Positions 1-64,000 of a stretch of DNA of 64,000 bases are shown here, in pieces. Below the pieces are notes generated by a model. It was not told the origin of the DNA and ran no database searches. It worked only from the letters and a program-made list of their open reading frames with translations. This DNA comes from Stutzerimonas xanthomarina DSM 18231 (GTDB lineage Bacteria > Pseudomonadota > Gammaproteobacteria > Pseudomonadales > Pseudomonadaceae): assembly GCF_900129835.1 (NCBI RefSeq), contig NZ_FQXA01000002.1:558001-622000 (forward strand), in the 5' to 3' direction. The first letter of the stretch is position 1. Each line of letters starts with the position of its first letter. The position numbers and the translations under genes are program-made.

Positions 1-234
1 AGACTAGAACATCTACCGAATGACTTCCTGGCGGAGCTGGAGCAACCGCCTTCTTTGCATCCAACAATCGCACCGCACCTGCCGGAGGAAAGACCCTGCA
101 TGCAGGGCGACAACAGCCTCGAATCGCTATATCAGACATATAACGGCAATGTCTCACTGCTTGCACGTCAGTTGGGTATTAGTCGCAACACGCTCTATAA
201 GCGGCTTCGAGAACAGGGCCTGTACCCCGCCTAG
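1..234 (+). CDS. C-terminal end of a sigma-54-dependent transcriptional activator (Fis-type HTH), partial
   Basis: The window opens inside a reading frame that runs from base 1 to a TAG at 232-234, leaving 77 residues. The first residues (LEHLPNDFLAEL) look like the end of the AAA+ domain of an enhancer-binding protein. After a short linker comes a Fis-family helix-turn-helix: YNGNVSLLARQLGISRNTLY followed by KRLREQGL. Proteins of this kind activate sigma-54 RNA polymerase from upstream sites and often carry an N-terminal signal-sensing domain, which lies outside the window. The combination resembles AcoR/NtrC-type regulators, but its target cannot be told from this fragment. Confidence 0.85.
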   Translation, partial: RLEHLPNDFLAELEQPPSLHPTIAPHLPEERPCMQGDNSLESLYQTYNGNVSLLARQLGISRNTLYKRLREQGLYPA

Positions 235-474
235 CGACTCAGCGACATTGCGACTGACATGCGCGATGCCCGCCGGGTAACTCAACCCTGAGTTGTACAC
301 GTCGCTTACTGTGTTTCATGATCGCTCAGCGCATCATCCAGTATCCCAATAGACGTGACGTGCGTCGTAGCACTTACGAAGGCCGGAGCCTATGCTCCGC
401 CATGCAATAACAATAATGGCTTTATGCCTCCAAACGAATTCGAGCATGCATTAATGAGCGGTCGAACAACTGAA

Positions 475-1647
475 ATGGAAGTCGGAACGAACGCTAGCGC
501 ACCACAACGCCGAGACGAGACACAGCAGAAGCTGCGCATGAAACGTCTAGGGATGGCCTCCGTTTCTTATATGGTCACGCTAAGCCTTGTAGCGTCGTTC
601 TATTATCAGAGCCTGATCCCGCTGAGCCTGGTGTTCGTTTTCCTATCACTCTCAATACTGTTGAACGCCAGCTTCTTCCTCGTGTTTCATCTGAACCTGA
701 ACCTCAGATACAAAGATCCAAGCCTGACGCTCGCTCAAATAGTCGCTTCGCTCGTACCGCCTCTTATCGTCATGTATTACCTCGACGCCGGCCAGGCGAG
801 AGCCATTCTGCTGTTGATCGCTGTGGTGCCAGCGCTATACGGGATACTGGCGCTCAATACGCGGCAGTTTATTTACGCCGTGGTAATCATGGTCGGCTCC
901 TACCTGATCGTGCTCGCCTGCCTATGGTCCAACAGACCTGAAGCCTTGGCCGGGACGCTGGAATACGTTCAGCTCTTTACGCTAATTGTCGTACTCACGC
1001 AGGTGGCGCTGATTGGCGGCTATATCAATAGCTTGAGGAAAAGGATCCGGGACCGGAACCTCGCATTGAACACCGCGATGGAAGAATTGAACGAGGCGCT
1101 AGCCGTCATTCGGGACATGGCTAACCGTGATGACTTGACCGGACTGTTCAATCGTCGCCACTTATTCGACGTGCTCACAAAAGAGGTTAATCGCTATCAG
1201 CGCGTCCCAGGCCCCTTCAGCGTGTGCATGATGGACGTTGACCATTTCAAACTGGTCAATGACATCCATGGTCACCAGGCTGGCGACCATGTATTGCGCG
1301 AAGTCGCGGCTAACGTTCAGAAGCAAATACGCAGCATTGACTGCATTGGACGCTGGGGTGGCGAAGAGTTTCTGTTAGTTCTGCCGCAGACGTCGATAGC
1401 CGGAGCGGTGATCAAGGCCGAGCGCATACGTAGCAGCATTGAGGCCCTGCGCTTCCCTCAGATAGGCGAAGACTTCCGCGTAACCGTCTCGCTAGGCGTT
1501 GCGGAATATCATGGGGATACCGGTATAGAACAAACGATGGCGCTCGCCGATGCGGCGCTATATCAAGCCAAGTCCGCCGGACGAAACCGTGTGGTGTCCA
1601 TCGACCCGACTGAAACGGCCGGAGCGGCTAGCATGACGGCATCGTAG
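475..1647 (+). CDS. Membrane-bound GGDEF diguanylate cyclase
   Basis: This is a predicted inner-membrane enzyme that makes cyclic di-GMP from two GTP. About six hydrophobic segments fill the first half (for example SYMVTLSLVASFYY and AILLLIAVVPALYGILAL). A short helical linker follows, then a GGDEF domain beginning at DDLTGLFNRRHLF. The active-site motif is GGEEF at about 1357-1371, a form found in active cyclases. An RxxD inhibitory site (RSID) sits exactly five residues before it, so product feedback inhibition is expected. The start is uncertain: the frame is open from a GTG at 355, with ATGs at 424, 454 and 475 and no convincing ribosome binding site (RBS). The ATG at 475 was chosen because the extra N-terminal residues look non-coding. 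The gene converges on cysS. Confidence 0.9.
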   Translation: MEVGTNASAPQRRDETQQKLRMKRLGMASVSYMVTLSLVASFYYQSLIPLSLVFVFLSLSILLNASFFLVFHLNLNLRYKDPSLTLAQIVASLVPPLIVMYYLDAGQARAILLLIAVVPALYGILALNTRQFIYAVVIMVGSYLIVLACLWSNRPEALAGTLEYVQLFTLIVVLTQVALIGGYINSLRKRIRDRNLALNTAMEELNEALAVIRDMANRDDLTGLFNRRHLFDVLTKEVNRYQRVPGPFSVCMMDVDHFKLVNDIHGHQAGDHVLREVAANVQKQIRSIDCIGRWGGEEFLLVLPQTSIAGAVIKAERIRSSIEALRFPQIGEDFRVTVSLGVAEYHGDTGIEQTMALADAALYQAKSAGRNRVVSIDPTETAGAASMTAS

Positions 1648-1704
1648 CGCCCCGTTACTAAAAGCCTGACGCGAACCAACGTCAGCGAGCCCGTTGGCTT
1701 TCCG

Positions 1705-3090
1705 TTACTCGGCCAAGCGCCAAGTCGTTCCGCCCTTGCCATCTTCAAGCACAACGCCCATTGCCGTGAGCTGATCGCGAATCCGGTCGGATTCCGCCCA
1801 GTTCTTCTCGGCCCTGGCTTGTAGGCGCGCAGAGATGAGCGCATCGACCTCGCCCGGATTCACACTGCCCCTTGCGCCACCTTGCAGAAACTCATTCGGT
1901 TCCAACTGCAACACGCCAAGGGCTTCGGCCATCTTGACCAGTTGCTTCGCTAACGCAGCCGCCCCTTGCAGGTCGCTCTCGCGCAGCCGATTGATCTCAC
2001 GCGCCATGTCGAATAGCACGGCACAGGCTTCTGGCGAATTGAAGTCATCATCCATTGCCGCGCCGAAGCGCTCGACGAAAGCCTCGCCACCCGCCGCGGC
2101 CACCTCGGGTAGCCCCCTAAGCGCGGTATAGAATCGATCAAGCGCGCCCTTGGCTTCTTTAAGACTGTCTTCCGAATAGTTGATCGGGCTGCGGTAATGA
2201 CTCGAGACGAGTAAATAGCGCACCACTTCCGGGTGATATTTCTCTAGCACTTCGCGAATGGTGAAAAAGTTGCCCAACGACTTGGACATCTTTTCACCGT
2301 CGACGCGAACCGCACCGGCGTGCATCCAGGCATTGGCGTACTGCTTGCCCGTTGCCGCTTCGCTCTGAGCGATCTCATTTTCGTGATGAGGAAAAACCAG
2401 ATCCGGCCCGCCACCGTGAATGTCAAACGTCTCGCCCAAGCAGCAGGTAGACATGACCGAGCACTCGATATGCCAACCTGGACGACCCGCGCCCCAGGGC
2501 GACTCCCAACTCGGCTCACCTGGCTTGGCCGCTTTCCAGAGCACGAAGTCCAGCGGATCTTCCTTGGCTTCGTCGACCTCAATGCGGGCGCCGATCTTAA
2601 GGTCCTCGATCTTGCGCCGTGAGAGCTTGCCGTAACCGACGAACTTCCCGACACGGTAGTAAACGTCGCCGTTGCCCGGTGCGTAGGCAAAGCCCTTGTC
2701 GATCAAGGTCTGGATCATGGCGTGCATGCCAGCGATGTGGTCGGTAGCGCGCGGTTCAAGGTCAGGACGCTGCACACTCAGACGGGTTTCGTCCTCATGC
2801 ATCGCAGCGATCATGCGATTGGTGAGCGCGTCGAAGCTTTCGCCATTTTCCTGCGCGCGCCGGATGATCTTGTCGTCGATATCGGTGATGTTGCGCACAT
2901 ACGTTAGGTCGTAACCACGCTGACGCAGCCAGCGCGACACCACGTCGAACGCCACCATAACCCGTGCATGCCCAATGTGGCAGAAGTCATAGACCGTCAT
3001 GCCGCACACGTACATGCGCACCTTATTGCCAATCAGCGGCTTGAGCGGTTCCTTGGTTTTGGTCAGCGTGTTGTAGATCGCCAGCGCCAT
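1705..3090 (-). CDS. cysS: Cysteinyl-tRNA synthetase
   Basis: A class I aminoacyl-tRNA synthetase that charges tRNA-Cys in the cytoplasm. The 461 residues match the usual family length. The HIGH signature is CHIGHAR near residue 36 and the KMSKS loop is [12 protein letters not shown]. The zinc ligands expected from the E. coli enzyme are visible: [10 protein letters not shown] near the N-terminus, the Cys of GWHIECSVM, and the paired histidines in [10 protein letters not shown]. The start codon overlaps the glnS stop by one base (TAATG), so the two synthetase genes are probably co-transcribed and translationally coupled. It ends convergently with the upstream diguanylate cyclase gene. Confidence 0.97.
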
Positions 3091-4760
3091 TACTGGCCTC
3101 CCCAGGAATCACGCAGGGTCACGGTACGGTTGAACACCGGCGCGCCCGGTTGGCTGTCCTTGAGGTCTACCGCGAAATAGCCCTCGCGTTCGAACTGGAA
3201 ACGCGCTTCGGCTTCGGCCGAGGCCAGCGACGGCTCTGCACGGCAGCCTTTGAGCACGAGCAGCGACTCGGGATTGATGTTGTCCAGGAAGCTACCGCCG
3301 TCTTCGTCTTTTTCCGGGTTGGCAGAGCGGAACAGGCGATCGTACAGGCGCACTTCACATTCCACGCTCTCGGCAGCCGGCACCCAGTGAATGACGCCCT
3401 TGACCTTGCGGCCTTCCGGGTTCTTGCCCAGCGTGTTCTCGTCGTAGGAGCAGCGCAGCTCAACAATGTTGCCTTGCTCGTCCTTGACCGCTTCATCCGC
3501 ACGGATGACGTAGCTGCCACGTAGACGCACTTCCCCACCCGGAATCAGACGCTTGAACCCGGCCGGAGGTACTTCTTCGAAATCGGTGGCATCGATGTAA
3601 ATCTCCCGCGAGAACGGCAGCTGGCGCACGCCCATGTCCTGCTTCGGATGGCGAGGCAGTTCGAGCGTCTCGGCCTTGTCTTCGGGGTAGTTGGTAATGA
3701 CCACTTTCAACGGCTTTAGAACGCACATGGCACGCGGCGCGTTGGCGTCCAGGTCTTCGCGAATGGCAAATTCCAGCATGCCGATGTCGACGACGCCGCC
3801 TGCACGATTCACACCGATCATGTCGCAGAAGGTCCGAATCGACCCTGGCGTATACCCGCGACGACGATAGCCACTGAGCGTCGACATGCGCGGGTCATCC
3901 CAGCCGCTGACGTGCTTTTCGTCCACTAGTTGCTTGAGCTTGCGCTTGCTGGTGATGGTGTAGTTCAGGTTGAGACGCGCGAATTCATACTGACGCGGCC
4001 GCGCCGGAACTGGCAGATTTTCCAGGAACCACTCATACAGCGGCCGATGGTCTTCGAACTCCAGGGTGCAGATCGAATGGGTGATGCCCTCGATGGCGTC
4101 CGACTGGCCATGGGTGAAGTCATAGCTCGGGTAGATGCACCAGTTGTTGCCCGTCTGGTGATGATGCGCATGGCGGATGCGATAGAGGATCGGGTCGCGC
4201 AGGTTCATGTTCGGCGAGGCCATATCGATCTTGGCGCGCAGCGCCTTGGCGCCGTCCGGGAATTCGCCGGCCTTCATGCGTGCGAACAGATCCAGGTTCT
4301 CTTCCACGGAACGGTCGCGGAACGGGCTGTTCTTGCCTGGCTCGGTCAGACTGCCACGGTATTCCCGGGCTTGTTCGGGCGTCAGATCGCAGACGTAGGC
4401 GTTGCCCGCCTTGATCAGCGCGACCGCCCAATCGTGCAGCTGGCCGAAATAGTTCGACGCGTAGCGCTCCTCACCAGCCCACTGAAAACCGAGCCACTGC
4501 ACGTCGCTCTTGATCGCATCGATGTATTCCTGGTCTTCCTTCGCCGGATTGGTGTCGTCGAAGCGAAGATTGCACTCGCCGCCAAATTCCTTGGCCAGGC
4601 CGAAATTCAGGCAGATCGATTTGGCATGACCGATGTGCAGGTAGCCATTGGGCTCAGGCGGAAAGCGCGTAACGATCTTGGCGTGCTTACCCGAATCCAG
4701 GTCGGCCTGGACGATCGGGCGGAGAAAATTGGTGGCTGCGGTAGTCTCAGGCTTGCTCAT
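3090..4760 (-). CDS. glnS: Glutaminyl-tRNA synthetase
   Basis: A class I synthetase that attaches glutamine to tRNA-Gln. The HIGH motif appears as [15 protein letters not shown] near residue 35. The KMSKS-type loop reads [12 protein letters not shown], the substituted form normal for GlnRS. The C-terminal half carries the beta-barrel anticodon-binding region. Length (556 aa) is normal. It is the first gene of a two-gene unit with cysS on the minus strand. Upstream, between glnS and ppiB, lies a 372-bp gene-free stretch with a palindromic repeat, which must also hold the glnS promoter. No clear sigma-70 hexamers were identified there. Confidence 0.97.
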
Positions 4761-4839
4761 GGTGTCCTTAACGATCTGCGAGTGTGCGGCTCAGCGAGGT
4801 TTACAAAAAAGTGGTCAGGCAATGCGCAACGACCAACGG

Positions 4840-4985
4840 GAGTAACAGCCGAAGGCTGGTCCGAAGGATGAGCGCAGCGAATCAACCAGTCGAAAAGCGC
4901 AATGTACGAGTCGTACACGAGCATTTTGCGGATGATTTCAACGCAGCATGGCCGAGCGCTTAATTTGTAAACGCTCTCTCAGGGT
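4840..4985 (-). repeat. Palindromic intergenic repeat-like element upstream of glnS
   Basis: The 372-bp gap between glnS and ppiB contains a dense set of inverted repeats. The core is TGTACGA-G-TCGTACA (4903-4917), with near-symmetrical flanks: AAAGCGCAA on one side and GCATTTTGCG on the other. Read on the minus strand the element contains GCTGCGTTGAAA, then CAAAATGCTC, the palindrome, then GCGCTTTTC and CGCTGCGCTC. From memory, this order of words recurs as a dispersed intergenic repeat in Pseudomonas and related genomes; no second full copy was found in this window. It could form a cruciform or RNA hairpin in the glnS leader. Boundaries are approximate. Confidence 0.5.
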
Positions 4986-5132
4986 AGGCCGGCCAAATCA
5001 AAGCGCCTATCATAGCGGACCCGTCAACCCCCTGACAGAGCAAAGCGCCTTGCCATATGGCGCCTTTCAGTTGCGACGCTCGCTCTCGTTATCAGCGCGC
5101 CACTTTCCTCTCTTCATTTAAGGAAGATTTCA

Positions 5133-5627
5133 ATGATCAAGCTTCATACCAATCACGGCGTCATCACCGTCAAGCTCTTTGAAGACAAAGCCCCCGAGAC
5201 GACAGCCAACTTCAAGGAATATGTGAAGAGCGGCCACTACGACGGCACCATCTTTCACCGCGTGATCAGCAACTTCATGATCCAGGGCGGCGGCTTCGAA
5301 ACCGGCATGAAGCAAAAAGCCACCCGCGCCCAGATCAAGAACGAAGCGAACAACGGCCTTTCCAACAAGACTGGCACGCTGGCAATGGCACGCACCATGG
5401 AGCCGCATTCAGCGTCCGCTCAGTTCTTCATCAACGTCAAAGACAACGACTTCCTCGACCACACAGCGCCGACCGTTCAGGGATGGGGCTACGCGGTGTT
5501 CGGCGAAGTGGTTGAAGGCATGGACGTTGTTGAGAAGATCAAGGGCGTACCCACCACCATGAAATCGGGCCACCAGGACGTTCCGGTAGAAGACGTGGTG
5601 ATCGAGAAAGCTGAGATCGTCGAGTAA
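5133..5627 (+). CDS. ppiB: Peptidyl-prolyl cis-trans isomerase B (cyclophilin)
   Basis: A cytoplasmic cyclophilin-type isomerase that speeds proline cis-trans isomerisation during folding. The whole protein (164 aa) is one cyclophilin domain with no signal peptide, which fits PpiB and not periplasmic PpiA. Conserved blocks are [15 protein letters not shown] (catalytic Arg and the MIQGG loop), [18 protein letters not shown] and the [15 protein letters not shown] strand. An AAGGAAG RBS precedes the ATG. lpxH starts only five bases after the stop, so the two are almost certainly one transcript. Confidence 0.97.
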
Positions 5628-5632
5628 ACGCA

Positions 5633-6355
5633 TTGATTCTGCTGATCTCCGACCTCCACCTTGAAGAAAAGCGCCCGGACATAACCCGGGCGTTTCTTCG
5701 TTTTCTCGAGACTCGTGCAATCGAAGCCGAGGCGCTTTATATCCTCGGTGATTTTTTCGAGGTCTGGGTCGGCGATGACGGCATGACGCCCTTCCAGCAT
5801 GAGATCGCCCACGCGTTGCATGCTCTGAGTCAGACGGGGACGCTAATCTATCTGATGCACGGCAACCGCGACTTCATGATTGGCAAGGCGTTTTGCCGCG
5901 AGGCCGGATGCACCCTGCTCGCCGATCCGCATGTGACCCAGCTCGGTAGGGAGCGAGTGCTGCTGATGCATGGCGATAGCCTGTGCACACGGGACGAAGG
6001 CTACATGCGGCTGCGCCGCTGGCTGCGCAACCCGGTCAGCCTCTTTATCCTACATAGCCTTTCGCTCGCCAAGCGTCAGAAGTTAGCGCAGAAGCTGCGT
6101 TCGAGCAGTAAGGAAGAGACACGCATGAAAGCCAGCGACATTGTCGACGTAACACCCGACGAAGTCCTAGCAATCATGCAGCGCTATAAGGTTCGTTTGT
6201 TAATCCATGGCCATACCCACCGACCCGCAACCCATTCGATGCAAATCGACGGTGAGCCCGCCACGCGCATCGTGCTGGGTGACTGGGATCGCCAAGGCTG
6301 GGCGTTGCAGGTCGACGAGTCAGGCTTTCACCAGGCCCCGTTCGACCTGAACTGA
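5633..6355 (+). CDS. lpxH: UDP-2,3-diacylglucosamine diphosphatase
   Basis: A lipid A pathway enzyme that hydrolyses UDP-2,3-diacylglucosamine to lipid X and UMP at the inner membrane face. It is a calcineurin-like metallophosphoesterase with all metal-binding motifs present: SDLHLE at residues 6-11, [11 protein letters not shown] near 40, HGNRDFM near 78, MHGDSLC near 113 and HGHTHRP near 195. Length (240 aa) is typical. The start is a TTG at 5633, the only position that keeps the conserved first strand LLISDLHL intact. It sits six bases from ppiB and converges on miaE with four bases between the two stop codons. Confidence 0.96.
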
Positions 6356-6359
6356 CCCG

Positions 6360-6965
6360 TCAGGCGGCGCCCGGTACGCCGCTGTGAAAGCGAAATTCGC
6401 TGTCAGGGCTTTCGATCAGTTCGCGCTCACGTTCGCGCACGCGAACGATAGTCGCATCGATATCCGCAGCCTCTCCGTAGAGATAAGCCAGCTTCAGATA
6501 GTCCTGAAAATGCCTCGCTTCGGATTTCAGCAGCCCGTGGTAAAAGCGCCCAAGCTCTTCGTCCAGATGCGGCACCAGCATGGCGAAACGCTCGCAGGAC
6601 CGAGCTTCGATAAATGCGCCAATTACCAGCGTATCGGTTAGCCGGTAGGGTTCGTGGTTACGCACCAACTCTCGCAAACCTGCCGCATAACGGGATGAGC
6701 CAATATTGCGAAGACCAATCCCGCGCTTGCGGATGATCGAGAGTACCTGCTCGAAATGACGCAATTCCTCTCTGGCCAGTCGCGACATCTTGTTCTGCAA
6801 ATCGGGCTTATCGACATAGCGAAACATCAGTTGGAAGGCCGCACCTGCGGCCTTCTTTTCGCAGTTGCCGTGATCGACCAGCATCACGCCCTGGTTCCGC
6901 AACGCAACGTCGACCCACGCCGGAGGCGTCACACAGCCAAGGAATTCGTTCAGTTCAGGAAGCAT
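6360..6965 (-). CDS. miaE: tRNA-(ms2io6A37) hydroxylase
   Basis: A non-haem diiron monooxygenase that hydroxylates the isopentenyl side chain of ms2i6A at tRNA position 37. The ferritin-like fold is marked by E-x-x-H metal motifs: REELRHFEQV near residue 67 and SEARHFQDYL near residue 150. Further carboxylates sit in the DHGNCEKKAAGAAF and IEARSCERFAML helices. The 201 residues match the family. A long-standing question for this enzyme is why only some gammaproteobacteria carry it; nothing in the neighbourhood answers that. It is divergent from the stress-protein gene that follows. Confidence 0.93.
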   Translation of the reverse strand: MLPELNEFLGCVTPPAWVDVALRNQGVMLVDHGNCEKKAAGAAFQLMFRYVDKPDLQNKMSRLAREELRHFEQVLSIIRKRGIGLRNIGSSRYAAGLRELVRNHEPYRLTDTLVIGAFIEARSCERFAMLVPHLDEELGRFYHGLLKSEARHFQDYLKLAYLYGEAADIDATIVRVRERERELIESPDSEFRFHSGVPGAA

Positions 6966-7065
6966 GGGATCTTGGTATTCATGAAGGAAATGAGAGCGGC
7001 GAAAGGCACGAAGTCGCTCGCCCGCCGCGCATTATACGAACCCGGCGAGCAACGGCTAGCACTGG

Positions 7066-7106
7066 TTGATATGGATCAGTAGTTGCCGTGAAACCTCGTC
7101 TATAGT
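7066..7106 (+). promoter_or_regulatory. Anr/FNR-type box with properly placed -10 element
   Basis: TTGAT-ATGG-ATCAG at 7066-7079 matches the FNR/Anr consensus TTGAT-N4-ATCAA at nine of ten defined positions. A TATAGT -10 hexamer lies at 7101-7106. If transcription starts about seven bases later, the box centre is near -41, the position of a class II FNR-activated promoter. The gene served is the universal stress protein at 7139. Low-oxygen induction of usp genes by Anr is established in P. aeruginosa; its operation here is inferred from sequence only. Confidence 0.75.
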
Positions 7107-7138
7107 GAAACCGTCCGATCACCCAAACGGAGCCGATC

Positions 7139-8002
7139 ATGCAGGCCATACGCTGTATTCTCGTGGTAATTGACCCGAAAATTTCTGAAAACCTGGCACT
7201 CAAAAGAGCCCGATTGATCTCCAGAGTCAGCCAGTCCCGGCTGCACTTGCTGATCTGCGACGCCAAACAGGATCACAGCGGCTACCTCGAGCGCTTGCGT
7301 CAAGAACTCGAAAACCAGGGCCACGTCGTCACCGCTAAGCAGGCCTGGCACGAAAGCCTGCACCAGACCATCATCAGCGTTCAGCAAGCCGAAGGCTGCG
7401 GCCTGGTGATCAAACAGCACGTTGCCGACAATCCTCTTAAGCGCGCCCTGCTGACTCCAGATGACTGGAAGCTGCTTCGCTACTGTCCCTGCCCGGTGTT
7501 AATGGTTAAAACCGAAGCGCCCTGGACGGGCGGCAACATTCTGGCCGCGGTAGACGTTGGAAATGCGGACATCGAACATCGGACACTTCATTCCAGCATA
7601 ATCAACTATGGTTACCAAATTGCCTCGCTTGCCGAGGGCACGTTGCACGTAATCAGCGCTCATCCGTCGGCGATGCTGTCCTCCGCTGATCCTGCGTTTC
7701 AACTCAAGGAAACGATCGAGGCCCGTTACCGCAACGCCTGCCGCCAATTCCAGACCGAGTTCGACATTTCCGATGCTCAGTTACACGTCGAGGAAGGCCC
7801 CGCAGACGCCCTGATTCCTCGCGTCTGCCACCAGCTTCAGGCTGTCGTAACGGTCATCGGCACTGTTGCCCGCACCGGATTCTCTGGAGCCTTGATGGGC
7901 AACACTGCGGAAGTGGTGCTCGATACGCTGGAAAGCGATGTACTGGTACTCAAGCCAGAGGACATCATCGACCACCTCGAAGAGCTCGTCGCGCGCCGCT
8001 AG
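7139..8002 (+). CDS. Tandem-domain universal stress protein (UspE-like)
   Basis: A 287-residue cytoplasmic protein made of two Usp domains, roughly residues 1-130 and 137-280. The second ends in VVTVIGTVARTGFSGALMGN followed by TAEVVL, which resembles the ATP-loop region of UspE. The first domain lacks a clear G-x-x-G nucleotide signature. Two-domain Usp proteins of Pseudomonas support survival under oxygen limitation. An Anr-type promoter directly upstream fits that role. RBS: CGGAG before the ATG. The gene converges on the DUF1289 gene. Confidence 0.92.
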   Translation: MQAIRCILVVIDPKISENLALKRARLISRVSQSRLHLLICDAKQDHSGYLERLRQELENQGHVVTAKQAWHESLHQTIISVQQAEGCGLVIKQHVADNPLKRALLTPDDWKLLRYCPCPVLMVKTEAPWTGGNILAAVDVGNADIEHRTLHSSIINYGYQIASLAEGTLHVISAHPSAMLSSADPAFQLKETIEARYRNACRQFQTEFDISDAQLHVEEGPADALIPRVCHQLQAVVTVIGTVARTGFSGALMGNTAEVVLDTLESDVLVLKPEDIIDHLEELVARR

Positions 8003-8036
8003 GATCATCACGACCATCTCTCGGCTGTGTTGAATC

Positions 8037-8504
8037 CTAGCGAACCATGCCCTGAAGAAACTGAGGGGCGGTATAACGCTGGTAATGGGCTTCAGAAAGG
8101 AGAAAGAACTCCCGGTCAATGGCATCGCGAAGCTCAGGCAAGGACCAATCGCGAAACTCCGGCAGCAGCACGACGCCATAGGCTTCGAGCTGCTGAATCA
8201 CCCGCGCGCCGCGCGCGATCAGTTGATAAGCCCAACAGTAAACCGACTGGTCCGCAACGAAGCGAATCTGCCGATTTTCCAGCTGACGGCGCAGCAGCGC
8301 CGCATCGAAAACCTCCAGCTTTGCCGCCATCACCTGCGCAAGCAAAACCTCCAGGCGCTTCCAGACCGAGCGTTTGACGTCTTCGCTATAGCCATTCCAG
8401 TTCACTACTTCATGATGAAACCGTTTGCATCCACGGCAGACGAGATCACCATAAACGGTGGAGCAAAGGCCTACGCAAGGGGTTTTGATTCGCTGATTGG
8501 GCAT
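8037..8504 (-). CDS. DUF1289-domain protein
   Basis: A 155-residue protein with an N-terminal DUF1289 module: TPCVGLCSTVYGDLVCRGC near residues 8-26, followed by KRFHHEVVNWNGYSE. The four cysteines (C-x3-C and C-x2-C) suggest a small metal-binding knuckle. This is inferred from spacing only; the family has no settled function. The remaining 110 residues are helical and carry no motif I recognise. Another start 48 bases upstream is possible, but the ATG at 8504 places the Cys motif at the usual distance from the N-terminus. No good RBS precedes either start. Confidence 0.85.
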   Translation of the reverse strand: MPNQRIKTPCVGLCSTVYGDLVCRGCKRFHHEVVNWNGYSEDVKRSVWKRLEVLLAQVMAAKLEVFDAALLRRQLENRQIRFVADQSVYCWAYQLIARGARVIQQLEAYGVVLLPEFRDWSLPELRDAIDREFFLLSEAHYQRYTAPQFLQGMVR

Positions 8505-8680
8505 GGGCGCGATGGATCGATGGACAGCGCCGCATCTTAGACTTTTGTCCAAGTTCGGTCACTGACCAATCCGTACCAGGCGTTCGAAAAAGAGCCATAC
8601 AGCCCACGGATTACGGGCCTCGGCCGAAAGCGCCAAATCCTCCTAATCAGCCGCGCCACTGCCGCAGCCGGGCGTTTCAC

Positions 8681-8709
8681 TTAACTTTGCGAACCCGTTC
8701 CAGTAGAAT
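8681..8709 (+). promoter_or_regulatory. Putative sigma-70 promoter of acnB
   Basis: TTAACT at 8681-8686 and TAGAAT at 8704-8709 are separated by exactly 17 bases (four and five of six consensus matches). They predict a start near 8716 and a 5' leader of about 190 nucleotides before the acnB GTG. No other comparable hexamer pair was seen in the 400-bp gap. Inferred from sequence only. Confidence 0.6.
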
Positions 8710-8733
8710 CGGCCCGCCGTTTTAGGCGCCACA

Positions 8734-8860
8734 ATCCGCAAGAAGCTGTTTTCAAAGCGTCACGAGCACAGTTGACCGGCTACCCACCGGGTGCGCAGAT
8801 CCCTCTAACCTGCGCCCCGGTTTTCAAACCGGCGTAAAACTTTGAAAACAGCTTCCGGAT
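8734..8860 (+). promoter_or_regulatory. Structured 5' leader RNA of acnB with mutually exclusive stems
   Basis: A perfect 16-base inverted repeat, GAAGCTGTTTTCAAAG (8742-8757) and CTTTGAAAACAGCTTC (8840-8855), closes an 82-base interior. Five further pairs (ATCCG 8734-8738 with CGGAT 8856-8860) extend it across a three-base bulge. Inside, ACCGGG-T-GCGCAG (8786-8798) pairs with CTGCGC-CCCGGT (8810-8821), a 12-bp stem with one bulge. A second hairpin, CCGGTT/AACCGG (8817-8832), competes with that stem. The 9-mer GTTTTCAAA occurs twice (8748-8756 and 8820-8828), and either copy can pair with TTTGAAAAC at 8841-8849. The layout is riboswitch- or thermosensor-like, about 50 bases from the start codon. 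I know no named RNA family that matches. Confidence 0.65.
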
Positions 8861-8906
8861 GCGCGTCCCGAGACACCCAAGGGACCAATGATGAGGGTAT
8901 ATAACT

Positions 8907-11516
8907 GTGCTTGAAGCCTATCGCAAACACGTAGAAGAGCGTGCCGCCCAGGGCGTCGTGCCCCAGCCGCTGAACGCCGAGCAGACCGCAGGCCTGGTCG
9001 AACTTCTGAAAAACCCGCCAGCCGGCGAAGAACAGTTTCTTCTCGATCTGATCACCAACCGTGTTCCGGCGGGCGTCGATGAAGCTGCCTACGTCAAGGC
9101 CGGTTTCCTGGCAGCCATCGCCAAGGGTGAAGCCACCTCTCCGCTGATCAGCAAGCAACACGCTGTAGAGCTACTGGGCACCATGCAGGGCGGCTACAAC
9201 ATTGTCACGCTGGTTGACCTTCTGGACGACCCGGAGCTCTCTGACACCACCGCAAAAGAGCTAAAGCACACCTTGCTGATGTTCGATGCGTTTCACGACG
9301 TCGCGGAAAAAGCCAAGGCTGGCAATGCCAACGCCAAATCTGTGCTGCAGTCCTGGGCCGACGGCGAGTGGTTCAAGAATCGCGCACCGGTAGCTGAGAA
9401 AGTCACTCTGACGGTATTCAAGGTCACTGGCGAAACCAACACCGACGATCTGTCCCCTGCGCCTGACGCCTGGTCGCGCCCGGATATCCCACTGCATGCT
9501 CTGGCGATGCTGAAAATGGCGCGCGACGGCATCAACCCGGACGTTCCTGGCTCGGTTGGCCCGCTCAAGCAGATGCAAGAGCTGACGACCAAAGGCTTCC
9601 CAATCGCCTACGTGGGTGACGTAGTCGGTACCGGCTCCTCGCGTAAATCCGCTACAAACTCGGTGCTGTGGTTCTTTGGTGATGACATCCCCAACGTACC
9701 GAACAAGCGTGCCGGCGGTTTCTGTTTCGGCACCAAGATCGCTCCGATCTTCTACAACACCATGGAAGACGCCGGCGCCCTGCCGATCGAGTTCGACTGC
9801 TCCGACCTGGCCATGGGTGACGTGATCGACGTCTACCCCTACAAGGGCGAAGTCCGCCGCCACGGCAGCGATGAGCTGGTCACCACCTTCCAGCTGAAAA
9901 CCGACGTCCTGCTCGACGAAGTGCGCGCCGGCGGTCGTATCCCGCTGATCATCGGTCGCGGCCTGACTGAAAAAGCACGCGCCGAGCTGGGCATGGGCCC
10001 GTCTGATCTGTTCAAGAAGCCGGAAGCTCCGGCAGAGAGCAACAAGGGCTTTACTCTTGCGCAGAAGATGGTCGGTCGCGCCTGCGGTCTACCGGAAGGC
10101 AAAGGCGTCCGTCCGGGCACCTACTGTGAGCCGAAGATGACCACTGTCGGTTCCCAGGACACCACCGGCCCGATGACGCGCGACGAGCTGAAGGACCTGG
10201 CTTGCCTGGGCTTCTCGGCTGACCTGGTGATGCAGTCCTTCTGCCACACTGCGGCCTATCCGAAGCCGATCGACGTCACCACCCACCACACGCTGCCGGA
10301 CTTCATCATGACCCGCGGCGGTGTTTCCCTGCGCCCTGGTGACGGCATCATCCACAGCTGGCTGAACCGCATGCTTCTGCCGGACACTGTTGGTACCGGC
10401 GGTGACTCGCACACTCGCTTCCCGATGGGCATCTCCTTCCCGGCCGGTTCCGGCCTGGTCGCCTTCGCTGCTGCTACCGGCGTCATGCCGCTGGATATGC
10501 CGGAATCGGTATTGGTTCGCTTCAAGGGCAAGATGAAGCCTGGCATCACGCTACGCGATCTGGTTCATGCGATCCCTTACTACGCCATCCAGAAAGGCCT
10601 GCTGACCGTCGAGAAAAAAGGCAAGAAGAACATCTTCTCTGGTCGCATTCTCGAGATCGAAGGCCTGAACGACCTGACCGTCGAGCAAGCATTCGAGCTA
10701 TCGGACGCCTCGGCAGAGCGCTCTGCTGCTGGCTGTACCATCAAGCTACCGGAAGCGGCTATCGCCGAGTACCTGCAGTCGAACATCACTCTGCTGCGCT
10801 GGATGATCAGCGAAGGCTATGGCGATGCTCGTACCCTGGAGCGCCGCGCTCAGGCCATGGAAGCCTGGTTGGCTCAGCCGGAACTGCTGGCTGCCGATGC
10901 GGACGCCGAATACGCCGAGATCATCGAGATCGACCTGTCGGAAGTCACCGAGCCTGTACTTTGTGCGCCGAATGACCCGGACGATGCTCGCCTGCTCTCG
11001 ACCGTTCAGGGCGAGAAGATCGACGAAGTGTTTATCGGTTCGTGCATGACCAACATTGGTCACTTCCGCGCCGCCGGTAAGCTGCTGGACAAGGTCGACG
11101 GCGCCCTGCCGACTCGTCTGTGGCTGTCGCCGCCGACCAAAATGGACCAGCATCAGCTGACTGAGGAAGGCTACTACGGTATTTACGGTCGCGCCGGTGC
11201 GCGTCTGGAGATGCCGGGTTGCTCGCTGTGCATGGGCAACCAGGCACGCGTAGAAACCGGCTCGACGGTGGTCTCCACCTCGACTCGTAACTTCCCCAAC
11301 CGTCTGGGCGACGCGACCAACGTGTACCTGGCTTCTGCAGAACTGGCAGCTGTCGCTTCGATTCTCGGCCGCCTGCCGACTGTCGAGGAGTACATGGTCT
11401 ATGCCGCTCAGATCGACACCATGGCGGCTGACGTCTACCGTTACCTGAGCTTCGATCAGATTGCCGAGTTCCGCGAATCTGCGGCCAAAGCAAAGATCGA
11501 CGTGGCTGCTGTTTGA
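8907..11516 (+). CDS. acnB: Aconitate hydratase B
   Basis: The main TCA-cycle aconitase, interconverting citrate and isocitrate through a [4Fe-4S] cluster. At 869 residues it has the AcnB architecture: an N-terminal helical HEAT-like domain (about 1-160), the swivel domain placed before the catalytic core (about 165-380), then the three core domains. Cluster ligands are visible as the Cys of [12 protein letters not shown] near 710 and the C-x2-C pair of [13 protein letters not shown] near 770. The start is a GTG at 8907 behind GATGAGGG; the product begins [12 protein letters not shown], typical of Pseudomonas AcnB. Apo-AcnB binds RNA in E. coli, and PrrF small RNAs repress aconitase in P. aeruginosa. 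A structured leader precedes this gene and a strong terminator follows it. Confidence 0.98.
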
Positions 11517-11580
11517 TGCACCAGTGACAATGCTCGCTTCGCAGGTTGGATAAACGGCCTGACGACGCAGCAGCAGATAA

Positions 11581-11615
11581 GCAAACGCCCCGACTGGTTC
11601 GGGGCGTTTGCTTTT
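11581..11615 (+). terminator. Rho-independent terminator of acnB
   Basis: GCAAACGCCCC (11581-11591) and GGGGCGTTTGC (11601-11611) form a perfect 11-bp stem around a nine-base loop. TTTT follows. It lies 65 bases after the acnB stop and occupies part of the 323-bp gap before the ABC-F gene. Nothing else convincing was seen in that gap apart from the presumed ABC-F promoter region. Confidence 0.9.
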
Positions 11616-11839
11616 GCGGACCTCATACAACTGCCGGCGCAGCTATGCGACAATAGCGACCCTGTCTGGCATGAACCCCTACCTTGGTCCCAACAGCTCG
11701 GCCCCTGCGCACGAATGCTGCTGCCAACCTACGCCCGCCGGATCAACGCTGTGGGGCTTTGGGCAAACGAGCAACGACGTTTGCACCAAACATGCACAAG
11801 CCGAAAACTAACACTCTGAAACCCGCGAGATAGAGCTTC

Positions 11840-13426
11840 TTGATTTCTACAGCTAACATCACCATGCAGTTTGGCGCCAAGCCACTGTTTGAAAACGTCT
11901 CCGTCAAGTTTGGCAATGGCAATCGCTACGGCCTGATCGGCGCCAACGGGTCTGGCAAGTCGACGTTCATGAAAATCCTCGGCGGCGATCTGGAGCCGTC
12001 TGCAGGCCAGGTCATGCTCGAACCCAATGTGCGCCTGGGCAAGTTGCGCCAGGACCAGTTCGCCTATGAAGACTTCAACGTCATCGACACGGTGATCATG
12101 GGCCACGAGGAGCTGTGGGAGGTCAAGGCCGAGCGCGAGCGTATCTACTCGCTGCCAGGAATGAGCGAAGAAGACGGCATGGCAGTGGCGGAGCTGGAAA
12201 CCGAGTTCGCGGAGATGGATGGCTATACCGCCGAGTCTCGCGCTGGTGAGTTGCTGCTGGGCCTGGGCATTCCACTGGAACAACATTTCGGGCCGATGAG
12301 CGAAGTCGCGCCTGGCTGGAAATTGCGCGTTCTGCTGGCTCAGGCTCTGTTTTCGGATCCCGAAGTACTGCTGCTCGACGAGCCAACCAACCACCTGGAC
12401 ATTCACACTATCCGCTGGCTGGAAAACGTACTCACGGCGCGCAACAGCACCATGATCATCATCTCCCACGACCGCCACTTCCTGAACAGCGTGTGCACGC
12501 ACATGGCGGACCTGGATTACTGCGAGTTGCGCCTGTTCCCCGGCAACTATGACGAGTACATGACCGCAGCAACGCAGTCACGCGAACAGCTGCTGTCGGA
12601 TAATGCAAAGAAGAAGGCGCAGATCGCCGAACTGCAGACCTTCGTCAGTCGCTTCTCGGCCAACGCCTCCAAAGCCAAGCAGGCGACTTCACGGGCCAAG
12701 CAGATCGACAAGATCCAGCTGGCCGAGGTCAAGCCATCCAGCCGTGTCAGCCCCTTCATCCGTTTCGAGCAAACCAAGAAGCTGCACCGCCAGGCAGTCA
12801 CTGTGGAGCACGTCGCGAAGGGCTTCGACGGCAAAACGCTGTTCAAGAACTTCAGCTTTACCGTCGAGGCCGGCGAGCGCGTAGCCATCATCGGCCCCAA
12901 CGGCATCGGCAAGACTACCCTGCTGCGCACGCTAGTTGGTGAGCTGCAACCCGATGCGGGTTCGGTCAAGTGGACCGAAAGCGCTGAGCTGGGCTACTAC
13001 GCCCAGGATCACGCCGATGACTTCGAAGACGATGTCACGCTGTTCGACTGGATGAGTCAATGGACGCAAGGTGGCGAACAGGTCGTGCGCGGCACACTCG
13101 GTCGCATGTTGTTCTCCAACGACGAAATCCTGAAATCCGTCCGCGTGATATCCGGTGGCGAGCAGGGTCGCATGCTGTTCGGCAAACTGATCCTGAAAAA
13201 GCCCAACGTGCTGCTGATGGACGAACCGACCAACCACCTCGACATGGAATCGATCGAGGCGCTCAACCTTGCACTGGAGAACTATCCCGGCACTCTTATC
13301 TTCGTCAGCCATGACCGGGAATTTGTCGGGTCGCTAGCGACCCGCATTATCGAGCTGTCGGCTTCGGGCGTGACTGACTTCAGCGGCACTTACGATGACT
13401 ACCTGCGCAGCCTCGGCGTAATCTAA
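11840..13426 (+). CDS. ybiT: ABC-F family ATPase (YbiT-type)
   Basis: A soluble protein with two ABC ATPase domains and no membrane segments, the hallmark of ABC-F ribosome-associated factors. Walker A motifs are GANGSGKST (near residue 36) and GPNGIGKTT (near 354). Walker B segments are [12 protein letters not shown] and [12 protein letters not shown]. The second signature is ISGGEQGRM; the first is the unusual [10 protein letters not shown], which points to the YbiT subgroup. A charged linker joins the domains. ABC-F proteins act at the ribosomal E site to relieve stalled translation. The start is a TTG at 11840; no closer ATG keeps the conserved N-terminal strand. It has its own terminator. 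Confidence 0.93.
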
Positions 13427-13442
13427 GGTTTCGCAACACATG

Positions 13443-13471
13443 AAAGCGCCCCGCTGAGCCGGGGCGTTTTT
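13443..13471 (+). terminator. Rho-independent terminator after the ABC-F gene
   Basis: AAAGCGCCCC (13443-13452) pairs with GGGGCGTTTT (13461-13470) around an eight-base loop, followed by T. The A-rich 5' flank means it can also act for the convergent minus-strand gene ending at 13499. Confidence 0.88.
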
Positions 13472-13498
13472 GTATCTGGTGTCGTTGCCTTTATGTGC

Positions 13499-14206
13499 TC
13501 AGATCTGCGGGAGGAGTTGATACATCCTCTGGAAATACAGATAGTCCAACCACGCGGCCTGATGAACGATAACGATCAGCCAGAACACCAGCTGAAATGA
13601 CAATTTACGCGTCTTGTGGCGCAATGCCTGCTGAGCGATCAACGCGCCCGGCCAGCCACCCAGCAACTCAACCAGATGCAGGCGGGCCTCAGGTGTACGC
13701 CAGCCGCTACGCAGTGCGCTGCGCTTGTCGTGCACGTAGAGCCCAAAGGCCAACACGCTACCCAAGAGATAGGCGTAGAGCGGCCAGTAGCTACCGTGGC
13801 CCGCCATACGAAAAAGCCCGAGCGCCGGTAACAGACAGAGCAGGGTCAGCCCAAAGAGCTTTGGTAGCGGCCACCTTATCGCCTCGTTGCGCCGGGGCCT
13901 CGCTTTGGGCTTGGGCCGTGATTGGAAGCTTTTATTGTGCGCGGACTGAATCGCTACCGCAGGCGGCTTTCGTCGAATGGCCGGCTCGTCTAGAGATAAC
14001 CCTGCATCCAGGCGGATATGCGTGGCGCGCAGGCGCCCGTCCTCGTCCCGTTCGCTGATGTAGAGTACCCGGTCGTTTTGCACCGGGCGGCGAGTGCCGC
14101 GCATGGCCGAGATATGCGCGAAGATTTCCTCGCTACCCTGTTCCGGCCGAATGAAACCGAATCCCTTCTGATCGTTCCAGCTTTTCAGCTGACCGCGTGA
14201 TTCCAT
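13499..14206 (-). CDS. Cold-shock-domain / DUF1294 fusion membrane protein
   Basis: A 235-residue two-part protein. Residues 1-70 form a cold-shock nucleic-acid-binding domain with both RNP motifs recognisable (KGFGFIRPE and EIFAHISAM). A basic, proline-rich linker (KSFQSRPKPKARPRR) follows. The C-terminal 130 residues are DUF1294, with hydrophobic segments ALGLFRMAGHGSYWPLYAYL and SFQLVFWLIVIVHQAAWLDY. DUF1294 has no known function. The fusion is recurrent in gammaproteobacteria and suggests an RNA- or single-stranded-DNA-binding module tethered to the inner membrane. It is transcribed away from the hydrolase gene upstream with a 68-bp gap. Confidence 0.9.
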   Translation of the reverse strand: MESRGQLKSWNDQKGFGFIRPEQGSEEIFAHISAMRGTRRPVQNDRVLYISERDEDGRLRATHIRLDAGLSLDEPAIRRKPPAVAIQSAHNKSFQSRPKPKARPRRNEAIRWPLPKLFGLTLLCLLPALGLFRMAGHGSYWPLYAYLLGSVLAFGLYVHDKRSALRSGWRTPEARLHLVELLGGWPGALIAQQALRHKTRKLSFQLVFWLIVIVHQAAWLDYLYFQRMYQLLPQI

Positions 14207-14274
14207 GGCAATTGAGCCCGCCGAAAAACCGGGGATTCTAGCGGCTTACCTTTGGCGCTACGAGCGGCTAGCCG

Positions 14275-15249
14275 CTATCGGGCTTGGGCGTAGCGGCGCT
14301 CAAGAAAACTCAGAAGCAGCCTGTTGACCTGCTCAGGCTGCTCGCTCTGTATCCAATGGCCACAGTCTTCGACGATGTACTGCTCAAGGTCTGATACCCA
14401 GCTGGGCATCTTCTGTAGCGTATGGGCTTCCAGCGTGCCGACCGGGTCCTTGTCGCCCAGCAGGAAAAGCGCGGGCTGCTCGATCTTGCGCTCGGCCAAC
14501 GGCGCGGTGCGCTGCCAGTTACGCTCGAAATTGCGATACCAGTTCAGTGCGCCGTGAAAGCCGCGTCCCTCGAACGTAGCGAGGTAGACGGCGAACGCGT
14601 CAGAATCGCACCAGGCTGGCGGCGCGCCGGGATCTCGCATGCCTTGATAGAGCGAGCTGCCGACCGGTTTGTCCTGTAGAAAGAAATCCTTGGGGACTGC
14701 TGCCGAGGTGTTGTGCATCATCATCCGCAATGTCCGCGGGATGTCCTGATCAAGCTCGGCCTCGGCAACACCGGGCTGCTGAAAGTAAAGGATGTAGTTG
14801 AACCGATCCGCGAACTGGCTGCGGATGATCTCTATAGCAGGTCTTTTCGGACGACCACCGTAGGGAACGGCCATGGCGGCGATCACTTTGATTCGCTGCG
14901 GCTCGAGCAAGGCCAAATGCCAGGCGACCGGTGCGCCCCAGTCGTGCCCCACCACTGCTACCGAGCGCTGGCCAAGCAGATTCATTGCTGCCTGGATGTC
15001 TGCGCAGACGGTCATCAGGTCGTAGCTGGAGACATCATCCGGAGCGCTGGTCTGCCCGTAGCCGCGCATTTCAGGGACTAGCACCCGATACCCGGCCTCT
15101 GCCAGCATCCGTATCTGGTGGCGCCACGAATACCAACTTTCAGGAAACCCGTGCAGCAACCAGACTACAGGCCCATCCGCGGGACCCGCGCTGTAGATGC
15201 TGAGTGTGATGCCGTTGACTGATAGAAGCTGGTGTTCGAACGAGTGCAC
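14275..15249 (-). CDS. Alpha/beta hydrolase, epoxide-hydrolase-like
   Basis: A 324-residue soluble alpha/beta-hydrolase. The oxyanion motif is HGFPESWYSWRHQI near residue 33. The nucleophile elbow GHDWGAPVAW uses Asp, as in epoxide hydrolases and haloalkane dehalogenases. The catalytic His lies in DCGHWIQSEQPEQV near the end. HGFPESW and the PEMRGYGQTSAP loop are typical of soluble epoxide hydrolases, which open epoxides to diols. The cap domain (about 140-230) contains tyrosines that could activate the epoxide, but the true substrate cannot be read from sequence. The stop of uppP lies 33 bases upstream on the same strand, so the two may be co-transcribed. Confidence 0.88.
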   Translation of the reverse strand: MHSFEHQLLSVNGITLSIYSAGPADGPVVWLLHGFPESWYSWRHQIRMLAEAGYRVLVPEMRGYGQTSAPDDVSSYDLMTVCADIQAAMNLLGQRSVAVVGHDWGAPVAWHLALLEPQRIKVIAAMAVPYGGRPKRPAIEIIRSQFADRFNYILYFQQPGVAEAELDQDIPRTLRMMMHNTSAAVPKDFFLQDKPVGSSLYQGMRDPGAPPAWCDSDAFAVYLATFEGRGFHGALNWYRNFERNWQRTAPLAERKIEQPALFLLGDKDPVGTLEAHTLQKMPSWVSDLEQYIVEDCGHWIQSEQPEQVNRLLLSFLERRYAQAR

Positions 15250-15282
15250 GTAAGCGCTCCTTGGCTATCTGTTCAAGCGTAC

Positions 15283-16113
15283 TCAGCCAGCCGCGGTACT
15301 CCAGTCGATCAGGCTGAACTGCCAGGTTCCAAGGATGATGATGCCGAAGATGATTCGATACCAGGCAAATGCCGCATAGCTATGGTTGCCTATAAATTTC
15401 AGCAAGGCTCTGACAGCCAGCATCGCGAAGATGAAGGACGTAACGAAACCGATCGCAAACACCGGCAAGTCGGCCGGCTGAAAAAGATCTCGATACTTGT
15501 AACCCGAATACACGGCAGCACCGACCATGGTTGGCATGGCCAGGAAGAACGAAAACTCAGTGGCGGCCTTACGCGATAGCCCAAACAATAGCCCTCCGAT
15601 AATGGTAGCGCCGGAACGCGATGTGCCCGGGATCAGGGCGAGGCATTGGGCGAAACCGACCTTCAGGGCCTGAGTCCAGTGCATGTCGTCGACCGTTTCG
15701 GCCTGCACCGCATGCTGTCGTTTTTCTGCCCAGAGCATTACCACACCGCCGATCACCAGCGCTGTTGCAACCGTAATCGGATTGAACAGGTATTCGTGGA
15801 TAAGGTTGGCGAACGCAACGCCAAGCACTACCGCAGGAAAGAACGCGACCAGCAGATTCCCGGTGAATTTCTGGGCCTGCTTCTCCTTCGGCAGACCGAC
15901 CACCACGTCAAATATCTTGCCTCGATATTCCCATACGACAGCCAGGATGGCGCCTAGCTGAATAATGATATTGAAAGCCAATGCTCTTTCGCCGCCGAAG
16001 CCGATCAGGTCGGCGACGATGATCTGGTGTCCGGTGCTGGAAATCGGCAGAAATTCCGTAATGCCTTCCACCACCCCGAGAAGCAACGCCTGAAAGGCAA
16101 GCCAAAGGTCCAT
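15283..16113 (-). CDS. uppP: Undecaprenyl-diphosphatase
   Basis: An integral membrane phosphatase (BacA/UppP) that recycles undecaprenyl diphosphate to the monophosphate carrier used for peptidoglycan and O-antigen synthesis. Both signature regions are intact: [14 protein letters not shown] near residue 17 and [15 protein letters not shown] near residue 160, carrying the catalytic Glu, Ser and Arg. Seven to eight hydrophobic helices span the 276 residues. High-level activity in this family gives bacitracin tolerance. A 277-bp divergent region separates it from the chemoreceptor gene; no clear promoter could be assigned to either side. Confidence 0.96.
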
Positions 16114-16390
16114 TCGATCCCCCGTTAGCGGCGCAACTCACCGCGACTGAATATGCAACAAAGGTATATGTCAGATAGCCATCTGAGCGCTGTTCTGACT
16201 CGCTTGAGACAAGTAAATTCATTGGGCAGACACGGGCACCCTCATCTTTTTCCAACAACTGCCGAAACGCTATTCATGAGTCATAGCCAACAGCCACTGC
16301 CGTAGCTGGTTTTGCAAGGAAGACCATGTCGCCGCGCTCCACTGCCTATTTGAATAAGAACACAACGCATCAACAGGAGCTTACAACCCC

Positions 16391-18025
16391 ATGAATCTGC
16401 TAAGAAACTTCCCAATCAGTAAGCGCCTCTGGCTGATTCCCCTGGTAGCAGTTGCCATGCTATTTGTGCTTGGCCTGTTGATGATTCAGCAGGTTCGTAT
16501 CGACCTGTACAAAGGCAAGCAGATCATGACCCAGAACATCGTCGAGACGGCGCGCGGAGTGCTGACCTACTATCAGCAGCTCGAAGCCAGCGGAAGCATG
16601 ACGACCGCTGAGGCGCAGAAAGCCGCAATGGACCAGGTTCGTTTGATTCGCTATGGCCAGAACGATTATTTCTGGATCAACGACATGCAGCCGGTCATGG
16701 TTATGCATCCTATGAAGCCGGAGCTTGAAGGTCAGGACCTTTCCAAGGTCAAAGATCCGAACGGCAAAGCGCTGTTCAATGAAATGGTCAAGGTTGCTCA
16801 ACTCAAAGGTGCCGGCCTGGTTGACTATCAATGGGCGAAGCCCGGCGAAAAAGACCCCGTGCCGAAGATTTCCTATGTCGAGCTATTCAAACCCTGGGGC
16901 TGGATCATCGGTTCAGGCATCTACGTCGACGATGTCGAGGCGGAATTTCAGAATTATCTGGTACGTTTTTCGCTCATCGGTTTGGCCATAGCTGCACTGA
17001 TGGCTGCCCTGGTCGCGATCCTCATCCGCAGCATTACCCATCCGCTGCGTCACTCCATGCAGGCCATGGCCAACATCGCCAGCGGCGAAGCTGACCTGAC
17101 GCGTAACCTCGACGTGTCGGGCAACGACGAGCTGACCACGCTTAGCCGCGACTTCAACACATTCACCCAAAAACTACGCACAGTGATCGGGCAACTGTTC
17201 GAGACCTCTGGCGCTCTGGAAACCTCATCTAGCGCGCTCGGTGCGCTGGCCGGACAGGCGCACAAGCAAAGTCAGCAGCAGTCACAGCAGATGGAGCTGG
17301 TTGCCACCGCCGTCAACGAGGTGACCTACGCGGTGCAGGAAGTGGCAAAGAACGCCGAGCATGCTTCGAACGAAGTCGGCGATGCGGAGCAACAGGCCGG
17401 CTTGGGCCAACGGAATATTGAAGCCAGCTTGCAGCAGATCGATCAACTCTCAACCACCATCAACGAAGCTGTGGGGGTCATCCAGTCGTTAGCGGACGAG
17501 ACCACGAAGATCGGATCGGTGCTCGAGGTTATCGGATCCATCGCCGATCAAACCAACCTCCTCGCACTAAACGCCGCGATCGAGGCAGCCCGCGCAGGTG
17601 AGCAAGGTCGAGGCTTCGCAGTGGTGGCCGACGAGGTTCGCCTGCTTGCGCAACGCACCCAGACCTCAACGGCCGAGATTCATACAATGATCGAGCGCCT
17701 GCAGAAAAACTCAGGTGCAGCCGTCACGGTGATCATGGAAAGCAGCCGAGCTTCCCAGGCCACGGTGGAGCAAGCGAGTCAGGCCGGGGCAAGCCTTGGC
17801 CAAATTGCCCAGGCGCTGCGCAACCTGTCGGGATTAAACGCGTCGATAGCCAGTGCCACATTGCAACAAACGCACGTGGTTGAAGACATTAACCAAAACG
17901 TCACCCAGGCAGCTGGATTGGCGCAGCAAAGTACCCAGGCAGCGGAACAGTCCAGCGCGGCGGGAGAGCGGCTCGGCGAGCTAGCCGAACAATTGAATCG
18001 TCTGCTCAAGCAATTCAAAGTCTAG
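16391..18025 (+). CDS. Methyl-accepting chemotaxis protein with single Cache sensor
   Basis: A 544-residue inner-membrane chemoreceptor. TM1 is [18 protein letters not shown] (about 16-33) and TM2 [20 protein letters not shown] (about 193-212). Between them is a roughly 150-residue periplasmic domain of the sCache_2 type ([18 protein letters not shown] and later [15 protein letters not shown]). A HAMP linker and a signalling coiled coil follow, with the conserved hairpin tip [20 protein letters not shown]. Similar sCache receptors sense small organic acids, which is only a family-level hint. There is no C-terminal CheR-docking pentapeptide. A strong terminator follows, so the gene is probably monocistronic. 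Confidence 0.96.
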
Positions 18026-18053
18026 CCAAGCTCTGCAGGCAAACGTTGGACAT

Positions 18054-18087
18054 AACGGCCAGGCCCAAATCGGGTCTGGCCGTTTTT
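18054..18087 (+). terminator. Rho-independent terminator of the chemoreceptor gene
   Basis: AACGGCCAGGCCC (18054-18066) pairs with GGGTCTGGCCGTT (18072-18084) around a five-base loop, with one G-T wobble, followed by TTT. It starts 28 bases after the stop codon. Confidence 0.9.
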
Positions 18088-18093
18088 CTTTTC

Positions 18094-18396
18094 CGCACCG
18101 GCTGCGGCTTTTCGCCACAGTTCAACGGGCACAACGTGGTGAGTTCTGGCAGCGATTGCACCGTACTCATTCCGAAAATTCTGCAAAAACAGATAGTTAA
18201 CTTGAGGTTAAGCCGAGCATCGAAGCTGTACCTAATGCTAGACCTTTGGCTAATTGCAAAAAAACCTACAAAACAAGAAACAACCCTGTGACTTAACAGT
18301 CCTCTGTGTACATCAATGGATATGTAAGGCCAACGCCGGCAGCCTGGCGGCAGGCTCAAATCCGATTTTTGGTTATCACACAGAGAGACATGCCTG
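18094..18396. other. AT-richer gene-free stretch upstream of the small-protein cluster
   Basis: About 300 bases without a convincing gene. The right half is noticeably richer in A and T than its surroundings (around 18180-18290), as expected of a promoter region. A short inverted repeat, GCCGGCAGCCTGGCGGCAGGC, lies near 18330. No sigma-70, sigma-S or FliA promoter could be assigned with confidence. The start of the 89-residue gene follows GAGAGAC. Confidence 0.4.
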
Positions 18397-18666
18397 ATGA
18401 ACAGCCCGCTTCGCTTTAACGACGCCCTCCTTATCACTGACCGCGCATTCAAGCCGTTCCAGTGCGTCGCCTGGACGCTGCTCGAAGGCAATGGCGAACT
18501 CAGCATAACGGTCCTGGATGGCAGCGAATCGCGCACAGTAGGCCATTGCAAATTGGCGAGCAATGTCTACTCCGACCCGGTCAAGCTCGGTCAGTCCCTG
18601 GAACAGGCGCGCGCCGACCTGAGTCGTCAGGGTATGCATCTCGCCCCTTGGCAGATGCCTGAGTAA
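18397..18666 (+). CDS. Small conserved-looking protein of unknown function, paralogue A
   Basis: An 89-residue soluble acidic-to-neutral protein with no signal peptide or membrane segment. I do not recognise a domain. It resembles the product of the gene at 19126: both have an AF-x-P segment early, a (Y)-x-DP-x-x-L block, then LE-x-AR-x-x-LS followed by a W near the end (here SDPVKLGQSLEQARADLS and LAPWQMPE). That shared pattern over their whole length argues for a real protein family duplicated locally. A terminator directly follows, so it is expressed separately from its neighbours. Confidence 0.7.
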   Translation: MNSPLRFNDALLITDRAFKPFQCVAWTLLEGNGELSITVLDGSESRTVGHCKLASNVYSDPVKLGQSLEQARADLSRQGMHLAPWQMPE

Positions 18667-18682
18667 CACACTCCTTCTAGAT

Positions 18683-18714
18683 AAGGCCCGGTTGCGCAAG
18701 CGCCGGGCCTTTTT
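18683..18714 (+). terminator. Rho-independent terminator after small gene A
   Basis: AAGGCCCGG (18683-18691) pairs with CCGGGCCTT (18703-18711), then TTT. It lies 16 bases after the stop of the 89-residue gene. Its presence supports that gene being real and transcribed. Confidence 0.88.
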
Positions 18715-18818
18715 CTTTGTGTTTCGCTTCGCCACCAAGCTGGCTCTGCTAGCAAAACGGACCCATTCGGTTGTTTAACGGTCCCAGCAATAAGCGAATA
18801 AACAGAAGGAGCGCTCCC

Positions 18819-19100
18819 ATGAAAGGTGCAGAAGCCTACGTCAACGATCAATGGTACAGCAGCGGATTGGCCGATTTGCCCGAGGGCGCCCAGAGCCACT
18901 GCATTACGTTGAAGTTCATCATTGCTCGAGACACGCAGTCCACCGGGCTGATCACGCATGTCTGCGAAGTGGCGCAGCGGCGACTGAGCGATTTCTACAA
19001 AGGCCGTCAGGTGACTCATAGACCCGTTCAGGGCTCAGTTATCGGAGACGGCAGCGGCGATGGAATCAACCTTGTTTTCGAGGTCGCAGCTGAGAAATAA
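18819..19100 (+). CDS. Small protein of unknown function (93 aa)
   Basis: The product starts MKGAEAYVNDQWYSSGLADL. The ATG at 18819 was chosen because GAAGGAG lies at a good distance upstream; an open frame extends further 5' but has no RBS. No domain is recognised. It is predicted soluble, with beta-strand-like alternation (CITLKFIIARD, GINLVFEVAAEK). It stands between the two paralogous small genes and is in the same orientation; 25 bases separate its stop from the next start, so it is probably co-transcribed with paralogue C. Confidence 0.65.
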   Translation: MKGAEAYVNDQWYSSGLADLPEGAQSHCITLKFIIARDTQSTGLITHVCEVAQRRLSDFYKGRQVTHRPVQGSVIGDGSGDGINLVFEVAAEK

Positions 19101-19125
19101 ACAATCTTCACGGCGGAGCATGATG

Positions 19126-19413
19126 ATGACTGCACAACGCCTTTCAATAGATGAAGCCAGGCACATCAGCGAGATGGCTTTCTTGCCTTTGCACGCAACT
19201 ACTCAGGCTGATCGCGACGACAGCAGCTTCTCGCTACGCGTTCTCAACACAGCGGGTACCGAAGCCCTGTCGGTTGCGCACATTGCTCGATCCCAGTATG
19301 CAGACCCTAAGCACCTTGCTGGCTTGCTGGAGAACGCCCGGCTCCAGCTGAGCAATGATGGCGTGCAGTTAAGTGCATGGTCCCTGCCCGCGCAGCCAGG
19401 CATTACCGGCTGA
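19126..19413 (+). CDS. Small protein of unknown function, paralogue C
   Basis: A 95-residue protein beginning MTAQRLSIDEARHISEM. ATGs occur at 19120, 19123 and 19126; the last leaves the best spacing to GGCGGAG. It is related to the 89-residue protein at 18397: compare YADPKHLAGLLENARLQLS and LSAWSLPA here with YSDPVKLGQSLEQARADLS and LAPWQMPE there. No known domain, membrane segment or signal peptide was recognised. The two copies differ most at their N-termini and in a central variable segment. Confidence 0.68.
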   Translation: MTAQRLSIDEARHISEMAFLPLHATTQADRDDSSFSLRVLNTAGTEALSVAHIARSQYADPKHLAGLLENARLQLSNDGVQLSAWSLPAQPGITG

Positions 19414-19567
19414 CCTCCAGTTCGTACACGCGACAATAGGTGACTGAGCCGGACTAAAAAAACATGCAGCCCGAACCCCTCTCGTTTGCACCGGTCTCTT
19501 ATTGAGACAGGCACTGTGGCTGTGTCAGCACAATTCGTCCTGTTCCATCAAACCCAGGAGCGATTAC

Positions 19568-19732
19568 ATGATCGGTGACTATTCCTCGATAAATGACCAT
19601 CTGGACACTGCGCGACGGCATGCTGATCACGCCGAAAAAAAGGCGGACCCAGCCATCTACCGCGAAGCTATTGACGAGCTGGTAGCCGCAATAAGGCTGT
19701 TGATGCGTAATAGCAAGGAAAGCGATGACTGA
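19568..19732 (+). CDS. Small helical protein of unknown function (54 aa)
   Basis: The product (MIGDYSSINDHLDTARRHAD...) is almost entirely predicted helix, with charged heptad-like spacing that could form a coiled coil or a small helical bundle. It was started at 19568 because CAGGAG sits seven to eight bases upstream. It has no recognisable domain. It closes the run of small genes and is followed by a perfect hairpin and then the topoisomerase gene. Confidence 0.62.
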   Translation: MIGDYSSINDHLDTARRHADHAEKKADPAIYREAIDELVAAIRLLMRNSKESDD

Positions 19733-19777
19733 ATCCGCGTCCGCGCCTCCCGCGAGACGCTACAGTCACTCGAGACC

Positions 19778-19807
19778 GGCCTGGCTGTACGTCGATGCAG
19801 CCAGGCC
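19778..19807. other. Perfect 10-bp hairpin between small gene and topoisomerase
   Basis: GGCCTGGCTG (19778-19787) and CAGCCAGGCC (19798-19807) pair perfectly around a ten-base loop. No T-run follows on either strand, so it is not a canonical terminator. It could be a processing site or a factor-binding palindrome. Confidence 0.5.
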
Positions 19808-19843
19808 TCGCTGGGTTGCGCTGTGGTTCGGTGAGAAGCGCGT

Positions 19844-20971
19844 ATGTTGATCGATCAGGGCTGTGAGACGGTTGTGCGGTTAGCGGAGGGTAGTCGCCCG
19901 CTACCGGCGGATGAGCAGCCGGATACCGGCACCGCCCTGTGCCCCGAGCTTCCAGCCGATCTTCACTATGTGGACGATCACGAGCCGGGGATCAGTCGCC
20001 GAAAAATTGGAGGCAAATTCGCCTATTTCCTGCCGTCTGGCGAGCGTATTCGCGACACACAGGAAATAGCGCGGATCAACAGACTAGCCATTCCGCCCGC
20101 TTATACAAAGGTCTGGATCTGTCCGGATCCGCAAGGCCATATGCAGGCAACGGGACGAGATGCCCGCGGCCGCAAGCAATATCGCTACCACCCTCGCTGG
20201 CGGGAAATCTGCGACAACAACAAGTACGAACGTGTTCTGGCGTTCGGCACGGCCCTGCCGCGTATGCGCGAGCGCTTACAGCAGCGACTGGTCCTGCGCG
20301 GCATGCCAAGGGAAAAAGTCATGGCGCTGCTGGTGCAGTTGCTCGAATCGACACTGATTCGTGTTGGTAACTCGCGCTATGCAAAGGAAAACCGTTCCTA
20401 CGGGCTGACCACACTACGAACCCGGCATGTCGATGTCCGGGGCGCCTCGATCCGCTTTCAGTTCCGCGGCAAAAGCGGTGTAGAGCACCGCGTGACGCTC
20501 AGGAACCAGCGGCTAGCACGCATCGTCCGCCGCTGTATGGAGCTGCCCGGCCAGCATCTGTTTCAATATCTGGATGAAAAAGGTGTGCGTCACCCAGTGA
20601 GCTCCAGCGACGTCAATGAGTTCATCCAGGAGATGACCGGGGGCGACTTCACCGCCAAGGACTATCGAACCTGGGCAGGCAGCGCCCTGGCGCTGGACTA
20701 TCTGCGCAAACTTGAATGGCAGCCGGAGACCGTGGCGCGACGCAACCTGGCCGAAGTGGTCGCGCAGGTGTCTCGCCAGCTCGGCAATACACCCGCCGTG
20801 TGCCGACAGTGCTACGTCCATCCCGACGTACTTGACGCCTTCGCCGCTGGCGAGCTGGCGAAACTGGGCAAGGCAAGAAAGCGAAAGTGGATGAGCAGCG
20901 AGGAAGCTACCTTACTGAAGTTCCTGAGCGCCCGCACTGCATCTCCGCATCTTCCTAGCGGTACAGGGTGA
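19844..20971 (+). CDS. Type IB DNA topoisomerase (poxvirus-like)
   Basis: A 375-residue enzyme that relaxes supercoils by nicking one strand through a 3'-phosphotyrosine. The N-terminal domain contains RRKIGGKFAYFLPSGERI and the IPPAYTKVWI block typical of bacterial topoisomerase IB. The catalytic pentad is accounted for: Arg and Lys in LLESTLIRVGNSRYAKEN, the second Arg in KDYRTWAGS, and the nucleophilic Tyr in TPAVCRQCYVHPDVLDAF near the end. It is a non-essential accessory topoisomerase in many environmental bacteria. The 3' end overlaps the convergent GGDEF gene by 17 bases. RBS: GAGAAG. Confidence 0.93.
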   Translation: MLIDQGCETVVRLAEGSRPLPADEQPDTGTALCPELPADLHYVDDHEPGISRRKIGGKFAYFLPSGERIRDTQEIARINRLAIPPAYTKVWICPDPQGHMQATGRDARGRKQYRYHPRWREICDNNKYERVLAFGTALPRMRERLQQRLVLRGMPREKVMALLVQLLESTLIRVGNSRYAKENRSYGLTTLRTRHVDVRGASIRFQFRGKSGVEHRVTLRNQRLARIVRRCMELPGQHLFQYLDEKGVRHPVSSSDVNEFIQEMTGGDFTAKDYRTWAGSALALDYLRKLEWQPETVARRNLAEVVAQVSRQLGNTPAVCRQCYVHPDVLDAFAAGELAKLGKARKRKWMSSEEATLLKFLSARTASPHLPSGTG

Positions 20972-21908
20972 CCTGATTTCGGCCAGCAGCTTTCGATGAG
21001 TACAGGGCGTTGTCGGCGCGCTCGATCAGTTGCGCATAGCCGCTGGTGGGCTCGCTAAGGTCCGCAATCCCCAAACTGACGGTGAAGCGAATGCTGTGTC
21101 CGTCGTAGACGACCTCATGTGCTTCGATGGATTGCCGCAACCGTTCGGCAAAAGTCAAAGCACCCTCGCTATCAGTGTCCGGCAGCAGCACCACGAACTC
21201 TTCGCCGCCGTAACGTCCGGCAATATCTGCGTCGCGCATGCTCTGCCGAACGAGTTCGGCAGTCTGCTGGATCACGGCATCACCGGCCTGATGGCCGTAG
21301 CTGTCGTTGATCTTCTTGAAGTGGTCAATGTCGAACATCACCAGCGCTGCGTTGCGCTCATAGCGACGATGCCGTGCATAGTCCTGACGCAGCATCTCCT
21401 CCCAATGCCCCCGATTGAACAAGCCAGTCAGTCGGTCGGTGCTGGAAAGACGCTGCAGTTCCTGATTCGCCGCCTGCAACTGACGACGGTTGGTCGCCAC
21501 ATCGGTGACGTCATAGATGATCAGGCAGACTTGCTCGATACTGCCGTTGAGGGCCTTCAATGGCATCAACGTGGTGTTCTGGTACATGAAATCTTCCAGC
21601 CCGGTTATCGGCTGGTAGTTCTTGAACTGCAACAGGTAGGGCCGCTGCTCCCAGATGGTGAACGACGGCGTCCCGAGCGTTGCGACATTTTCCACCTTGC
21701 GCCGAAACCAGTGCTCATCGACTTCGGGAAACAGCTCGAAGAAGGATTTCTTGCGCGCTTCTTCCGGCAGCCGTCCGGAGCGGTTTTCCATGAAGGTGTT
21801 CCATACATCGATGCGGTACTCGCGATCGAGCACCACCACACCCACGTCGATGCTCTGGACGATTGCCAGCAGCCAGTGAAGTTCGCTTAGATTGATTGAG
21901 TCGGACAT
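20955..21908 (-). CDS. PAS-GGDEF diguanylate cyclase
   Basis: A 317-residue soluble protein. Residues 1 to about 130 form a PAS sensor (VGVVVLDREYRIDVWNTFM, then QVCLIIYDVTDVATNR). A helical linker and a GGDEF domain follow (STDRLTGLFNRGHWEEML onward). The active site reads GGEEF and an RxxD inhibitory site (RDAD) lies five residues before it, so this is predicted to be an active, feedback-inhibited c-di-GMP synthase. There are no membrane segments, so the signal is cytoplasmic. Its start lies two bases after the stop of the upstream REC-CheC gene; coupled translation is very likely, and a phosphorelay-to-c-di-GMP connection is plausible. Confidence 0.95.
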   Translation of the reverse strand: MSDSINLSELHWLLAIVQSIDVGVVVLDREYRIDVWNTFMENRSGRLPEEARKKSFFELFPEVDEHWFRRKVENVATLGTPSFTIWEQRPYLLQFKNYQPITGLEDFMYQNTTLMPLKALNGSIEQVCLIIYDVTDVATNRRQLQAANQELQRLSSTDRLTGLFNRGHWEEMLRQDYARHRRYERNAALVMFDIDHFKKINDSYGHQAGDAVIQQTAELVRQSMRDADIAGRYGGEEFVVLLPDTDSEGALTFAERLRQSIEAHEVVYDGHSIRFTVSLGIADLSEPTSGYAQLIERADNALYSSKAAGRNQVTLYR

Positions 21909-21910
21909 GC

Positions 21911-22894
21911 TCAGTTCATCAGGTGGGCAAGTTTGCGAGACAGCAGCTCAACCGAGTCTTCAGTGAACAGCAAGAGCAGGTCGAAATGAACATCATGACC
22001 TTCCAGGCTGTAGCTGATTTCCACCGCCAGAGTGTTTTTCCAGCGTTTTCGGTTCACACGAATAAGCTCGTCGATCGAGGCATGCTGGCCCAGCACCTGT
22101 GGATGCCCCTGGGAAAAAACCACGTCGATCTGGTCTGCAATGCCGCTCAGGCATGCGCTGATCAGCAGGCTGGATAGGTCCAGCAGCATTTCCAATTCGA
22201 GGTAATCATCGGCGCGCATCAGACGCGCCATATCGGCAATCTCCGAATCATGGAAAATCAGCAGTGCCTCGCCGGCAATGCCGCCGCCGATATAACCCTG
22301 GCACACCGCCGACAGTTTGTCGCCTTGAGCCGCATCTGCCAGGGCCATGTGCAGCTCGCCGACTTCGAGAATATTCACATTCGGGATGGGCAGCTGCACA
22401 AATACGCCGAGCACTTTGGCAAGCAATGCTGCCGCGCGCCCCATCGCAACGTTGACCACCTCGCGAAAGGCGTCACGAAACGCGACCGGCCCTGCGTTTC
22501 GTTCTCCGAACACTGGCAGTTGGCTGCCGACCACCCCGAGGCCCGCCAGGGTCTGTTGCAAATGCGCGGGATCGGCAGGCTTGCGAATGAACGCCAGCGC
22601 TCCCAGCCCCAGCACCCGGCGCACTGCCTCTTCCTGGACGTCCGCCGAAATCACGATGACCTTGCACGCCAGCTGCTCATCGCGAAGGACAGCCAGAAGC
22701 TCGTAGCCGTCCATGTCTGGCATGGTCAGATCGAGCAGCAAGAGGTCGATGCCGCCTTCGCGAATTCTTTCAAGCGCCTCGCAACCGCTGGCAGCCTGAG
22801 AAATCTCCAGTGGCCATTCAGCCGGTAGCGCGCGCAGCAATTGCTTGCGCGCCAGGCTGGAATCATCGCAAATCAAAAGGGAAACGGCAGACAT
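21911..22894 (-). CDS. Response regulator with C-terminal CheC/CheX-like domain
   Basis: An N-terminal receiver domain (about 1-120) shows the acidic pair in LLICDDSSLARK, the phospho-accepting Asp in LLLLDLTMPDMDG and the conserved Lys in FIRKPAD. The C-terminal 190 residues resemble CheC, a phosphatase of CheY-P. One E-x-x-N active-site motif is present in FREVVNVAMGRAA; the second region reads LLDLSSLLISAC, where E and N are replaced by D and S. It may therefore have a single working site. An alternative GTG start lies at 22909. It is the first gene of a two-gene operon with a PAS-GGDEF cyclase. Confidence 0.9.
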   Translation of the reverse strand: MSAVSLLICDDSSLARKQLLRALPAEWPLEISQAASGCEALERIREGGIDLLLLDLTMPDMDGYELLAVLRDEQLACKVIVISADVQEEAVRRVLGLGALAFIRKPADPAHLQQTLAGLGVVGSQLPVFGERNAGPVAFRDAFREVVNVAMGRAAALLAKVLGVFVQLPIPNVNILEVGELHMALADAAQGDKLSAVCQGYIGGGIAGEALLIFHDSEIADMARLMRADDYLELEMLLDLSSLLISACLSGIADQIDVVFSQGHPQVLGQHASIDELIRVNRKRWKNTLAVEISYSLEGHDVHFDLLLLFTEDSVELLSRKLAHLMN

Positions 22895-23035
22895 GCAGCG
22901 CTCGCTCACTTGGCCAGGCCTCTGGAACCTGGACAGCTTATCTCAGCTAACGAGCGCCGTGGGGAGGATGCGGGAAGATAGTGGCGTTATGCCACTTAAC
23001 TGACCGAAACAACCATCGTTTAGGCTATTACCTCC

Positions 23036-23620
23036 TCAATAGTAGGCGTTGTCCCGATTGGTGTGATCGGTCACGTCGCGCACGCCCTTCAACTCTGGGA
23101 TCCGTGCCAGCAAGGTTTTTTCAATCCCCTCCTTGAGGGTCACATCAGCCTGACCACAGCCTTGGCAACCACCACCGAACTGCAGCACTGCCACCCCTTC
23201 GTCCACGACATCGATCAATGTCACCTGCCCGCCGTGGCTGGCAAGGCCAGGATTGATTTCAGTCTGCAGGTAATAATTGATGCGCTCATTGAGGGGACTG
23301 TCATCGTTGACCATCGGCACCTTGGCGTTCGGCGCCTTGATTGTGAGCTGCCCGCCCATACGATCGGTGGCATAGTCAACCAGTGCGTCTTCCAAAAAGG
23401 GTTCGCTGATACCGTCGATCCAGGCAGTGAAGCTCTTGAGGGCAATCGCGACGTCGTCCGGCTTTTCCTCGCCCGGTTTGCAATAGGCGATGCAGGTTTC
23501 CGCGTACGGTGTACCTGGCTGAGTGATAAAGACCCGAATACCAATCCCGTTAGTGTTCTGCTTTTCAAGCAGATCGGCCAGGTAGTCGTGTGCAGCTTCG
23601 GTAATGGTAATGGCGCTCAT
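23036..23620 (-). CDS. nfuA: Fe-S biogenesis protein NfuA
   Basis: A 194-residue carrier that delivers [4Fe-4S] clusters to client enzymes, notably under iron limitation or oxidative stress. The N-terminal half is an A-type-like domain without the usual cysteines ([19 protein letters not shown]). The C-terminal Nfu domain holds the cluster-binding C-x2-C in [15 protein letters not shown]. The start at 23620 has a strong GAGAGGAG RBS; 14 extra upstream residues are possible but unlikely. It is divergent from metH. Aconitase is a known client of NfuA in E. coli, and acnB is in the same window. Confidence 0.95.
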
Positions 23621-23713
23621 GGGAACTCCTCTCATACATGTTTGGCAGTGTACGCCAACCACCGGCCCGGATAAAGTCCTAGCATTTTAGTCGGAAATAG
23701 AGAAATTGAAGAA

Positions 23714-23757
23714 CCCCGCTGATACGCCGTGCGGGCTCAGCCCCGCTGCCGTTTTTT
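23714..23757 (+). promoter_or_regulatory. Attenuator-like hairpin set between nfuA and metH
   Basis: GCGGG (23731-23735) can pair with CCCGC at 23742-23746, followed at once by GTTTTTT (23751-23757), which looks like a small intrinsic terminator on the plus strand. The same GCGGG can instead pair with an earlier CCCGC at 23715-23719; the word CCCCGCTG is directly repeated in the two arms. This resembles a terminator/antiterminator choice about 175 bases before metH. The stems are short (5 bp) and no promoter upstream was identified. Confidence 0.35.
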
Positions 23758-23839
23758 CTGTCCAGTCGCCGCTAATCAGCGGGCACACCGCCTGGGATTA
23801 AATGAATCGCTGCCTTCCACATCTTCCGCCAGCCTTTAA

Positions 23840-23856
23840 CATGAATAAAATTCATG
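23840..23856 (+). promoter_or_regulatory. MetR-like operator upstream of metH
   Basis: CATGAATAAAATTCATG is a perfect palindrome (7-bp arms, 3-bp centre). It contains TGAA-N5-TTCA, the MetR recognition pattern known from enteric bacteria, where MetR with homocysteine activates metH. It lies 77 bases before the metH ATG. A TATCAT hexamer at about 23892-23897 could be the -10 element. Binding by MetR here is inferred. Confidence 0.65.
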
Positions 23857-23932
23857 AAAAGTGGGCAGCGATCAAAAAACATGCAGCTTTGCTATCATTC
23901 GCTGTTCTCGTAAACAGCTTCAGGTAGTACTC

Positions 23933-27625
<3,693 letters not shown>

Positions 27626-27636
27626 ACAGAAACGAA

Positions 27637-27672
27637 CATGGCCGCGCCCGCCTGACTGGCGTCGCGGCCATG
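27637..27672 (+). terminator. Hairpin after metH, possible terminator
   Basis: CATGGCCGCG (27637-27646) pairs perfectly with CGCGGCCATG (27663-27672) around 16 bases. No T-run follows, so if it terminates it does so weakly or with help. The next gene starts 38 bases later. Confidence 0.45.
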
Positions 27673-27709
27673 ACCGTCAATCAACGCCAAACTCTATGCG
27701 AAGCACGCA

Positions 27710-28042
27710 ATGCCTACCGAAACCCGCTACCTGCTCGATGAACTGGAAACCGCCGACATGCTTGAGGTCGACGGCCTGCATGCCTGGCAATTCACCCTCA
27801 ACGACGAACTGCTCGATCGCGCAGAGGCCGCCGCGATCGCCAGTGAACCCTTCTCTAGCGATGACATCGTGGTGCGCATCGAGTCGCTCGACGGCCGCGA
27901 GCGGCGCCACTGGGCGTTCAGTTACAACAGCGTGATGGAAGCGCAGCTGAACGAAGACGAACAGTACTGGGCTATCGGAGAAGCACCGCAGACACGCCTA
28001 CGGTGCCTTGGCGCGATCATTGCGAGTGGTGACGACGACTGA
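27710..28042 (+). CDS. Small conserved Pseudomonas protein (DUF5629-like)
   Basis: A 110-residue acidic soluble protein. The N-terminal pattern LLDELETADMLEVDGLHAWQ and the later SLDGRERRHWAFS resemble the DUF5629 family that, from memory, sits beside metH in Pseudomonas. Family assignment is from recall, not a search. No catalytic motif can be seen. It starts 84 bases after metH in the same direction and could share its transcript. It ends six bases before the convergent exporter gene. Confidence 0.75.
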   Translation: MPTETRYLLDELETADMLEVDGLHAWQFTLNDELLDRAEAAAIASEPFSSDDIVVRIESLDGRERRHWAFSYNSVMEAQLNEDEQYWAIGEAPQTRLRCLGAIIASGDDD

Positions 28043-28048
28043 CCGCCC

Positions 28049-28960
28049 TCATTGCGTGCTGTCGCCACGCCGTAGCAAGAGCACGATGGCGAGCACGACC
28101 ATCAAGCTACCCGGTAGCCAATGCCAGCCGATTCGCTGCGGTTGGGCAATAAACAACAACACCATTGACACGAAAGGGACCAGATAGCTATACGCGGTGA
28201 CGGCGCCAGGAGTCAGCACCGCCGTGGCCCGCTGCTGCAGGAAGAAGGTCATGCCGCTGGAGAACACGCCCAGATAGATCACCAGCGCGATATCACCCAG
28301 GTTCATCCGGGCCAGTGCCGTCGGCTGTTCCCAGACCAGCCCGAGCGCGCCGATCAGCATCGCGCCCGTCAGCAGACTCCAGAACGTGCGCAAACCTGCC
28401 TGTGGCGCCAGTACGCCACGGTGCAGCCCCCACTTGCTCAACACGGGGTACAACGCCGAGGCGATGCAGCCGAAGAAGAACGCCAGCTCACCAAAGCCGA
28501 ACTTCAACTGCGCGAGGTCTCCGTTGCTTTCGGCCACGGCCAGCCCCAGCGCACCCAACGCACCCAGCGCCAGAATCGCCAGCAGCCGGCCCGCAGGCTG
28601 CTCAACGCCCAAGCCGCGGCCGATGCAATAGGCCAGCAGCGGCACACTGACAAAAAGCGTGGCCATGGACAGCGCGCTGATACGGTGCGCCGCCCAGAAC
28701 ATGGTGCCGAAGAAACCGGCCAGACTCAGACCCATCAACGCATACAGCAGCAGGCCGGGTAGGCTCGGCCAACGATTACCTTGACGCAACAGCAGCGGCA
28801 GCAATGCCAAGGCAGCGATGCTGAAACGGATGGCAGTCAGTAGCAACGGCGGCAAGCCTTCGCTCATCAACCCCACCGCGGGAAAGGACAGGCCAACGAA
28901 CAACGCCCAGAGCAGCATGCCCAGATGCGCACCTGTGGTGCCACGCTTCGCCTCAGTCAT
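28049..28960 (-). CDS. EamA/DMT-family drug or metabolite exporter
   Basis: A 303-residue inner-membrane protein with about ten hydrophobic helices in two EamA repeats (WALFVGLSFPAVGLMSEGLP opens the first; ALYPVLSKWGLHRG the second). This family exports small metabolites or drugs; the substrate is not readable from sequence. The start at 28960 overlaps the end of the marR gene by eight bases, so the regulator and transporter form one operon. That arrangement usually means the regulator responds to the exported compound. Confidence 0.9.
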   Translation of the reverse strand: MTEAKRGTTGAHLGMLLWALFVGLSFPAVGLMSEGLPPLLLTAIRFSIAALALLPLLLRQGNRWPSLPGLLLYALMGLSLAGFFGTMFWAAHRISALSMATLFVSVPLLAYCIGRGLGVEQPAGRLLAILALGALGALGLAVAESNGDLAQLKFGFGELAFFFGCIASALYPVLSKWGLHRGVLAPQAGLRTFWSLLTGAMLIGALGLVWEQPTALARMNLGDIALVIYLGVFSSGMTFFLQQRATAVLTPGAVTAYSYLVPFVSMVLLFIAQPQRIGWHWLPGSLMVVLAIVLLLRRGDSTQ

Positions 28961-29468
28961 CGCCCTGCTCCTCCAATGTCCGCAGTAGTACGCGCAGACC
29001 GCTCGCCAAGGCCTGTCTTTGCTCTTTATCGAGCGGCGCCTGCACGCCATCCAGGGTCGCCAGATACTCATCAAGGCAGCCAAGCAATACGGTCTGCCCT
29101 TGAACAGTGAGGCGTATCAACAGGCTGCGCCGATCGTCCGGGTTGGGAACGCGCTGAATCAGCCCGGCCGCCTCCAGCCGATCGAGCCGGTTAGTCATGG
29201 CACCTGAACTGAGCACGGCGGCGTGTCGCAACGCGTTCGGTGTAAGCCCTTGCGGCTGACCGCTGCGATATAGCGTCGCGAGCAGATCGAACTCGCCGTC
29301 ATGCAGCCCGTGCTTGCGAAATACATCGGCGATGCGCCTATTAAGGTATTTGGACAGCCGATACACGCGCGTGAAGATCGCCATCGGCGACGCATCGCCT
29401 TCAGGGCGAACGTTTTGCCATTGAGCGAGCACGTCATCGACGTGATCGCCACCTTTGGGCTTACGCAT
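28953..29468 (-). CDS. MarR-family transcriptional regulator
   Basis: A 171-residue winged-helix regulator. The DNA-recognition region is LTPNALRHAAVLSSGAMTNR with the following LDRLEAAGLIQRVPNPDDRR wing, close to the MarR consensus. The start at 29468 follows GGAGAT; a GTG four codons upstream is in frame but would overlap that RBS. It is the first gene of an operon with the EamA exporter and probably represses it. A near-palindrome overlapping the expected transcription start is a candidate operator. Confidence 0.93.
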   Translation of the reverse strand: MRKPKGGDHVDDVLAQWQNVRPEGDASPMAIFTRVYRLSKYLNRRIADVFRKHGLHDGEFDLLATLYRSGQPQGLTPNALRHAAVLSSGAMTNRLDRLEAAGLIQRVPNPDDRRSLLIRLTVQGQTVLLGCLDEYLATLDGVQAPLDKEQRQALASGLRVLLRTLEEQGDD

Positions 29469-29489
29469 AATTATCTCCACGAAAAGAAT

Positions 29490-29510
29490 CTTTACGTGAA
29501 GCTAATTATA
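29490..29510 (-). promoter_or_regulatory. Candidate marR promoter and operator
   Basis: On the minus strand TATAAT (29510-29505) is a perfect -10 hexamer, located 37 bases before the ATG. The near-palindrome CTTTACGTGAAG (29490-29501, centre ACGT) overlaps the predicted start of transcription, a position suited to autorepression. The -35 hexamer is poor. Inferred from sequence. Confidence 0.5.
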
Positions 29511-29622
29511 TAGAAAACCAAAGGCAAGCGATTACGACCCAGACGGAGTGACGAGTGACGAGTGACGTTTGATCAACCTGGAACCGAGCGGCAGCCGAAA
29601 CTGCGCGGCCGGATGGACGGAG

Positions 29623-29925
29623 TTACTTCAGCTCGGACGGCGAATTACGGACGATCTTGATCGAGTGTGTGAGCGTCGGCTTACGCGTAACACTGATGGC
29701 CTTGCGTGTCACCGTATCGATGGTGATGTTCCAGAAGCCGGTGTTGGGCACCTTGATCTTCGCTGGAAACTTGTCGAAGGCGCCGCCGTGATAGGCATGC
29801 CGGCCGCCATTCTTGAAGCTGCGGAAATTCTTGTCGTTCATCAAACGGATATTGCAGGGCTGCGAACACTCGATGATCACGAAGTCATCTTCGTTGAGGT
29901 GTTCGCGCTGGTGAATGAACTTCAT
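29623..29925 (-). CDS. DUF1883-domain protein
   Basis: A 100-residue protein beginning MKFIHQREHLNEDDFVIIEC, which matches the DUF1883 family across its length (RLMNDKNFRSFKNGGRH, FPAKIKVPNTGFWNITIDT, VTRKPTLTHSIKI). The fold is predicted to be a small beta-sandwich; the function is unknown. Although an open frame extends far upstream, GGAGC before the ATG at 29925 and the family's normal N-terminus fix the start. It is divergent from the SDR gene, with a 180-bp gap. Confidence 0.88.
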   Translation of the reverse strand: MKFIHQREHLNEDDFVIIECSQPCNIRLMNDKNFRSFKNGGRHAYHGGAFDKFPAKIKVPNTGFWNITIDTVTRKAISVTRKPTLTHSIKIVRNSPSELK

Positions 29926-30105
29926 GTACCGCTCCGGACCGCATTGCTGGCAAACACGAACATTAACATGAGCACCGCAGGGTTGGATGCGCCGAGATGA
30001 AGCCCGCTGGTAATCCGGCGATGATTCGCGTCGTACCATGGCAGTGACTAGGCTTGCCGATCGACCGCAACGTTTTCCTTTCATCCTGCGACAAGAGGAA
30101 AAGAC

Positions 30106-30867
30106 ATGTGCAGCACGAGCGAATTCAGCAAGCGAACCGCCATCGTTACGGGAGCCGGCACTGGCCTCGGCGAAGCAATCGCCGAGCGACTGTTTGCCGC
30201 CGGTGCGAACGTGGTTCTTGCCAACCGACATTTTGAGCCAGCACGCGACGTGGCGGCACATCTAGACCCTACGGGTGAACGAACCCTGGCGATTGCAGCC
30301 GATGTACGCGATCACACCAGCGTGCGCGATATGGTCAAGATGACGCAGGACCGTTTTGGCGGGCTGCACTTCGCCGTGAACAATGCGGGCATTACCGGGC
30401 CGCATGAAACATCCGTGTCGGAACCGGATATCGACACCTGGCATGACGTCATAGAAACCGACCTGAGCGGCGTATTCTATGGGCTCAAGTATCAGGTGCC
30501 CGCCATTGTCGCCAGCGGCGGCGGCGCGATCGTCAACATGTCTTCCGCCAATGGCGTCGTCGGGATTGCCGGGCTTTGCGCCTATACCGCGGCCAAGCAC
30601 GGCATCATTGGCCTGACGAAATCGGTCGCCCTCGAAACTGCTACGCAAGGCGTGCGCGTCTGCGCCGTTGCACCTGGCTATGTCGAGACTCCGCGTATTC
30701 GCGAGGCTGGCGACGAATTACTGCATACGATGGCAACGGCCCATCCGTTGGGACGGACCGCAACGCGGGCGGAAGTTGCCGATCTTGTCGCGTACCTGCT
30801 TTCTGACCGTGCCGCTTTTATCACTGGCAGCGTTCACCTCATCGATGGCGGCTACACCGCACGCTAG
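30106..30867 (+). CDS. Short-chain dehydrogenase/reductase
   Basis: A classical SDR of 253 residues. The cofactor motif is TGAGTGLGEA near residue 15, followed by the NNAG motif (VNNAGITG near 90), a catalytic Ser region (IVNMSSANG) and the Y-x3-K pair in YTAAKHGI. The presence of NRH after the second strand hints at NADP(H) or mixed use. The substrate is unknown. It has a good GAGGAA RBS. A major-facilitator gene follows 128 bases later on the same strand, but no functional tie is visible. Confidence 0.92.
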   Translation: MCSTSEFSKRTAIVTGAGTGLGEAIAERLFAAGANVVLANRHFEPARDVAAHLDPTGERTLAIAADVRDHTSVRDMVKMTQDRFGGLHFAVNNAGITGPHETSVSEPDIDTWHDVIETDLSGVFYGLKYQVPAIVASGGGAIVNMSSANGVVGIAGLCAYTAAKHGIIGLTKSVALETATQGVRVCAVAPGYVETPRIREAGDELLHTMATAHPLGRTATRAEVADLVAYLLSDRAAFITGSVHLIDGGYTAR

Positions 30868-30995
30868 TCAGTTCAACACCAGTAGCACCATTAGGCGCGG
30901 GCAGGCAGTTTCTGCGCGTAATGTTCACAATGCGCCAGCATACTCTCGCTCCGCGGCTTAGCGCCCCTGCAACTTTCGGTCAAGGACACCCGCAA

Positions 30996-32144
30996 ATGTC
31001 GGCGGCGCCCCACTCAATTGATGCCACATCACCCGTAGTGCGCCGCGCAACTCGGGTCGGATTCTTCATGGCCGGATTCGGTCTGTCCGTATGGGCGCCG
31101 CTGGTGCCTTATGTGCGCGAACGCATCGAGATGAGCGATGCTCTGTTCGGCACACTGTTGCTGTGCGTCGGTATCGGCTCGTTGAGCTGGATGCCGTTAT
31201 CCGGATTGCTGGTGACCCGCTGCGGCATTCGTCCAGTGGTGCTGTCTAGCGTGGCGCTATTGCTTTTGGCACTGACCGGAATGGCGCTGACCGAATCGGT
31301 CTGGATTCTCGCCTTGGCGTTGTTCTGCTTCGGTGGCAGCCTGGGTGTCATCGATGTGGTGCTGAATATCCAGGGCGTGCTCGTCGAACGCGGCACCGGC
31401 AAGCGACACATGTCGAACTTCCACGGCATGTTCAGCCTGGGATCGATCTGTGGCGCGCTGGCCCTCACCGGCGCGTTGACCCTGGGCCTCGCACCGGCAA
31501 CCGGCACGCTGTTGATGATCACTGCAATCGCTTTGGCCAATCTTGCCGTCGCATCTGGTTTCCTCCGAGACAGGGCACCAGGCGGCGGGATCGCTTTTAT
31601 CCGCCCTACCGGCATGGTGCTGTGGGTGGGTGCCCTGTGTTTCGTTGTCTACCTGGCCGAAGGTGCAGTGCTGGACTGGAGCGCCCTCTACCTCACCGAG
31701 CACAAGGCCCTGGAAACCGCCAAGGGCGGGCTGGGTTATGCAAGCTTCGCCTTGATGGTAACCATCGGCCGCTTCGCCGGAGCGCCTGTGGTAAACAGCC
31801 TGGGGACCTCACGGGTAATCGGCTTTGGCGGCCTCTTGGCTGGAATCGGCATCGGCCTGAGCATCCTGACCGAGCACTGGGGACTCGCCCTCCTCGGTTA
31901 CGGCTTGTGTGGCCTGGGCTGCGCCAACGTCTCACCGGTGTTGATTTCTTCCTTGAGCCGGCAGCACGACATGCCGGTGCATCAAGCCATCACCGCGGCG
32001 ACTACCATTGGCTTTGCCGGTGTGCTTGCCGGCCCGGCCGTGATTGGCGTGATCGCTCACTATGGTTCGCTGACGCTCGCTTTTAGCCTGCTCGCGATAC
32101 TGTTGTTCGGACTCGCCCTGGGCAGTCGCCGCTTTAAAGAATGA
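30996..32144 (+). CDS. Major facilitator superfamily transporter (YbjJ-like)
   Basis: A 382-residue inner-membrane transporter with about twelve hydrophobic segments. The N-terminus (RATRVGFFMAGFGLSVWAPL) and the NIQGVLVERGTGKRHMSNFH region resemble the E. coli YbjJ/sugar-efflux-like branch. The substrate cannot be told. The start at 30996 follows CAAGGA; an in-frame upstream ATG would add 25 residues without an RBS. A short inverted repeat (GAATGCC...GGCATTC, 32143-32171) after the stop may act in termination but has no T-run. Confidence 0.88.
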   Translation: MSAAPHSIDATSPVVRRATRVGFFMAGFGLSVWAPLVPYVRERIEMSDALFGTLLLCVGIGSLSWMPLSGLLVTRCGIRPVVLSSVALLLLALTGMALTESVWILALALFCFGGSLGVIDVVLNIQGVLVERGTGKRHMSNFHGMFSLGSICGALALTGALTLGLAPATGTLLMITAIALANLAVASGFLRDRAPGGGIAFIRPTGMVLWVGALCFVVYLAEGAVLDWSALYLTEHKALETAKGGLGYASFALMVTIGRFAGAPVVNSLGTSRVIGFGGLLAGIGIGLSILTEHWGLALLGYGLCGLGCANVSPVLISSLSRQHDMPVHQAITAATTIGFAGVLAGPAVIGVIAHYGSLTLAFSLLAILLFGLALGSRRFKE

Positions 32145-32222
32145 ATGCCGTAGGGGCGGAGCCTGGCATTCTTCACCTCCACTACAGACCGGGCCTCGGC
32201 CTTTGGCTAGAATGCGCGCCCT

Positions 32223-33281
32223 ATGCGTATCCAAGACCTTCATCAGCAGCTCACCGAGATCGGCGCCAAGCCCGTCCACATCGGTCGGGTCACGCGCGCC
32301 TGGCTCAACGGGCAGGCGCTGGATGTCGGAACTCGCCACCAGAAAACCGAAGACTTTCTGCCTCTGTCAGTGCGCAACGGCCTGCCTGCGGTCAGCGACG
32401 CCTTAGATAGCCTGGTACGGCTCCGCTCCGAGCATCCGGGCGCCGATGGCTCCGCCCGCTTGTTGGTGGAGCTGGTGGACGGTCAGATGGTCGAGAGCGT
32501 GCTCTTACCTCGCGATGGGCTTTGCGTGTCAAGCCAAGTCGGCTGCGCAGTCGGTTGCGTATTTTGCATGACCGGCAAGAGCGGTTTGCTGCGCCAACTC
32601 GGCAGTTCCGAGATCGTCGCCCAGGTCGCACTGGCGCGGCGTTTTCGCCCGGTTAAGAAAGTGGTGTTCATGGGCATGGGCGAGCCCGCGCACAACCTCG
32701 ACAACGTGCTTGAAGCGATCGACCTGCTCGGCACCGATGGCGGCATCGGCCACAAGAATCTGGTGTTTTCCACTGTTGGCGATGCACGCGTATTCGAACG
32801 CCTCCCCTTACAGCGCGTACAGCCAGCCCTGGCATTGTCGCTGCACAGTACCGATGCTGTGCTACGTCGTGCGCTGTTACCGCGAGCCCCGGTGTTCGAC
32901 CCCGGCGACCTGGTCGAACTCGGCGAGCGCTACGCCCGGCTGGTCGGCTATCCAATCCAGTACCAATGGACGTTGCTGCAGGGCATCAACGACAGTCAGG
33001 ATGAGATGGACGGCATCATCCGTCTGTTGCGCGGCAGGTTCGCGATCATGAACGTCATCCCTTACAACAGCCTGGACGACGATGAGTTCCAACGCCCTGC
33101 AGCCGAGCGGATTCGCCAGATCATGCGTTATCTGCACGAAAACGGGGTGCTGACCAAAGTGCGCAATTCAGCCGGCCAGGATATCGATGGCGGTTGCGGA
33201 CAACTGCGTGCGCGCGCCGAACGCATCGTGCGCGACCGCCGCCAGCCCCCGCAAACATCCAGGCCAGAGCCGTTGCGCTGA
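32223..33281 (+). CDS. RlmN-family radical SAM RNA methyltransferase (paralogue)
   Basis: A 352-residue member of the RlmN/Cfr family, which methylates C2 or C8 of an adenine in RNA using a radical SAM mechanism. The cluster motif C-x3-C-x2-C is in VGCAVGCVFCMTG near residue 111. The two mechanistic cysteines of RlmN are also present: the Cys of GLCVSSQ and the Cys of DIDGGCGQL near the C-terminus. In Pseudomonas the standard rlmN lies elsewhere (near ndk and pilW), so this is probably a second family member with a different target. The N-terminal accessory domain is more divergent than in canonical RlmN. Confidence 0.88.
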   Translation: MRIQDLHQQLTEIGAKPVHIGRVTRAWLNGQALDVGTRHQKTEDFLPLSVRNGLPAVSDALDSLVRLRSEHPGADGSARLLVELVDGQMVESVLLPRDGLCVSSQVGCAVGCVFCMTGKSGLLRQLGSSEIVAQVALARRFRPVKKVVFMGMGEPAHNLDNVLEAIDLLGTDGGIGHKNLVFSTVGDARVFERLPLQRVQPALALSLHSTDAVLRRALLPRAPVFDPGDLVELGERYARLVGYPIQYQWTLLQGINDSQDEMDGIIRLLRGRFAIMNVIPYNSLDDDEFQRPAAERIRQIMRYLHENGVLTKVRNSAGQDIDGGCGQLRARAERIVRDRRQPPQTSRPEPLR

Positions 33282-33395
33282 ACCAGTCACGCGTGCCGTT
33301 GTCCTAGCGCGACCCAGTCGAACCAAGCCCTCGACGGGCCGATACAGGCGGCGGCGATCGCGCAACCATGCCCCGCGGCGGGCAACGAGAACAGC

Positions 33396-34739
33396 ATGCA
33401 TACAGTGGAACAATTGAAGCGCGGCGAGCTGGCGGGCATCATCCGTCTCGACCTGTCTGAAGAGCTCGACACTTTCCCACGAGAAATCTTCGACCTGGCC
33501 GACAGCCTGGAAGTGCTCAACCTGTCCGGCAACAGGCTGAGCAGCCTGCCTGATGACCTGCCGCGCTTGCACAGACTGCGCATCCTGTTCTGCTCCGATA
33601 ACGCCTTTACCGCAGTGCCCACTGTGCTTGGCCGCTGCACGCAGCTGGAAATGGTAGGTTTCAAAGCCAACCGCATCCGCACATTGCCGGCCGAAGCGCT
33701 CCCTCTTCGGCTGCGCTGGCTGATTCTCACCGACAACCAGCTCGAAGCGTTGCCCGGCCAGATCGGCCAGTGCGAACACCTGCAGAAACTGATGCTGGCA
33801 GGTAACCGGCTGCGCGGGCTTCCCGAATCGCTTGCCGGCTGCCGGCGCCTGGAGTTGCTGCGAATTGCCGCCAACCAGCTCTCGGCTCTTCCCGCCTGGC
33901 TGCTGCATATGCCCCGACTGACCTGGCTGGCATTCGCCGGCAATCCGTTCAGTGACAGGATGGAGGGCGAGATTCTGGCCCAGCATCCGTTGCCGCCCAT
34001 CGACCGTGCTCAGGTGTCGTTAGACGGAGTGCTTGGGCAGGGCGCATCCGGGATCGTCCATCGTGCCGAATGGCAGCGGCCGGGAAGCAGCGGGCAAGCC
34101 ATGGCGGCCAAACTGTTCAAAGGCAGCCTGACCAGCGATGGACTGCCACACAGCGAGATGGCAGCCTGTATAGCCGCTGGCGAACACCCCAACCTGATAG
34201 CCGTTGCTGGACCACTGGCCGAGCGCACCGATGCGCTACCGGGCTTGTTGATGGCACTCATCGATCCGTCATACCAGGTGCTCGCCGGCCCACCGTCATT
34301 GGTGAGCTGCACTCGGGACTGCTACGCACCGGCGCAACGGTTTTCCATAGACCAATTGCTGCGGATCGCGACAGGTGCCGCTTCGGCGGCCAGTCATCTG
34401 CATGCGCTAGGCATCCTGCACGGCGACCTCTACGCGCACAACCTGCTGGTCGATTCGCGTGGCCAAACGCTGCTTAGCGACTTCGGTGCGGCCTCGTTCT
34501 TCGACCCAGACACCCCTGAGGGCCAAGCGCTGCAGCGCCTCGAAACCCGAGCGTTCGGCTGTTTACTCGAGGAACTACTGGCACGCCGCGACGCCCGCGG
34601 CCAAGCGGATTGCCTTGCATCCCTTGAGACCCTGCAGCGTCAATGCATGCAGGAAGACCCGAGCCAACGACCCAGCTTCACCCAATTGGTCGAACGGTTA
34701 GAAGAACTGACGGAGCGTTTCGGCCGGGTAGTTGCATAA
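33396..34739 (+). CDS. Leucine-rich-repeat protein kinase
   Basis: A 447-residue two-part protein. Residues about 15-190 are seven or more leucine-rich repeats (LEVLNLSGNRLSSLP, LRWLILTDNQLEALP, LQKLMLAGNRLRGLP). Residues about 205-440 form a eukaryotic-like kinase: glycine loop GQGASGIV near 213, Lys in AMAAKLF, Glu in HSEMAAC, catalytic loop HGDLYAHN near 341 and DFG near 361. All catalytic residues are kept, so it should be active. The activation segment is very short and lacks an APE motif. There is no signal peptide, so it is cytoplasmic. A small membrane protein gene follows 39 bases later. Confidence 0.92.
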   Translation: MHTVEQLKRGELAGIIRLDLSEELDTFPREIFDLADSLEVLNLSGNRLSSLPDDLPRLHRLRILFCSDNAFTAVPTVLGRCTQLEMVGFKANRIRTLPAEALPLRLRWLILTDNQLEALPGQIGQCEHLQKLMLAGNRLRGLPESLAGCRRLELLRIAANQLSALPAWLLHMPRLTWLAFAGNPFSDRMEGEILAQHPLPPIDRAQVSLDGVLGQGASGIVHRAEWQRPGSSGQAMAAKLFKGSLTSDGLPHSEMAACIAAGEHPNLIAVAGPLAERTDALPGLLMALIDPSYQVLAGPPSLVSCTRDCYAPAQRFSIDQLLRIATGAASAASHLHALGILHGDLYAHNLLVDSRGQTLLSDFGAASFFDPDTPEGQALQRLETRAFGCLLEELLARRDARGQADCLASLETLQRQCMQEDPSQRPSFTQLVERLEELTERFGRVVA

Positions 34740-34778
34740 GCCACCGTCCATCTCGCTTTCCGACGGCAACCTGACGCT

Positions 34779-35213
34779 ATGCTCGCTCACGAACCCACAC
34801 CCGATGACTCACCTGTACATCAAGCCAGTGCCCTGGATCAGGACCCGTTCGTGGTCGGGCTTAAGCAACGGCTTCCTGCCGAACTGCAGGAGAGTTTCAC
34901 ACCGCAACAGCTGGCTGCGTTACGCAATGCCTTCGCGACCCGCTCGTGGGCCAGGCACAAGCTCGATTGGCGCGGCACCTTCAGCCTATGGAGCAACCAG
35001 TACTATTTCGTATTGGTTGGCGGGCGAAACAAACGCAGCCTAAGCCGAGCCCAGCGGAGTGTTTCATTGGCGGCCAAAGCGGGCGCGGTCACCATATTTC
35101 TGTTCTTTTCTCTACTGGTTGGCCTGGTTGCGTTGTACTTGCTGAAGTCGGCACTCGGAATCAATCTGCTGCCGAACTACTCGCTGGGCTTGTGGGACTG
35201 GTTCAAGGGTTGA
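34779..35213 (+). CDS. Small membrane-anchored protein next to the LRR kinase
   Basis: A 144-residue protein with a soluble, acidic N-terminal half (DPFVVGLKQRLPAELQESF, then TPQQLAALRNAF) and one strong hydrophobic helix near residues 102-124 (AVTIFLFFSLLVGLVALYLL). A conserved-looking tail NYSLGLWDWFKG follows. I know close relatives in Pseudomonas but no function. Its 39-bp spacing and shared direction with the LRR kinase suggest one transcript, and it is a possible kinase substrate or membrane anchor. That is inference only. Confidence 0.8.
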   Translation: MLAHEPTPDDSPVHQASALDQDPFVVGLKQRLPAELQESFTPQQLAALRNAFATRSWARHKLDWRGTFSLWSNQYYFVLVGGRNKRSLSRAQRSVSLAAKAGAVTIFLFFSLLVGLVALYLLKSALGINLLPNYSLGLWDWFKG

Positions 35214-35255
35214 TAACCGCTGCAAGGCCCGACGGATGTGCGATTGCAGCGGGTC

Positions 35256-35451
35256 TCAGTCGCCGATCAGAATCAGCTCGCCGTTAGCCGGGTCACGGTA
35301 CACCTGACCGACGCCTCTCAACCCTTGGCCGCCGTCACCGTCAACGTATAGCCAGCCTCGCCTGTGACTGTGGTCGGGCCACCACGCACTTCTGTTGTCT
35401 AACCGTGGAGGGCCAAGGCCTGCCCTTTCGCGCCAGCCTGGGCACGATCAG
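35256..35451 (-). other. Possible decayed coding remnant in a gene-free stretch
   Basis: The 345-bp gap between the membrane protein and the DUF2970 gene has no gene with a start signal. The minus strand has a short open frame ending at 35256 with protein-like sequence (WLYVDGDGGQGLRGVGQVY, then RDPANGELILIGD). It lacks an ATG and any RBS. A second short minus-strand frame overlaps it (ending at 35399). The gap may hold the remains of a lost gene. I do not recognise the family. Confidence 0.3.
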
Positions 35452-35558
35452 TAACAATCTGCCTGACGACCTCATTGATGTCCCGACAACTGGATCGTTC
35501 TCTGCAGAAGCAGGAATGCTGACTAAACTTTAGAGCAGCCAGCCTTACGGAGACAGTT

Positions 35559-35777
35559 ATGAACGAAGACAGGCAACCCAAATCGCTCACGCTACGACAG
35601 ATGCTTCAAAGCATGCTGGCCGGCGCTTTAGGCGTGCAAAGCGGGAAAAACCGCGAACGGGACTTCAGCCACGGCAAACCCAGTCACTTCATTCTTCTCG
35701 GCGTCGGGTTTACCGTAGCGTTCATCTTGGTGATTCTGGGCGTCGTCAAGCTGGTGCTCTACCTCGGCGGCGTTTAA
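35559..35777 (+). CDS. DUF2970 small membrane protein
   Basis: A 72-residue protein with a cytoplasmic N-terminus (TLRQMLQSMLAGALGVQSGK) and one transmembrane helix (HFILLGVGFTVAFILVILGV). The QSMLAGALGVQS...NRERDF pattern followed by a single helix fits the DUF2970 family. Function unknown. A GGAGAC RBS precedes the ATG. It converges on a 37-residue membrane protein on the other strand, with only 22 bases between the stops. Confidence 0.85.
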   Translation: MNEDRQPKSLTLRQMLQSMLAGALGVQSGKNRERDFSHGKPSHFILLGVGFTVAFILVILGVVKLVLYLGGV

Positions 35778-35799
35778 TCCGGTTCGCCGAGGCCGCCTG

Positions 35800-35913
35800 T
35801 TACTGGTGACTCACCCAGAATACCGCTGTCGAGACCGCCAGCAGGATCAGAAAGAAGATCGCGGCGGCATCTACACGGCTGTCACTGTCATGGCGTTTAA
35901 AATGGTCGGACAC
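35800..35913 (-). CDS. 37-residue membrane protein with GTG start
   Basis: The minus strand encodes MSDHFKRHDSDSRVDAAAIF followed by FLILLAVSTAVFWVSHQ, a charged head and one membrane helix. The start is a GTG at 35913, and AAGAAGG lies nine bases upstream, an excellent RBS. The gene is short enough to be missed by automatic calling. It is divergent from cysI (227 bp apart). I recall similar tiny proteins beside cysI in Pseudomonas, but that memory is unverified. No function is known. Confidence 0.68.
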   Translation of the reverse strand: MSDHFKRHDSDSRVDAAAIFFLILLAVSTAVFWVSHQ

Positions 35914-36140
35914 AGCGGTATACCTTCTTGTTGTGGATTGCATTGATTGCAGTTAAGTCCATACGCGCCGGTCACTCAAGACTGCGTTTGAAATGCACTA
36001 AAAGCAGCGTTTCGTTCTAAACATATTCCCAAACATCACTTTTGCGCATAAACGCTAGCTGGTATCGTGCCGGCCTCCCATGAACGGGTGCGCGGCCGTG
36101 CGCGCAGAAGCTGTAGACAGCCTGAAATAACAGGACATTT

Positions 36141-37799
36141 ATGTACGTATACGACCAGTATGACCAACACATCATCGAGGATCGCGTGCGTCAGTTCCGT
36201 GACCAGATTCGCCGCTATCTGGCCGGTGAACTGACTGACGCGGAACTGTTGCCTCTTCGCCTGCAGAACGGTCTGTACATCCAGCGCTATGCGCCGATGC
36301 TGCGCATGGCTGTGCCGTACGGGCTGTTGTCGTCTACCCAGATTCGCAAGCTGGCGGATATCACGCGCAAGTACGATAAGGGCTATGCCCATATCAGTAC
36401 ACGGACCAACGTTCAGCTCAACTGGCCCGAGCTGGAGGATGTTCCTGACATCCTCGCCGAACTGGCAACCGTGCAGATGCACTCCATCCAGACCAGCGGC
36501 AACTGCATCCGCAACACCACCACCGACCAGTTCGCCGGTGTGGCCAAGGACGAACTGATCGACCCGCGCCCTTGGTGCGAGATCATTCGCCAATGGTCGA
36601 CCTTCCATCCGGAATTCGCGTTTCTTCCGCGCAAGTTCAAGATTGCGGTCAACGGCGCCGTAAGCGACCGCGCTGCCATCGAAGTGCACGATATCGGTCT
36701 CGAAGCCGTCAAGAACGATGCTGGAGAGCTGGGCTTCCGCGTGTCGGTCGGAGGAGGTCTCGGTCGTACGCCGATCGTCGGCAGCTTTATCAATGAATTC
36801 CTGCCGTGGCAGCATCTGCTGACCTATCTCGACGCGATCCTGCGCGTTTACAACCGCTATGGCCGTCGTGACAACAAGTTCAAGGCGCGGATCAAGATTC
36901 TGGTCAAAGCGCTTACTCCCGAAGTGTTCGCCGAGCGTGTGGAAGCCGAGTGGTCCTATCTAAAGGACGGCGCAAATACACTGACCGAGGCCGAGGTCGC
37001 ACGGATCAGCAAATTCTTCGTCGATCCGGCCTACAAGACAATTGAAGATCAGGATGAGGCGCTTGCTCAGCTAGAAGCCGAGCACCCCGGTTTCGCCCGT
37101 TGGCGCCAGCGTAACGTGGTCGCTCACAAGAAGCCTGGATACGCCGCTGTTACTCTGTCGCTTAAAAGCACAGGCGTAGCTCCCGGTGATGTCACCGACA
37201 AGCAGCTCGACGCCATCGCCGACTTGGCCGATCGCTACAGTTTCGGTGAAGTGCGTAACTCCCACGAGCAGAACATGATCCTCGCGGACGTTGAGCAATC
37301 GCATCTGTTCGAATTGTGGAACGAGCTACGCGAGCTTGGCGTTGCAACGCCTAACATCGGTCTGCTTACCGATATCATTTGCTGCCCCGGCGGCGACTTC
37401 TGCTCGCTGGCCAATGCCAAGTCGATACCTATTGCCGAAGCCATCCAGCGCCGCTTCGACGACCTGGATTACTTGTTCGACATTGGCGATATCGACCTGA
37501 ACATCTCTGGCTGCATGAACGCGTGCGGGCATCACCACGTAGGCAATATCGGCATTCTCGGGGTGGATAAGAAGGGCGCAGAGTTTTACCAGGTTTCGCT
37601 CGGTGGCAGCTCGGGCCGCAACGCGAGCCTCGGCCAGATACTCGGCCCGTCATTCGCGCAGGACGTCATGCCCGACGTGATCGAAAAGGTCATCAGCGTC
37701 TATGTGGAGCAGCGTACAGAAGATGAACAGTTTCTCGACACCTTCCGCCGTATCGGCATCGACCCCTTTAAGGAGCGCGTCTATGCAGCGAATCATTAA
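36141..37799 (+). CDS. cysI: Sulfite reductase hemoprotein (CysI, Pseudomonas type)
   Basis: A 552-residue siroheme/[4Fe-4S] enzyme that reduces sulfite to sulfide in assimilatory sulfur metabolism. Two nitrite/sulfite-reductase repeats are present: an N-terminal ferredoxin-like part, the substrate-binding GYAHISTRTNVQLNW strand and the GNCIRN loop. The cluster ligands near the end are CCPGGDFCSLA and GCMNACGHHH. Pseudomonas forms use this shorter type with a DUF934 partner in place of enteric CysJ. The 3' end overlaps the next gene by 17 bases. No CysB-site or promoter was assigned with confidence in the 227-bp upstream gap. Confidence 0.95.
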   Translation: MYVYDQYDQHIIEDRVRQFRDQIRRYLAGELTDAELLPLRLQNGLYIQRYAPMLRMAVPYGLLSSTQIRKLADITRKYDKGYAHISTRTNVQLNWPELEDVPDILAELATVQMHSIQTSGNCIRNTTTDQFAGVAKDELIDPRPWCEIIRQWSTFHPEFAFLPRKFKIAVNGAVSDRAAIEVHDIGLEAVKNDAGELGFRVSVGGGLGRTPIVGSFINEFLPWQHLLTYLDAILRVYNRYGRRDNKFKARIKILVKALTPEVFAERVEAEWSYLKDGANTLTEAEVARISKFFVDPAYKTIEDQDEALAQLEAEHPGFARWRQRNVVAHKKPGYAAVTLSLKSTGVAPGDVTDKQLDAIADLADRYSFGEVRNSHEQNMILADVEQSHLFELWNELRELGVATPNIGLLTDIICCPGGDFCSLANAKSIPIAEAIQRRFDDLDYLFDIGDIDLNISGCMNACGHHHVGNIGILGVDKKGAEFYQVSLGGSSGRNASLGQILGPSFAQDVMPDVIEKVISVYVEQRTEDEQFLDTFRRIGIDPFKERVYAANH

Positions 37800-38283
37800 G
37801 GACGGCCAGGTCATCGATGAGACCTGGCACCTGCTGCCCAAGGACGTGACTCTCGACGGTTTGTCCAACTGTGATGATTTGATCGTGCCGTTTCAGCTGT
37901 GGCTTGATCATGCCCACGCGTTGAAAGCACGCGATGGCGGTCTTGGTATCTGGCTAGATTCTGACGAAGCCGTCGAGGAAATCGCTGACGACCTCGAGCA
38001 TTTTCAGGTAATCGCGCTTAATTTCCCGGCGTTTACCGATGGCCGTCATTATTCCAGCGCCCGCCTGCTCCGCGAGCGTTACGGTTATACGGGCGAAATA
38101 CGGGCGATCGGCGACGTGCTGCGCGACCAGTTGTTTTATATGCGCCGCTGCGGCTTCGACGCCTTTGCCATTCGCCCGGATCGCGACCCTTATGACGCAT
38201 TGGAAAGCCTGAAGGATTTCTCCGTCACGTACCAGTCTGCCGCTGACGAGCCGCTACCACTATTTCGCCGTCGACAAGGCTGA
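37783..38283 (+). CDS. DUF934 protein, sulfite-reduction partner
   Basis: A 166-residue protein starting MQRIIKDGQVIDETWHLLPK. The blocks GIWLDSDEAVEEIADDL, FTDGRHYSSARLLRERYGY and MRRCGFDAFAIR match DUF934, a family nearly always encoded directly after the Pseudomonas-type cysI. The reading frame begins inside the last 17 bases of cysI behind AAGGAG, so translation is coupled. It probably assists electron delivery or assembly of the sulfite reductase; the mechanism is unknown. A hairpin follows at 38360. Confidence 0.9.
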   Translation: MQRIIKDGQVIDETWHLLPKDVTLDGLSNCDDLIVPFQLWLDHAHALKARDGGLGIWLDSDEAVEEIADDLEHFQVIALNFPAFTDGRHYSSARLLRERYGYTGEIRAIGDVLRDQLFYMRRCGFDAFAIRPDRDPYDALESLKDFSVTYQSAADEPLPLFRRRQG

Positions 38284-38359
38284 TTCAGCTGGTGTTGCAG
38301 TAAAAAAACGTACTTTTGTAGAAGTGAAAAATCTCGCCGCTCGGTGCCTAGCGGAAGAC

Positions 38360-38383
38360 GATGCCCCACATGTATGGGGCATC
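38360..38383 (+). terminator. Hairpin downstream of the cysI operon
   Basis: GATGCCCCA (38360-38368) pairs with TGGGGCATC (38375-38383) around CATGTA. Only CTCGTTT follows, so it is a weak intrinsic terminator at best. The 390-bp gap from 38284 to 38673 otherwise contains the stronger hairpin at 38611 and no gene I could support. Confidence 0.6.
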
Positions 38384-38610
38384 CTCGTTTATGGATACAT
38401 CCAGGCGAAGGGCGCGAGCAGAGCGGCCGGTCCCGCCGACACTCGATGAGTTGGCTCAGAAGTCGATCTGGTGCGAATGATCGAGGCTTAGGTGGCCAAG
38501 CTGGACCTGCGCGCGTGATTTCAGCAACGCTCAGCCCCAGCCGCAAATGCCGTCCGAGCTATGATCCGGTTGGCAAGCTCAACCGCGGAGTGCGTTTTTC
38601 GGCTTCATAC

Positions 38611-38648
38611 ACAAACAAGCGCCCCTATAAATCGGGGCGTCTGTTTGT
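38611..38648. terminator. Long bidirectional-type terminator hairpin
   Basis: ACAAACAAGCGCCCC (38611-38625) pairs with GGGGCGTCTGTTTGT (38634-38648), 14 of 15 positions, around an eight-base loop. The base of the stem is A/T-rich on both strands, which gives T-rich tails either way. It lies 26 bases after the stop of the 45-residue minus-strand gene. Confidence 0.75.
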
Positions 38649-38673
38649 CAGCGCGGTGTATGCAGGGAGATTT

Positions 38674-38811
38674 TCAAACAGCCTGTTTTCGGTGGGTCTT
38701 TGTACTTTGATACATCCAAAAGTTGGGATGCTCTACCACCTCTAGCTGTTCCATTGCGGTGATCGGGTGCCTACCAAAGGCGGCCTTGATTTTTTCTGCC
38801 AGCATTTTCAT
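38674..38811 (-). CDS. Small hypothetical protein (45 aa)
   Basis: The product starts MKMLAEKIKAAFGRHPITAM and ends HRKQAV. CAGGAG lies six bases before the ATG at 38811, and a good hairpin terminator follows, so a small gene is plausible although no family is recognised. The sequence is basic and soluble. The frame is open well upstream, into acuI, but nothing there looks like the same protein. It lies 118 bases downstream of the acuI stop, on the same strand. Confidence 0.5.
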   Translation of the reverse strand: MKMLAEKIKAAFGRHPITAMEQLEVVEHPNFWMYQSTKTHRKQAV

Positions 38812-38929
38812 GAGCGACTCCTGCTGCGTTGAAGTAGCGTTAGCTTCACTCAATCGATACCCGTACAGAAATCGGTTTTGGCTATGATTAACAAGCAAAA
38901 CGCTAATCGCCGAGAACAAGCAGACGCGG

Positions 38930-39919
38930 TCAGTCGAGTCGAACCAACATCCTTCCCGTCTGTTGACCAGCCAAGATTCGCTCGATCGCTTCAGGTAATT
39001 GCCCCAGCGAGACTTCCTGCGCCAAGTCGTCCAGATTAGGCAGCTTCCACTGCACCGAAAGCTTGTCCCACATAGAAGCCTTGACGACCAGAGGGATCTC
39101 AACCGAATCGACCCCCAGCAGATTCACCCCACGCAAGATGAACGGCAGCACATTAGCCTGAAAATTCGTTCCGGCAGTCAAGCCGCAACATGCCACGCTT
39201 CCACCACGCTGTAACGACTTCACCACATTGAACAAAATGTCCCCACCCACCGTATCGACCGCTGCTGCCCATTGCTCCTTGAGCAGCGGCTTCTCGGTAC
39301 CAGCCTGCAGCGCGCTACGCTCGATGATTTGCGTTGCGCCAAGTTTACGAAGGTAGTCGCCTTGTTCAGCCTTGCCCGTTACCGCCGCAACCTTGTATCC
39401 AAGACGGGATAACAGGGCTATCGCAATGCTTCCAACCCCGCCGGTCGCACCCGTCACCAGAATCGGTGAGTCGGTCGGTTCTAAACCTGCCTGTTCAAGT
39501 TTGTCTATGCATAGTGCTGCGGTCAGGCCAGCCGTGCCGAGCGCCATGGATTCACGTAGCGAAAGCCCAACCGGACGCTTGATCACCCACCCGGCCGGAA
39601 CACGAATGTATTGGCCAAAACCGCCCGGCGTATTCATTCCAAGGTCATAACCGGTGACGATAACTTCGTCGCCAACCGCAAAGTCGGCAACGGTTGATTC
39701 AGCAACCGTTCCAGCCGCATCGATGCCAGGCGTATGTGGGAAATTGCGGGTGACGCCGCGATTGCCGCTCGCTGACAAGGCGTCCTTGTAGTTGAGCGAC
39801 GAGTAGCGGACGCGAATCAGCACCTCTCCAGCCGGCAACTCGCTTGTGTCTCGCTCGATCAGCCTTGTCTCGAAACGCTCGCCGGTCTCGTCGGTTTGCA
39901 GTGCTTTAAAGCTAGCCAT
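38930..39919 (-). CDS. acuI: Acryloyl-CoA reductase / YhdH-type quinone oxidoreductase
   Basis: A 329-residue zinc-independent medium-chain reductase. The N-terminal GroES-like fold contains VRYSSLNYKDALSASG and PHTPGIDAAGTV. The NADPH-binding Rossmann motif is VTGATGGVGSIAIALL near residue 155. The sequence follows AcuI/YhdH, which reduces acryloyl-CoA to propionyl-CoA and detoxifies acrylate. It begins 11 bases after sohB on the same strand, so the two share a transcript, although no functional link is obvious. Confidence 0.92.
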   Translation of the reverse strand: MASFKALQTDETGERFETRLIERDTSELPAGEVLIRVRYSSLNYKDALSASGNRGVTRNFPHTPGIDAAGTVAESTVADFAVGDEVIVTGYDLGMNTPGGFGQYIRVPAGWVIKRPVGLSLRESMALGTAGLTAALCIDKLEQAGLEPTDSPILVTGATGGVGSIAIALLSRLGYKVAAVTGKAEQGDYLRKLGATQIIERSALQAGTEKPLLKEQWAAAVDTVGGDILFNVVKSLQRGGSVACCGLTAGTNFQANVLPFILRGVNLLGVDSVEIPLVVKASMWDKLSVQWKLPNLDDLAQEVSLGQLPEAIERILAGQQTGRMLVRLD

Positions 39920-39930
39920 CAGTAACCCCC

Positions 39931-40956
39931 TTATTGCCAGAAACGTTGTTCATTGAGGCGGGTCCAGCCCTTCAGCACACCGCTCTCGACGGCAACGCTT
40001 GCGGCCATACCGAATCGCTCGGGCAGACTTTTCTTTTCTGCATAATGCAGCTGGAACAAATCAGCCTCACGGGCGCGAGAAGCCAGGTATTGATCGCTCG
40101 TCTGCAGCTCATCAACCAGTTGCTTGCCGAGCGCCGCGATCCCGAGCCAAACCTCGCCGGTAGCAACATCATCAATGCACAGCTGCTGCCGATACTGAGC
40201 GACAAAGTTCTTGAACAGCTCATGGGTGGTTTCCAGATCGTCCTGGAATTTCTCCCGGCCCTTTTCAGTATTTTCACCGAAGATCGTCAGGGTGCGTTTG
40301 TATTCGCCCGCGGTCAGCACTTCGACATCAATGTCGTGCTTCTTCATCAGTCGATGGAGGTTAGGCAATTGAGCAACGACACCGATGGAACCGAGAATCG
40401 CAAAAGGTGCGCTGAGAATTTTCTGACCGATACAGGCCATCATATAACCACCGCTCGCAGCCACCTTGTCGACACATACCGTCAGTGGTACGCCGGCATC
40501 GCGAATACGCACTAGCTGCGAGGCCGCGAGCCCATAGCTGTGGACCATGCCTCCGCCGCTTTCAAGGCGCAAGACAACCTCATCCTCAGGTGTGGCCATG
40601 GTCAGCAGAGCGGTAATTTCGTGACGAAGACTCTCGACCGCCGAAGCCTTGATATCTCCATCGAAATCGAGCACGAAGATTCGAGGACGACTTTCCGGGT
40701 TTTTCCTGGCCAGTTTGGCAGCCTTCGCCTCCTGCTTGCGCTGTAATTTCAGTTGGTCCTTCTCGACGATCGATTGCTCGAGACGCTCGCGCATCGATTT
40801 ATAGAAATCGTTGAGTTTGTGTACTTCGAGATGGCCACCGGTCTGTTTGGACCGGCCACGGCGAAGCGAGGCAAGCGCGATAAGCACCACCAGTACAGCC
40901 GCTACCAGCGTTACCGTCTTCGCTAAAAAGCTTGCATAGTCAGCAAGAAACTCCAC
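39931..40956 (-). CDS. sohB: SohB-type S49 membrane protease
   Basis: A 341-residue inner-membrane peptidase related to signal peptide peptidase. An N-terminal membrane helix (LVAAVLVVLIALASL) is followed by a charged linker and the S49 domain starting at RPRIFVLDFDGDIKA. The catalytic Ser is in CVDKVAASGGYMMACIG and the general-base Lys is in LTAGEYKRTLT. E. coli SohB was found as a multicopy suppressor of a degP mutation; its targets are not known. It is the first gene of the sohB-acuI unit and divergent from the phosphatase gene at 41138. Confidence 0.93.
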   Translation of the reverse strand: MEFLADYASFLAKTVTLVAAVLVVLIALASLRRGRSKQTGGHLEVHKLNDFYKSMRERLEQSIVEKDQLKLQRKQEAKAAKLARKNPESRPRIFVLDFDGDIKASAVESLRHEITALLTMATPEDEVVLRLESGGGMVHSYGLAASQLVRIRDAGVPLTVCVDKVAASGGYMMACIGQKILSAPFAILGSIGVVAQLPNLHRLMKKHDIDVEVLTAGEYKRTLTIFGENTEKGREKFQDDLETTHELFKNFVAQYRQQLCIDDVATGEVWLGIAALGKQLVDELQTSDQYLASRAREADLFQLHYAEKKSLPERFGMAASVAVESGVLKGWTRLNEQRFWQ

Positions 40957-41137
40957 AGATCCTCCTCATGATCCACCAGCGCCGCCAGCAGAACTCTGAA
41001 TGGCGAAAATCACTCAAGCATACCGATTAGGACGCCGCCTCAGCCAGCAGAAGCAGATTCAAACGAACGTATGATTTATCGTTGACACTCCGGGGCGATG
41101 CCCCTACGCTCGCGAAAACTCGGTCCCGGAGCAGCGC

Positions 41138-41851
41138 ATGGGCAGTATCTACCTGATCAGACATGGCCAGGCGTCGTTCGGCGCAGAAAACTATGATGTT
41201 CTGTCTCCACTCGGCTTTCAGCAGTCCGCAGCGCTCGGTGACTATCTGAATCAAATGGGTATTCGCTTCGACCGCTGCGTAAGTGGGGAGTTGAATCGCC
41301 AACAGGACACCGCCCGCGCAACCCTCCAGCAAATGGCTCCTTGCGGTGAAAGCCGGCTACCGCCTTTGGAGATTGACGCGGCCTTCAATGAGTTTCGCGC
41401 CGATGAAGTGATTCGTGCACATATGGATGATCTTTTAGCCATTGAGCCAAACGCCATGCTCGTTTTTGCCAATGCGGCCAATCATCGTGCCGAGTTTCAG
41501 CGACTGTTCAAATATGTCATTCAGCGATGGGTATCCGGCGACCACGAAAAACAGGACCTCGAAAGCTGGCAGAGTTTCGTAGACCGTGTACAGGCTGGAC
41601 TGAGCCGGTTGCTCGAGCGGGCAGACAGAAAGGATCACATCGCAGTTTTCACATCTGGCGGCACCATTACCGCGCTACTTCAATTGATCATCGGCGTATC
41701 GCCCATAAAGGCGTTCGAACTGAACTGGCAGATCGTCAACACCTCAATCAGCCGCCTGAAGTACCGCGACCAGGACGTAGCGCTGGCTTCGTTCAATGGT
41801 CACGCACACTTGGAAGTACTGAAGAATCCGGAGCTCGTCACCTATCGATAA
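41138..41851 (+). CDS. Histidine phosphatase superfamily protein
   Basis: A 237-residue member of the phosphoglycerate-mutase-like family. The phosphohistidine motif is LIRHGQASFG near residue 6 and the second His is in AVFTSGGTITALLQ (here replaced locally, so the partner His should be checked). Acidic partner residues occur in FNEFRADEV. Substrates range from sugar phosphates to proteins. It is the first of four genes (phosphatase, SCP2, phosphotransferase, SDR) in one direction. The RBS CGGAG precedes the ATG. Confidence 0.85.
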   Translation: MGSIYLIRHGQASFGAENYDVLSPLGFQQSAALGDYLNQMGIRFDRCVSGELNRQQDTARATLQQMAPCGESRLPPLEIDAAFNEFRADEVIRAHMDDLLAIEPNAMLVFANAANHRAEFQRLFKYVIQRWVSGDHEKQDLESWQSFVDRVQAGLSRLLERADRKDHIAVFTSGGTITALLQLIIGVSPIKAFELNWQIVNTSISRLKYRDQDVALASFNGHAHLEVLKNPELVTYR

Positions 41852-41910
41852 GCTCCAGTCACCGCGGCTCAAGCCGCACGTTTTTCCCACGACAATAAAG
41901 GGTACATCCG

Positions 41911-42225
41911 ATGAGCAACGTCGACGAAACCATCCAGGGCATGAAGGCCAAGTTCAATCCTAGCGCTGCGGCCGGCCTGGATCTGGTTTTTCAGTTCAAT
42001 ATCACCGATGCCGAAAACTACTACCTGGTCGTGAAAGACGGCACCTGTGATTTTCATAAAGGCGAATCGGCCGATGCCAACGTCACGCTGATCATGGATA
42101 GCGAAACCATGCAGGGCGTCATCAGTGGTGAAACCGATGGTATGCAGGCTTTCATGGCCGGCAAGCTGCGCGCCGAAGGCGACATGATGCTCGCGCTGAA
42201 GCTGAGCGAACTTTTCCCAGCCTGA
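41911..42225 (+). CDS. SCP2 sterol/lipid-binding domain protein
   Basis: A 104-residue protein that is a single SCP2 domain (MKAKFNPSAAAGLDLVFQFN; YYLVVKDGTCDFHKGES; MAGKLRAEGDMMLALKLSEL). Family members bind lipids or acyl-CoA in a hydrophobic tunnel. It is cytoplasmic, with no signal peptide. It begins 59 bases after the phosphatase gene and is followed by a strong terminator, so the downstream phosphotransferase probably has its own promoter or relies on read-through. Confidence 0.92.
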   Translation: MSNVDETIQGMKAKFNPSAAAGLDLVFQFNITDAENYYLVVKDGTCDFHKGESADANVTLIMDSETMQGVISGETDGMQAFMAGKLRAEGDMMLALKLSELFPA

Positions 42226-42236
42226 TCCGCCGGGAT

Positions 42237-42269
42237 AAAAAGCCGAAGTCTTATGACTTCGGCTTTTTT
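42237..42269 (+). terminator. Strong Rho-independent terminator after the SCP2 gene
   Basis: AAAAGCCGAAGTC pairs with GACTTCGGCTTTT around a TTAT loop, and the T-run continues (TTTTTT from 42264). It divides the four-gene run into two pairs. Confidence 0.9.
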
Positions 42270-42463
42270 ATGCGCTTTTCTTGGCTTTTTACACGCATCA
42301 GGCACCTTGATTACCCGGCAACACCCCGACCAATAACGACTGACTTCCCTTGGTTATGCCAGTTGGCCGCATTAGATTACGACGGTCGGATGGTCAGTGG
42401 CGCCGAGGTAAGACGGCGACCATAGCTGGTCATCGAGGCATCGATTACAGAAAAGGGAAAAGC

Positions 42464-43531
42464 ATGGCGCTTACCGATCAGACCAGCCGCATTCGCGAAG
42501 GCGAAGAACTGCCCACCGAAACAATCGACCAGTACCTGAAAGCCCATATTCCCGAGCTTGAGGGTGTGCCGAATATTTCGCAGTTCCCAGGGGGTGCGTC
42601 CAACCTGACCTATCTGCTGGAATATCCAAAGCAGGAATTCGTGCTCCGCCGCCCTCCCTTTGGGCACAAAGCCAAGTCGGCACACGATATGGGCCGCGAA
42701 TACCGAATTCTCAACCAGCTAAACGCTGGCTTTCCGTACTGTCCGAAGGCCTACGCTTACTGCACCGACGTGTCACTTATCGGGGCTGAGTTCTATGTCA
42801 TGGAGCGGGTCAAGGGCATCATTCTTCGCGAGGACATGCCCGCCGAGCTCGGATTCACGCCAGAGCAAACCACCGCGTTGTGCAAGAGCTTCATCGACAA
42901 GTTCGTCGACCTGCACAACATCGACTACAACGCCTGCGGCCTTGGTGATCTGGGCAAGCCAGAAGGTTACGTCCAGCGACAGATAAATGGCTGGATCGAC
43001 CGGTACGAGCGCGCAATCACGGCTGACGCGCCCGCTTGGGAGCCAGTCAAGGCTTGGCTGCGGGACAAGATGCCAGCCGATCATCCCAAACCGGGCATCA
43101 TCCACAACGATTACCGCTTCGATAATGTAATCCTCAATCCAAACAACCCGATGGAGATCATTGGCGTTCTGGACTGGGAGATGACAACGCTTGGGGATCC
43201 GCTGATGGATCTGGGCAATACGCTTGCCTACTGGATCGAAGCCACGGACCCGCAACCGATGCAGCTGATTCGCAAACAGCCGAGCAATGCGCCAGGCATG
43301 CTGACTCGCCAGCAGTTTGTCGATTACTACGCTGAGCGTGCCGGCATTCGCATCGACAACTTCGAGTATTACTACACCTATGGCCTGTTCCGCTTGGCGG
43401 CCATCGTGCAACAAATTTACTACCGCTATTTCCACGGTCAGACGCAGGACAAGCGATTCGCTAAATTCGTACAAATGAACGCCCTGCTCGAGCAAGTGAG
43501 CCTGCAGGTTATTAACAACTCGAAGCTGTAA
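42464..43531 (+). CDS. Phosphotransferase-family protein (APH/ACAD10-like)
   Basis: A 355-residue aminoglycoside-phosphotransferase-fold kinase. Conserved signatures are GGASNLTYLLEY (nucleotide loop), the catalytic HNDYRFDNVILN, where the usual HGD is HND, and VLDWEMTTLGDPLMDLG (metal-binding Asp). The sequence is closest to the branch related to human ACAD10/11, which phosphorylates 4-hydroxy acyl-CoA intermediates. Its pairing with an SDR and an SCP2 protein supports a lipid-catabolic role over antibiotic resistance. The start at 42464 has an AAAGGG RBS. Confidence 0.88.
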   Translation: MALTDQTSRIREGEELPTETIDQYLKAHIPELEGVPNISQFPGGASNLTYLLEYPKQEFVLRRPPFGHKAKSAHDMGREYRILNQLNAGFPYCPKAYAYCTDVSLIGAEFYVMERVKGIILREDMPAELGFTPEQTTALCKSFIDKFVDLHNIDYNACGLGDLGKPEGYVQRQINGWIDRYERAITADAPAWEPVKAWLRDKMPADHPKPGIIHNDYRFDNVILNPNNPMEIIGVLDWEMTTLGDPLMDLGNTLAYWIEATDPQPMQLIRKQPSNAPGMLTRQQFVDYYAERAGIRIDNFEYYYTYGLFRLAAIVQQIYYRYFHGQTQDKRFAKFVQMNALLEQVSLQVINNSKL

Positions 43532-43558
43532 CACAGCTCACCAAGAGGAAATCGACTC

Positions 43559-44326
43559 ATGAGCAAGACCACCCTGTTCGACCTGGACGGCAAAGTTGCC
43601 TTCGTATCTGGCGCCAGTCGTGGCATTGGCGAAGCCATCGCCAAACTGCTGGCCCAGCAAGGGGCCCACGTTATCGTTTCCAGCCGCAAGATCGATGGCT
43701 GCCAGGCGGTTGCCGATGCGATCAACGCCGATGGCGGCAAGGCTACTGCACTCGCCTGCCATATCGGTGAGCTCGAACAGATTCAGGCCGTCTTCGCTCA
43801 GATCCGCGAGCAGTTCGGTCGACTGGACATTCTGGTTAACAACGCGGCTACCAATCCGCAGTTCTGCCATATCCTCGACACGGACGTATCGGCTTTCCAG
43901 AAGACAGTTGACGTGAATATCCGCGGCTATTTCTTCATGTCTGTCGAAGCCGGCAAGTTGATGCGTGAGCATGGAGGCGGCAGCATCATCAACGTGGCCT
44001 CTATCAATGGCGTCACACCAGGCAACTTCCAAGGCATCTATTCAGTTACCAAGGCAGCGGTTATCAACATGACCAAAGCCTTCGCCAAGGAGTGCGCCCC
44101 GCAGGGCATTCGCTGCAACGCCCTGCTGCCCGGCCTCACCGATACCAAGTTCGCCTCGGCCCTGGTCAAGAACGATTCGATCCGCGAAGAGGCACTGCGT
44201 CACATTCCGCTGCATCGCGTCGCAGACCCCAGCGAAATGGCCGGCGCTGTGCTTTATCTCGCCAGCGACGCGTCGAGCTACACCACCGGTCTGTCGCTCA
44301 ACGTGGACGGCGGATACCTCGCTTGA
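43559..44326 (+). CDS. Short-chain dehydrogenase/reductase of the lipid-type cluster
   Basis: A 255-residue classical SDR. Motifs: SGASRGIGEAIAK (NAD(P) loop), VNNAATNPQF (NNAG variant, NNAA), the catalytic Ser in INVASINGVT and Y-x3-K in YSVTKAAVI. The SRK after the second strand favours NADP(H). It begins 28 bases after the phosphotransferase gene with AAGAGGAA as RBS, so the two are one transcriptional unit that ends at a strong terminator. The exact substrate is unknown. Confidence 0.92.
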   Translation: MSKTTLFDLDGKVAFVSGASRGIGEAIAKLLAQQGAHVIVSSRKIDGCQAVADAINADGGKATALACHIGELEQIQAVFAQIREQFGRLDILVNNAATNPQFCHILDTDVSAFQKTVDVNIRGYFFMSVEAGKLMREHGGGSIINVASINGVTPGNFQGIYSVTKAAVINMTKAFAKECAPQGIRCNALLPGLTDTKFASALVKNDSIREEALRHIPLHRVADPSEMAGAVLYLASDASSYTTGLSLNVDGGYLA

Positions 44327-44343
44327 TTGGCAGAACAACATGA

Positions 44344-44370
44344 AAAAGGGAACCTTCGGGTTCCCTTTTG
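44344..44370. terminator. Bidirectional terminator between convergent genes
   Basis: AAAAGGGAACC (44344-44354) pairs perfectly with GGTTCCCTTTT (44359-44369) around a stable TTCG tetraloop. The A- and T-rich ends can serve both the SDR gene and the convergent minus-strand gene ending at 44389. Confidence 0.92.
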
Positions 44371-44388
44371 CTTTTACAAATCCAACCG

Positions 44389-45036
44389 CTACCAGTCTTT
44401 CATCGCCTGCTCTGCTGCCACGTTTGCCGGTATCGCCAATAGCCCGGTAGGCGCCATCTCGACTGTATAAACGGCTCCATCTGCGATCGGCAAATAGCTA
44501 ACTCTGCGGGGTTGCGCCTCAAGCATCAGCGGAGCGCACTGGCAACGATGCAACCACGCCCAGAAATCTACGCCTGCCCGGCTGTGCCCCAGCTGCACAT
44601 AGGGACGGCGCGCCTGATCCTGTTGCTCGACGGCAAGGTAGCGGCCGGAAAGCCGCTCCAGTCGATAACCAGGCTCCAACCCAATGAGCGCTGCAAGCCC
44701 CTTCCAGTGAAGCGCTCGCAGATCAAGCTGCCAGAGATCGCCTTCCAATGTAACGAAGCGAGTGTTTTGCCGCTCTTGCACCTTCACCTGATAACGCTGC
44801 TGGCCATCGGCCTTGAAGGTCAGCGAAGCCAGCGGAGTGCCGTGATCCAGCGGATGATAGGTGGTGACATCCCAGGCAACCAGGCCAATAAGCCCAGCCA
44901 TTGAAAGTACCAGCATCCCGACGGTGCCACGTAACCAGCCCAGCAACCAATGACCACCGGCGAGCATTCTCGCCGCGATCAGTGTAGTAACGATCGCGAG
45001 CAACGCGACAACCACCGCAAGCCCTAAATATTGCAT
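44389..45036 (-). CDS. Two-helix membrane protein of unknown function
   Basis: A 215-residue protein with two N-terminal hydrophobic helices (LAVVVALLAIVTTLIAA and GTVGMLVLSMAGLIGLVAW) and a 155-residue soluble domain likely in the periplasm. The soluble part has paired segments such as LEGDLWQLDLRALHWKGL and VYTVEMAPTGLLA. I recall Pseudomonas relatives annotated loosely as multidrug transporter; nothing in the sequence supports transport. Function unknown. Confidence 0.82.
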   Translation of the reverse strand: MQYLGLAVVVALLAIVTTLIAARMLAGGHWLLGWLRGTVGMLVLSMAGLIGLVAWDVTTYHPLDHGTPLASLTFKADGQQRYQVKVQERQNTRFVTLEGDLWQLDLRALHWKGLAALIGLEPGYRLERLSGRYLAVEQQDQARRPYVQLGHSRAGVDFWAWLHRCQCAPLMLEAQPRRVSYLPIADGAVYTVEMAPTGLLAIPANVAAEQAMKDW

Positions 45037-45251
45037 TGCACGCCATTCCCAGCGAAATTCGACGGAGCATTATCGATATGGCCGATCCCCGCAGCCAGCA
45101 CCAGGGCGGCACGCTGGAGACGAGTCGACATTCTCCGTCGGACATTTCTTAAGCAATCCGTTCCGCAGCCTTACGAGCCGCTTGGCGTTGGAACGGCGCA
45201 ACCGGCATCATGGTCCACCTGCCCAGCCGATTTTGCTTATGAGTGTTTCAG

Positions 45252-46034
45252 ATGCTGACGTTTGAGCTCGCTACGGACCCCATAGTATTGGCCGCCCTTA
45301 TGGTCGTCGCTTTCCTTGCGGGCTTTATCGACGCCATTGCTGGCGGTGGCGGCCTACTGACGCTACCGGCACTGCTCACCGCCGGCTTGCCGCCGCATCT
45401 GGTTCTAGGCACCAACAAACTGTGCGCAACCTTTGGCTCCGCTACGGCAAGCTTCACCTTCTATCGCAGAAAGCTGTTCCATCCGCGGCAATGGCGATCC
45501 GCGCTCTTGGCCACTGCTGTTGGGGCGGCCCTGGGCGCGGGATTGGCACATATGATCCCGGCGCGCTGGCTAAATCAGGCATTGCCGTTGGTGGTATTTG
45601 GTTGCGGGCTCTATCTGCTTTTCGGGCGGATGCCGACCACGCCTCGAACAGACGCCGCGTCATTAGCCGAAGGTAGGCAATGGCCACAAGGCCTGACCCT
45701 GGGCTTTTATGACGGCATAGCCGGGCCCGGCACGGGAGCGTTCTGGACCGTCAGCAACATGCTGCTCTACCCGCTCGATTTGCTAAAAGCCAGCGGTGTG
45801 GCTCGCAGCATGAACTTCGTCAGCAATGGTGTCGCACTTGCGGTTTTCATCGTTGGCGGGCAGGTCGCGTGGGCGCTAGGCATCGGCATGGGACTCGCCT
45901 TGATGGTCGGCGCATACCTGGGGGCACGCACGGCAATCCAGGGCGGGTCGAAATTTATCCGCCCGATCTTTATTGCGGTAGTACTGGTACTGAGTCTGCG
46001 GCTAGCTTGGCAGCACTGGTTCGGGGTGGCCTAG
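45252..46034 (+). CDS. TSUP (TauE/SafE) family membrane transporter
   Basis: A 260-residue inner-membrane protein with seven to eight hydrophobic helices. The repeat motif typical of TSUP proteins is present ([20 protein letters not shown]; later [18 protein letters not shown]). Members export sulfite, sulfonates or organic acids; the closest known relative in style is E. coli YfcA, of unknown substrate. An alternative GTG start lies nine bases upstream. The last 33 bases overlap the convergent nudC gene. Confidence 0.92.
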
Positions 46035-46835
46035 CCGCCGAGCCAGATACAGATCGATCAAGTAACGGGCGATGGATTTTGAAGCCGGCAGCGCGGGCAA
46101 GTCGTGAATGGAAAACCAGCCCGCATCCTCGATCTCTTCAGGCTGCATCACGATTTCTCCCGATGCATATTCGGCGTGAAAGCCGAGCATCAACGAGTGC
46201 GGAAACGGCCAACCCTGACTGCAGATATAGCTGGGCTCAGCAATCGATACACCAACCTCCTCGTGCACCTCCCGCCTGACACACTGTTCGACAGATTCAC
46301 CGGGCTCAACGAACCCAGCAAGCGTGCTGTATACACCTGGAGCAAAGCGCGGTGAGCGTGCCAGTAGCAGCTCGTCGCCACGGGTTACCAAGACGATCAT
46401 GCTCGGCGAGATACGAGGGTAGTGATGAATGCCGCAACTCTCACACTGCATTGCACGCTCGGTAGCATGCTGGCGCATCGGGTTGCCGCAGCTGCCGCAA
46501 AAGCGATGATGGTTCGCCCAGGTGCCAATCTGCGCAGCGAAACCGAGCATCCGAAACCTTTCGGTATCGTCATCCTGCATCATGAATTGACGCAGCCCCT
46601 GCCAATTCGCGTCAGGCACTTCGACAGGGTGCGCCAACTCCATTAGGAACACCTGGTCGCCATCGAAATAACCCAACCCCTGCTCGCTGAGCAACGGCAG
46701 GTCGAGGCGCTTCAGCCAATCTCTGGGAAACAGCACGCCATTGGCGTCACGAAGAAATCCTTGCTGGCAATGCACGACGGCCCAACCACCACCGGCTGCT
46801 GGATCGAGCAGCGCCGGCTGCCATCGCAAACTCAT
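46002..46835 (-). CDS. nudC: NADH pyrophosphatase / NAD-RNA decapping Nudix hydrolase
   Basis: A 277-residue Nudix enzyme that splits NADH and removes NAD caps from RNA 5' ends. A zinc ribbon (FCGSCGNPM and [12 protein letters not shown]) precedes the Nudix box, [20 protein letters not shown] followed by VGV, which fits GX5EX7REUXEEXGU. The [14 protein letters not shown] motif after it is specific to NudC. Length is normal. The start shares one base with the stop of fimL, so fimL and nudC are translationally coupled. It converges on the TSUP gene with a 33-bp overlap. Confidence 0.96.
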
Positions 46836-48517
46836 CAGGCAGCCACCGGCAGGCCTAATGCCCGCACACTTTCAGTCGCGAGATCCAACACGCTAATGCG
46901 CGATTCATCGCGCCGCAGTAACGCTCCGCCGTCGAGGTAGTACTCGAGGCTGGTCAACGCATCAGCCAGGGTTTCAAGCATTTGCTCTGGGGGCATTTGC
47001 ACGCCTTCGAGCATCTGTTTCTGAATAAAGTCGGCACATGCTCCAATCAACTCAGCGGCGCGGTCCTGCTCGAGAAAACGTAGGCCGCCACGAACAGCCA
47101 TCAAGCTGAAAGGGACGTTGGCCAAATGCAATTTCTCACCATTGGATTCCAGATAGGCTGTGATGGCGCGCTTAGCCAAGGCCAGGCCAGCAGTTGCCTC
47201 GCCGATAACGACAATACAGGCTTCGGTGAGCTGATGGTTGGCGAAAGCTTCAGCCTCTTGGCCCGGCTGCGCTATTTGAGGCCGCGAATCATAACGCTCG
47301 CCGCGCTCCAGGCTAGCAACCATGCTCTCGACATAGAGCACCGCATCAGCCAGTTTCAGCAACGCCTGAGGCTCAGGCAGCCGCTCAACGCTCCAGCCTG
47401 AAACCACTGACAGCTGAGCATGTAGGGTGCTCGATGCGGAGGACAAACCCACCATTCCCAATGTCTTTGCCAGCTTGCCAAGCAGGCTATGCAGATTTGA
47501 ATAAGACTCAGCCGGTGCGGTCTGGCGCTCGATCAGGTCCAGCAAGTCTTTGAGACTTGCCAGCTCTTCGCGGATTGCCGACGAAAGGGAGCGCATCACA
47601 GCCTGCCCAGGGCCGGCCAAACGCTGTGACTCTTCCTCGAGAAGATGGTCGGTGAAGGGTAACGAACCAAGCGAGAACGTTTCCCGGACCTGGCTTGCTA
47701 ACGGCCCACTGCTTTCGGCCAATGCGACGAGGTAAAGCAGTTCCTTGAGCAGAACCCTAGGCGGCTCATAGGCATCATGACCGCTGAGCTGTCGAAGCTC
47801 TCGGTCAAGCCTGGAAAACAATTGCTTGCGTGCTTGGCGCGGCAACAGTTGGCCATCCAGCTGGGCCTCCAACGCCGCGCTCCCTAGCCAACACAGGCGA
47901 CCGCCGGGCGAGTTGGCAAACAGAAGATCCAAACGACCTAGCGCTCGAGCCATAAGCTTGAGGCTGGCCGAGGCATTGTCTTCCCGAATAAAGCCGAGCA
48001 AGCCAACCTGATACATCTGGCGCAACCGGCGTGCTTCGGCCGCACGCGCAACCGGCTGACGCACCGCGGCCTCAATCGGCGGACGCGCATGATCGAGGCG
48101 GGCGCTAAAAAAGAAGCTCTCAGGTAGCGGCGACTGCCCACTAACCACCCGCAAAGCATTGATCGGCGGAAGTAGCAGTTCAGGCATTTCCTGGCGACTG
48201 GCGTCGACGCTTTCCAGGTACCGTCCGAGTACATACAGCGCGTTGCTCAGCGAGGCCAGTTGACTGTCGCGGTCCTCCCCCGCTCCGACTGGGATATCTG
48301 TCGACAGCTGAAGTATTTCCTGCGCGAGCAGTTCGGCGCCGGTCAGTTCGATGAGGCGCAGGGTGCCGCGAACCTGCTTGAGATTTTCGACAGCCTGCTG
48401 CAGCAGTCCGCCGTTGTTTCTGTCGATGATGAAATGCTCGAGGCTCTGCTCGGCTTCCTCCATGGTGGCGAACAACTCATCGCGAACCAGACTGAGTGAA
48501 GTAGCTCCGGTAACCAT
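46835..48517 (-). CDS. fimL: FimL, ChpA-related scaffold for surface signalling
   Basis: A 560-residue soluble, helix-rich protein. Its length, its place between nudC and a crotonase gene, and helical segments resembling histidine-phosphotransfer modules ([17 protein letters not shown] near the N-terminus) fit FimL of P. aeruginosa. FimL resembles the N-terminal part of ChpA but lacks phosphorylatable histidines; it links the Pil-Chp system to the adenylate cyclase CyaB and type IV pilus function. I see no classical H-box. Identification rests on synteny and overall likeness, not a search. Confidence 0.82.
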
Positions 48518-48554
48518 GCCTAGCGCGCCTCCCGCGCAACGTTTGGATGATGCA

Positions 48555-49367
48555 TCAGTCAGCGAAATCCGGTTTCTGCTTGCTCATATGCGCAGCCATG
48601 GCGACCTTCAGGTCGGCCGACTGAAGCATCGCTGCATTCCAGGTGGCGATGTATTCGAGGCCGTCATCGACACGATGGTCACGCATGTAACGGATCATCT
48701 CTTTGGTTCCGCGGATGGCAATCGGCGATTTCGCCGCGATATCCGCCGCCAGAGCGAACACACCCGCCATAAGCGACGGCTGGTCGGGGTAGGTTCGATT
48801 GACCAGGCCGATGGACTTCGCTTCCTGCCCATCAACGGTACGTCCGGTGTATGCCAGCTCGCGCATCATGCCATCGCCAACGATTCGCGGGAGTCGCTGC
48901 AGCGTGCCGACATCCGCCGCCATGCCCATATCGATTTCCTTGATCGAGAACTGCGCATCAAGCGTGCTGTACCGCATATCGCAGGCGGCGATCAGATCGA
49001 TCGCACCGCCGATGCAGTATCCCTGGATCGCCGCTATGACCGGCTTACGGCAATTGTCCACCGCATTGAACGAACTCTGGAGCTTGAGGATCTGGCGACG
49101 CAGACGTTCGGCGTTGCGGCCGACATCACTGCCCATCTGGGACGCGGCTTGCGCCAGCAGTTGAAGATCGATGCCGGCCGAAAAATGCTTGCCCTCGCCG
49201 GACAACACCACCACCCGAATGTCGTCCGTATCGTCGACCCACTGGAAGATATCAACAATTTCGCTCCAGAATGCGGCATTCATGGCGTTGACCTTGTCAG
49301 GCCGGTTAATCGCTACATGGGCGATCTTGTCCTTCAATTCGACACGGAAGGCTTGGTAGTCGGTCAC
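48555..49367 (-). CDS. Enoyl-CoA hydratase/isomerase (crotonase) family protein
   Basis: A 270-residue crotonase-fold enzyme. The oxyanion-hole segments are GKHFSAGIDLQLL near residue 70 and QGYCIGGAIDLIAACD near 120. The glutamate-bearing region reads FSIKEIDMGMAADVGTLQ, which matches delta3,5-delta2,4-dienoyl-CoA isomerases (ECH1-like) better than simple hydratases. Specificity is inferred. The start is a GTG at 49367 behind GAGGATG; the frame is open much further upstream but those residues are not conserved-looking. It lies 37 bases upstream of the fimL start. Confidence 0.9.
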   Translation of the reverse strand: MTDYQAFRVELKDKIAHVAINRPDKVNAMNAAFWSEIVDIFQWVDDTDDIRVVVLSGEGKHFSAGIDLQLLAQAASQMGSDVGRNAERLRRQILKLQSSFNAVDNCRKPVIAAIQGYCIGGAIDLIAACDMRYSTLDAQFSIKEIDMGMAADVGTLQRLPRIVGDGMMRELAYTGRTVDGQEAKSIGLVNRTYPDQPSLMAGVFALAADIAAKSPIAIRGTKEMIRYMRDHRVDDGLEYIATWNAAMLQSADLKVAMAAHMSKQKPDFAD

Positions 49368-49564
49368 GCTATCATCCTCGACAGCCGAGGCACTCAGTGC
49401 CTGGATGGGTTCGACAGTCCATAGAAGAAGGACTGTTCTCAGCCGGGCAACTATAACAACAGCCAACTGAAAGTCGATGCGGGACGATGTGAAGCAGCCC
49501 ACGCCCTCGCACATGATCTTCTTTGGCAACCCGCGATAGCCGCCAGGATTGGTTGAATCCTGCA

Positions 49565-51817
49565 CTAACTTTCGAGGATGCAGTCGACCGTGTACCTGGC
49601 CCCGTCAGGATGCTCTTCGTGCTGCAGCCCATGCACGTCAGCATCGAAACCAGGGAATTGCGCGGCGAACCGCTGAGCGAAGGCGAGGTAGTCGAGTATC
49701 GATCGGGTTTCAGACGTGAAGCGCTCACCAGGCATGATCAGGGGAATTCCTGGCGGGTACGGCACCAGCATGACCGCGGCGATGCGGCCCTCCAACGCCT
49801 CGATGGAGACTGCCTCAACCTCGCCCCGCACCAGCTTGTCGTATGCATCCGCCGGTTTCATTGCCAGCGCCGGTAGAGCCGTATACATCCGTTTCATGGC
49901 TTTCGCGGTGGCGTTGTCGCGATAGCAATCATGGAGCGAGTCGCAGAGGTCTCTCAGCCCCATGCCGAGGTACTGATTGCCGCCTGCCTGCACCACGGTT
50001 GGCAATGCATCACATAACGGCACGTTGTCGTCGTAGTGTCTCTTGAACTCGAGCAGCTCGGTCAGCAGCGTGCTCCACTTACCCTTGGTGATACCCATGG
50101 AAAACAACACCAGGATCGAATAGAGACCGGTTTTCTCGACAACCAGCCCACGCTCCCAGAGAAACTTGCTCACAACTGCTGCCGGAATGCCCCGCTCGCT
50201 CAACTTGCCACCGGCGGTGAGTCCGGGCGTCACCAGGGTGACCTTGATCGGATCGAGCAGCACGTAGTCATCGGCGACATCCCCGAAACCATGCCAATCC
50301 GCTTCTGGCTGCAGCACCCAGTCGCGGGTGACCAGCTCGTCCGCCCCATCGGCCGCGGATGGCTGCCATATGCTGAACCACCAGTCATCGGGCGCCAGAT
50401 GTTGCCTGAGGTTTGCCAATGCCCGACGAAAGCTCAACGCCTCATCAAAGGTTTCCTGAATCAGTGAGCGGCCTGCGGGACCCTCCATCATCGCTGAGGC
50501 AACATCTAGGGAAGCAAGGATGCCGTACTGCGGTGAGGTGGAGATATGCATCATGAAGGCCTCATTGAAGCGATCACGATCCAGCTGCCGCTGCTCACTG
50601 TCGAGCACATGGATCATCGACGCCTGGCTGAATGCGGCGAGCACCTTATGCGTCGAGTGAGTGGTGAATACCAGTGGTCCCTGTTCGCGGGTGTCCATCC
50701 CGTAACGCCCGTCGTAGAACTCATGGAACGCGGCATAGGCGTACCAGGCCTCGTCAAAATGTAGAACCTCGACGCTGTTGGCGAGCGTCCGTTTGATCAA
50801 GTTTGCGTTGTAGCAGAGGCCGTCGTAGGTGGAGTTGGTCACGACCGCCAGCTTTACTCTTGGCGAGCGTCCGCGCGTAAGCGGGTTGGCGTCGATCTTG
50901 GACTGGATCGATTCCGGCGAGAACTCATCGAGCGGAATCGGACCGATAATGCCAAGTTCGTTGCGTGACGGCGTCAGGTAAAGGGGAATCGCGCCAGTCA
51001 TGATGATCGAGTGCAGTATCGACTTATGGCAGTTGCGATCCACCAGCACCAGGTCATCTCGGGCCACCATCGAGTGCCAAACGATCTTGTTGGCGGTCGA
51101 GGTGCCATTGATTACGAAGAAGGTGTGATCTGCACCGAAGTTGCGGGCCGCTCGGGCTTCGGCCGCGGCTAGCGGGCCGGTGTGATCGAGCAGCGAACCA
51201 AGTTCAGGCACCGACACTGACAGATCAGAGCGCAGCGTGTTTTCACCAAAGAACTGATGAAAGGCTTGTCCAACGGGGCTCTTGCGAAAGGCGACACCGC
51301 CTCCATGGCCCGGTGTATGCCAGGAGTAGTTGGACTCACCCGTATGCTGCACCAGCGCGCGGAAAAAGGGTGGCAACAGACCGTCCAGATAGCTTCGAGC
51401 CGCCCGAGCGACCTGCCGAGCCAGGAACGGAACGGTGTCCTCAAACAGATAGAGCAACCCACGCAGCTCATTCAGATCCGCCATGGCCTCGGCTGGCGCA
51501 TTCTCGATGGTAATCTGCTCGCCAAGTGCAAAGATCGGCAGCTGAGGTGCACGCCGCCGAGCAACTCTTATCAGCCCAACCACGTCTTGCAATAGCCGTT
51601 GGTTCTCGCCGGCACCTTCAGCAGCAACCAGAATGCAAGCTAACCCGTGATGGGTGGATGCGACAATCCGGCCTTCTGCGGCACTTCCTGTGGGAAGAAT
51701 GTGGAAGCCGTCCCGCTCAAGCTCGGCCGCTATTTCACGCACCCGCTCACCGGCAACGGTATCGGCTTTGATGTCGCGATGAACAATAAGGACGGGGAAT
51801 TTGAGGTCTTTATACAT
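49565..51817 (-). CDS. ldcA: Lysine decarboxylase LdcA (Orn/Lys/Arg decarboxylase family)
   Basis: A 750-residue PLP enzyme of the fold-III basic amino-acid decarboxylases. An N-terminal receiver-like wing domain (about 1-130) precedes the PLP core; the Schiff-base Lys is in FTTHSTHKVLAAFSQ near residue 390, with LHFDEAWYAY upstream. A C-terminal domain completes it. In P. aeruginosa the equivalent LdcA decarboxylates lysine to cadaverine and is induced by arginine through ArgR. The start at 51817 has AGGAAG as RBS. No convincing ArgR site was found in the 113 bp before it. A 197-bp gap separates its end from the crotonase start. Confidence 0.93.
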   Translation of the reverse strand: MYKDLKFPVLIVHRDIKADTVAGERVREIAAELERDGFHILPTGSAAEGRIVASTHHGLACILVAAEGAGENQRLLQDVVGLIRVARRRAPQLPIFALGEQITIENAPAEAMADLNELRGLLYLFEDTVPFLARQVARAARSYLDGLLPPFFRALVQHTGESNYSWHTPGHGGGVAFRKSPVGQAFHQFFGENTLRSDLSVSVPELGSLLDHTGPLAAAEARAARNFGADHTFFVINGTSTANKIVWHSMVARDDLVLVDRNCHKSILHSIIMTGAIPLYLTPSRNELGIIGPIPLDEFSPESIQSKIDANPLTRGRSPRVKLAVVTNSTYDGLCYNANLIKRTLANSVEVLHFDEAWYAYAAFHEFYDGRYGMDTREQGPLVFTTHSTHKVLAAFSQASMIHVLDSEQRQLDRDRFNEAFMMHISTSPQYGILASLDVASAMMEGPAGRSLIQETFDEALSFRRALANLRQHLAPDDWWFSIWQPSAADGADELVTRDWVLQPEADWHGFGDVADDYVLLDPIKVTLVTPGLTAGGKLSERGIPAAVVSKFLWERGLVVEKTGLYSILVLFSMGITKGKWSTLLTELLEFKRHYDDNVPLCDALPTVVQAGGNQYLGMGLRDLCDSLHDCYRDNATAKAMKRMYTALPALAMKPADAYDKLVRGEVEAVSIEALEGRIAAVMLVPYPPGIPLIMPGERFTSETRSILDYLAFAQRFAAQFPGFDADVHGLQHEEHPDGARYTVDCILES

Positions 51818-51930
51818 GGGGGCTTCCTGGAGGCATTCCTCTCCAGCGTAGAGGCTCCGCCCCCCAAGCACCAAGCGAGAATTGTCACATGGTGCCCGAC
51901 GCGCCCGATCCGCGCGTCGACATCACCCCG

Positions 51931-52692
51931 TCAGGCAGGCAGTGCTTCAGCGTCGTTGTCGGCAGATTGCTCCAACTGAAGCCAGAGCGGCGTTGCTCCT
52001 GCGGCCTTCTCGATAGCGCGCATGCGGACCTCATGTGCAGCAACTTCTTCCGCATTGGCGCGGATCACCAAGGTACTGGCACGGCCGGCTGGCAACCGGC
52101 GGATCGGCGCAGCCTGCTGACGCCCACCGCTCTCGGAGTCGGCACCCTCCCCCGCAAGAGACAGGTTGGTTTGCCCGCCTGTCATCGTCAGGTAGACGTC
52201 GGCAAGAATTTCCGCATCGAGCAGGGCGCCGTGCAGATCGCGACCCGAGTTGTCGACACCATAACGTTTGCATAACGCATCAAGGCTGTTGCGCTGGCCC
52301 GGGTGGCGTTCACGGGCCATCAGCAGGGTATCGAGGATGCTGCAGTGATCGCTCAGCTCGGCGCGGTCTTGCTGACCAAGCAGCGCGAACTCGTTATTGA
52401 TAAAGCCCACGTCAAACGCAGCGTTATGAATGATTAGCTGCGCGCCCTTTATGAATTCGAAGAACTCATTGGCGACTTCCCTGAACCGCGGCTTGTCGGT
52501 CAGAAATTCATCGGTAATTCCGTGAACGGCGATTGCACCCTCATCAACCTCACGATCCGGCTGCAGATAGACATGATAATGCCGGCCAGTAAGGCGGCGG
52601 CCGATGACCTCGACACAGCCGATCTCGATAATCCGGTGACCATCGGTCACTGGCATGCCAGTGGTTTCGGTATCGAGTACTACGCTACGCAT
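51931..52692 (-). CDS. dnaQ: DNA polymerase III epsilon subunit (proofreading exonuclease)
   Basis: A 253-residue DEDDh exonuclease that removes misincorporated bases and binds the alpha subunit. The ExoI motif is VLDTETTGMP near residue 6, ExoII HNAAFDVGFIN near 90, and ExoIII with the catalytic His RDLHGALLDAEILA near 150. The C-terminal 70 residues hold the alpha- and theta-binding tail. It begins 12 bases after rnhA on the same strand, the usual gammaproteobacterial pair although often divergent in enteric bacteria. Confidence 0.97.
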   Translation of the reverse strand: MRSVVLDTETTGMPVTDGHRIIEIGCVEVIGRRLTGRHYHVYLQPDREVDEGAIAVHGITDEFLTDKPRFREVANEFFEFIKGAQLIIHNAAFDVGFINNEFALLGQQDRAELSDHCSILDTLLMARERHPGQRNSLDALCKRYGVDNSGRDLHGALLDAEILADVYLTMTGGQTNLSLAGEGADSESGGRQQAAPIRRLPAGRASTLVIRANAEEVAAHEVRMRAIEKAAGATPLWLQLEQSADNDAEALPA

Positions 52693-52704
52693 GTTTCAAC
52701 TCAC

Positions 52705-53157
52705 TCAAGCAGGTTGTCGTTTGGCTTGCACTACGCCGCGATTGGCCAGGAGATCGGCACGCTCGTTTCCAGGGTGACCGGTATGCCCACGAACCCACTG
52801 CCAGCTCACTTGATGACGGCCAACCTGTTCATCCAGCAACCGCCAGAGATCGGCGTTCTTGACAGGTTGCTTGGCGGCGGTCTTCCAGCCACGCTTCTTC
52901 CAGTTAGGCATCCAGTCATTGATACCCTGCATGACGTATTGTGAGTCGGTCACCAGCTTGACCTGACATGGCCGCTTCAGCTCTTCGAGTGCACGGATAG
53001 CAGCCATCAGTTCCATGCGGTTGTTGGTGGTTTCCGCCTCGCCACCCCAGAGCTCTCGCTCCACACCTTTGTAGATCAGCAGCGCGCCCCAGCCACCGGG
53101 GCCCGGATTGCCCTTACAGGCACCGTCCGTATATATCTCGACCGTTTCGTCACTCAT
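52705..53157 (-). CDS. rnhA: Ribonuclease HI
   Basis: A 150-residue endonuclease that cuts RNA in RNA-DNA hybrids. The metal-binding acidic residues are in [19 protein letters not shown], the Glu of [24 protein letters not shown], and the final [17 protein letters not shown]. Length is standard. It lies between dnaQ (12 bases downstream) and a methyltransferase gene (17 bases upstream), and all three run on the minus strand as one likely operon. Confidence 0.97.
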
Positions 53158-53174
53158 GAGTAATTCTTTGCCTA

Positions 53175-53930
53175 TTACTGTTCGGCATCGCGGCGGCTGA
53201 CCTTCGCCACGGGCATCGGCAGCAACTGGCCCATGCGCTCGCGACGACTTTGGCGCACGGGTCGGAGGCCTACCATTAGCTTTCGCGCCACCAGCAGGTA
53301 GAACCCCCCAATAGGCAATTGCGACCGTTGCCCTGCGGTCTCAAGACCGGACAACCGCAGCCGCCACTGGCTCGACGAAAGCGGCGGACAATAGCATCCG
53401 AACTGCCGTTTCTCCAGCGAGAATCCAAGCAGGTTCAACCAGTCACCCACTCGCGTCGGACGAATGCAACGAGCATGGCGAAACGCCTTGCGTGACAGTA
53501 GACGAGTCGCGCCCCAGGCACTCCATGGATTGATCCCGACAATCAACAAATGCCCGCCGGGCCTTACGCTACGGGCGGCCTCGCGCAGCAGCGCGTGCGG
53601 CGACAGACTGAAGTCCAGGCCATGCTGAAGCACAACGACGTCGGCCGCATGCTCGCCGATCGGCCAGGATTGCTCCTCGCATACGATTTCAACACCCGGC
53701 AGCGGTGGCCCTACGCGAACGCTGCGCTTGATCTTCTGCGGCTCGATCGGAATATTGGCGAATGGCCCGTAATGCACCAGATAGCTGCCGAAACACCGCG
53801 AAAGTTGCTGGTTGATCACGCGCTGTTCATGCTCAAGCAGCTGTCGCCCGGATGGGCCGTCAAACCAGGCACTGGCCTTGTCCATCAGCAGCAGCCAGCG
53901 CTCGTCCGATTTGGTACAAGACTCACTCAT
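53175..53930 (-). CDS. Class I SAM-dependent methyltransferase (YafS-like)
   Basis: A 251-residue protein with a Rossmann-type methyltransferase core. The SAM region is degenerate in its first strand but shows [20 protein letters not shown] and the post-motif [15 protein letters not shown]. The final third has the [20 protein letters not shown] region that ends in a hydrophobic stretch. The same gene lies upstream of rnhA in many gammaproteobacteria (YafS). Substrate unknown. It is divergent from gloB with a 112-bp gap. Confidence 0.87.
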
Positions 53931-54042
53931 GGCTAGCCTCCGTTCGTCGGTTTGGCCGAGCCAATCAATGCCCCCGATCGGCTCAACTCTCCAGTTCGGC
54001 TGTTAGGATGCGCTTTTGCTATTGAATTGGCGACCCGTGCAT

Positions 54043-54822
54043 ATGTTGAAAATAGACGCTCTGCCCGCCTTCACTGACAACTACATCTGGATGCTGCAGG
54101 ATCCACAACGCCGGCTCTGCGCTGCGGTGGATCCGGGTGAGGCTGCCCCTGTTGAGAAATGGCTGGACACTCGCCCCGACTGGCATCTGACCGACATTCT
54201 GGTCACCCATCATCACCATGACCATGTAGGTGGCGTTGAGCAACTCAAGGCCAGGTACGGCGCAAGGGTCCACGGCCCTGCAGGGGAAAAGATCCCGGCC
54301 AGAGATGATGCGCTGGTCGATGGGCAGCGCATTCGCATTCTCGACCATGAGCTCGAGGTATTCGAGGTGCCGGGACATACCAGCGGCCACATCGCCTATT
54401 TCCATGACGATACCCAAGCCCCGTGGCTGTTGAGTGGCGATACGCTGTTTGCCGCAGGTTGTGGCCGCCTATTCGAGGGCACTGCCAGCCAGATGTTCGG
54501 ATCACTGCAACGGCTTGCCGCGCTGCCGGCGTCTACCAAGGTGTATTGCACGCATGAGTACACTTTGAGCAACCTGCGCTTTGCCAAGGCAGTCGAACCG
54601 GACAACCCGGATATCGCCGAGCGCCTCGAACAGGTCATCCGCTTGCGCGAGGCAAAGCGCATTACTCTTCCCTCTGACCTCCGCATCGAACGCGCCACCA
54701 ACCCCTTCCTTCGTTGCAGCGAGCCCCGAGTGGTAGCCGCAGCGAGCCGACATGCAGATCGCCCACTGGACACAGCGGAAGTCGTGTTCGCAGCTCTTCG
54801 AGCGTGGAAAGACTGCTTTTAA
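54043..54822 (+). CDS. gloB: Hydroxyacylglutathione hydrolase (glyoxalase II)
   Basis: A 259-residue metallo-beta-lactamase-fold enzyme that hydrolyses S-lactoylglutathione, finishing methylglyoxal detoxification. The double-metal site is intact: [12 protein letters not shown] near residue 51, [25 protein letters not shown] and [12 protein letters not shown]. The C-terminal helices carry the glutathione-binding region. The start chosen is the ATG at 54043; a GTG six bases earlier would add two residues. mltD follows 100 bases later. Confidence 0.96.
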
Positions 54823-54922
54823 TGAAGATCGACCAGTAGCCAAAAACCGAGACGCCGGGTTGACCCGCCGGAACGGCATTCCTACACTCCCTCGAATTTG
54901 CGCGTAGGGAGCCCACCAGCCA

Positions 54923-56473
54923 ATGCCGTCTGACTCTTCGAACAGCCCACAGCCGGACGCCTTGGCAGCCTCCGGTCGGGCCCTGGCGCTGGCAATCTGT
55001 CTCGCTATAACGGGCTGCCAGAGCACATCCCCCCAAGCCCCAATGGACAGCAATGCGCAGGTCCGAGCCGTGCCAACAGTGCAGGACACCCTGTGGCTAA
55101 CGGACAAAGCCCCGGTTGAAGCAACCTACGCGGACATATGGGATCGCATCAGGCAGGGATTCAAGCTGCAGGACCATCTGGACAGCAATCCGCGCATCGA
55201 GCAACAGCGCCTGCTTTTTTCCAGTCGCCCGAACTCCATCGAGATGGCAAGCGAGCGCGGCAGCCCCTACATCCATTACATCGTAGAGCAACTCGAAGAG
55301 CGCGACATGCCGCTTGAGCTGGCGCTGCTGCCAATCATCGAAAGTGCGTACAACCCCTTTGCCTACTCGCCGGCTCAGGCAGTCGGCCTCTGGCAGTTCA
55401 TCCCTTCGACGGGCCGTCATTTCAATCTGCAACAGACCAGTTGGTATGACGGCAGGCGCGACATTACCGCGTCCACGGCCGCAGCGCTGCGTTACCTTAC
55501 CTATCTCCACGGCTTGTTCAGCGACGACTGGCTGCTTGCCCTGGCGGCGTATAACGCGGGAGAAGGGACCGTGAGTCGCGCCATCGAGCGCAACCAGAAG
55601 CTCGGTCTGCCGACGGATTACTGGAATCTGCCCCTGCCCAGAGAAACACGCGATTACGTGCCCAAACTGCTGGCGCTCTCCCAAATGGTGCAAAGCCCCG
55701 AGGCATACGGGCTGAATCTGAATCCGATCGCCGACGAGCCCTATTTTGAAGTGGTTGCACTGAAGCAACGTATGGATCTTGCTCGGGTCGCCGATATGGT
55801 GGACCTGGATGAAGACGAGATCTATCAGCTGAACCCTGCATTCACCCGGCGCATTACGCTGGACGGCCCCCAGCACTTGCTGGTCCCAACCGACAAAGCC
55901 GAGATGTTTGCCGCCAACCTTGCGCTGATGAAGCCACAGGATCTGGTTGACTGGCAGCAGTACAAGGTACGCCCTGGCGACACCCTTGGCGCAATCGCCA
56001 ACAAGTATCGGCTGTCCGTCAATATCATTCGTGATATCAATCGTCTTCGCAGCGATCGCCTGCAGATCGGGCAGGTCCTCAGCATTCCCCAGTCGGCCGG
56101 CGCAGCTCAATCCAAGGAGCTTCTGCATGCCGTTGCGCGAAGCCAACCGGCACCGCGCAGCTACCGGGTCCGCCAGGGTGACAACCTCTGGGACATTGCC
56201 AAAAAACAGAAGATCTCAGTGCGTGATCTGCAGCGCTGGAACAACCTCTCTGGCAGCAACCTTAAGGTAGGTCAGGCCCTGTTTCTCCAAGCTGCAGGCA
56301 CTAACCAGCAGGCCAAACCCGCGCCAACTTATTACAAGGTGAAGAAAGGTGATTCGCTTTATGTGATCGCCAAGCGCTTCAACGTTCAGATCAATAACCT
56401 GAAGACCTGGAACCCCAGAGACAGCGCGATGCTCAAGCCGGGCCAGACCCTAACGCTCTATATCCCGCGCTGA
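54923..56473 (+). CDS. mltD: Membrane-bound lytic transglycosylase D
   Basis: A 516-residue outer-membrane lipoprotein that cleaves the glycan strands of peptidoglycan. A type II signal ends in the lipobox LAITGC near residue 33. The goose-lysozyme-like SLT domain (about 110-260) holds the catalytic Glu in LLPIIESAYNPFAYS and the LAAYNAGEGTV motif. Three LysM repeats follow, starting YKVRPGDTLGAIA (near 346), YRVRQGDNLWDIA (near 413) and YKVKKGDSLYVIA (near 472). A GGGAG RBS precedes the ATG. It ends at a hairpin shared with the convergent HDOD gene. Confidence 0.96.
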   Translation: MPSDSSNSPQPDALAASGRALALAICLAITGCQSTSPQAPMDSNAQVRAVPTVQDTLWLTDKAPVEATYADIWDRIRQGFKLQDHLDSNPRIEQQRLLFSSRPNSIEMASERGSPYIHYIVEQLEERDMPLELALLPIIESAYNPFAYSPAQAVGLWQFIPSTGRHFNLQQTSWYDGRRDITASTAAALRYLTYLHGLFSDDWLLALAAYNAGEGTVSRAIERNQKLGLPTDYWNLPLPRETRDYVPKLLALSQMVQSPEAYGLNLNPIADEPYFEVVALKQRMDLARVADMVDLDEDEIYQLNPAFTRRITLDGPQHLLVPTDKAEMFAANLALMKPQDLVDWQQYKVRPGDTLGAIANKYRLSVNIIRDINRLRSDRLQIGQVLSIPQSAGAAQSKELLHAVARSQPAPRSYRVRQGDNLWDIAKKQKISVRDLQRWNNLSGSNLKVGQALFLQAAGTNQQAKPAPTYYKVKKGDSLYVIAKRFNVQINNLKTWNPRDSAMLKPGQTLTLYIPR

Positions 56474-56478
56474 CGTGT

Positions 56479-56506
56479 AGCGGGCGAAACGTCGAGGTCG
56501 CCCGCT
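56479..56506. terminator. Hairpin between convergent mltD and HDOD genes
   Basis: AGCGGGCGA (56479-56487) pairs perfectly with TCGCCCGCT (56498-56506) around ten bases. It touches the HDOD-gene stop codon. Only a weak T-run is present, so termination may be partial. Confidence 0.65.
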
Positions 56507-57963
56507 CAATTGCGCTTGCCGAATGCGTCCAGGCAGCGCCCCGCCAGTTGAGTAAATCGCTGGAACGCGATGAATTGTTCGTGCTTCAGTGCTCGACCGG
56601 ATATTCGATTGTCGGCGTAGAGGACACCGATTTCTCGCGTGCCTGCCATTAATGGCGCAATAAAAAACATCCCTTTTCCAAGCTGCTGGCGAAGCGGCAA
56701 GGTAACCAGCTCGTCGAGGTTATTGCTTGCCGGTACACCCATCCACAGCGGCTGACGTTGGCGCAGCACATAACTGAAAATATGCGACTGGCCTGACGGA
56801 TCAACGGGCAACACGAATTGCTCAAGCCAGGCCTGGGTTTGCTCACCCGCTACGCACTTGACGCGGAACGAGCGCTGCTGATCGGCCAGAACGGTCAGCA
56901 TTACGCGCTCCAGCCCCGCGCCTTGGTGCAGACCCTTGAGCAACGCATCGAGAATCAAACCAACGTCGCCCCGACTAGCAGCCATCATGCCGAGGTCTTG
57001 CATGGCCTGCTGCATAACCAGTAGGTCGGGCTGCAAGAGGCTTGCAGCGCGCTGCGCCTGCTGCAATTGAACTTGCTCCGGGTCAGTGGACGGGATCAGC
57101 TTGCACAGTCGACTGGCTCCAAATGTCGTCGCTACGCTGACAGCCTCGTCAGCACTGGCGAGGATCTGCTGCATCGCATCCGCTTCAGAAATGCCGCCGA
57201 AATCGGCCAACTCCCTGACCAAGTCACCCATTTCCGGGCAGCCCCACCCGTTCAGCGCCGCCGCACCGATGCGGACCCCGAGGTTGACGGAGTGCGCGGC
57301 GGGGTCTCGCAGGTTGCCCGATCCATGAGCGAAACTCGCCAGCTCACCGATATTCCAGCTTTTGATCAGCCCGAGGTTAAGCTGGCGAAAACTGGTACCA
57401 AGCACTTGCTCGACCGCTTCGTCATGATCCGTACCGCCCGCCAGCTCCTCACCGAGCTCATCGGCCTGCCGACCACCGCAGCCCCAGAACGCAAGCTCGC
57501 CAACTTCATGGAGCAAGGCGGCAATGAAGACCTCTTCTTCATGCTTGGTCAGAACGTAGCCCGCAATGTTGCGTGCCTGCACCGCCGCATGAAATGACCG
57601 CGCCAGCAATTCCTGTAGTTGCTGGCGCGGCGTACGATCCAGCAGTCCGTCGATCAGGCTGACCGAGAGACTGATCAACCGCACGTTATCGAAACCGATC
57701 ATGACGATGGCCCGGGAGATGGTCTTGATCGTTTCCTGCGAGGGGTTGTAATAGCTGCTATTACCGACTCGAAGCACCTTTGAGGTCAGGGCAGCGTCGC
57801 GCAGGAGCACGTCGGCAAGCTGTTGAACGGAGGCATGCTCCTGCTCGGTGAGGCGTTGCAGGTCCTGCACAACCGCCGCCAATGCGGGCAGTTCGGATTG
57901 GTTCAGGCGGTCTATCCATGACTGCAGACCATAGCTGGTTTCACGCAAATTAAGCGACCTCAC
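56506..57963 (-). CDS. HDOD-GAF signalling protein
   Basis: A 485-residue soluble protein. Residues about 20-220 form an HDOD domain (ALTSKVLRVGNSSYYNP, then RAIVMIGFDNVRLISLSVSL; the usual catalytic HD pair of true HD enzymes is not kept, as in the family). Residues about 310-480 look like a GAF domain (LEQFVLPVDPSGQSHIFSYV, MAGTREIGVLYADNRISGR). HDOD proteins of Pseudomonas and Xanthomonas take part in c-di-GMP and stress signalling. The start lies 105 bases from the divergent npp operon. Function is otherwise unknown. Confidence 0.88.
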   Translation of the reverse strand: MRSLNLRETSYGLQSWIDRLNQSELPALAAVVQDLQRLTEQEHASVQQLADVLLRDAALTSKVLRVGNSSYYNPSQETIKTISRAIVMIGFDNVRLISLSVSLIDGLLDRTPRQQLQELLARSFHAAVQARNIAGYVLTKHEEEVFIAALLHEVGELAFWGCGGRQADELGEELAGGTDHDEAVEQVLGTSFRQLNLGLIKSWNIGELASFAHGSGNLRDPAAHSVNLGVRIGAAALNGWGCPEMGDLVRELADFGGISEADAMQQILASADEAVSVATTFGASRLCKLIPSTDPEQVQLQQAQRAASLLQPDLLVMQQAMQDLGMMAASRGDVGLILDALLKGLHQGAGLERVMLTVLADQQRSFRVKCVAGEQTQAWLEQFVLPVDPSGQSHIFSYVLRQRQPLWMGVPASNNLDELVTLPLRQQLGKGMFFIAPLMAGTREIGVLYADNRISGRALKHEQFIAFQRFTQLAGRCLDAFGKRN

Positions 57964-58068
57964 CCAACGATCGGGCGGCTGAAGGGAAAGGCAGTTTGCC
58001 CAGATAGCCGGCCTTTTTCCAGCGGATACAAGCTGTTACTGTACCCGGCCGAAAAGACCGAAAGCGCC

Positions 58069-59919
58069 ATGGATCGCATTCACTGTTTGATGCGACCCAT
58101 CCTATTACTGCTGAGCTGCCTGGGACTGAGCTTTCCGTCGTTCGCCACCATCAGCGAAAGCCACGGTTACGCGCAGTTTGGCACTCTTAAATATGCTGAA
58201 GACTTTACTCATTTCGACTGGGTGAACCCCGATGCGCCCAAGGGTGGCCGCGTGCGACTGATGGCGTCCGGCACTTTCGACACGCTCAACCCCTACACTT
58301 TCAAGGGAACCAGCCCAACCGCAACGCCTGGCTTTTTTCAGTACGGCATCTCTGAACTGAACGAACCGCTGATGGTTGGCACCGGTGTTTACGACCCATC
58401 CGGCGACGAACCCGCTTCCGCCTACGGGCTTATCGCCGAGACCATCGAATACAGCGATAATCATAGCTGGGTGGTTTTCAACCTGCGCGACTCGGCTCGA
58501 TTTCATGACGGGCAGCCGATCACGGCCTACGACGTAGCCTTTTCCTATCGCTTGCTCATCAAGGATGGCCATCCTCGCTACCGCACCGATCTGCAGGGTG
58601 TCGAGCGCGTCGACATACTTAACCGTCAACGGATTCGTTTCGTTTTCGACAAACCTGATCAGCCCTTGCTGATCATGCGTCTCGGTGAACTGCCGGTACT
58701 GCCTCAACACTACTGGAAAGACCGCGATTTCCGAGCCACCACGTTTGAGCCTCCACTGGGCAGTGGCCCGTACCGAATCAGTGATGTTCAGCCAGGTCGC
58801 CGAGTCACCTTCGAGCGAGTGAAGACATGGTGGGGAGCGGACCTGCCAGCCAATCGCGGCAAGTACAACTTTAGCCAGGTCGACGTCGAGTTCTATCGCG
58901 ATACCACGGTTGCCTTCGAAGCATTCAAGGTCGGCGAATTCGATTTTTATATCGAGCATCAGGCAAAAAACTGGGCCAACGGCTATCAGTTTCCGGCGGT
59001 TCTGCGCGGCGATGTCATTCGCGCAGAGATTCCGCACGAGATTCCCACCCAGACCCAGGCACTGTTCATGAACGCGCGCCGCTCGGCCTTTGCTGATATT
59101 CGGGTACGCCAGGCGCTGGGCTTGCTGTTCGATTTCGAGTGGACCAACCGCGCCCTGTTCTATGGTGCCTACCAGCGCAGCGAAAGCTACTATCCGAACA
59201 GCGAATTTTCCGCGACCGGGACGCCGGAAGGCGGGGAGTGGCTGCTGCTGTCACCGTTTCGAGAGCAACTCCCGGCGCAGCTCTTCACGGAGCCATTCAA
59301 ACTACCGAAAACCGACGGGCGAGGGATTCCTCGCGATACGTTGCGCAAGGCCCTGGCTCTTCTCAAGGATGCTGGCTGGAAGCTCACCCCTGAAGGTCTT
59401 CGCAACAAGGCCGGGCGTACTTTCAGATTCGAAATCCTGCTCGTCAATCCTGGCCTCGAGCGGATACTTCAGCCCTATGTCGAAAATCTTTCACGGATTG
59501 GCATATCAGCCCGTTTGCGCACTGTCGACGGCGCGCAGTACAAACAACGGCTTGACCAATACGATTACGACATGATTTTGACGACACTGGGGCAGAGCCT
59601 CAGCCCGGGACTGGAGCAGTGGCTGTATTTCCATTCCAGCCAGGTGGATGTAAAAGGCGGTCGCAACTATGCCGGTATCGCCAACCCGATCGTCGACACG
59701 CTGATCGAGAAGCTGCTTGCGGCCAAGACGCGCGAAGAGCAGATTGCCGCCGCGCGCGCCATCGACCGCGTTCTGCTGTGGAATCACTACACCATCCCCA
59801 ACTGGTACATCAGTTACCACCGTCTGGCATACCGCAATCGGTTCGCCCACATCACCACACCGCCCTACACCCTGGGGTTGCGAGCGTGGTGGTTGAAGGA
59901 CCTGGAGAAGGCTCAATGA
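58069..59919 (+). CDS. nppA1: Periplasmic peptide-binding protein of the Npp/Yej importer, copy 1
   Basis: A 616-residue SBP_bac_5-type extracytoplasmic binding protein. A signal peptide (RPILLLLSCLGLSFPSFA) ends near residue 26. The N-terminal [17 protein letters not shown] motif is shared by YejA-like proteins that bind oligopeptides and peptide-nucleotide antibiotics. From memory, P. aeruginosa has two tandem copies here (NppA1, NppA2) ahead of permease genes and takes up peptidyl-nucleoside antibiotics through this system. The stop overlaps the next start in ATGA. Symbol assigned by synteny. Confidence 0.88.
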   Translation: MDRIHCLMRPILLLLSCLGLSFPSFATISESHGYAQFGTLKYAEDFTHFDWVNPDAPKGGRVRLMASGTFDTLNPYTFKGTSPTATPGFFQYGISELNEPLMVGTGVYDPSGDEPASAYGLIAETIEYSDNHSWVVFNLRDSARFHDGQPITAYDVAFSYRLLIKDGHPRYRTDLQGVERVDILNRQRIRFVFDKPDQPLLIMRLGELPVLPQHYWKDRDFRATTFEPPLGSGPYRISDVQPGRRVTFERVKTWWGADLPANRGKYNFSQVDVEFYRDTTVAFEAFKVGEFDFYIEHQAKNWANGYQFPAVLRGDVIRAEIPHEIPTQTQALFMNARRSAFADIRVRQALGLLFDFEWTNRALFYGAYQRSESYYPNSEFSATGTPEGGEWLLLSPFREQLPAQLFTEPFKLPKTDGRGIPRDTLRKALALLKDAGWKLTPEGLRNKAGRTFRFEILLVNPGLERILQPYVENLSRIGISARLRTVDGAQYKQRLDQYDYDMILTTLGQSLSPGLEQWLYFHSSQVDVKGGRNYAGIANPIVDTLIEKLLAAKTREEQIAAARAIDRVLLWNHYTIPNWYISYHRLAYRNRFAHITTPPYTLGLRAWWLKDLEKAQ

Positions 59920-61793
59920 CAAGCAACACACGACGGTTGTTTCTACAAGCGGGCACGTTCGCCCTCCTCCTGCTCACAGGCCTGGCCGAAGCGGCACCGC
60001 AACATGCACTGACGCTATACGATGAGCAGCCCAAGTATCCGTCTGGCTTTTCGCATTTCGACTACGTCAACCCCGATGCGCCCAAAGGCGGCACACTGCG
60101 CCAGGCAGGCTTCGGCAGCTTTGACTCGCTCAACCCCTTTATCAACAAAGGGGTAGCCGCCGACGACATCGGCCTCGTATATGACACCCTGACAACCAAC
60201 AGCCTGGACGAGCCTTTCACGGTCTACGGCCTGCTGGCAGAAAAGATCGAGAAGGGACCTGACAACAAATGGGTACGCTTCTACCTGCGCCCAGAGGCGC
60301 GGTTTCATGACGGCGAGCCGGTAGAAGCTGAGGATGTTGTGTTCACCTTCGAAACGCTGATCAGCAAGGGCGCGCCGCATTACCGTGGGTACTACGCTGA
60401 TGTCGAAAAAGTCGTGATCGAAAGTCCGCGCCGCGTCCGATTTGATTTCAAGCACGCCGGCAACCGCGAGCTACCACTCATTCTCGGACAACTGCCCGTC
60501 CTGCCCAAGCACTGGTGGAAAAGCAGGGACTTTGCCACTGGCAGCATGGAAGCCCCCCTGGGCAGCGGCCCCTATCGCATCGAACGTGCAGAAGCGGGGC
60601 GCTCAGTTCGTTATGCCCGCGTCGAACATTACTGGGGCAAGGACCTGGCGGTAAATCGAGGTTTCTATAACTTCGATCACGTCAACGTCGATTACTACCG
60701 CGACAACACCGTGGCGCTCCAGGCTTTCAAGGCGGGACACTTTGATTATTGGCTGGAAACCAGCGCGAAAAACTGGGCCACTGCCTATGATATTGCCGCC
60801 GTCAAAGATGGACGGATCCTCAAAGAGGAAATTGCCAACCACAATCCGCAAGGCATGCAGGGGTTTATCTTCAACATCCGTAGGGGCCGGCTGCAAGATG
60901 CCCGTGTCCGCGAAGCCCTCGCGTTGCTCTTCGACTTCGAGTGGACAAACCGTCAGCTCTTCAACGGCGCCTACACACGCACCACCAGCTATTTCGATAA
61001 CTCCGAGCTCGCCGCCTCGGGCCTGCCCAGCCAGCAGGAGCTGAATATTCTCGAACCGTTGCGCGGCAAGATCCCCGATCAGGTTTTCGAAACACCTTTC
61101 GAACTTCCACAGACCAATGCCGATGGCATCATTCGGGCGCAGCAGCGCCGGGCCTACGAGCTGCTGACCGCAGCGGGCTGGAAGATTGAAAACGACCAGA
61201 TGGTCGACGCCGAGGGCAAGCCGGTCAAACTCGAGTTTCTCTTGGTGCAAGCCGACTTCGAGCGCGTGCTGCTGCCCTACAAGCGAAACCTTGCCAGCCT
61301 GGGTATCGAATTGGAGCTCCGCCGCGTCGACGTATCGCAATACATAAATCGATTACGTTCGCGCGACTATGACATGATTGTCAGCGGCTTTGGCCAGTCC
61401 AGCTCTCCAGGCAATGAGCAGCGTGAGTACTGGCACTCGGCGAGCGCCGACAATCCGGGAAGCCGCAACTACATCGGACTGAAGGACCCCGCCATCGATG
61501 TGTTGGTAGAAAAGCTGATTGCCGCGGACTCACGGGAAGAGCTGATTACACGCACTCGCGCGCTCGATCGTGTGTTGCTCTCAGGCCACTACGTGATTCC
61601 CAACTGGCATATCAAAACCTGGCGCGTCGCATACTGGAGTCATCTGGCCCATCCCGAGATTACGCCCCGTTACGATGTCGGCCTGATGACCTGGTGGAAC
61701 AAGCCAGATGTAAGCCAACCTGAGCCGAAACAGATAGATGACGAGTCGGCGACTGAAACAGAGACCAGTAAACTCAGTGTGACGGAGCAATAA
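59916..61793 (+). CDS. nppA2: Periplasmic peptide-binding protein of the Npp/Yej importer, copy 2
   Basis: A 625-residue paralogue of the preceding protein; both share blocks such as [16 protein letters not shown] and [21 protein letters not shown] twin-arginine-like start ([20 protein letters not shown]) gives a signal peptide that may use Tat or Sec. The C-terminus has an extra acidic tail ([18 protein letters not shown]) absent from copy 1. The start codon overlaps the stop of copy 1 by four bases, so they are translationally coupled. Two binding proteins with one permease set suggest two ligand preferences. Confidence 0.88.
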
Positions 61794-61795
61794 GC

Positions 61796-62869
61796 ATGCT
61801 CGCGTATGTATTCCGGCGCCTGTTGCTCATCATCCCCACTCTGTTCGGCATCCTGCTGATCAATTTCATCATCATTCAGGCCGCGCCCGGCGGGCCTGTA
61901 GAACAGGCGATCGCCAAGCTGGAGGGCTTCGACGGCGCAACGAGCCGGATTGCCGGCGGCGGATCAGAAGTCGCTACTGGCAGCAACAGCTACCGGGGCG
62001 GGCAAGGTCTGGACCCCGATTTAATTGCTGAAATCGAACGTCTGTACGGCTTCGACAAACCGGCGCCGGAACGCTTCTGGATCATGCTCAGCAACTACCT
62101 GCGGCTGGATTTCGGCGAAAGCTTTTTCCGCGATGCCAGCGTGACTGATCTGATTATCGAAAAGATGCCGGTGTCGATCTCGCTGGGGTTATGGAGCACG
62201 CTCATCATGTACCTGGCGTCGATTCCTTTGGGGATCGCCAAGGCAACCCGGCATGGCAGTGCGTTCGACGTCTGGACCAGTTCGGCGATCATCATCGGCT
62301 ATGCGATTCCGGCGTTTCTGTTCGCCATTCTGCTGATCGTGCTGTTCGCGGGTGGCAGTTACTGGAACTGGTTTCCGCTGCGGGGACTCACTTCGGGAAA
62401 CTTCGATGAATTGTCGCTCACGGGCAAGATCATCGATTATTTCTGGCACCTTGCGCTTCCCGTTACTGCATTGGTGATCGGCAATTTCGCGACGCTCACT
62501 CTGCTGACGAAAAACAGTTTTCTCGACGAGATCAACAAGCAGTACGTGATCACAGCGCGCGCCAAAGGCCTGAGCAAAAATCGCGTGCTGTACGGGCATG
62601 TGTTCCGCAACGCAATGCTGATCATCATAGCCGGCTTCCCATCGGCCTTCATCGGCATGTTTTTTACAGGTTCGTTGCTGATCGAAGTGATTTTCTCGCT
62701 CGACGGCCTTGGCCTGCTCAGTTTCGAGGCTGCCATCAATCGTGACTATCCCGTCGTGTTCGGCACCCTCTTTCTCTTCACCTTGCTTGGACTGGTGGTC
62801 AAGCTGATCGGCGACCTGACCTACACGTTTGTCGACCCGCGAATCGACTTCGAAAGCAGGGAGGCCTGA
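61796..62869 (+). CDS. nppB: ABC transporter permease (NppB/YejB-type)
   Basis: A 357-residue inner-membrane permease with an N-terminal helix ([19 protein letters not shown]) and a core of five more. The coupling motif for contact with the ATPase is in the [20 protein letters not shown] loop. It contains a long insertion after helix 1 (about residues 50-80, rich in Gly and Ser) typical of YejB as opposed to DppB. It starts two bases after nppA2 and ends three bases before nppC. Confidence 0.93.
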
Positions 62870-62872
62870 CAT

Positions 62873-63892
62873 ATGAAGCTGTCGCCGCTGAACCAGCGCC
62901 GCTTCGCCCTGTTCAAGGCTCACAAGCGCGGCTGGTGGTCGCTGTGGGTGTTTCTGGCCTTGTTCATCCTTAGCCTCGGCGCCGAACTGATTGCCAACGA
63001 CAAGCCAATCCTGGTCCGTTTCGATGGCGACTGGTATGTCCCGGTGTTCAAACGTTATCCAGAGACTGTCTTCGGCGGCGAGTTTCCCCTGCAGGCAAAC
63101 TACAAAGGTCCCTACATTCAGGAACTGATCGAGAAGAAGGACGGCTGGATGATCTGGCCACCGATTCCTTTTCATCACTCCAGTATCAACTACGACCTGC
63201 AGGTACCTGCGCCCGCTCCGCCATCCTGGGAAAACTGGCTGGGTACCGATGACCAAGGGCGCGACGTGCTTGCGAGAGTCATCTACGGGTTCCGGATTTC
63301 GGTGTTGTTTGCGTTGACCCTGACCTTGATCAGCTCGGTTATCGGTGTAATTGCCGGCGCTCTGCAAGGATTCTACGGCGGTTGGGTCGACCTTGTTGGT
63401 CAGCGCGTGCTGGAAATATGGTCCGGCCTGCCGGTGCTCTATCTGCTGATTATTCTCGCCAGCTTTGTGCAGCCCAACTTCTGGTGGCTGCTCGGCATCA
63501 TGCTGCTATTTTCCTGGATGAGCCTGGTCGATGTCGTTCGGGCGGAGTTCCTGCGCGGCCGTAACCTCGAGTACGTGCGAGCTGCGCGCGCATTGGGCAT
63601 GCGCAACGGCGCGATTATGTTCCGCCACATCCTACCCAACGCCATGGTGTCGACCATGACCTTCATGCCATTCATCCTCACCGGAGCGATAGGCACATTG
63701 ACGGCCTTGGACTTTCTCGGCTTTGGCCTACCGCCCGGCGCACCTTCGCTGGGCGAACTTGTGGCACAAGGCAAGGCGAACCTGCAGGCGCCGTGGCTGG
63801 GAATCAGCGCATTCATGGTCCTGGCGATCATGCTGACCCTGCTGGTATTTATCGGCGAGGCTGCTCGCGACGCTTTCGACCCAAGGAAATAG
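62873..63892 (+). CDS. nppC: ABC transporter permease (NppC/YejE-type)
   Basis: A 339-residue second permease with six hydrophobic segments; the first is WWSLWVFLALFILSLGAELI. A periplasmic loop of about 90 residues (including YVPVFKRYPETVFGGEFPLQ) is the hallmark of YejE. The ATPase-contact loop is RAARALGMRNGAIMFRHILP near residue 237. It pairs with nppB to form the membrane channel and is followed by the ATPase start after one base. Confidence 0.93.
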   Translation: MKLSPLNQRRFALFKAHKRGWWSLWVFLALFILSLGAELIANDKPILVRFDGDWYVPVFKRYPETVFGGEFPLQANYKGPYIQELIEKKDGWMIWPPIPFHHSSINYDLQVPAPAPPSWENWLGTDDQGRDVLARVIYGFRISVLFALTLTLISSVIGVIAGALQGFYGGWVDLVGQRVLEIWSGLPVLYLLIILASFVQPNFWWLLGIMLLFSWMSLVDVVRAEFLRGRNLEYVRAARALGMRNGAIMFRHILPNAMVSTMTFMPFILTGAIGTLTALDFLGFGLPPGAPSLGELVAQGKANLQAPWLGISAFMVLAIMLTLLVFIGEAARDAFDPRK

Positions 63893-63893
63893 C

Positions 63894-64000
63894 ATGTCCG
63901 AGAACCTTATCGAGGTCCGCGATCTGGCGGTCGAGTTCGTCACCAATGGCCAGACCCAGCGCGTAGTAACGGGCGTGAGCTTCGATATCCGCAAGGGCCA
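63894..64000 (+). CDS. nppD: ABC transporter ATPase (NppD/YejF-type), partial
   Basis: Only the first 35 residues are present (MSENLIEVRDLAVEFVTNGQ...). They match the start of peptide-type ABC ATPases, where EVRDLAVEF is the first strand and the following loop leads to the Walker A motif, which lies beyond the edge. The ATG at 63894 lies one base after the nppC stop, behind AAGGAA. The intact YejF/NppD would contain two ATPase domains. Confidence 0.88.
   Translation, partial: MSENLIEVRDLAVEFVTNGQTQRVVTGVSFDIRKG

Follow-up and report, generated by a model that had tools for sequence, protein, structure and literature searches.

The window, the whole 64,000-nt stretch of DNA analyzed here, carries an open reading frame of 869 codons on its forward strand that we take to be acnB, as the preliminary description named it. 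Matches to its N-terminal 150 amino acids are present in 135 of 138 genomes of the host family. Aconitase B is a main TCA cycle enzyme, and its iron-sulphur cluster ties metabolism to iron and oxidative stress. The leader upstream of the gene is predicted to adopt one of two competing structures, fold A, the putative ON state, and fold B, the putative OFF state. The features of the locus are as follows.

8681..8709, + strand: predicted acnB promoter, TTAACT - 17 - TAGAAT, with a transcription start expected near 8716
8734..8738, + strand: 5' strand of P1a, AUCCG, with the partner CGGAU at 8856-8860 in the predicted fold
8742..8757, + strand: 5' arm of P1, the fold A partner of 8840-8855
8758..8764, + strand: CGUC internal loop facing AAAA at 8836-8839, and ACG (8762-8764) paired with CGU at 8833-8835
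8763..8773, + strand: anti-start element CGAGCACAGUU, complementary to AACUGUGCUUG at 8903-8913
8781..8785, + strand: UACCC, the fold B partner of GGGUA at 8895-8899 in the window, from a constrained fold
8786..8821, + strand: variable inner stem-loop P2, 8786-8798 with 8810-8821, from the fold and from covariation
8840..8855, + strand: 3' arm of P1, from complementarity and alignment
8865..8885, + strand: P3 hairpin, GUCCC (8865-8869) with GGGAC (8881-8885), immediately 5' of the Shine-Dalgarno sequence
8890..8897, + strand: Shine-Dalgarno sequence GAUGAGGG, from the sequence and seen again in leaders of relatives
8903..8913, + strand: acnB start region AACUGUGCUUG with GUG at 8907, the target of the anti-start element
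8907..11516, + strand: acnB, aconitase B, GTG start at 8907

The two arms of P1, GAAGCTGTTTTCAAAG (8742-8757) and CTTTGAAAACAGCTTC (8840-8855), are perfectly complementary over 16 bp, as the preliminary description had stated, and the structure is not random. As RNA, the 129 nt from 8734 to 8862 fold at -56.3 kcal/mol with a z-score of -7.5, and none of 200 shuffled sequences was equally stable. The bulged 12-bp inner stem reported earlier was recovered as well (8786-8798 with 8810-8821). In the window, the apical loop of this P2 hairpin displays CCCUC (8801-8805), a weak anti-Shine-Dalgarno sequence. P1a reads AUCC/GGAU in the window and GUCC/GGAC in genus g10, a difference judged by eye rather than counted. 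Because the opposite strand of 8734-8862 folds just as well (z-score of -7.6 against its own composition), the strand cannot be read from fold stability. The element is present as a single copy in a DNA search of the host genome, and the two matches of our covariance model R1 there are the two strands of one place. The several copies per genome that are typical of a mobile repeat (MITE) were thus not seen, the host genome giving one DNA match.

Neither strand of the window leader matched an Rfam 15 family up to an E-value of 5, which agrees with the earlier remark that no named RNA family is known to have this structure. At the loci of eight relatives, Rfam 15 gave three matches only, to snoRNA, lncRNA, and IRES families, each reaching at most about half of the cut-off. 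No description of this acnB leader was found in the titles and abstract beginnings of the openly licensed PubMed Central papers listed, although one could exist elsewhere; PMC4448311 names acnB once, in a Synechococcus table. At the other end of the gene, a weak Rfam match to sX6 (RF02225; 25.6 bits against a cut-off of 40, E-value of 0.001) at 11470-11628 on the + strand overlaps the end of acnB and its 3' region.

The promoter at 8681-8709, considered plausible before, is the only promoter-like site within 8500-9000. In 94 of the 106 leaders that had enough upstream DNA to be scored (21 others were too short), a similar promoter, with at most one mismatch per box, precedes the 5' arm by 25-37 nt. 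Since this conserved promoter lies upstream, a transcription start downstream of 8860, which the preliminary description had named as a finding that would speak against the element, appears unlikely from the sequence. No intrinsic terminator that could serve as an attenuator, that is, a G+C-rich hairpin followed by a U run on the + strand, was found in the leader. The two terminator-like sites within 8500-9000 are each on the - strand.

Upstream regions of acnB were collected from all 19 genera sampled in the family. Of these 164 regions, 159 were usable after four second acnB copies (L191-L194) and L134, which covered a wrong interval, had been dropped. These second copies come from genomes of g10 and g12, and their leaders are unrelated and lack P1. 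The P1 arms are present in the acnB leaders of 17 of the 19 genera and are missing from g3 (one leader) and g5 (14 leaders). Removal of the g3 and g5 leaders and merging of identical cores left 127 distinct leaders. Set A1 holds 47 of the 49 host-genus cores, and set A2 holds 30 cores from g2, g4, g8, g12, g14, and g15; R1 was built on 47 host-genus sequences. In seven of the 14 g5 leaders (L100, L110-L113, L121, L122), another inverted repeat, GGGAAGCACTGAATA...TATTCAGTGCTTCCC or similar, is found. This repeat was considered as a homologue of P1 and rejected as a different element, missing from the other seven g5 leaders; its appearance suggests a small mobile element that inserted into this leader. 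A perfect 17-bp inverted repeat in L374, from another family, AGGGAGCCTTTGAATAA, lies about 86-183 nt upstream of the acnB start and resembles the ends of the g5 insertion. In L055 (genome G013), the loop is about 140 nt longer than in relatives, while the P1 arms, the anti-start element, and the Shine-Dalgarno sequence are intact, which indicates an insertion inside the putative switch.

Absence from close species had been named at the outset as a reason to give up the element. By DNA search, the leader is instead present in 55 of 56 host-genus genomes, and the sole genome without it is 71% complete. The same search across the family found the leader in 252 of 298 genomes and in 16 of 19 genera, and R1 found it in 117 of 138 family genomes and in 17 of 19 genera, with a third match in five family genomes. 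In a sample of the order (n = 244), R1 matched ten family members and gave one weak match outside (G894, E-value of 0.002). A 23-base core pattern, with up to three mismatches allowed, was found in two of 369 genomes of a class sample, both of the host genus, and in none of the 367 class genomes outside that genus. In the order sample, 12 of 244 genomes matched this pattern, two of them outside the family. The latter two were rejected as homologues; they sit in open reading frames encoding EAVFKA and are therefore attributed to chance. No convincing homologue outside the host family was found in the class and order pattern scans or with R1 on the order sample. Among the matches listed, the 80 named ones with the exact pattern belong to Pseudomonas, Stutzerimonas, and one Pseudomonadaceae bacterium, and the Pseudomonas matches listed include P. 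syringae, P. putida, P. fluorescens, P. alcaligenes, and P. oryzihabitans. A recognized acnB start lies at most 480 nt away in 107 of the 119 named matches listed; of the remaining 12, four have an acnB-like start with other letters, and in eight the sequence ends first. In other families (L359-L373), several acnB leaders without P1 have a CTTAACTT promoter box and a GATGAGGG Shine-Dalgarno sequence. The ribosome site therefore probably predates the switch.

Across the 127 distinct leaders, the cells of the P1 arms comprise 2002 Watson-Crick pairs, 27 G.U pairs, and three mismatches. An A-to-G change recurs in the 3' arm, another A-to-G occurs in the g18 5' arm, and g7 shows one compensatory G-C to A-U change together with one mismatch. 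The G.U cells keep their pairing solely in the acnB-sense RNA. Covariation, proposed earlier as a check on both stems, is accordingly uneven: it is weak in the near-invariant 16-bp stem, which has just that G-C to A-U change and the G.U cells, but is found in the inner stem. In the host-genus alignment, 28 cells are changed on both sides, compared with 10.0 in shuffles (none of 500 reaches 28), and all of them are in the inner stem; counted as pairs changed on both sides, the host genus has four, which is no excess, as 94 of 500 shuffles attain this number. Paired cells amount to 96.9% in this alignment versus at most 43.9% when the structure is slid, although the structure was derived from the same sequences. 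The CGUC/ACG segment at 8758..8764 does not vary among the 47 host-genus sequences. The CGUC/AAAA internal loop is kept in most genera, altered in g18, and absent in g7. P3 shows compensatory changes between genera (GUCCC/GGGAC, GUUCC/GGAAC, GCCCU/AGGGC, GCCCC/GGGGC). It is also present in g3 and g5, which have no P1. In g6 it is weak, and three of the four g13 leaders showed none.

These patterns bear on whether the inverted 16-mers act in DNA, as two operators for a transcription factor. Letters that are near-invariant in both orientations would suit such operators. However, the spacing between the arms ranges from 42 to 109 nt and reaches 226 nt in one genome, and the recurrent A-to-G confined to the 3' arm preserves RNA pairing while it breaks the DNA symmetry. 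Together with the covariation of the inner stem and the position of the sites downstream of the promoter, this makes an operator function very improbable.

The preliminary description had based its two alternative folds on a second copy of GTTTTCAAA at 8820-8828. This copy occurs in one of the 127 distinct leaders, that of the window, and the 9-mer switch was abandoned. The broader proposal of a structured acnB leader with two alternative folds, conserved and with a promoter upstream, holds, but the conserved alternative fold uses other segments. An exact complement of at least 8 nt to the start region (-6 to +10) is present in 102 of the 127 leaders with P1. No such complement was found in 15 family leaders without P1, taken from g3 and g5, or in 19 leaders of other families (19 of 24 loci, five being omitted for length); the longest in either control set was 6 nt. 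Scored as a contiguous helix, the anti-start pairing of 12 genera is equaled, in the median, by no more than two of 300 shuffles and no more than two of 46-47 decoy start sites; in the host genus, a median of none of the 300 shuffles and none of the 46 decoys was as good. This test failed in g6, g7, g13, g18, and g19. P1 is retained in g7, g13, g18, g19, and g6, yet the first four and most of g6 lack the pairing, so P1 must have further value or another OFF fold exists. In g6, the drift in the anti-start/start pairing is uncompensated. As the anti-start element and the start region are near-invariant, there is little covariation between them. The duplex energy of the whole loop (RNAduplex) is not specific, with 21 of 46 decoys binding the window loop at least as well as the true start site and a genus median of 17 of 46. 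Whole-loop energies do beat shuffles (mean z-score of -2.2 in the host genus), which here, as in the contiguous-helix and anti-Shine-Dalgarno tests, preserve single-letter content only.

An anti-Shine-Dalgarno sequence of 8-12 nt lies 3' of the anti-start element in most leaders of g2, g4, g6, g8, g12, g14, and g15, and typically its helix has at most one G.U pair, at an end. An exact anti-Shine-Dalgarno match of at least 8 nt is present in 96 of the 107 named leaders with a recognized start among the matches listed. In g13, the Shine-Dalgarno sequence is AAAGAGGG and the loop carries CCCUCUUU or a near form, both being altered together in three of four members. The anti-Shine-Dalgarno match is no better than shuffles in the host genus (median 98 of 300), and the same holds for g7, g17, g18, and g19. 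The order of the two elements, anti-start and then anti-Shine-Dalgarno, suits a single antiparallel duplex across the whole ribosome site.

The P1 stem and the start-site pairing are mutually exclusive as nested folds. Each was forced in the 101 leaders with an anti-start element (the other 26 of the 127 have none to force). Fold B minus fold A has a median of +4.0 kcal/mol, the gap is at most 8 kcal/mol in 86 of the 101, and in all 101 fold A or fold B lies within 0.5 kcal/mol of the minimum. Vienna energies at such lengths carry errors of several kcal/mol. The window leader has -83.5 kcal/mol for fold A and -75.7 kcal/mol for fold B. Fold A is preferred by a mean of 6.0 kcal/mol in the host genus, and therefore the OFF state would need help there. 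When the stretch between the 5' arm and codon 10 is folded without constraints, P1 forms in only 64 of 127 leaders.

A long perfect duplex in a 5' leader could also be an RNase III site or a stabilizing hairpin that does not switch. RNase III is not known to need near-invariant letters, and neither function predicts the complementarity to the start and to the Shine-Dalgarno sequence, so we regard this explanation as quite unlikely.

We conclude that the acnB leader RNA is real and specific to the family, and that its two competing folds are both kept in most of the sampled genera. From sequence comparison and modeled folds, the acnB leader is probably a bistable cis-acting RNA switch of translation initiation, in which the stem would be ON and the start-site pairing would be OFF. 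It shows two of the features expected of a translational leader switch, namely exclusive folds of similar predicted energy and a conserved start-site pairing beyond chance. Comparison supports the structure and the complementarity well. Beside the observed conservation, complementarity, and near-equal predicted fold energies, its function, direction, and signal are what we infer. In fold A, the near-invariant arms would form P1, and the leader would leave the Shine-Dalgarno sequence and GUG free. In fold B, the 5' arm would fold on itself, with GAAGCU (8742-8747) pairing back with AGCGUC (8756-8761). CGAGCACAGUU would then be available for pairing around the start codon, and in many species the downstream anti-Shine-Dalgarno sequence would also pair with GAUGAGGG. 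P1 would be transcribed before the ribosome site, and therefore ON is probably the kinetic default. A signal, if present as we suppose, would shift the balance away from ON. Its likely contacts are the 3' arm of P1, single-stranded in fold B, and the CGUC/AAAA internal loop; apo-AcnB, a TCA metabolite, and Hfq together with PrrF are candidate signals. The letters of P1 are conserved beyond what either fold explains, and GUUUUCAA would be a loop in fold B.

This excess conservation leads to the question of whether P1 is primarily a protein site, for apo-AcnB, Hfq/Crc, or another protein, with its letters serving recognition and the start complementarity being secondary. The sequence of P1 and of the CGUC/AAAA loop is kept far past the needs of base pairing. 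In E. coli, according to PMC4150767, apo-AcnB binds its own mRNA, citrate counters the stabilization, and RyhB binds the acnB ribosome site. However, the E. coli AcnB site is in the 3' UTR and not in the leader. Moreover, the binding of a protein would not by itself lead one to expect the anti-start match, and none of the 34 control leaders has it. We consider a protein site as the main function possible, though on balance improbable. Another explanation is a metabolite riboswitch, in which P1 and the internal loop would be the aptamer for a TCA compound such as citrate or isocitrate, with fold B as the expression platform. A conserved internal loop in a closing stem and a fold that hides the ribosome site, upstream of a TCA enzyme, would resemble riboswitch anatomy. 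Nevertheless, the element precedes one gene in one family only and lacks a multi-helix junction, and the internal loop is altered or lost in g7 and g18. A riboswitch is thus unlikely.

The iron-responsive small RNA PrrF provides a further link to the ribosome site. PrrF (RF00444) was matched in all 26 family genomes searched, in 23 of them above the Rfam cut-off. Of the 26 best PrrF loci, 23 carry the exact core UCCUCAUCAGG and three carry a near form. The core contains CCUCAUCAG, the complement of CUGAUGAGG, which is found at the acnB gene in many relatives; in the window, the complementary letters are CCUCAUCA and UGAUGAGG. Since the PrrF core is complementary to the acnB Shine-Dalgarno sequence, the leader anti-Shine-Dalgarno sequence, where present, copies that core, a comparison made on the PrrF core sequence. 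The leader itself did not match RF00444; the host PrrF lies elsewhere (G000:C8). In P. aeruginosa, acnB expression under low iron is higher in prrF mutants (PMC2851614). The leader may therefore mainly tune repression by PrrF, with the cis anti-Shine-Dalgarno sequence competing with PrrF for one site. Yet g13 retains PrrF while its acnB Shine-Dalgarno sequence differs, g3 and g5 have PrrF but not the leader element, and tuning leaves P1 and the anti-start element unexplained. We find this role rather doubtful. The PrrF, RyhB, and apo-AcnB facts may serve as leads to the trigger of the proposed switch, not as evidence for it.

Combining these elements, we tentatively propose a new class of signal-responsive leader RNA of the Pseudomonadaceae in which P1 would act as both sensor and antisequestor, and the OFF state would cover the acnB start site by means of an in-cis copy of the PrrF seed. 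Translation of acnB would then follow iron or TCA status through this single RNA. We consider this full version less likely than not. A conserved cis switch in most genera of the Pseudomonadaceae, a family of medical, agricultural, and industrial importance, would add an unrecognized layer of carbon and iron control. Two folds with defined pairings make the switch testable with standard reporter fusions.

A close biological parallel is the control of acnB in E. coli (PMC4150767), where the acnB mRNA is likewise concerned, with autoregulatory RNA binding and with an iron-related sRNA that binds the ribosome site; the AcnB site there is in the 3' UTR, whereas the element described here is in the 5' leader. 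The PrrF core UCCUCAUCAGG and the anti-Shine-Dalgarno sequence of relatives, CCCUCAUCAG, have CCUCAUCAG in common and share the acnB target. PrrF acts in trans. The leader copy, which is weak in the host genus, would act in cis from inside the P1 hairpin. In eukaryotes, the iron-responsive element and IRP1 tie aconitase biology to a leader hairpin. The CAGUGN apical loop with a bulged C of that element was not seen here by eye, and a long stem with an internal loop is found instead. In leader switches that sequester the ribosome binding site, such as translational riboswitches and RNA thermometers, one of two exclusive folds hides the Shine-Dalgarno sequence and the start. The acnB leader shares with this class its 5' position, exclusive folds, and a predicted hidden ribosome site, but differs in that the switching helix is a near-invariant 16-bp stem and in that it serves one gene in one family.
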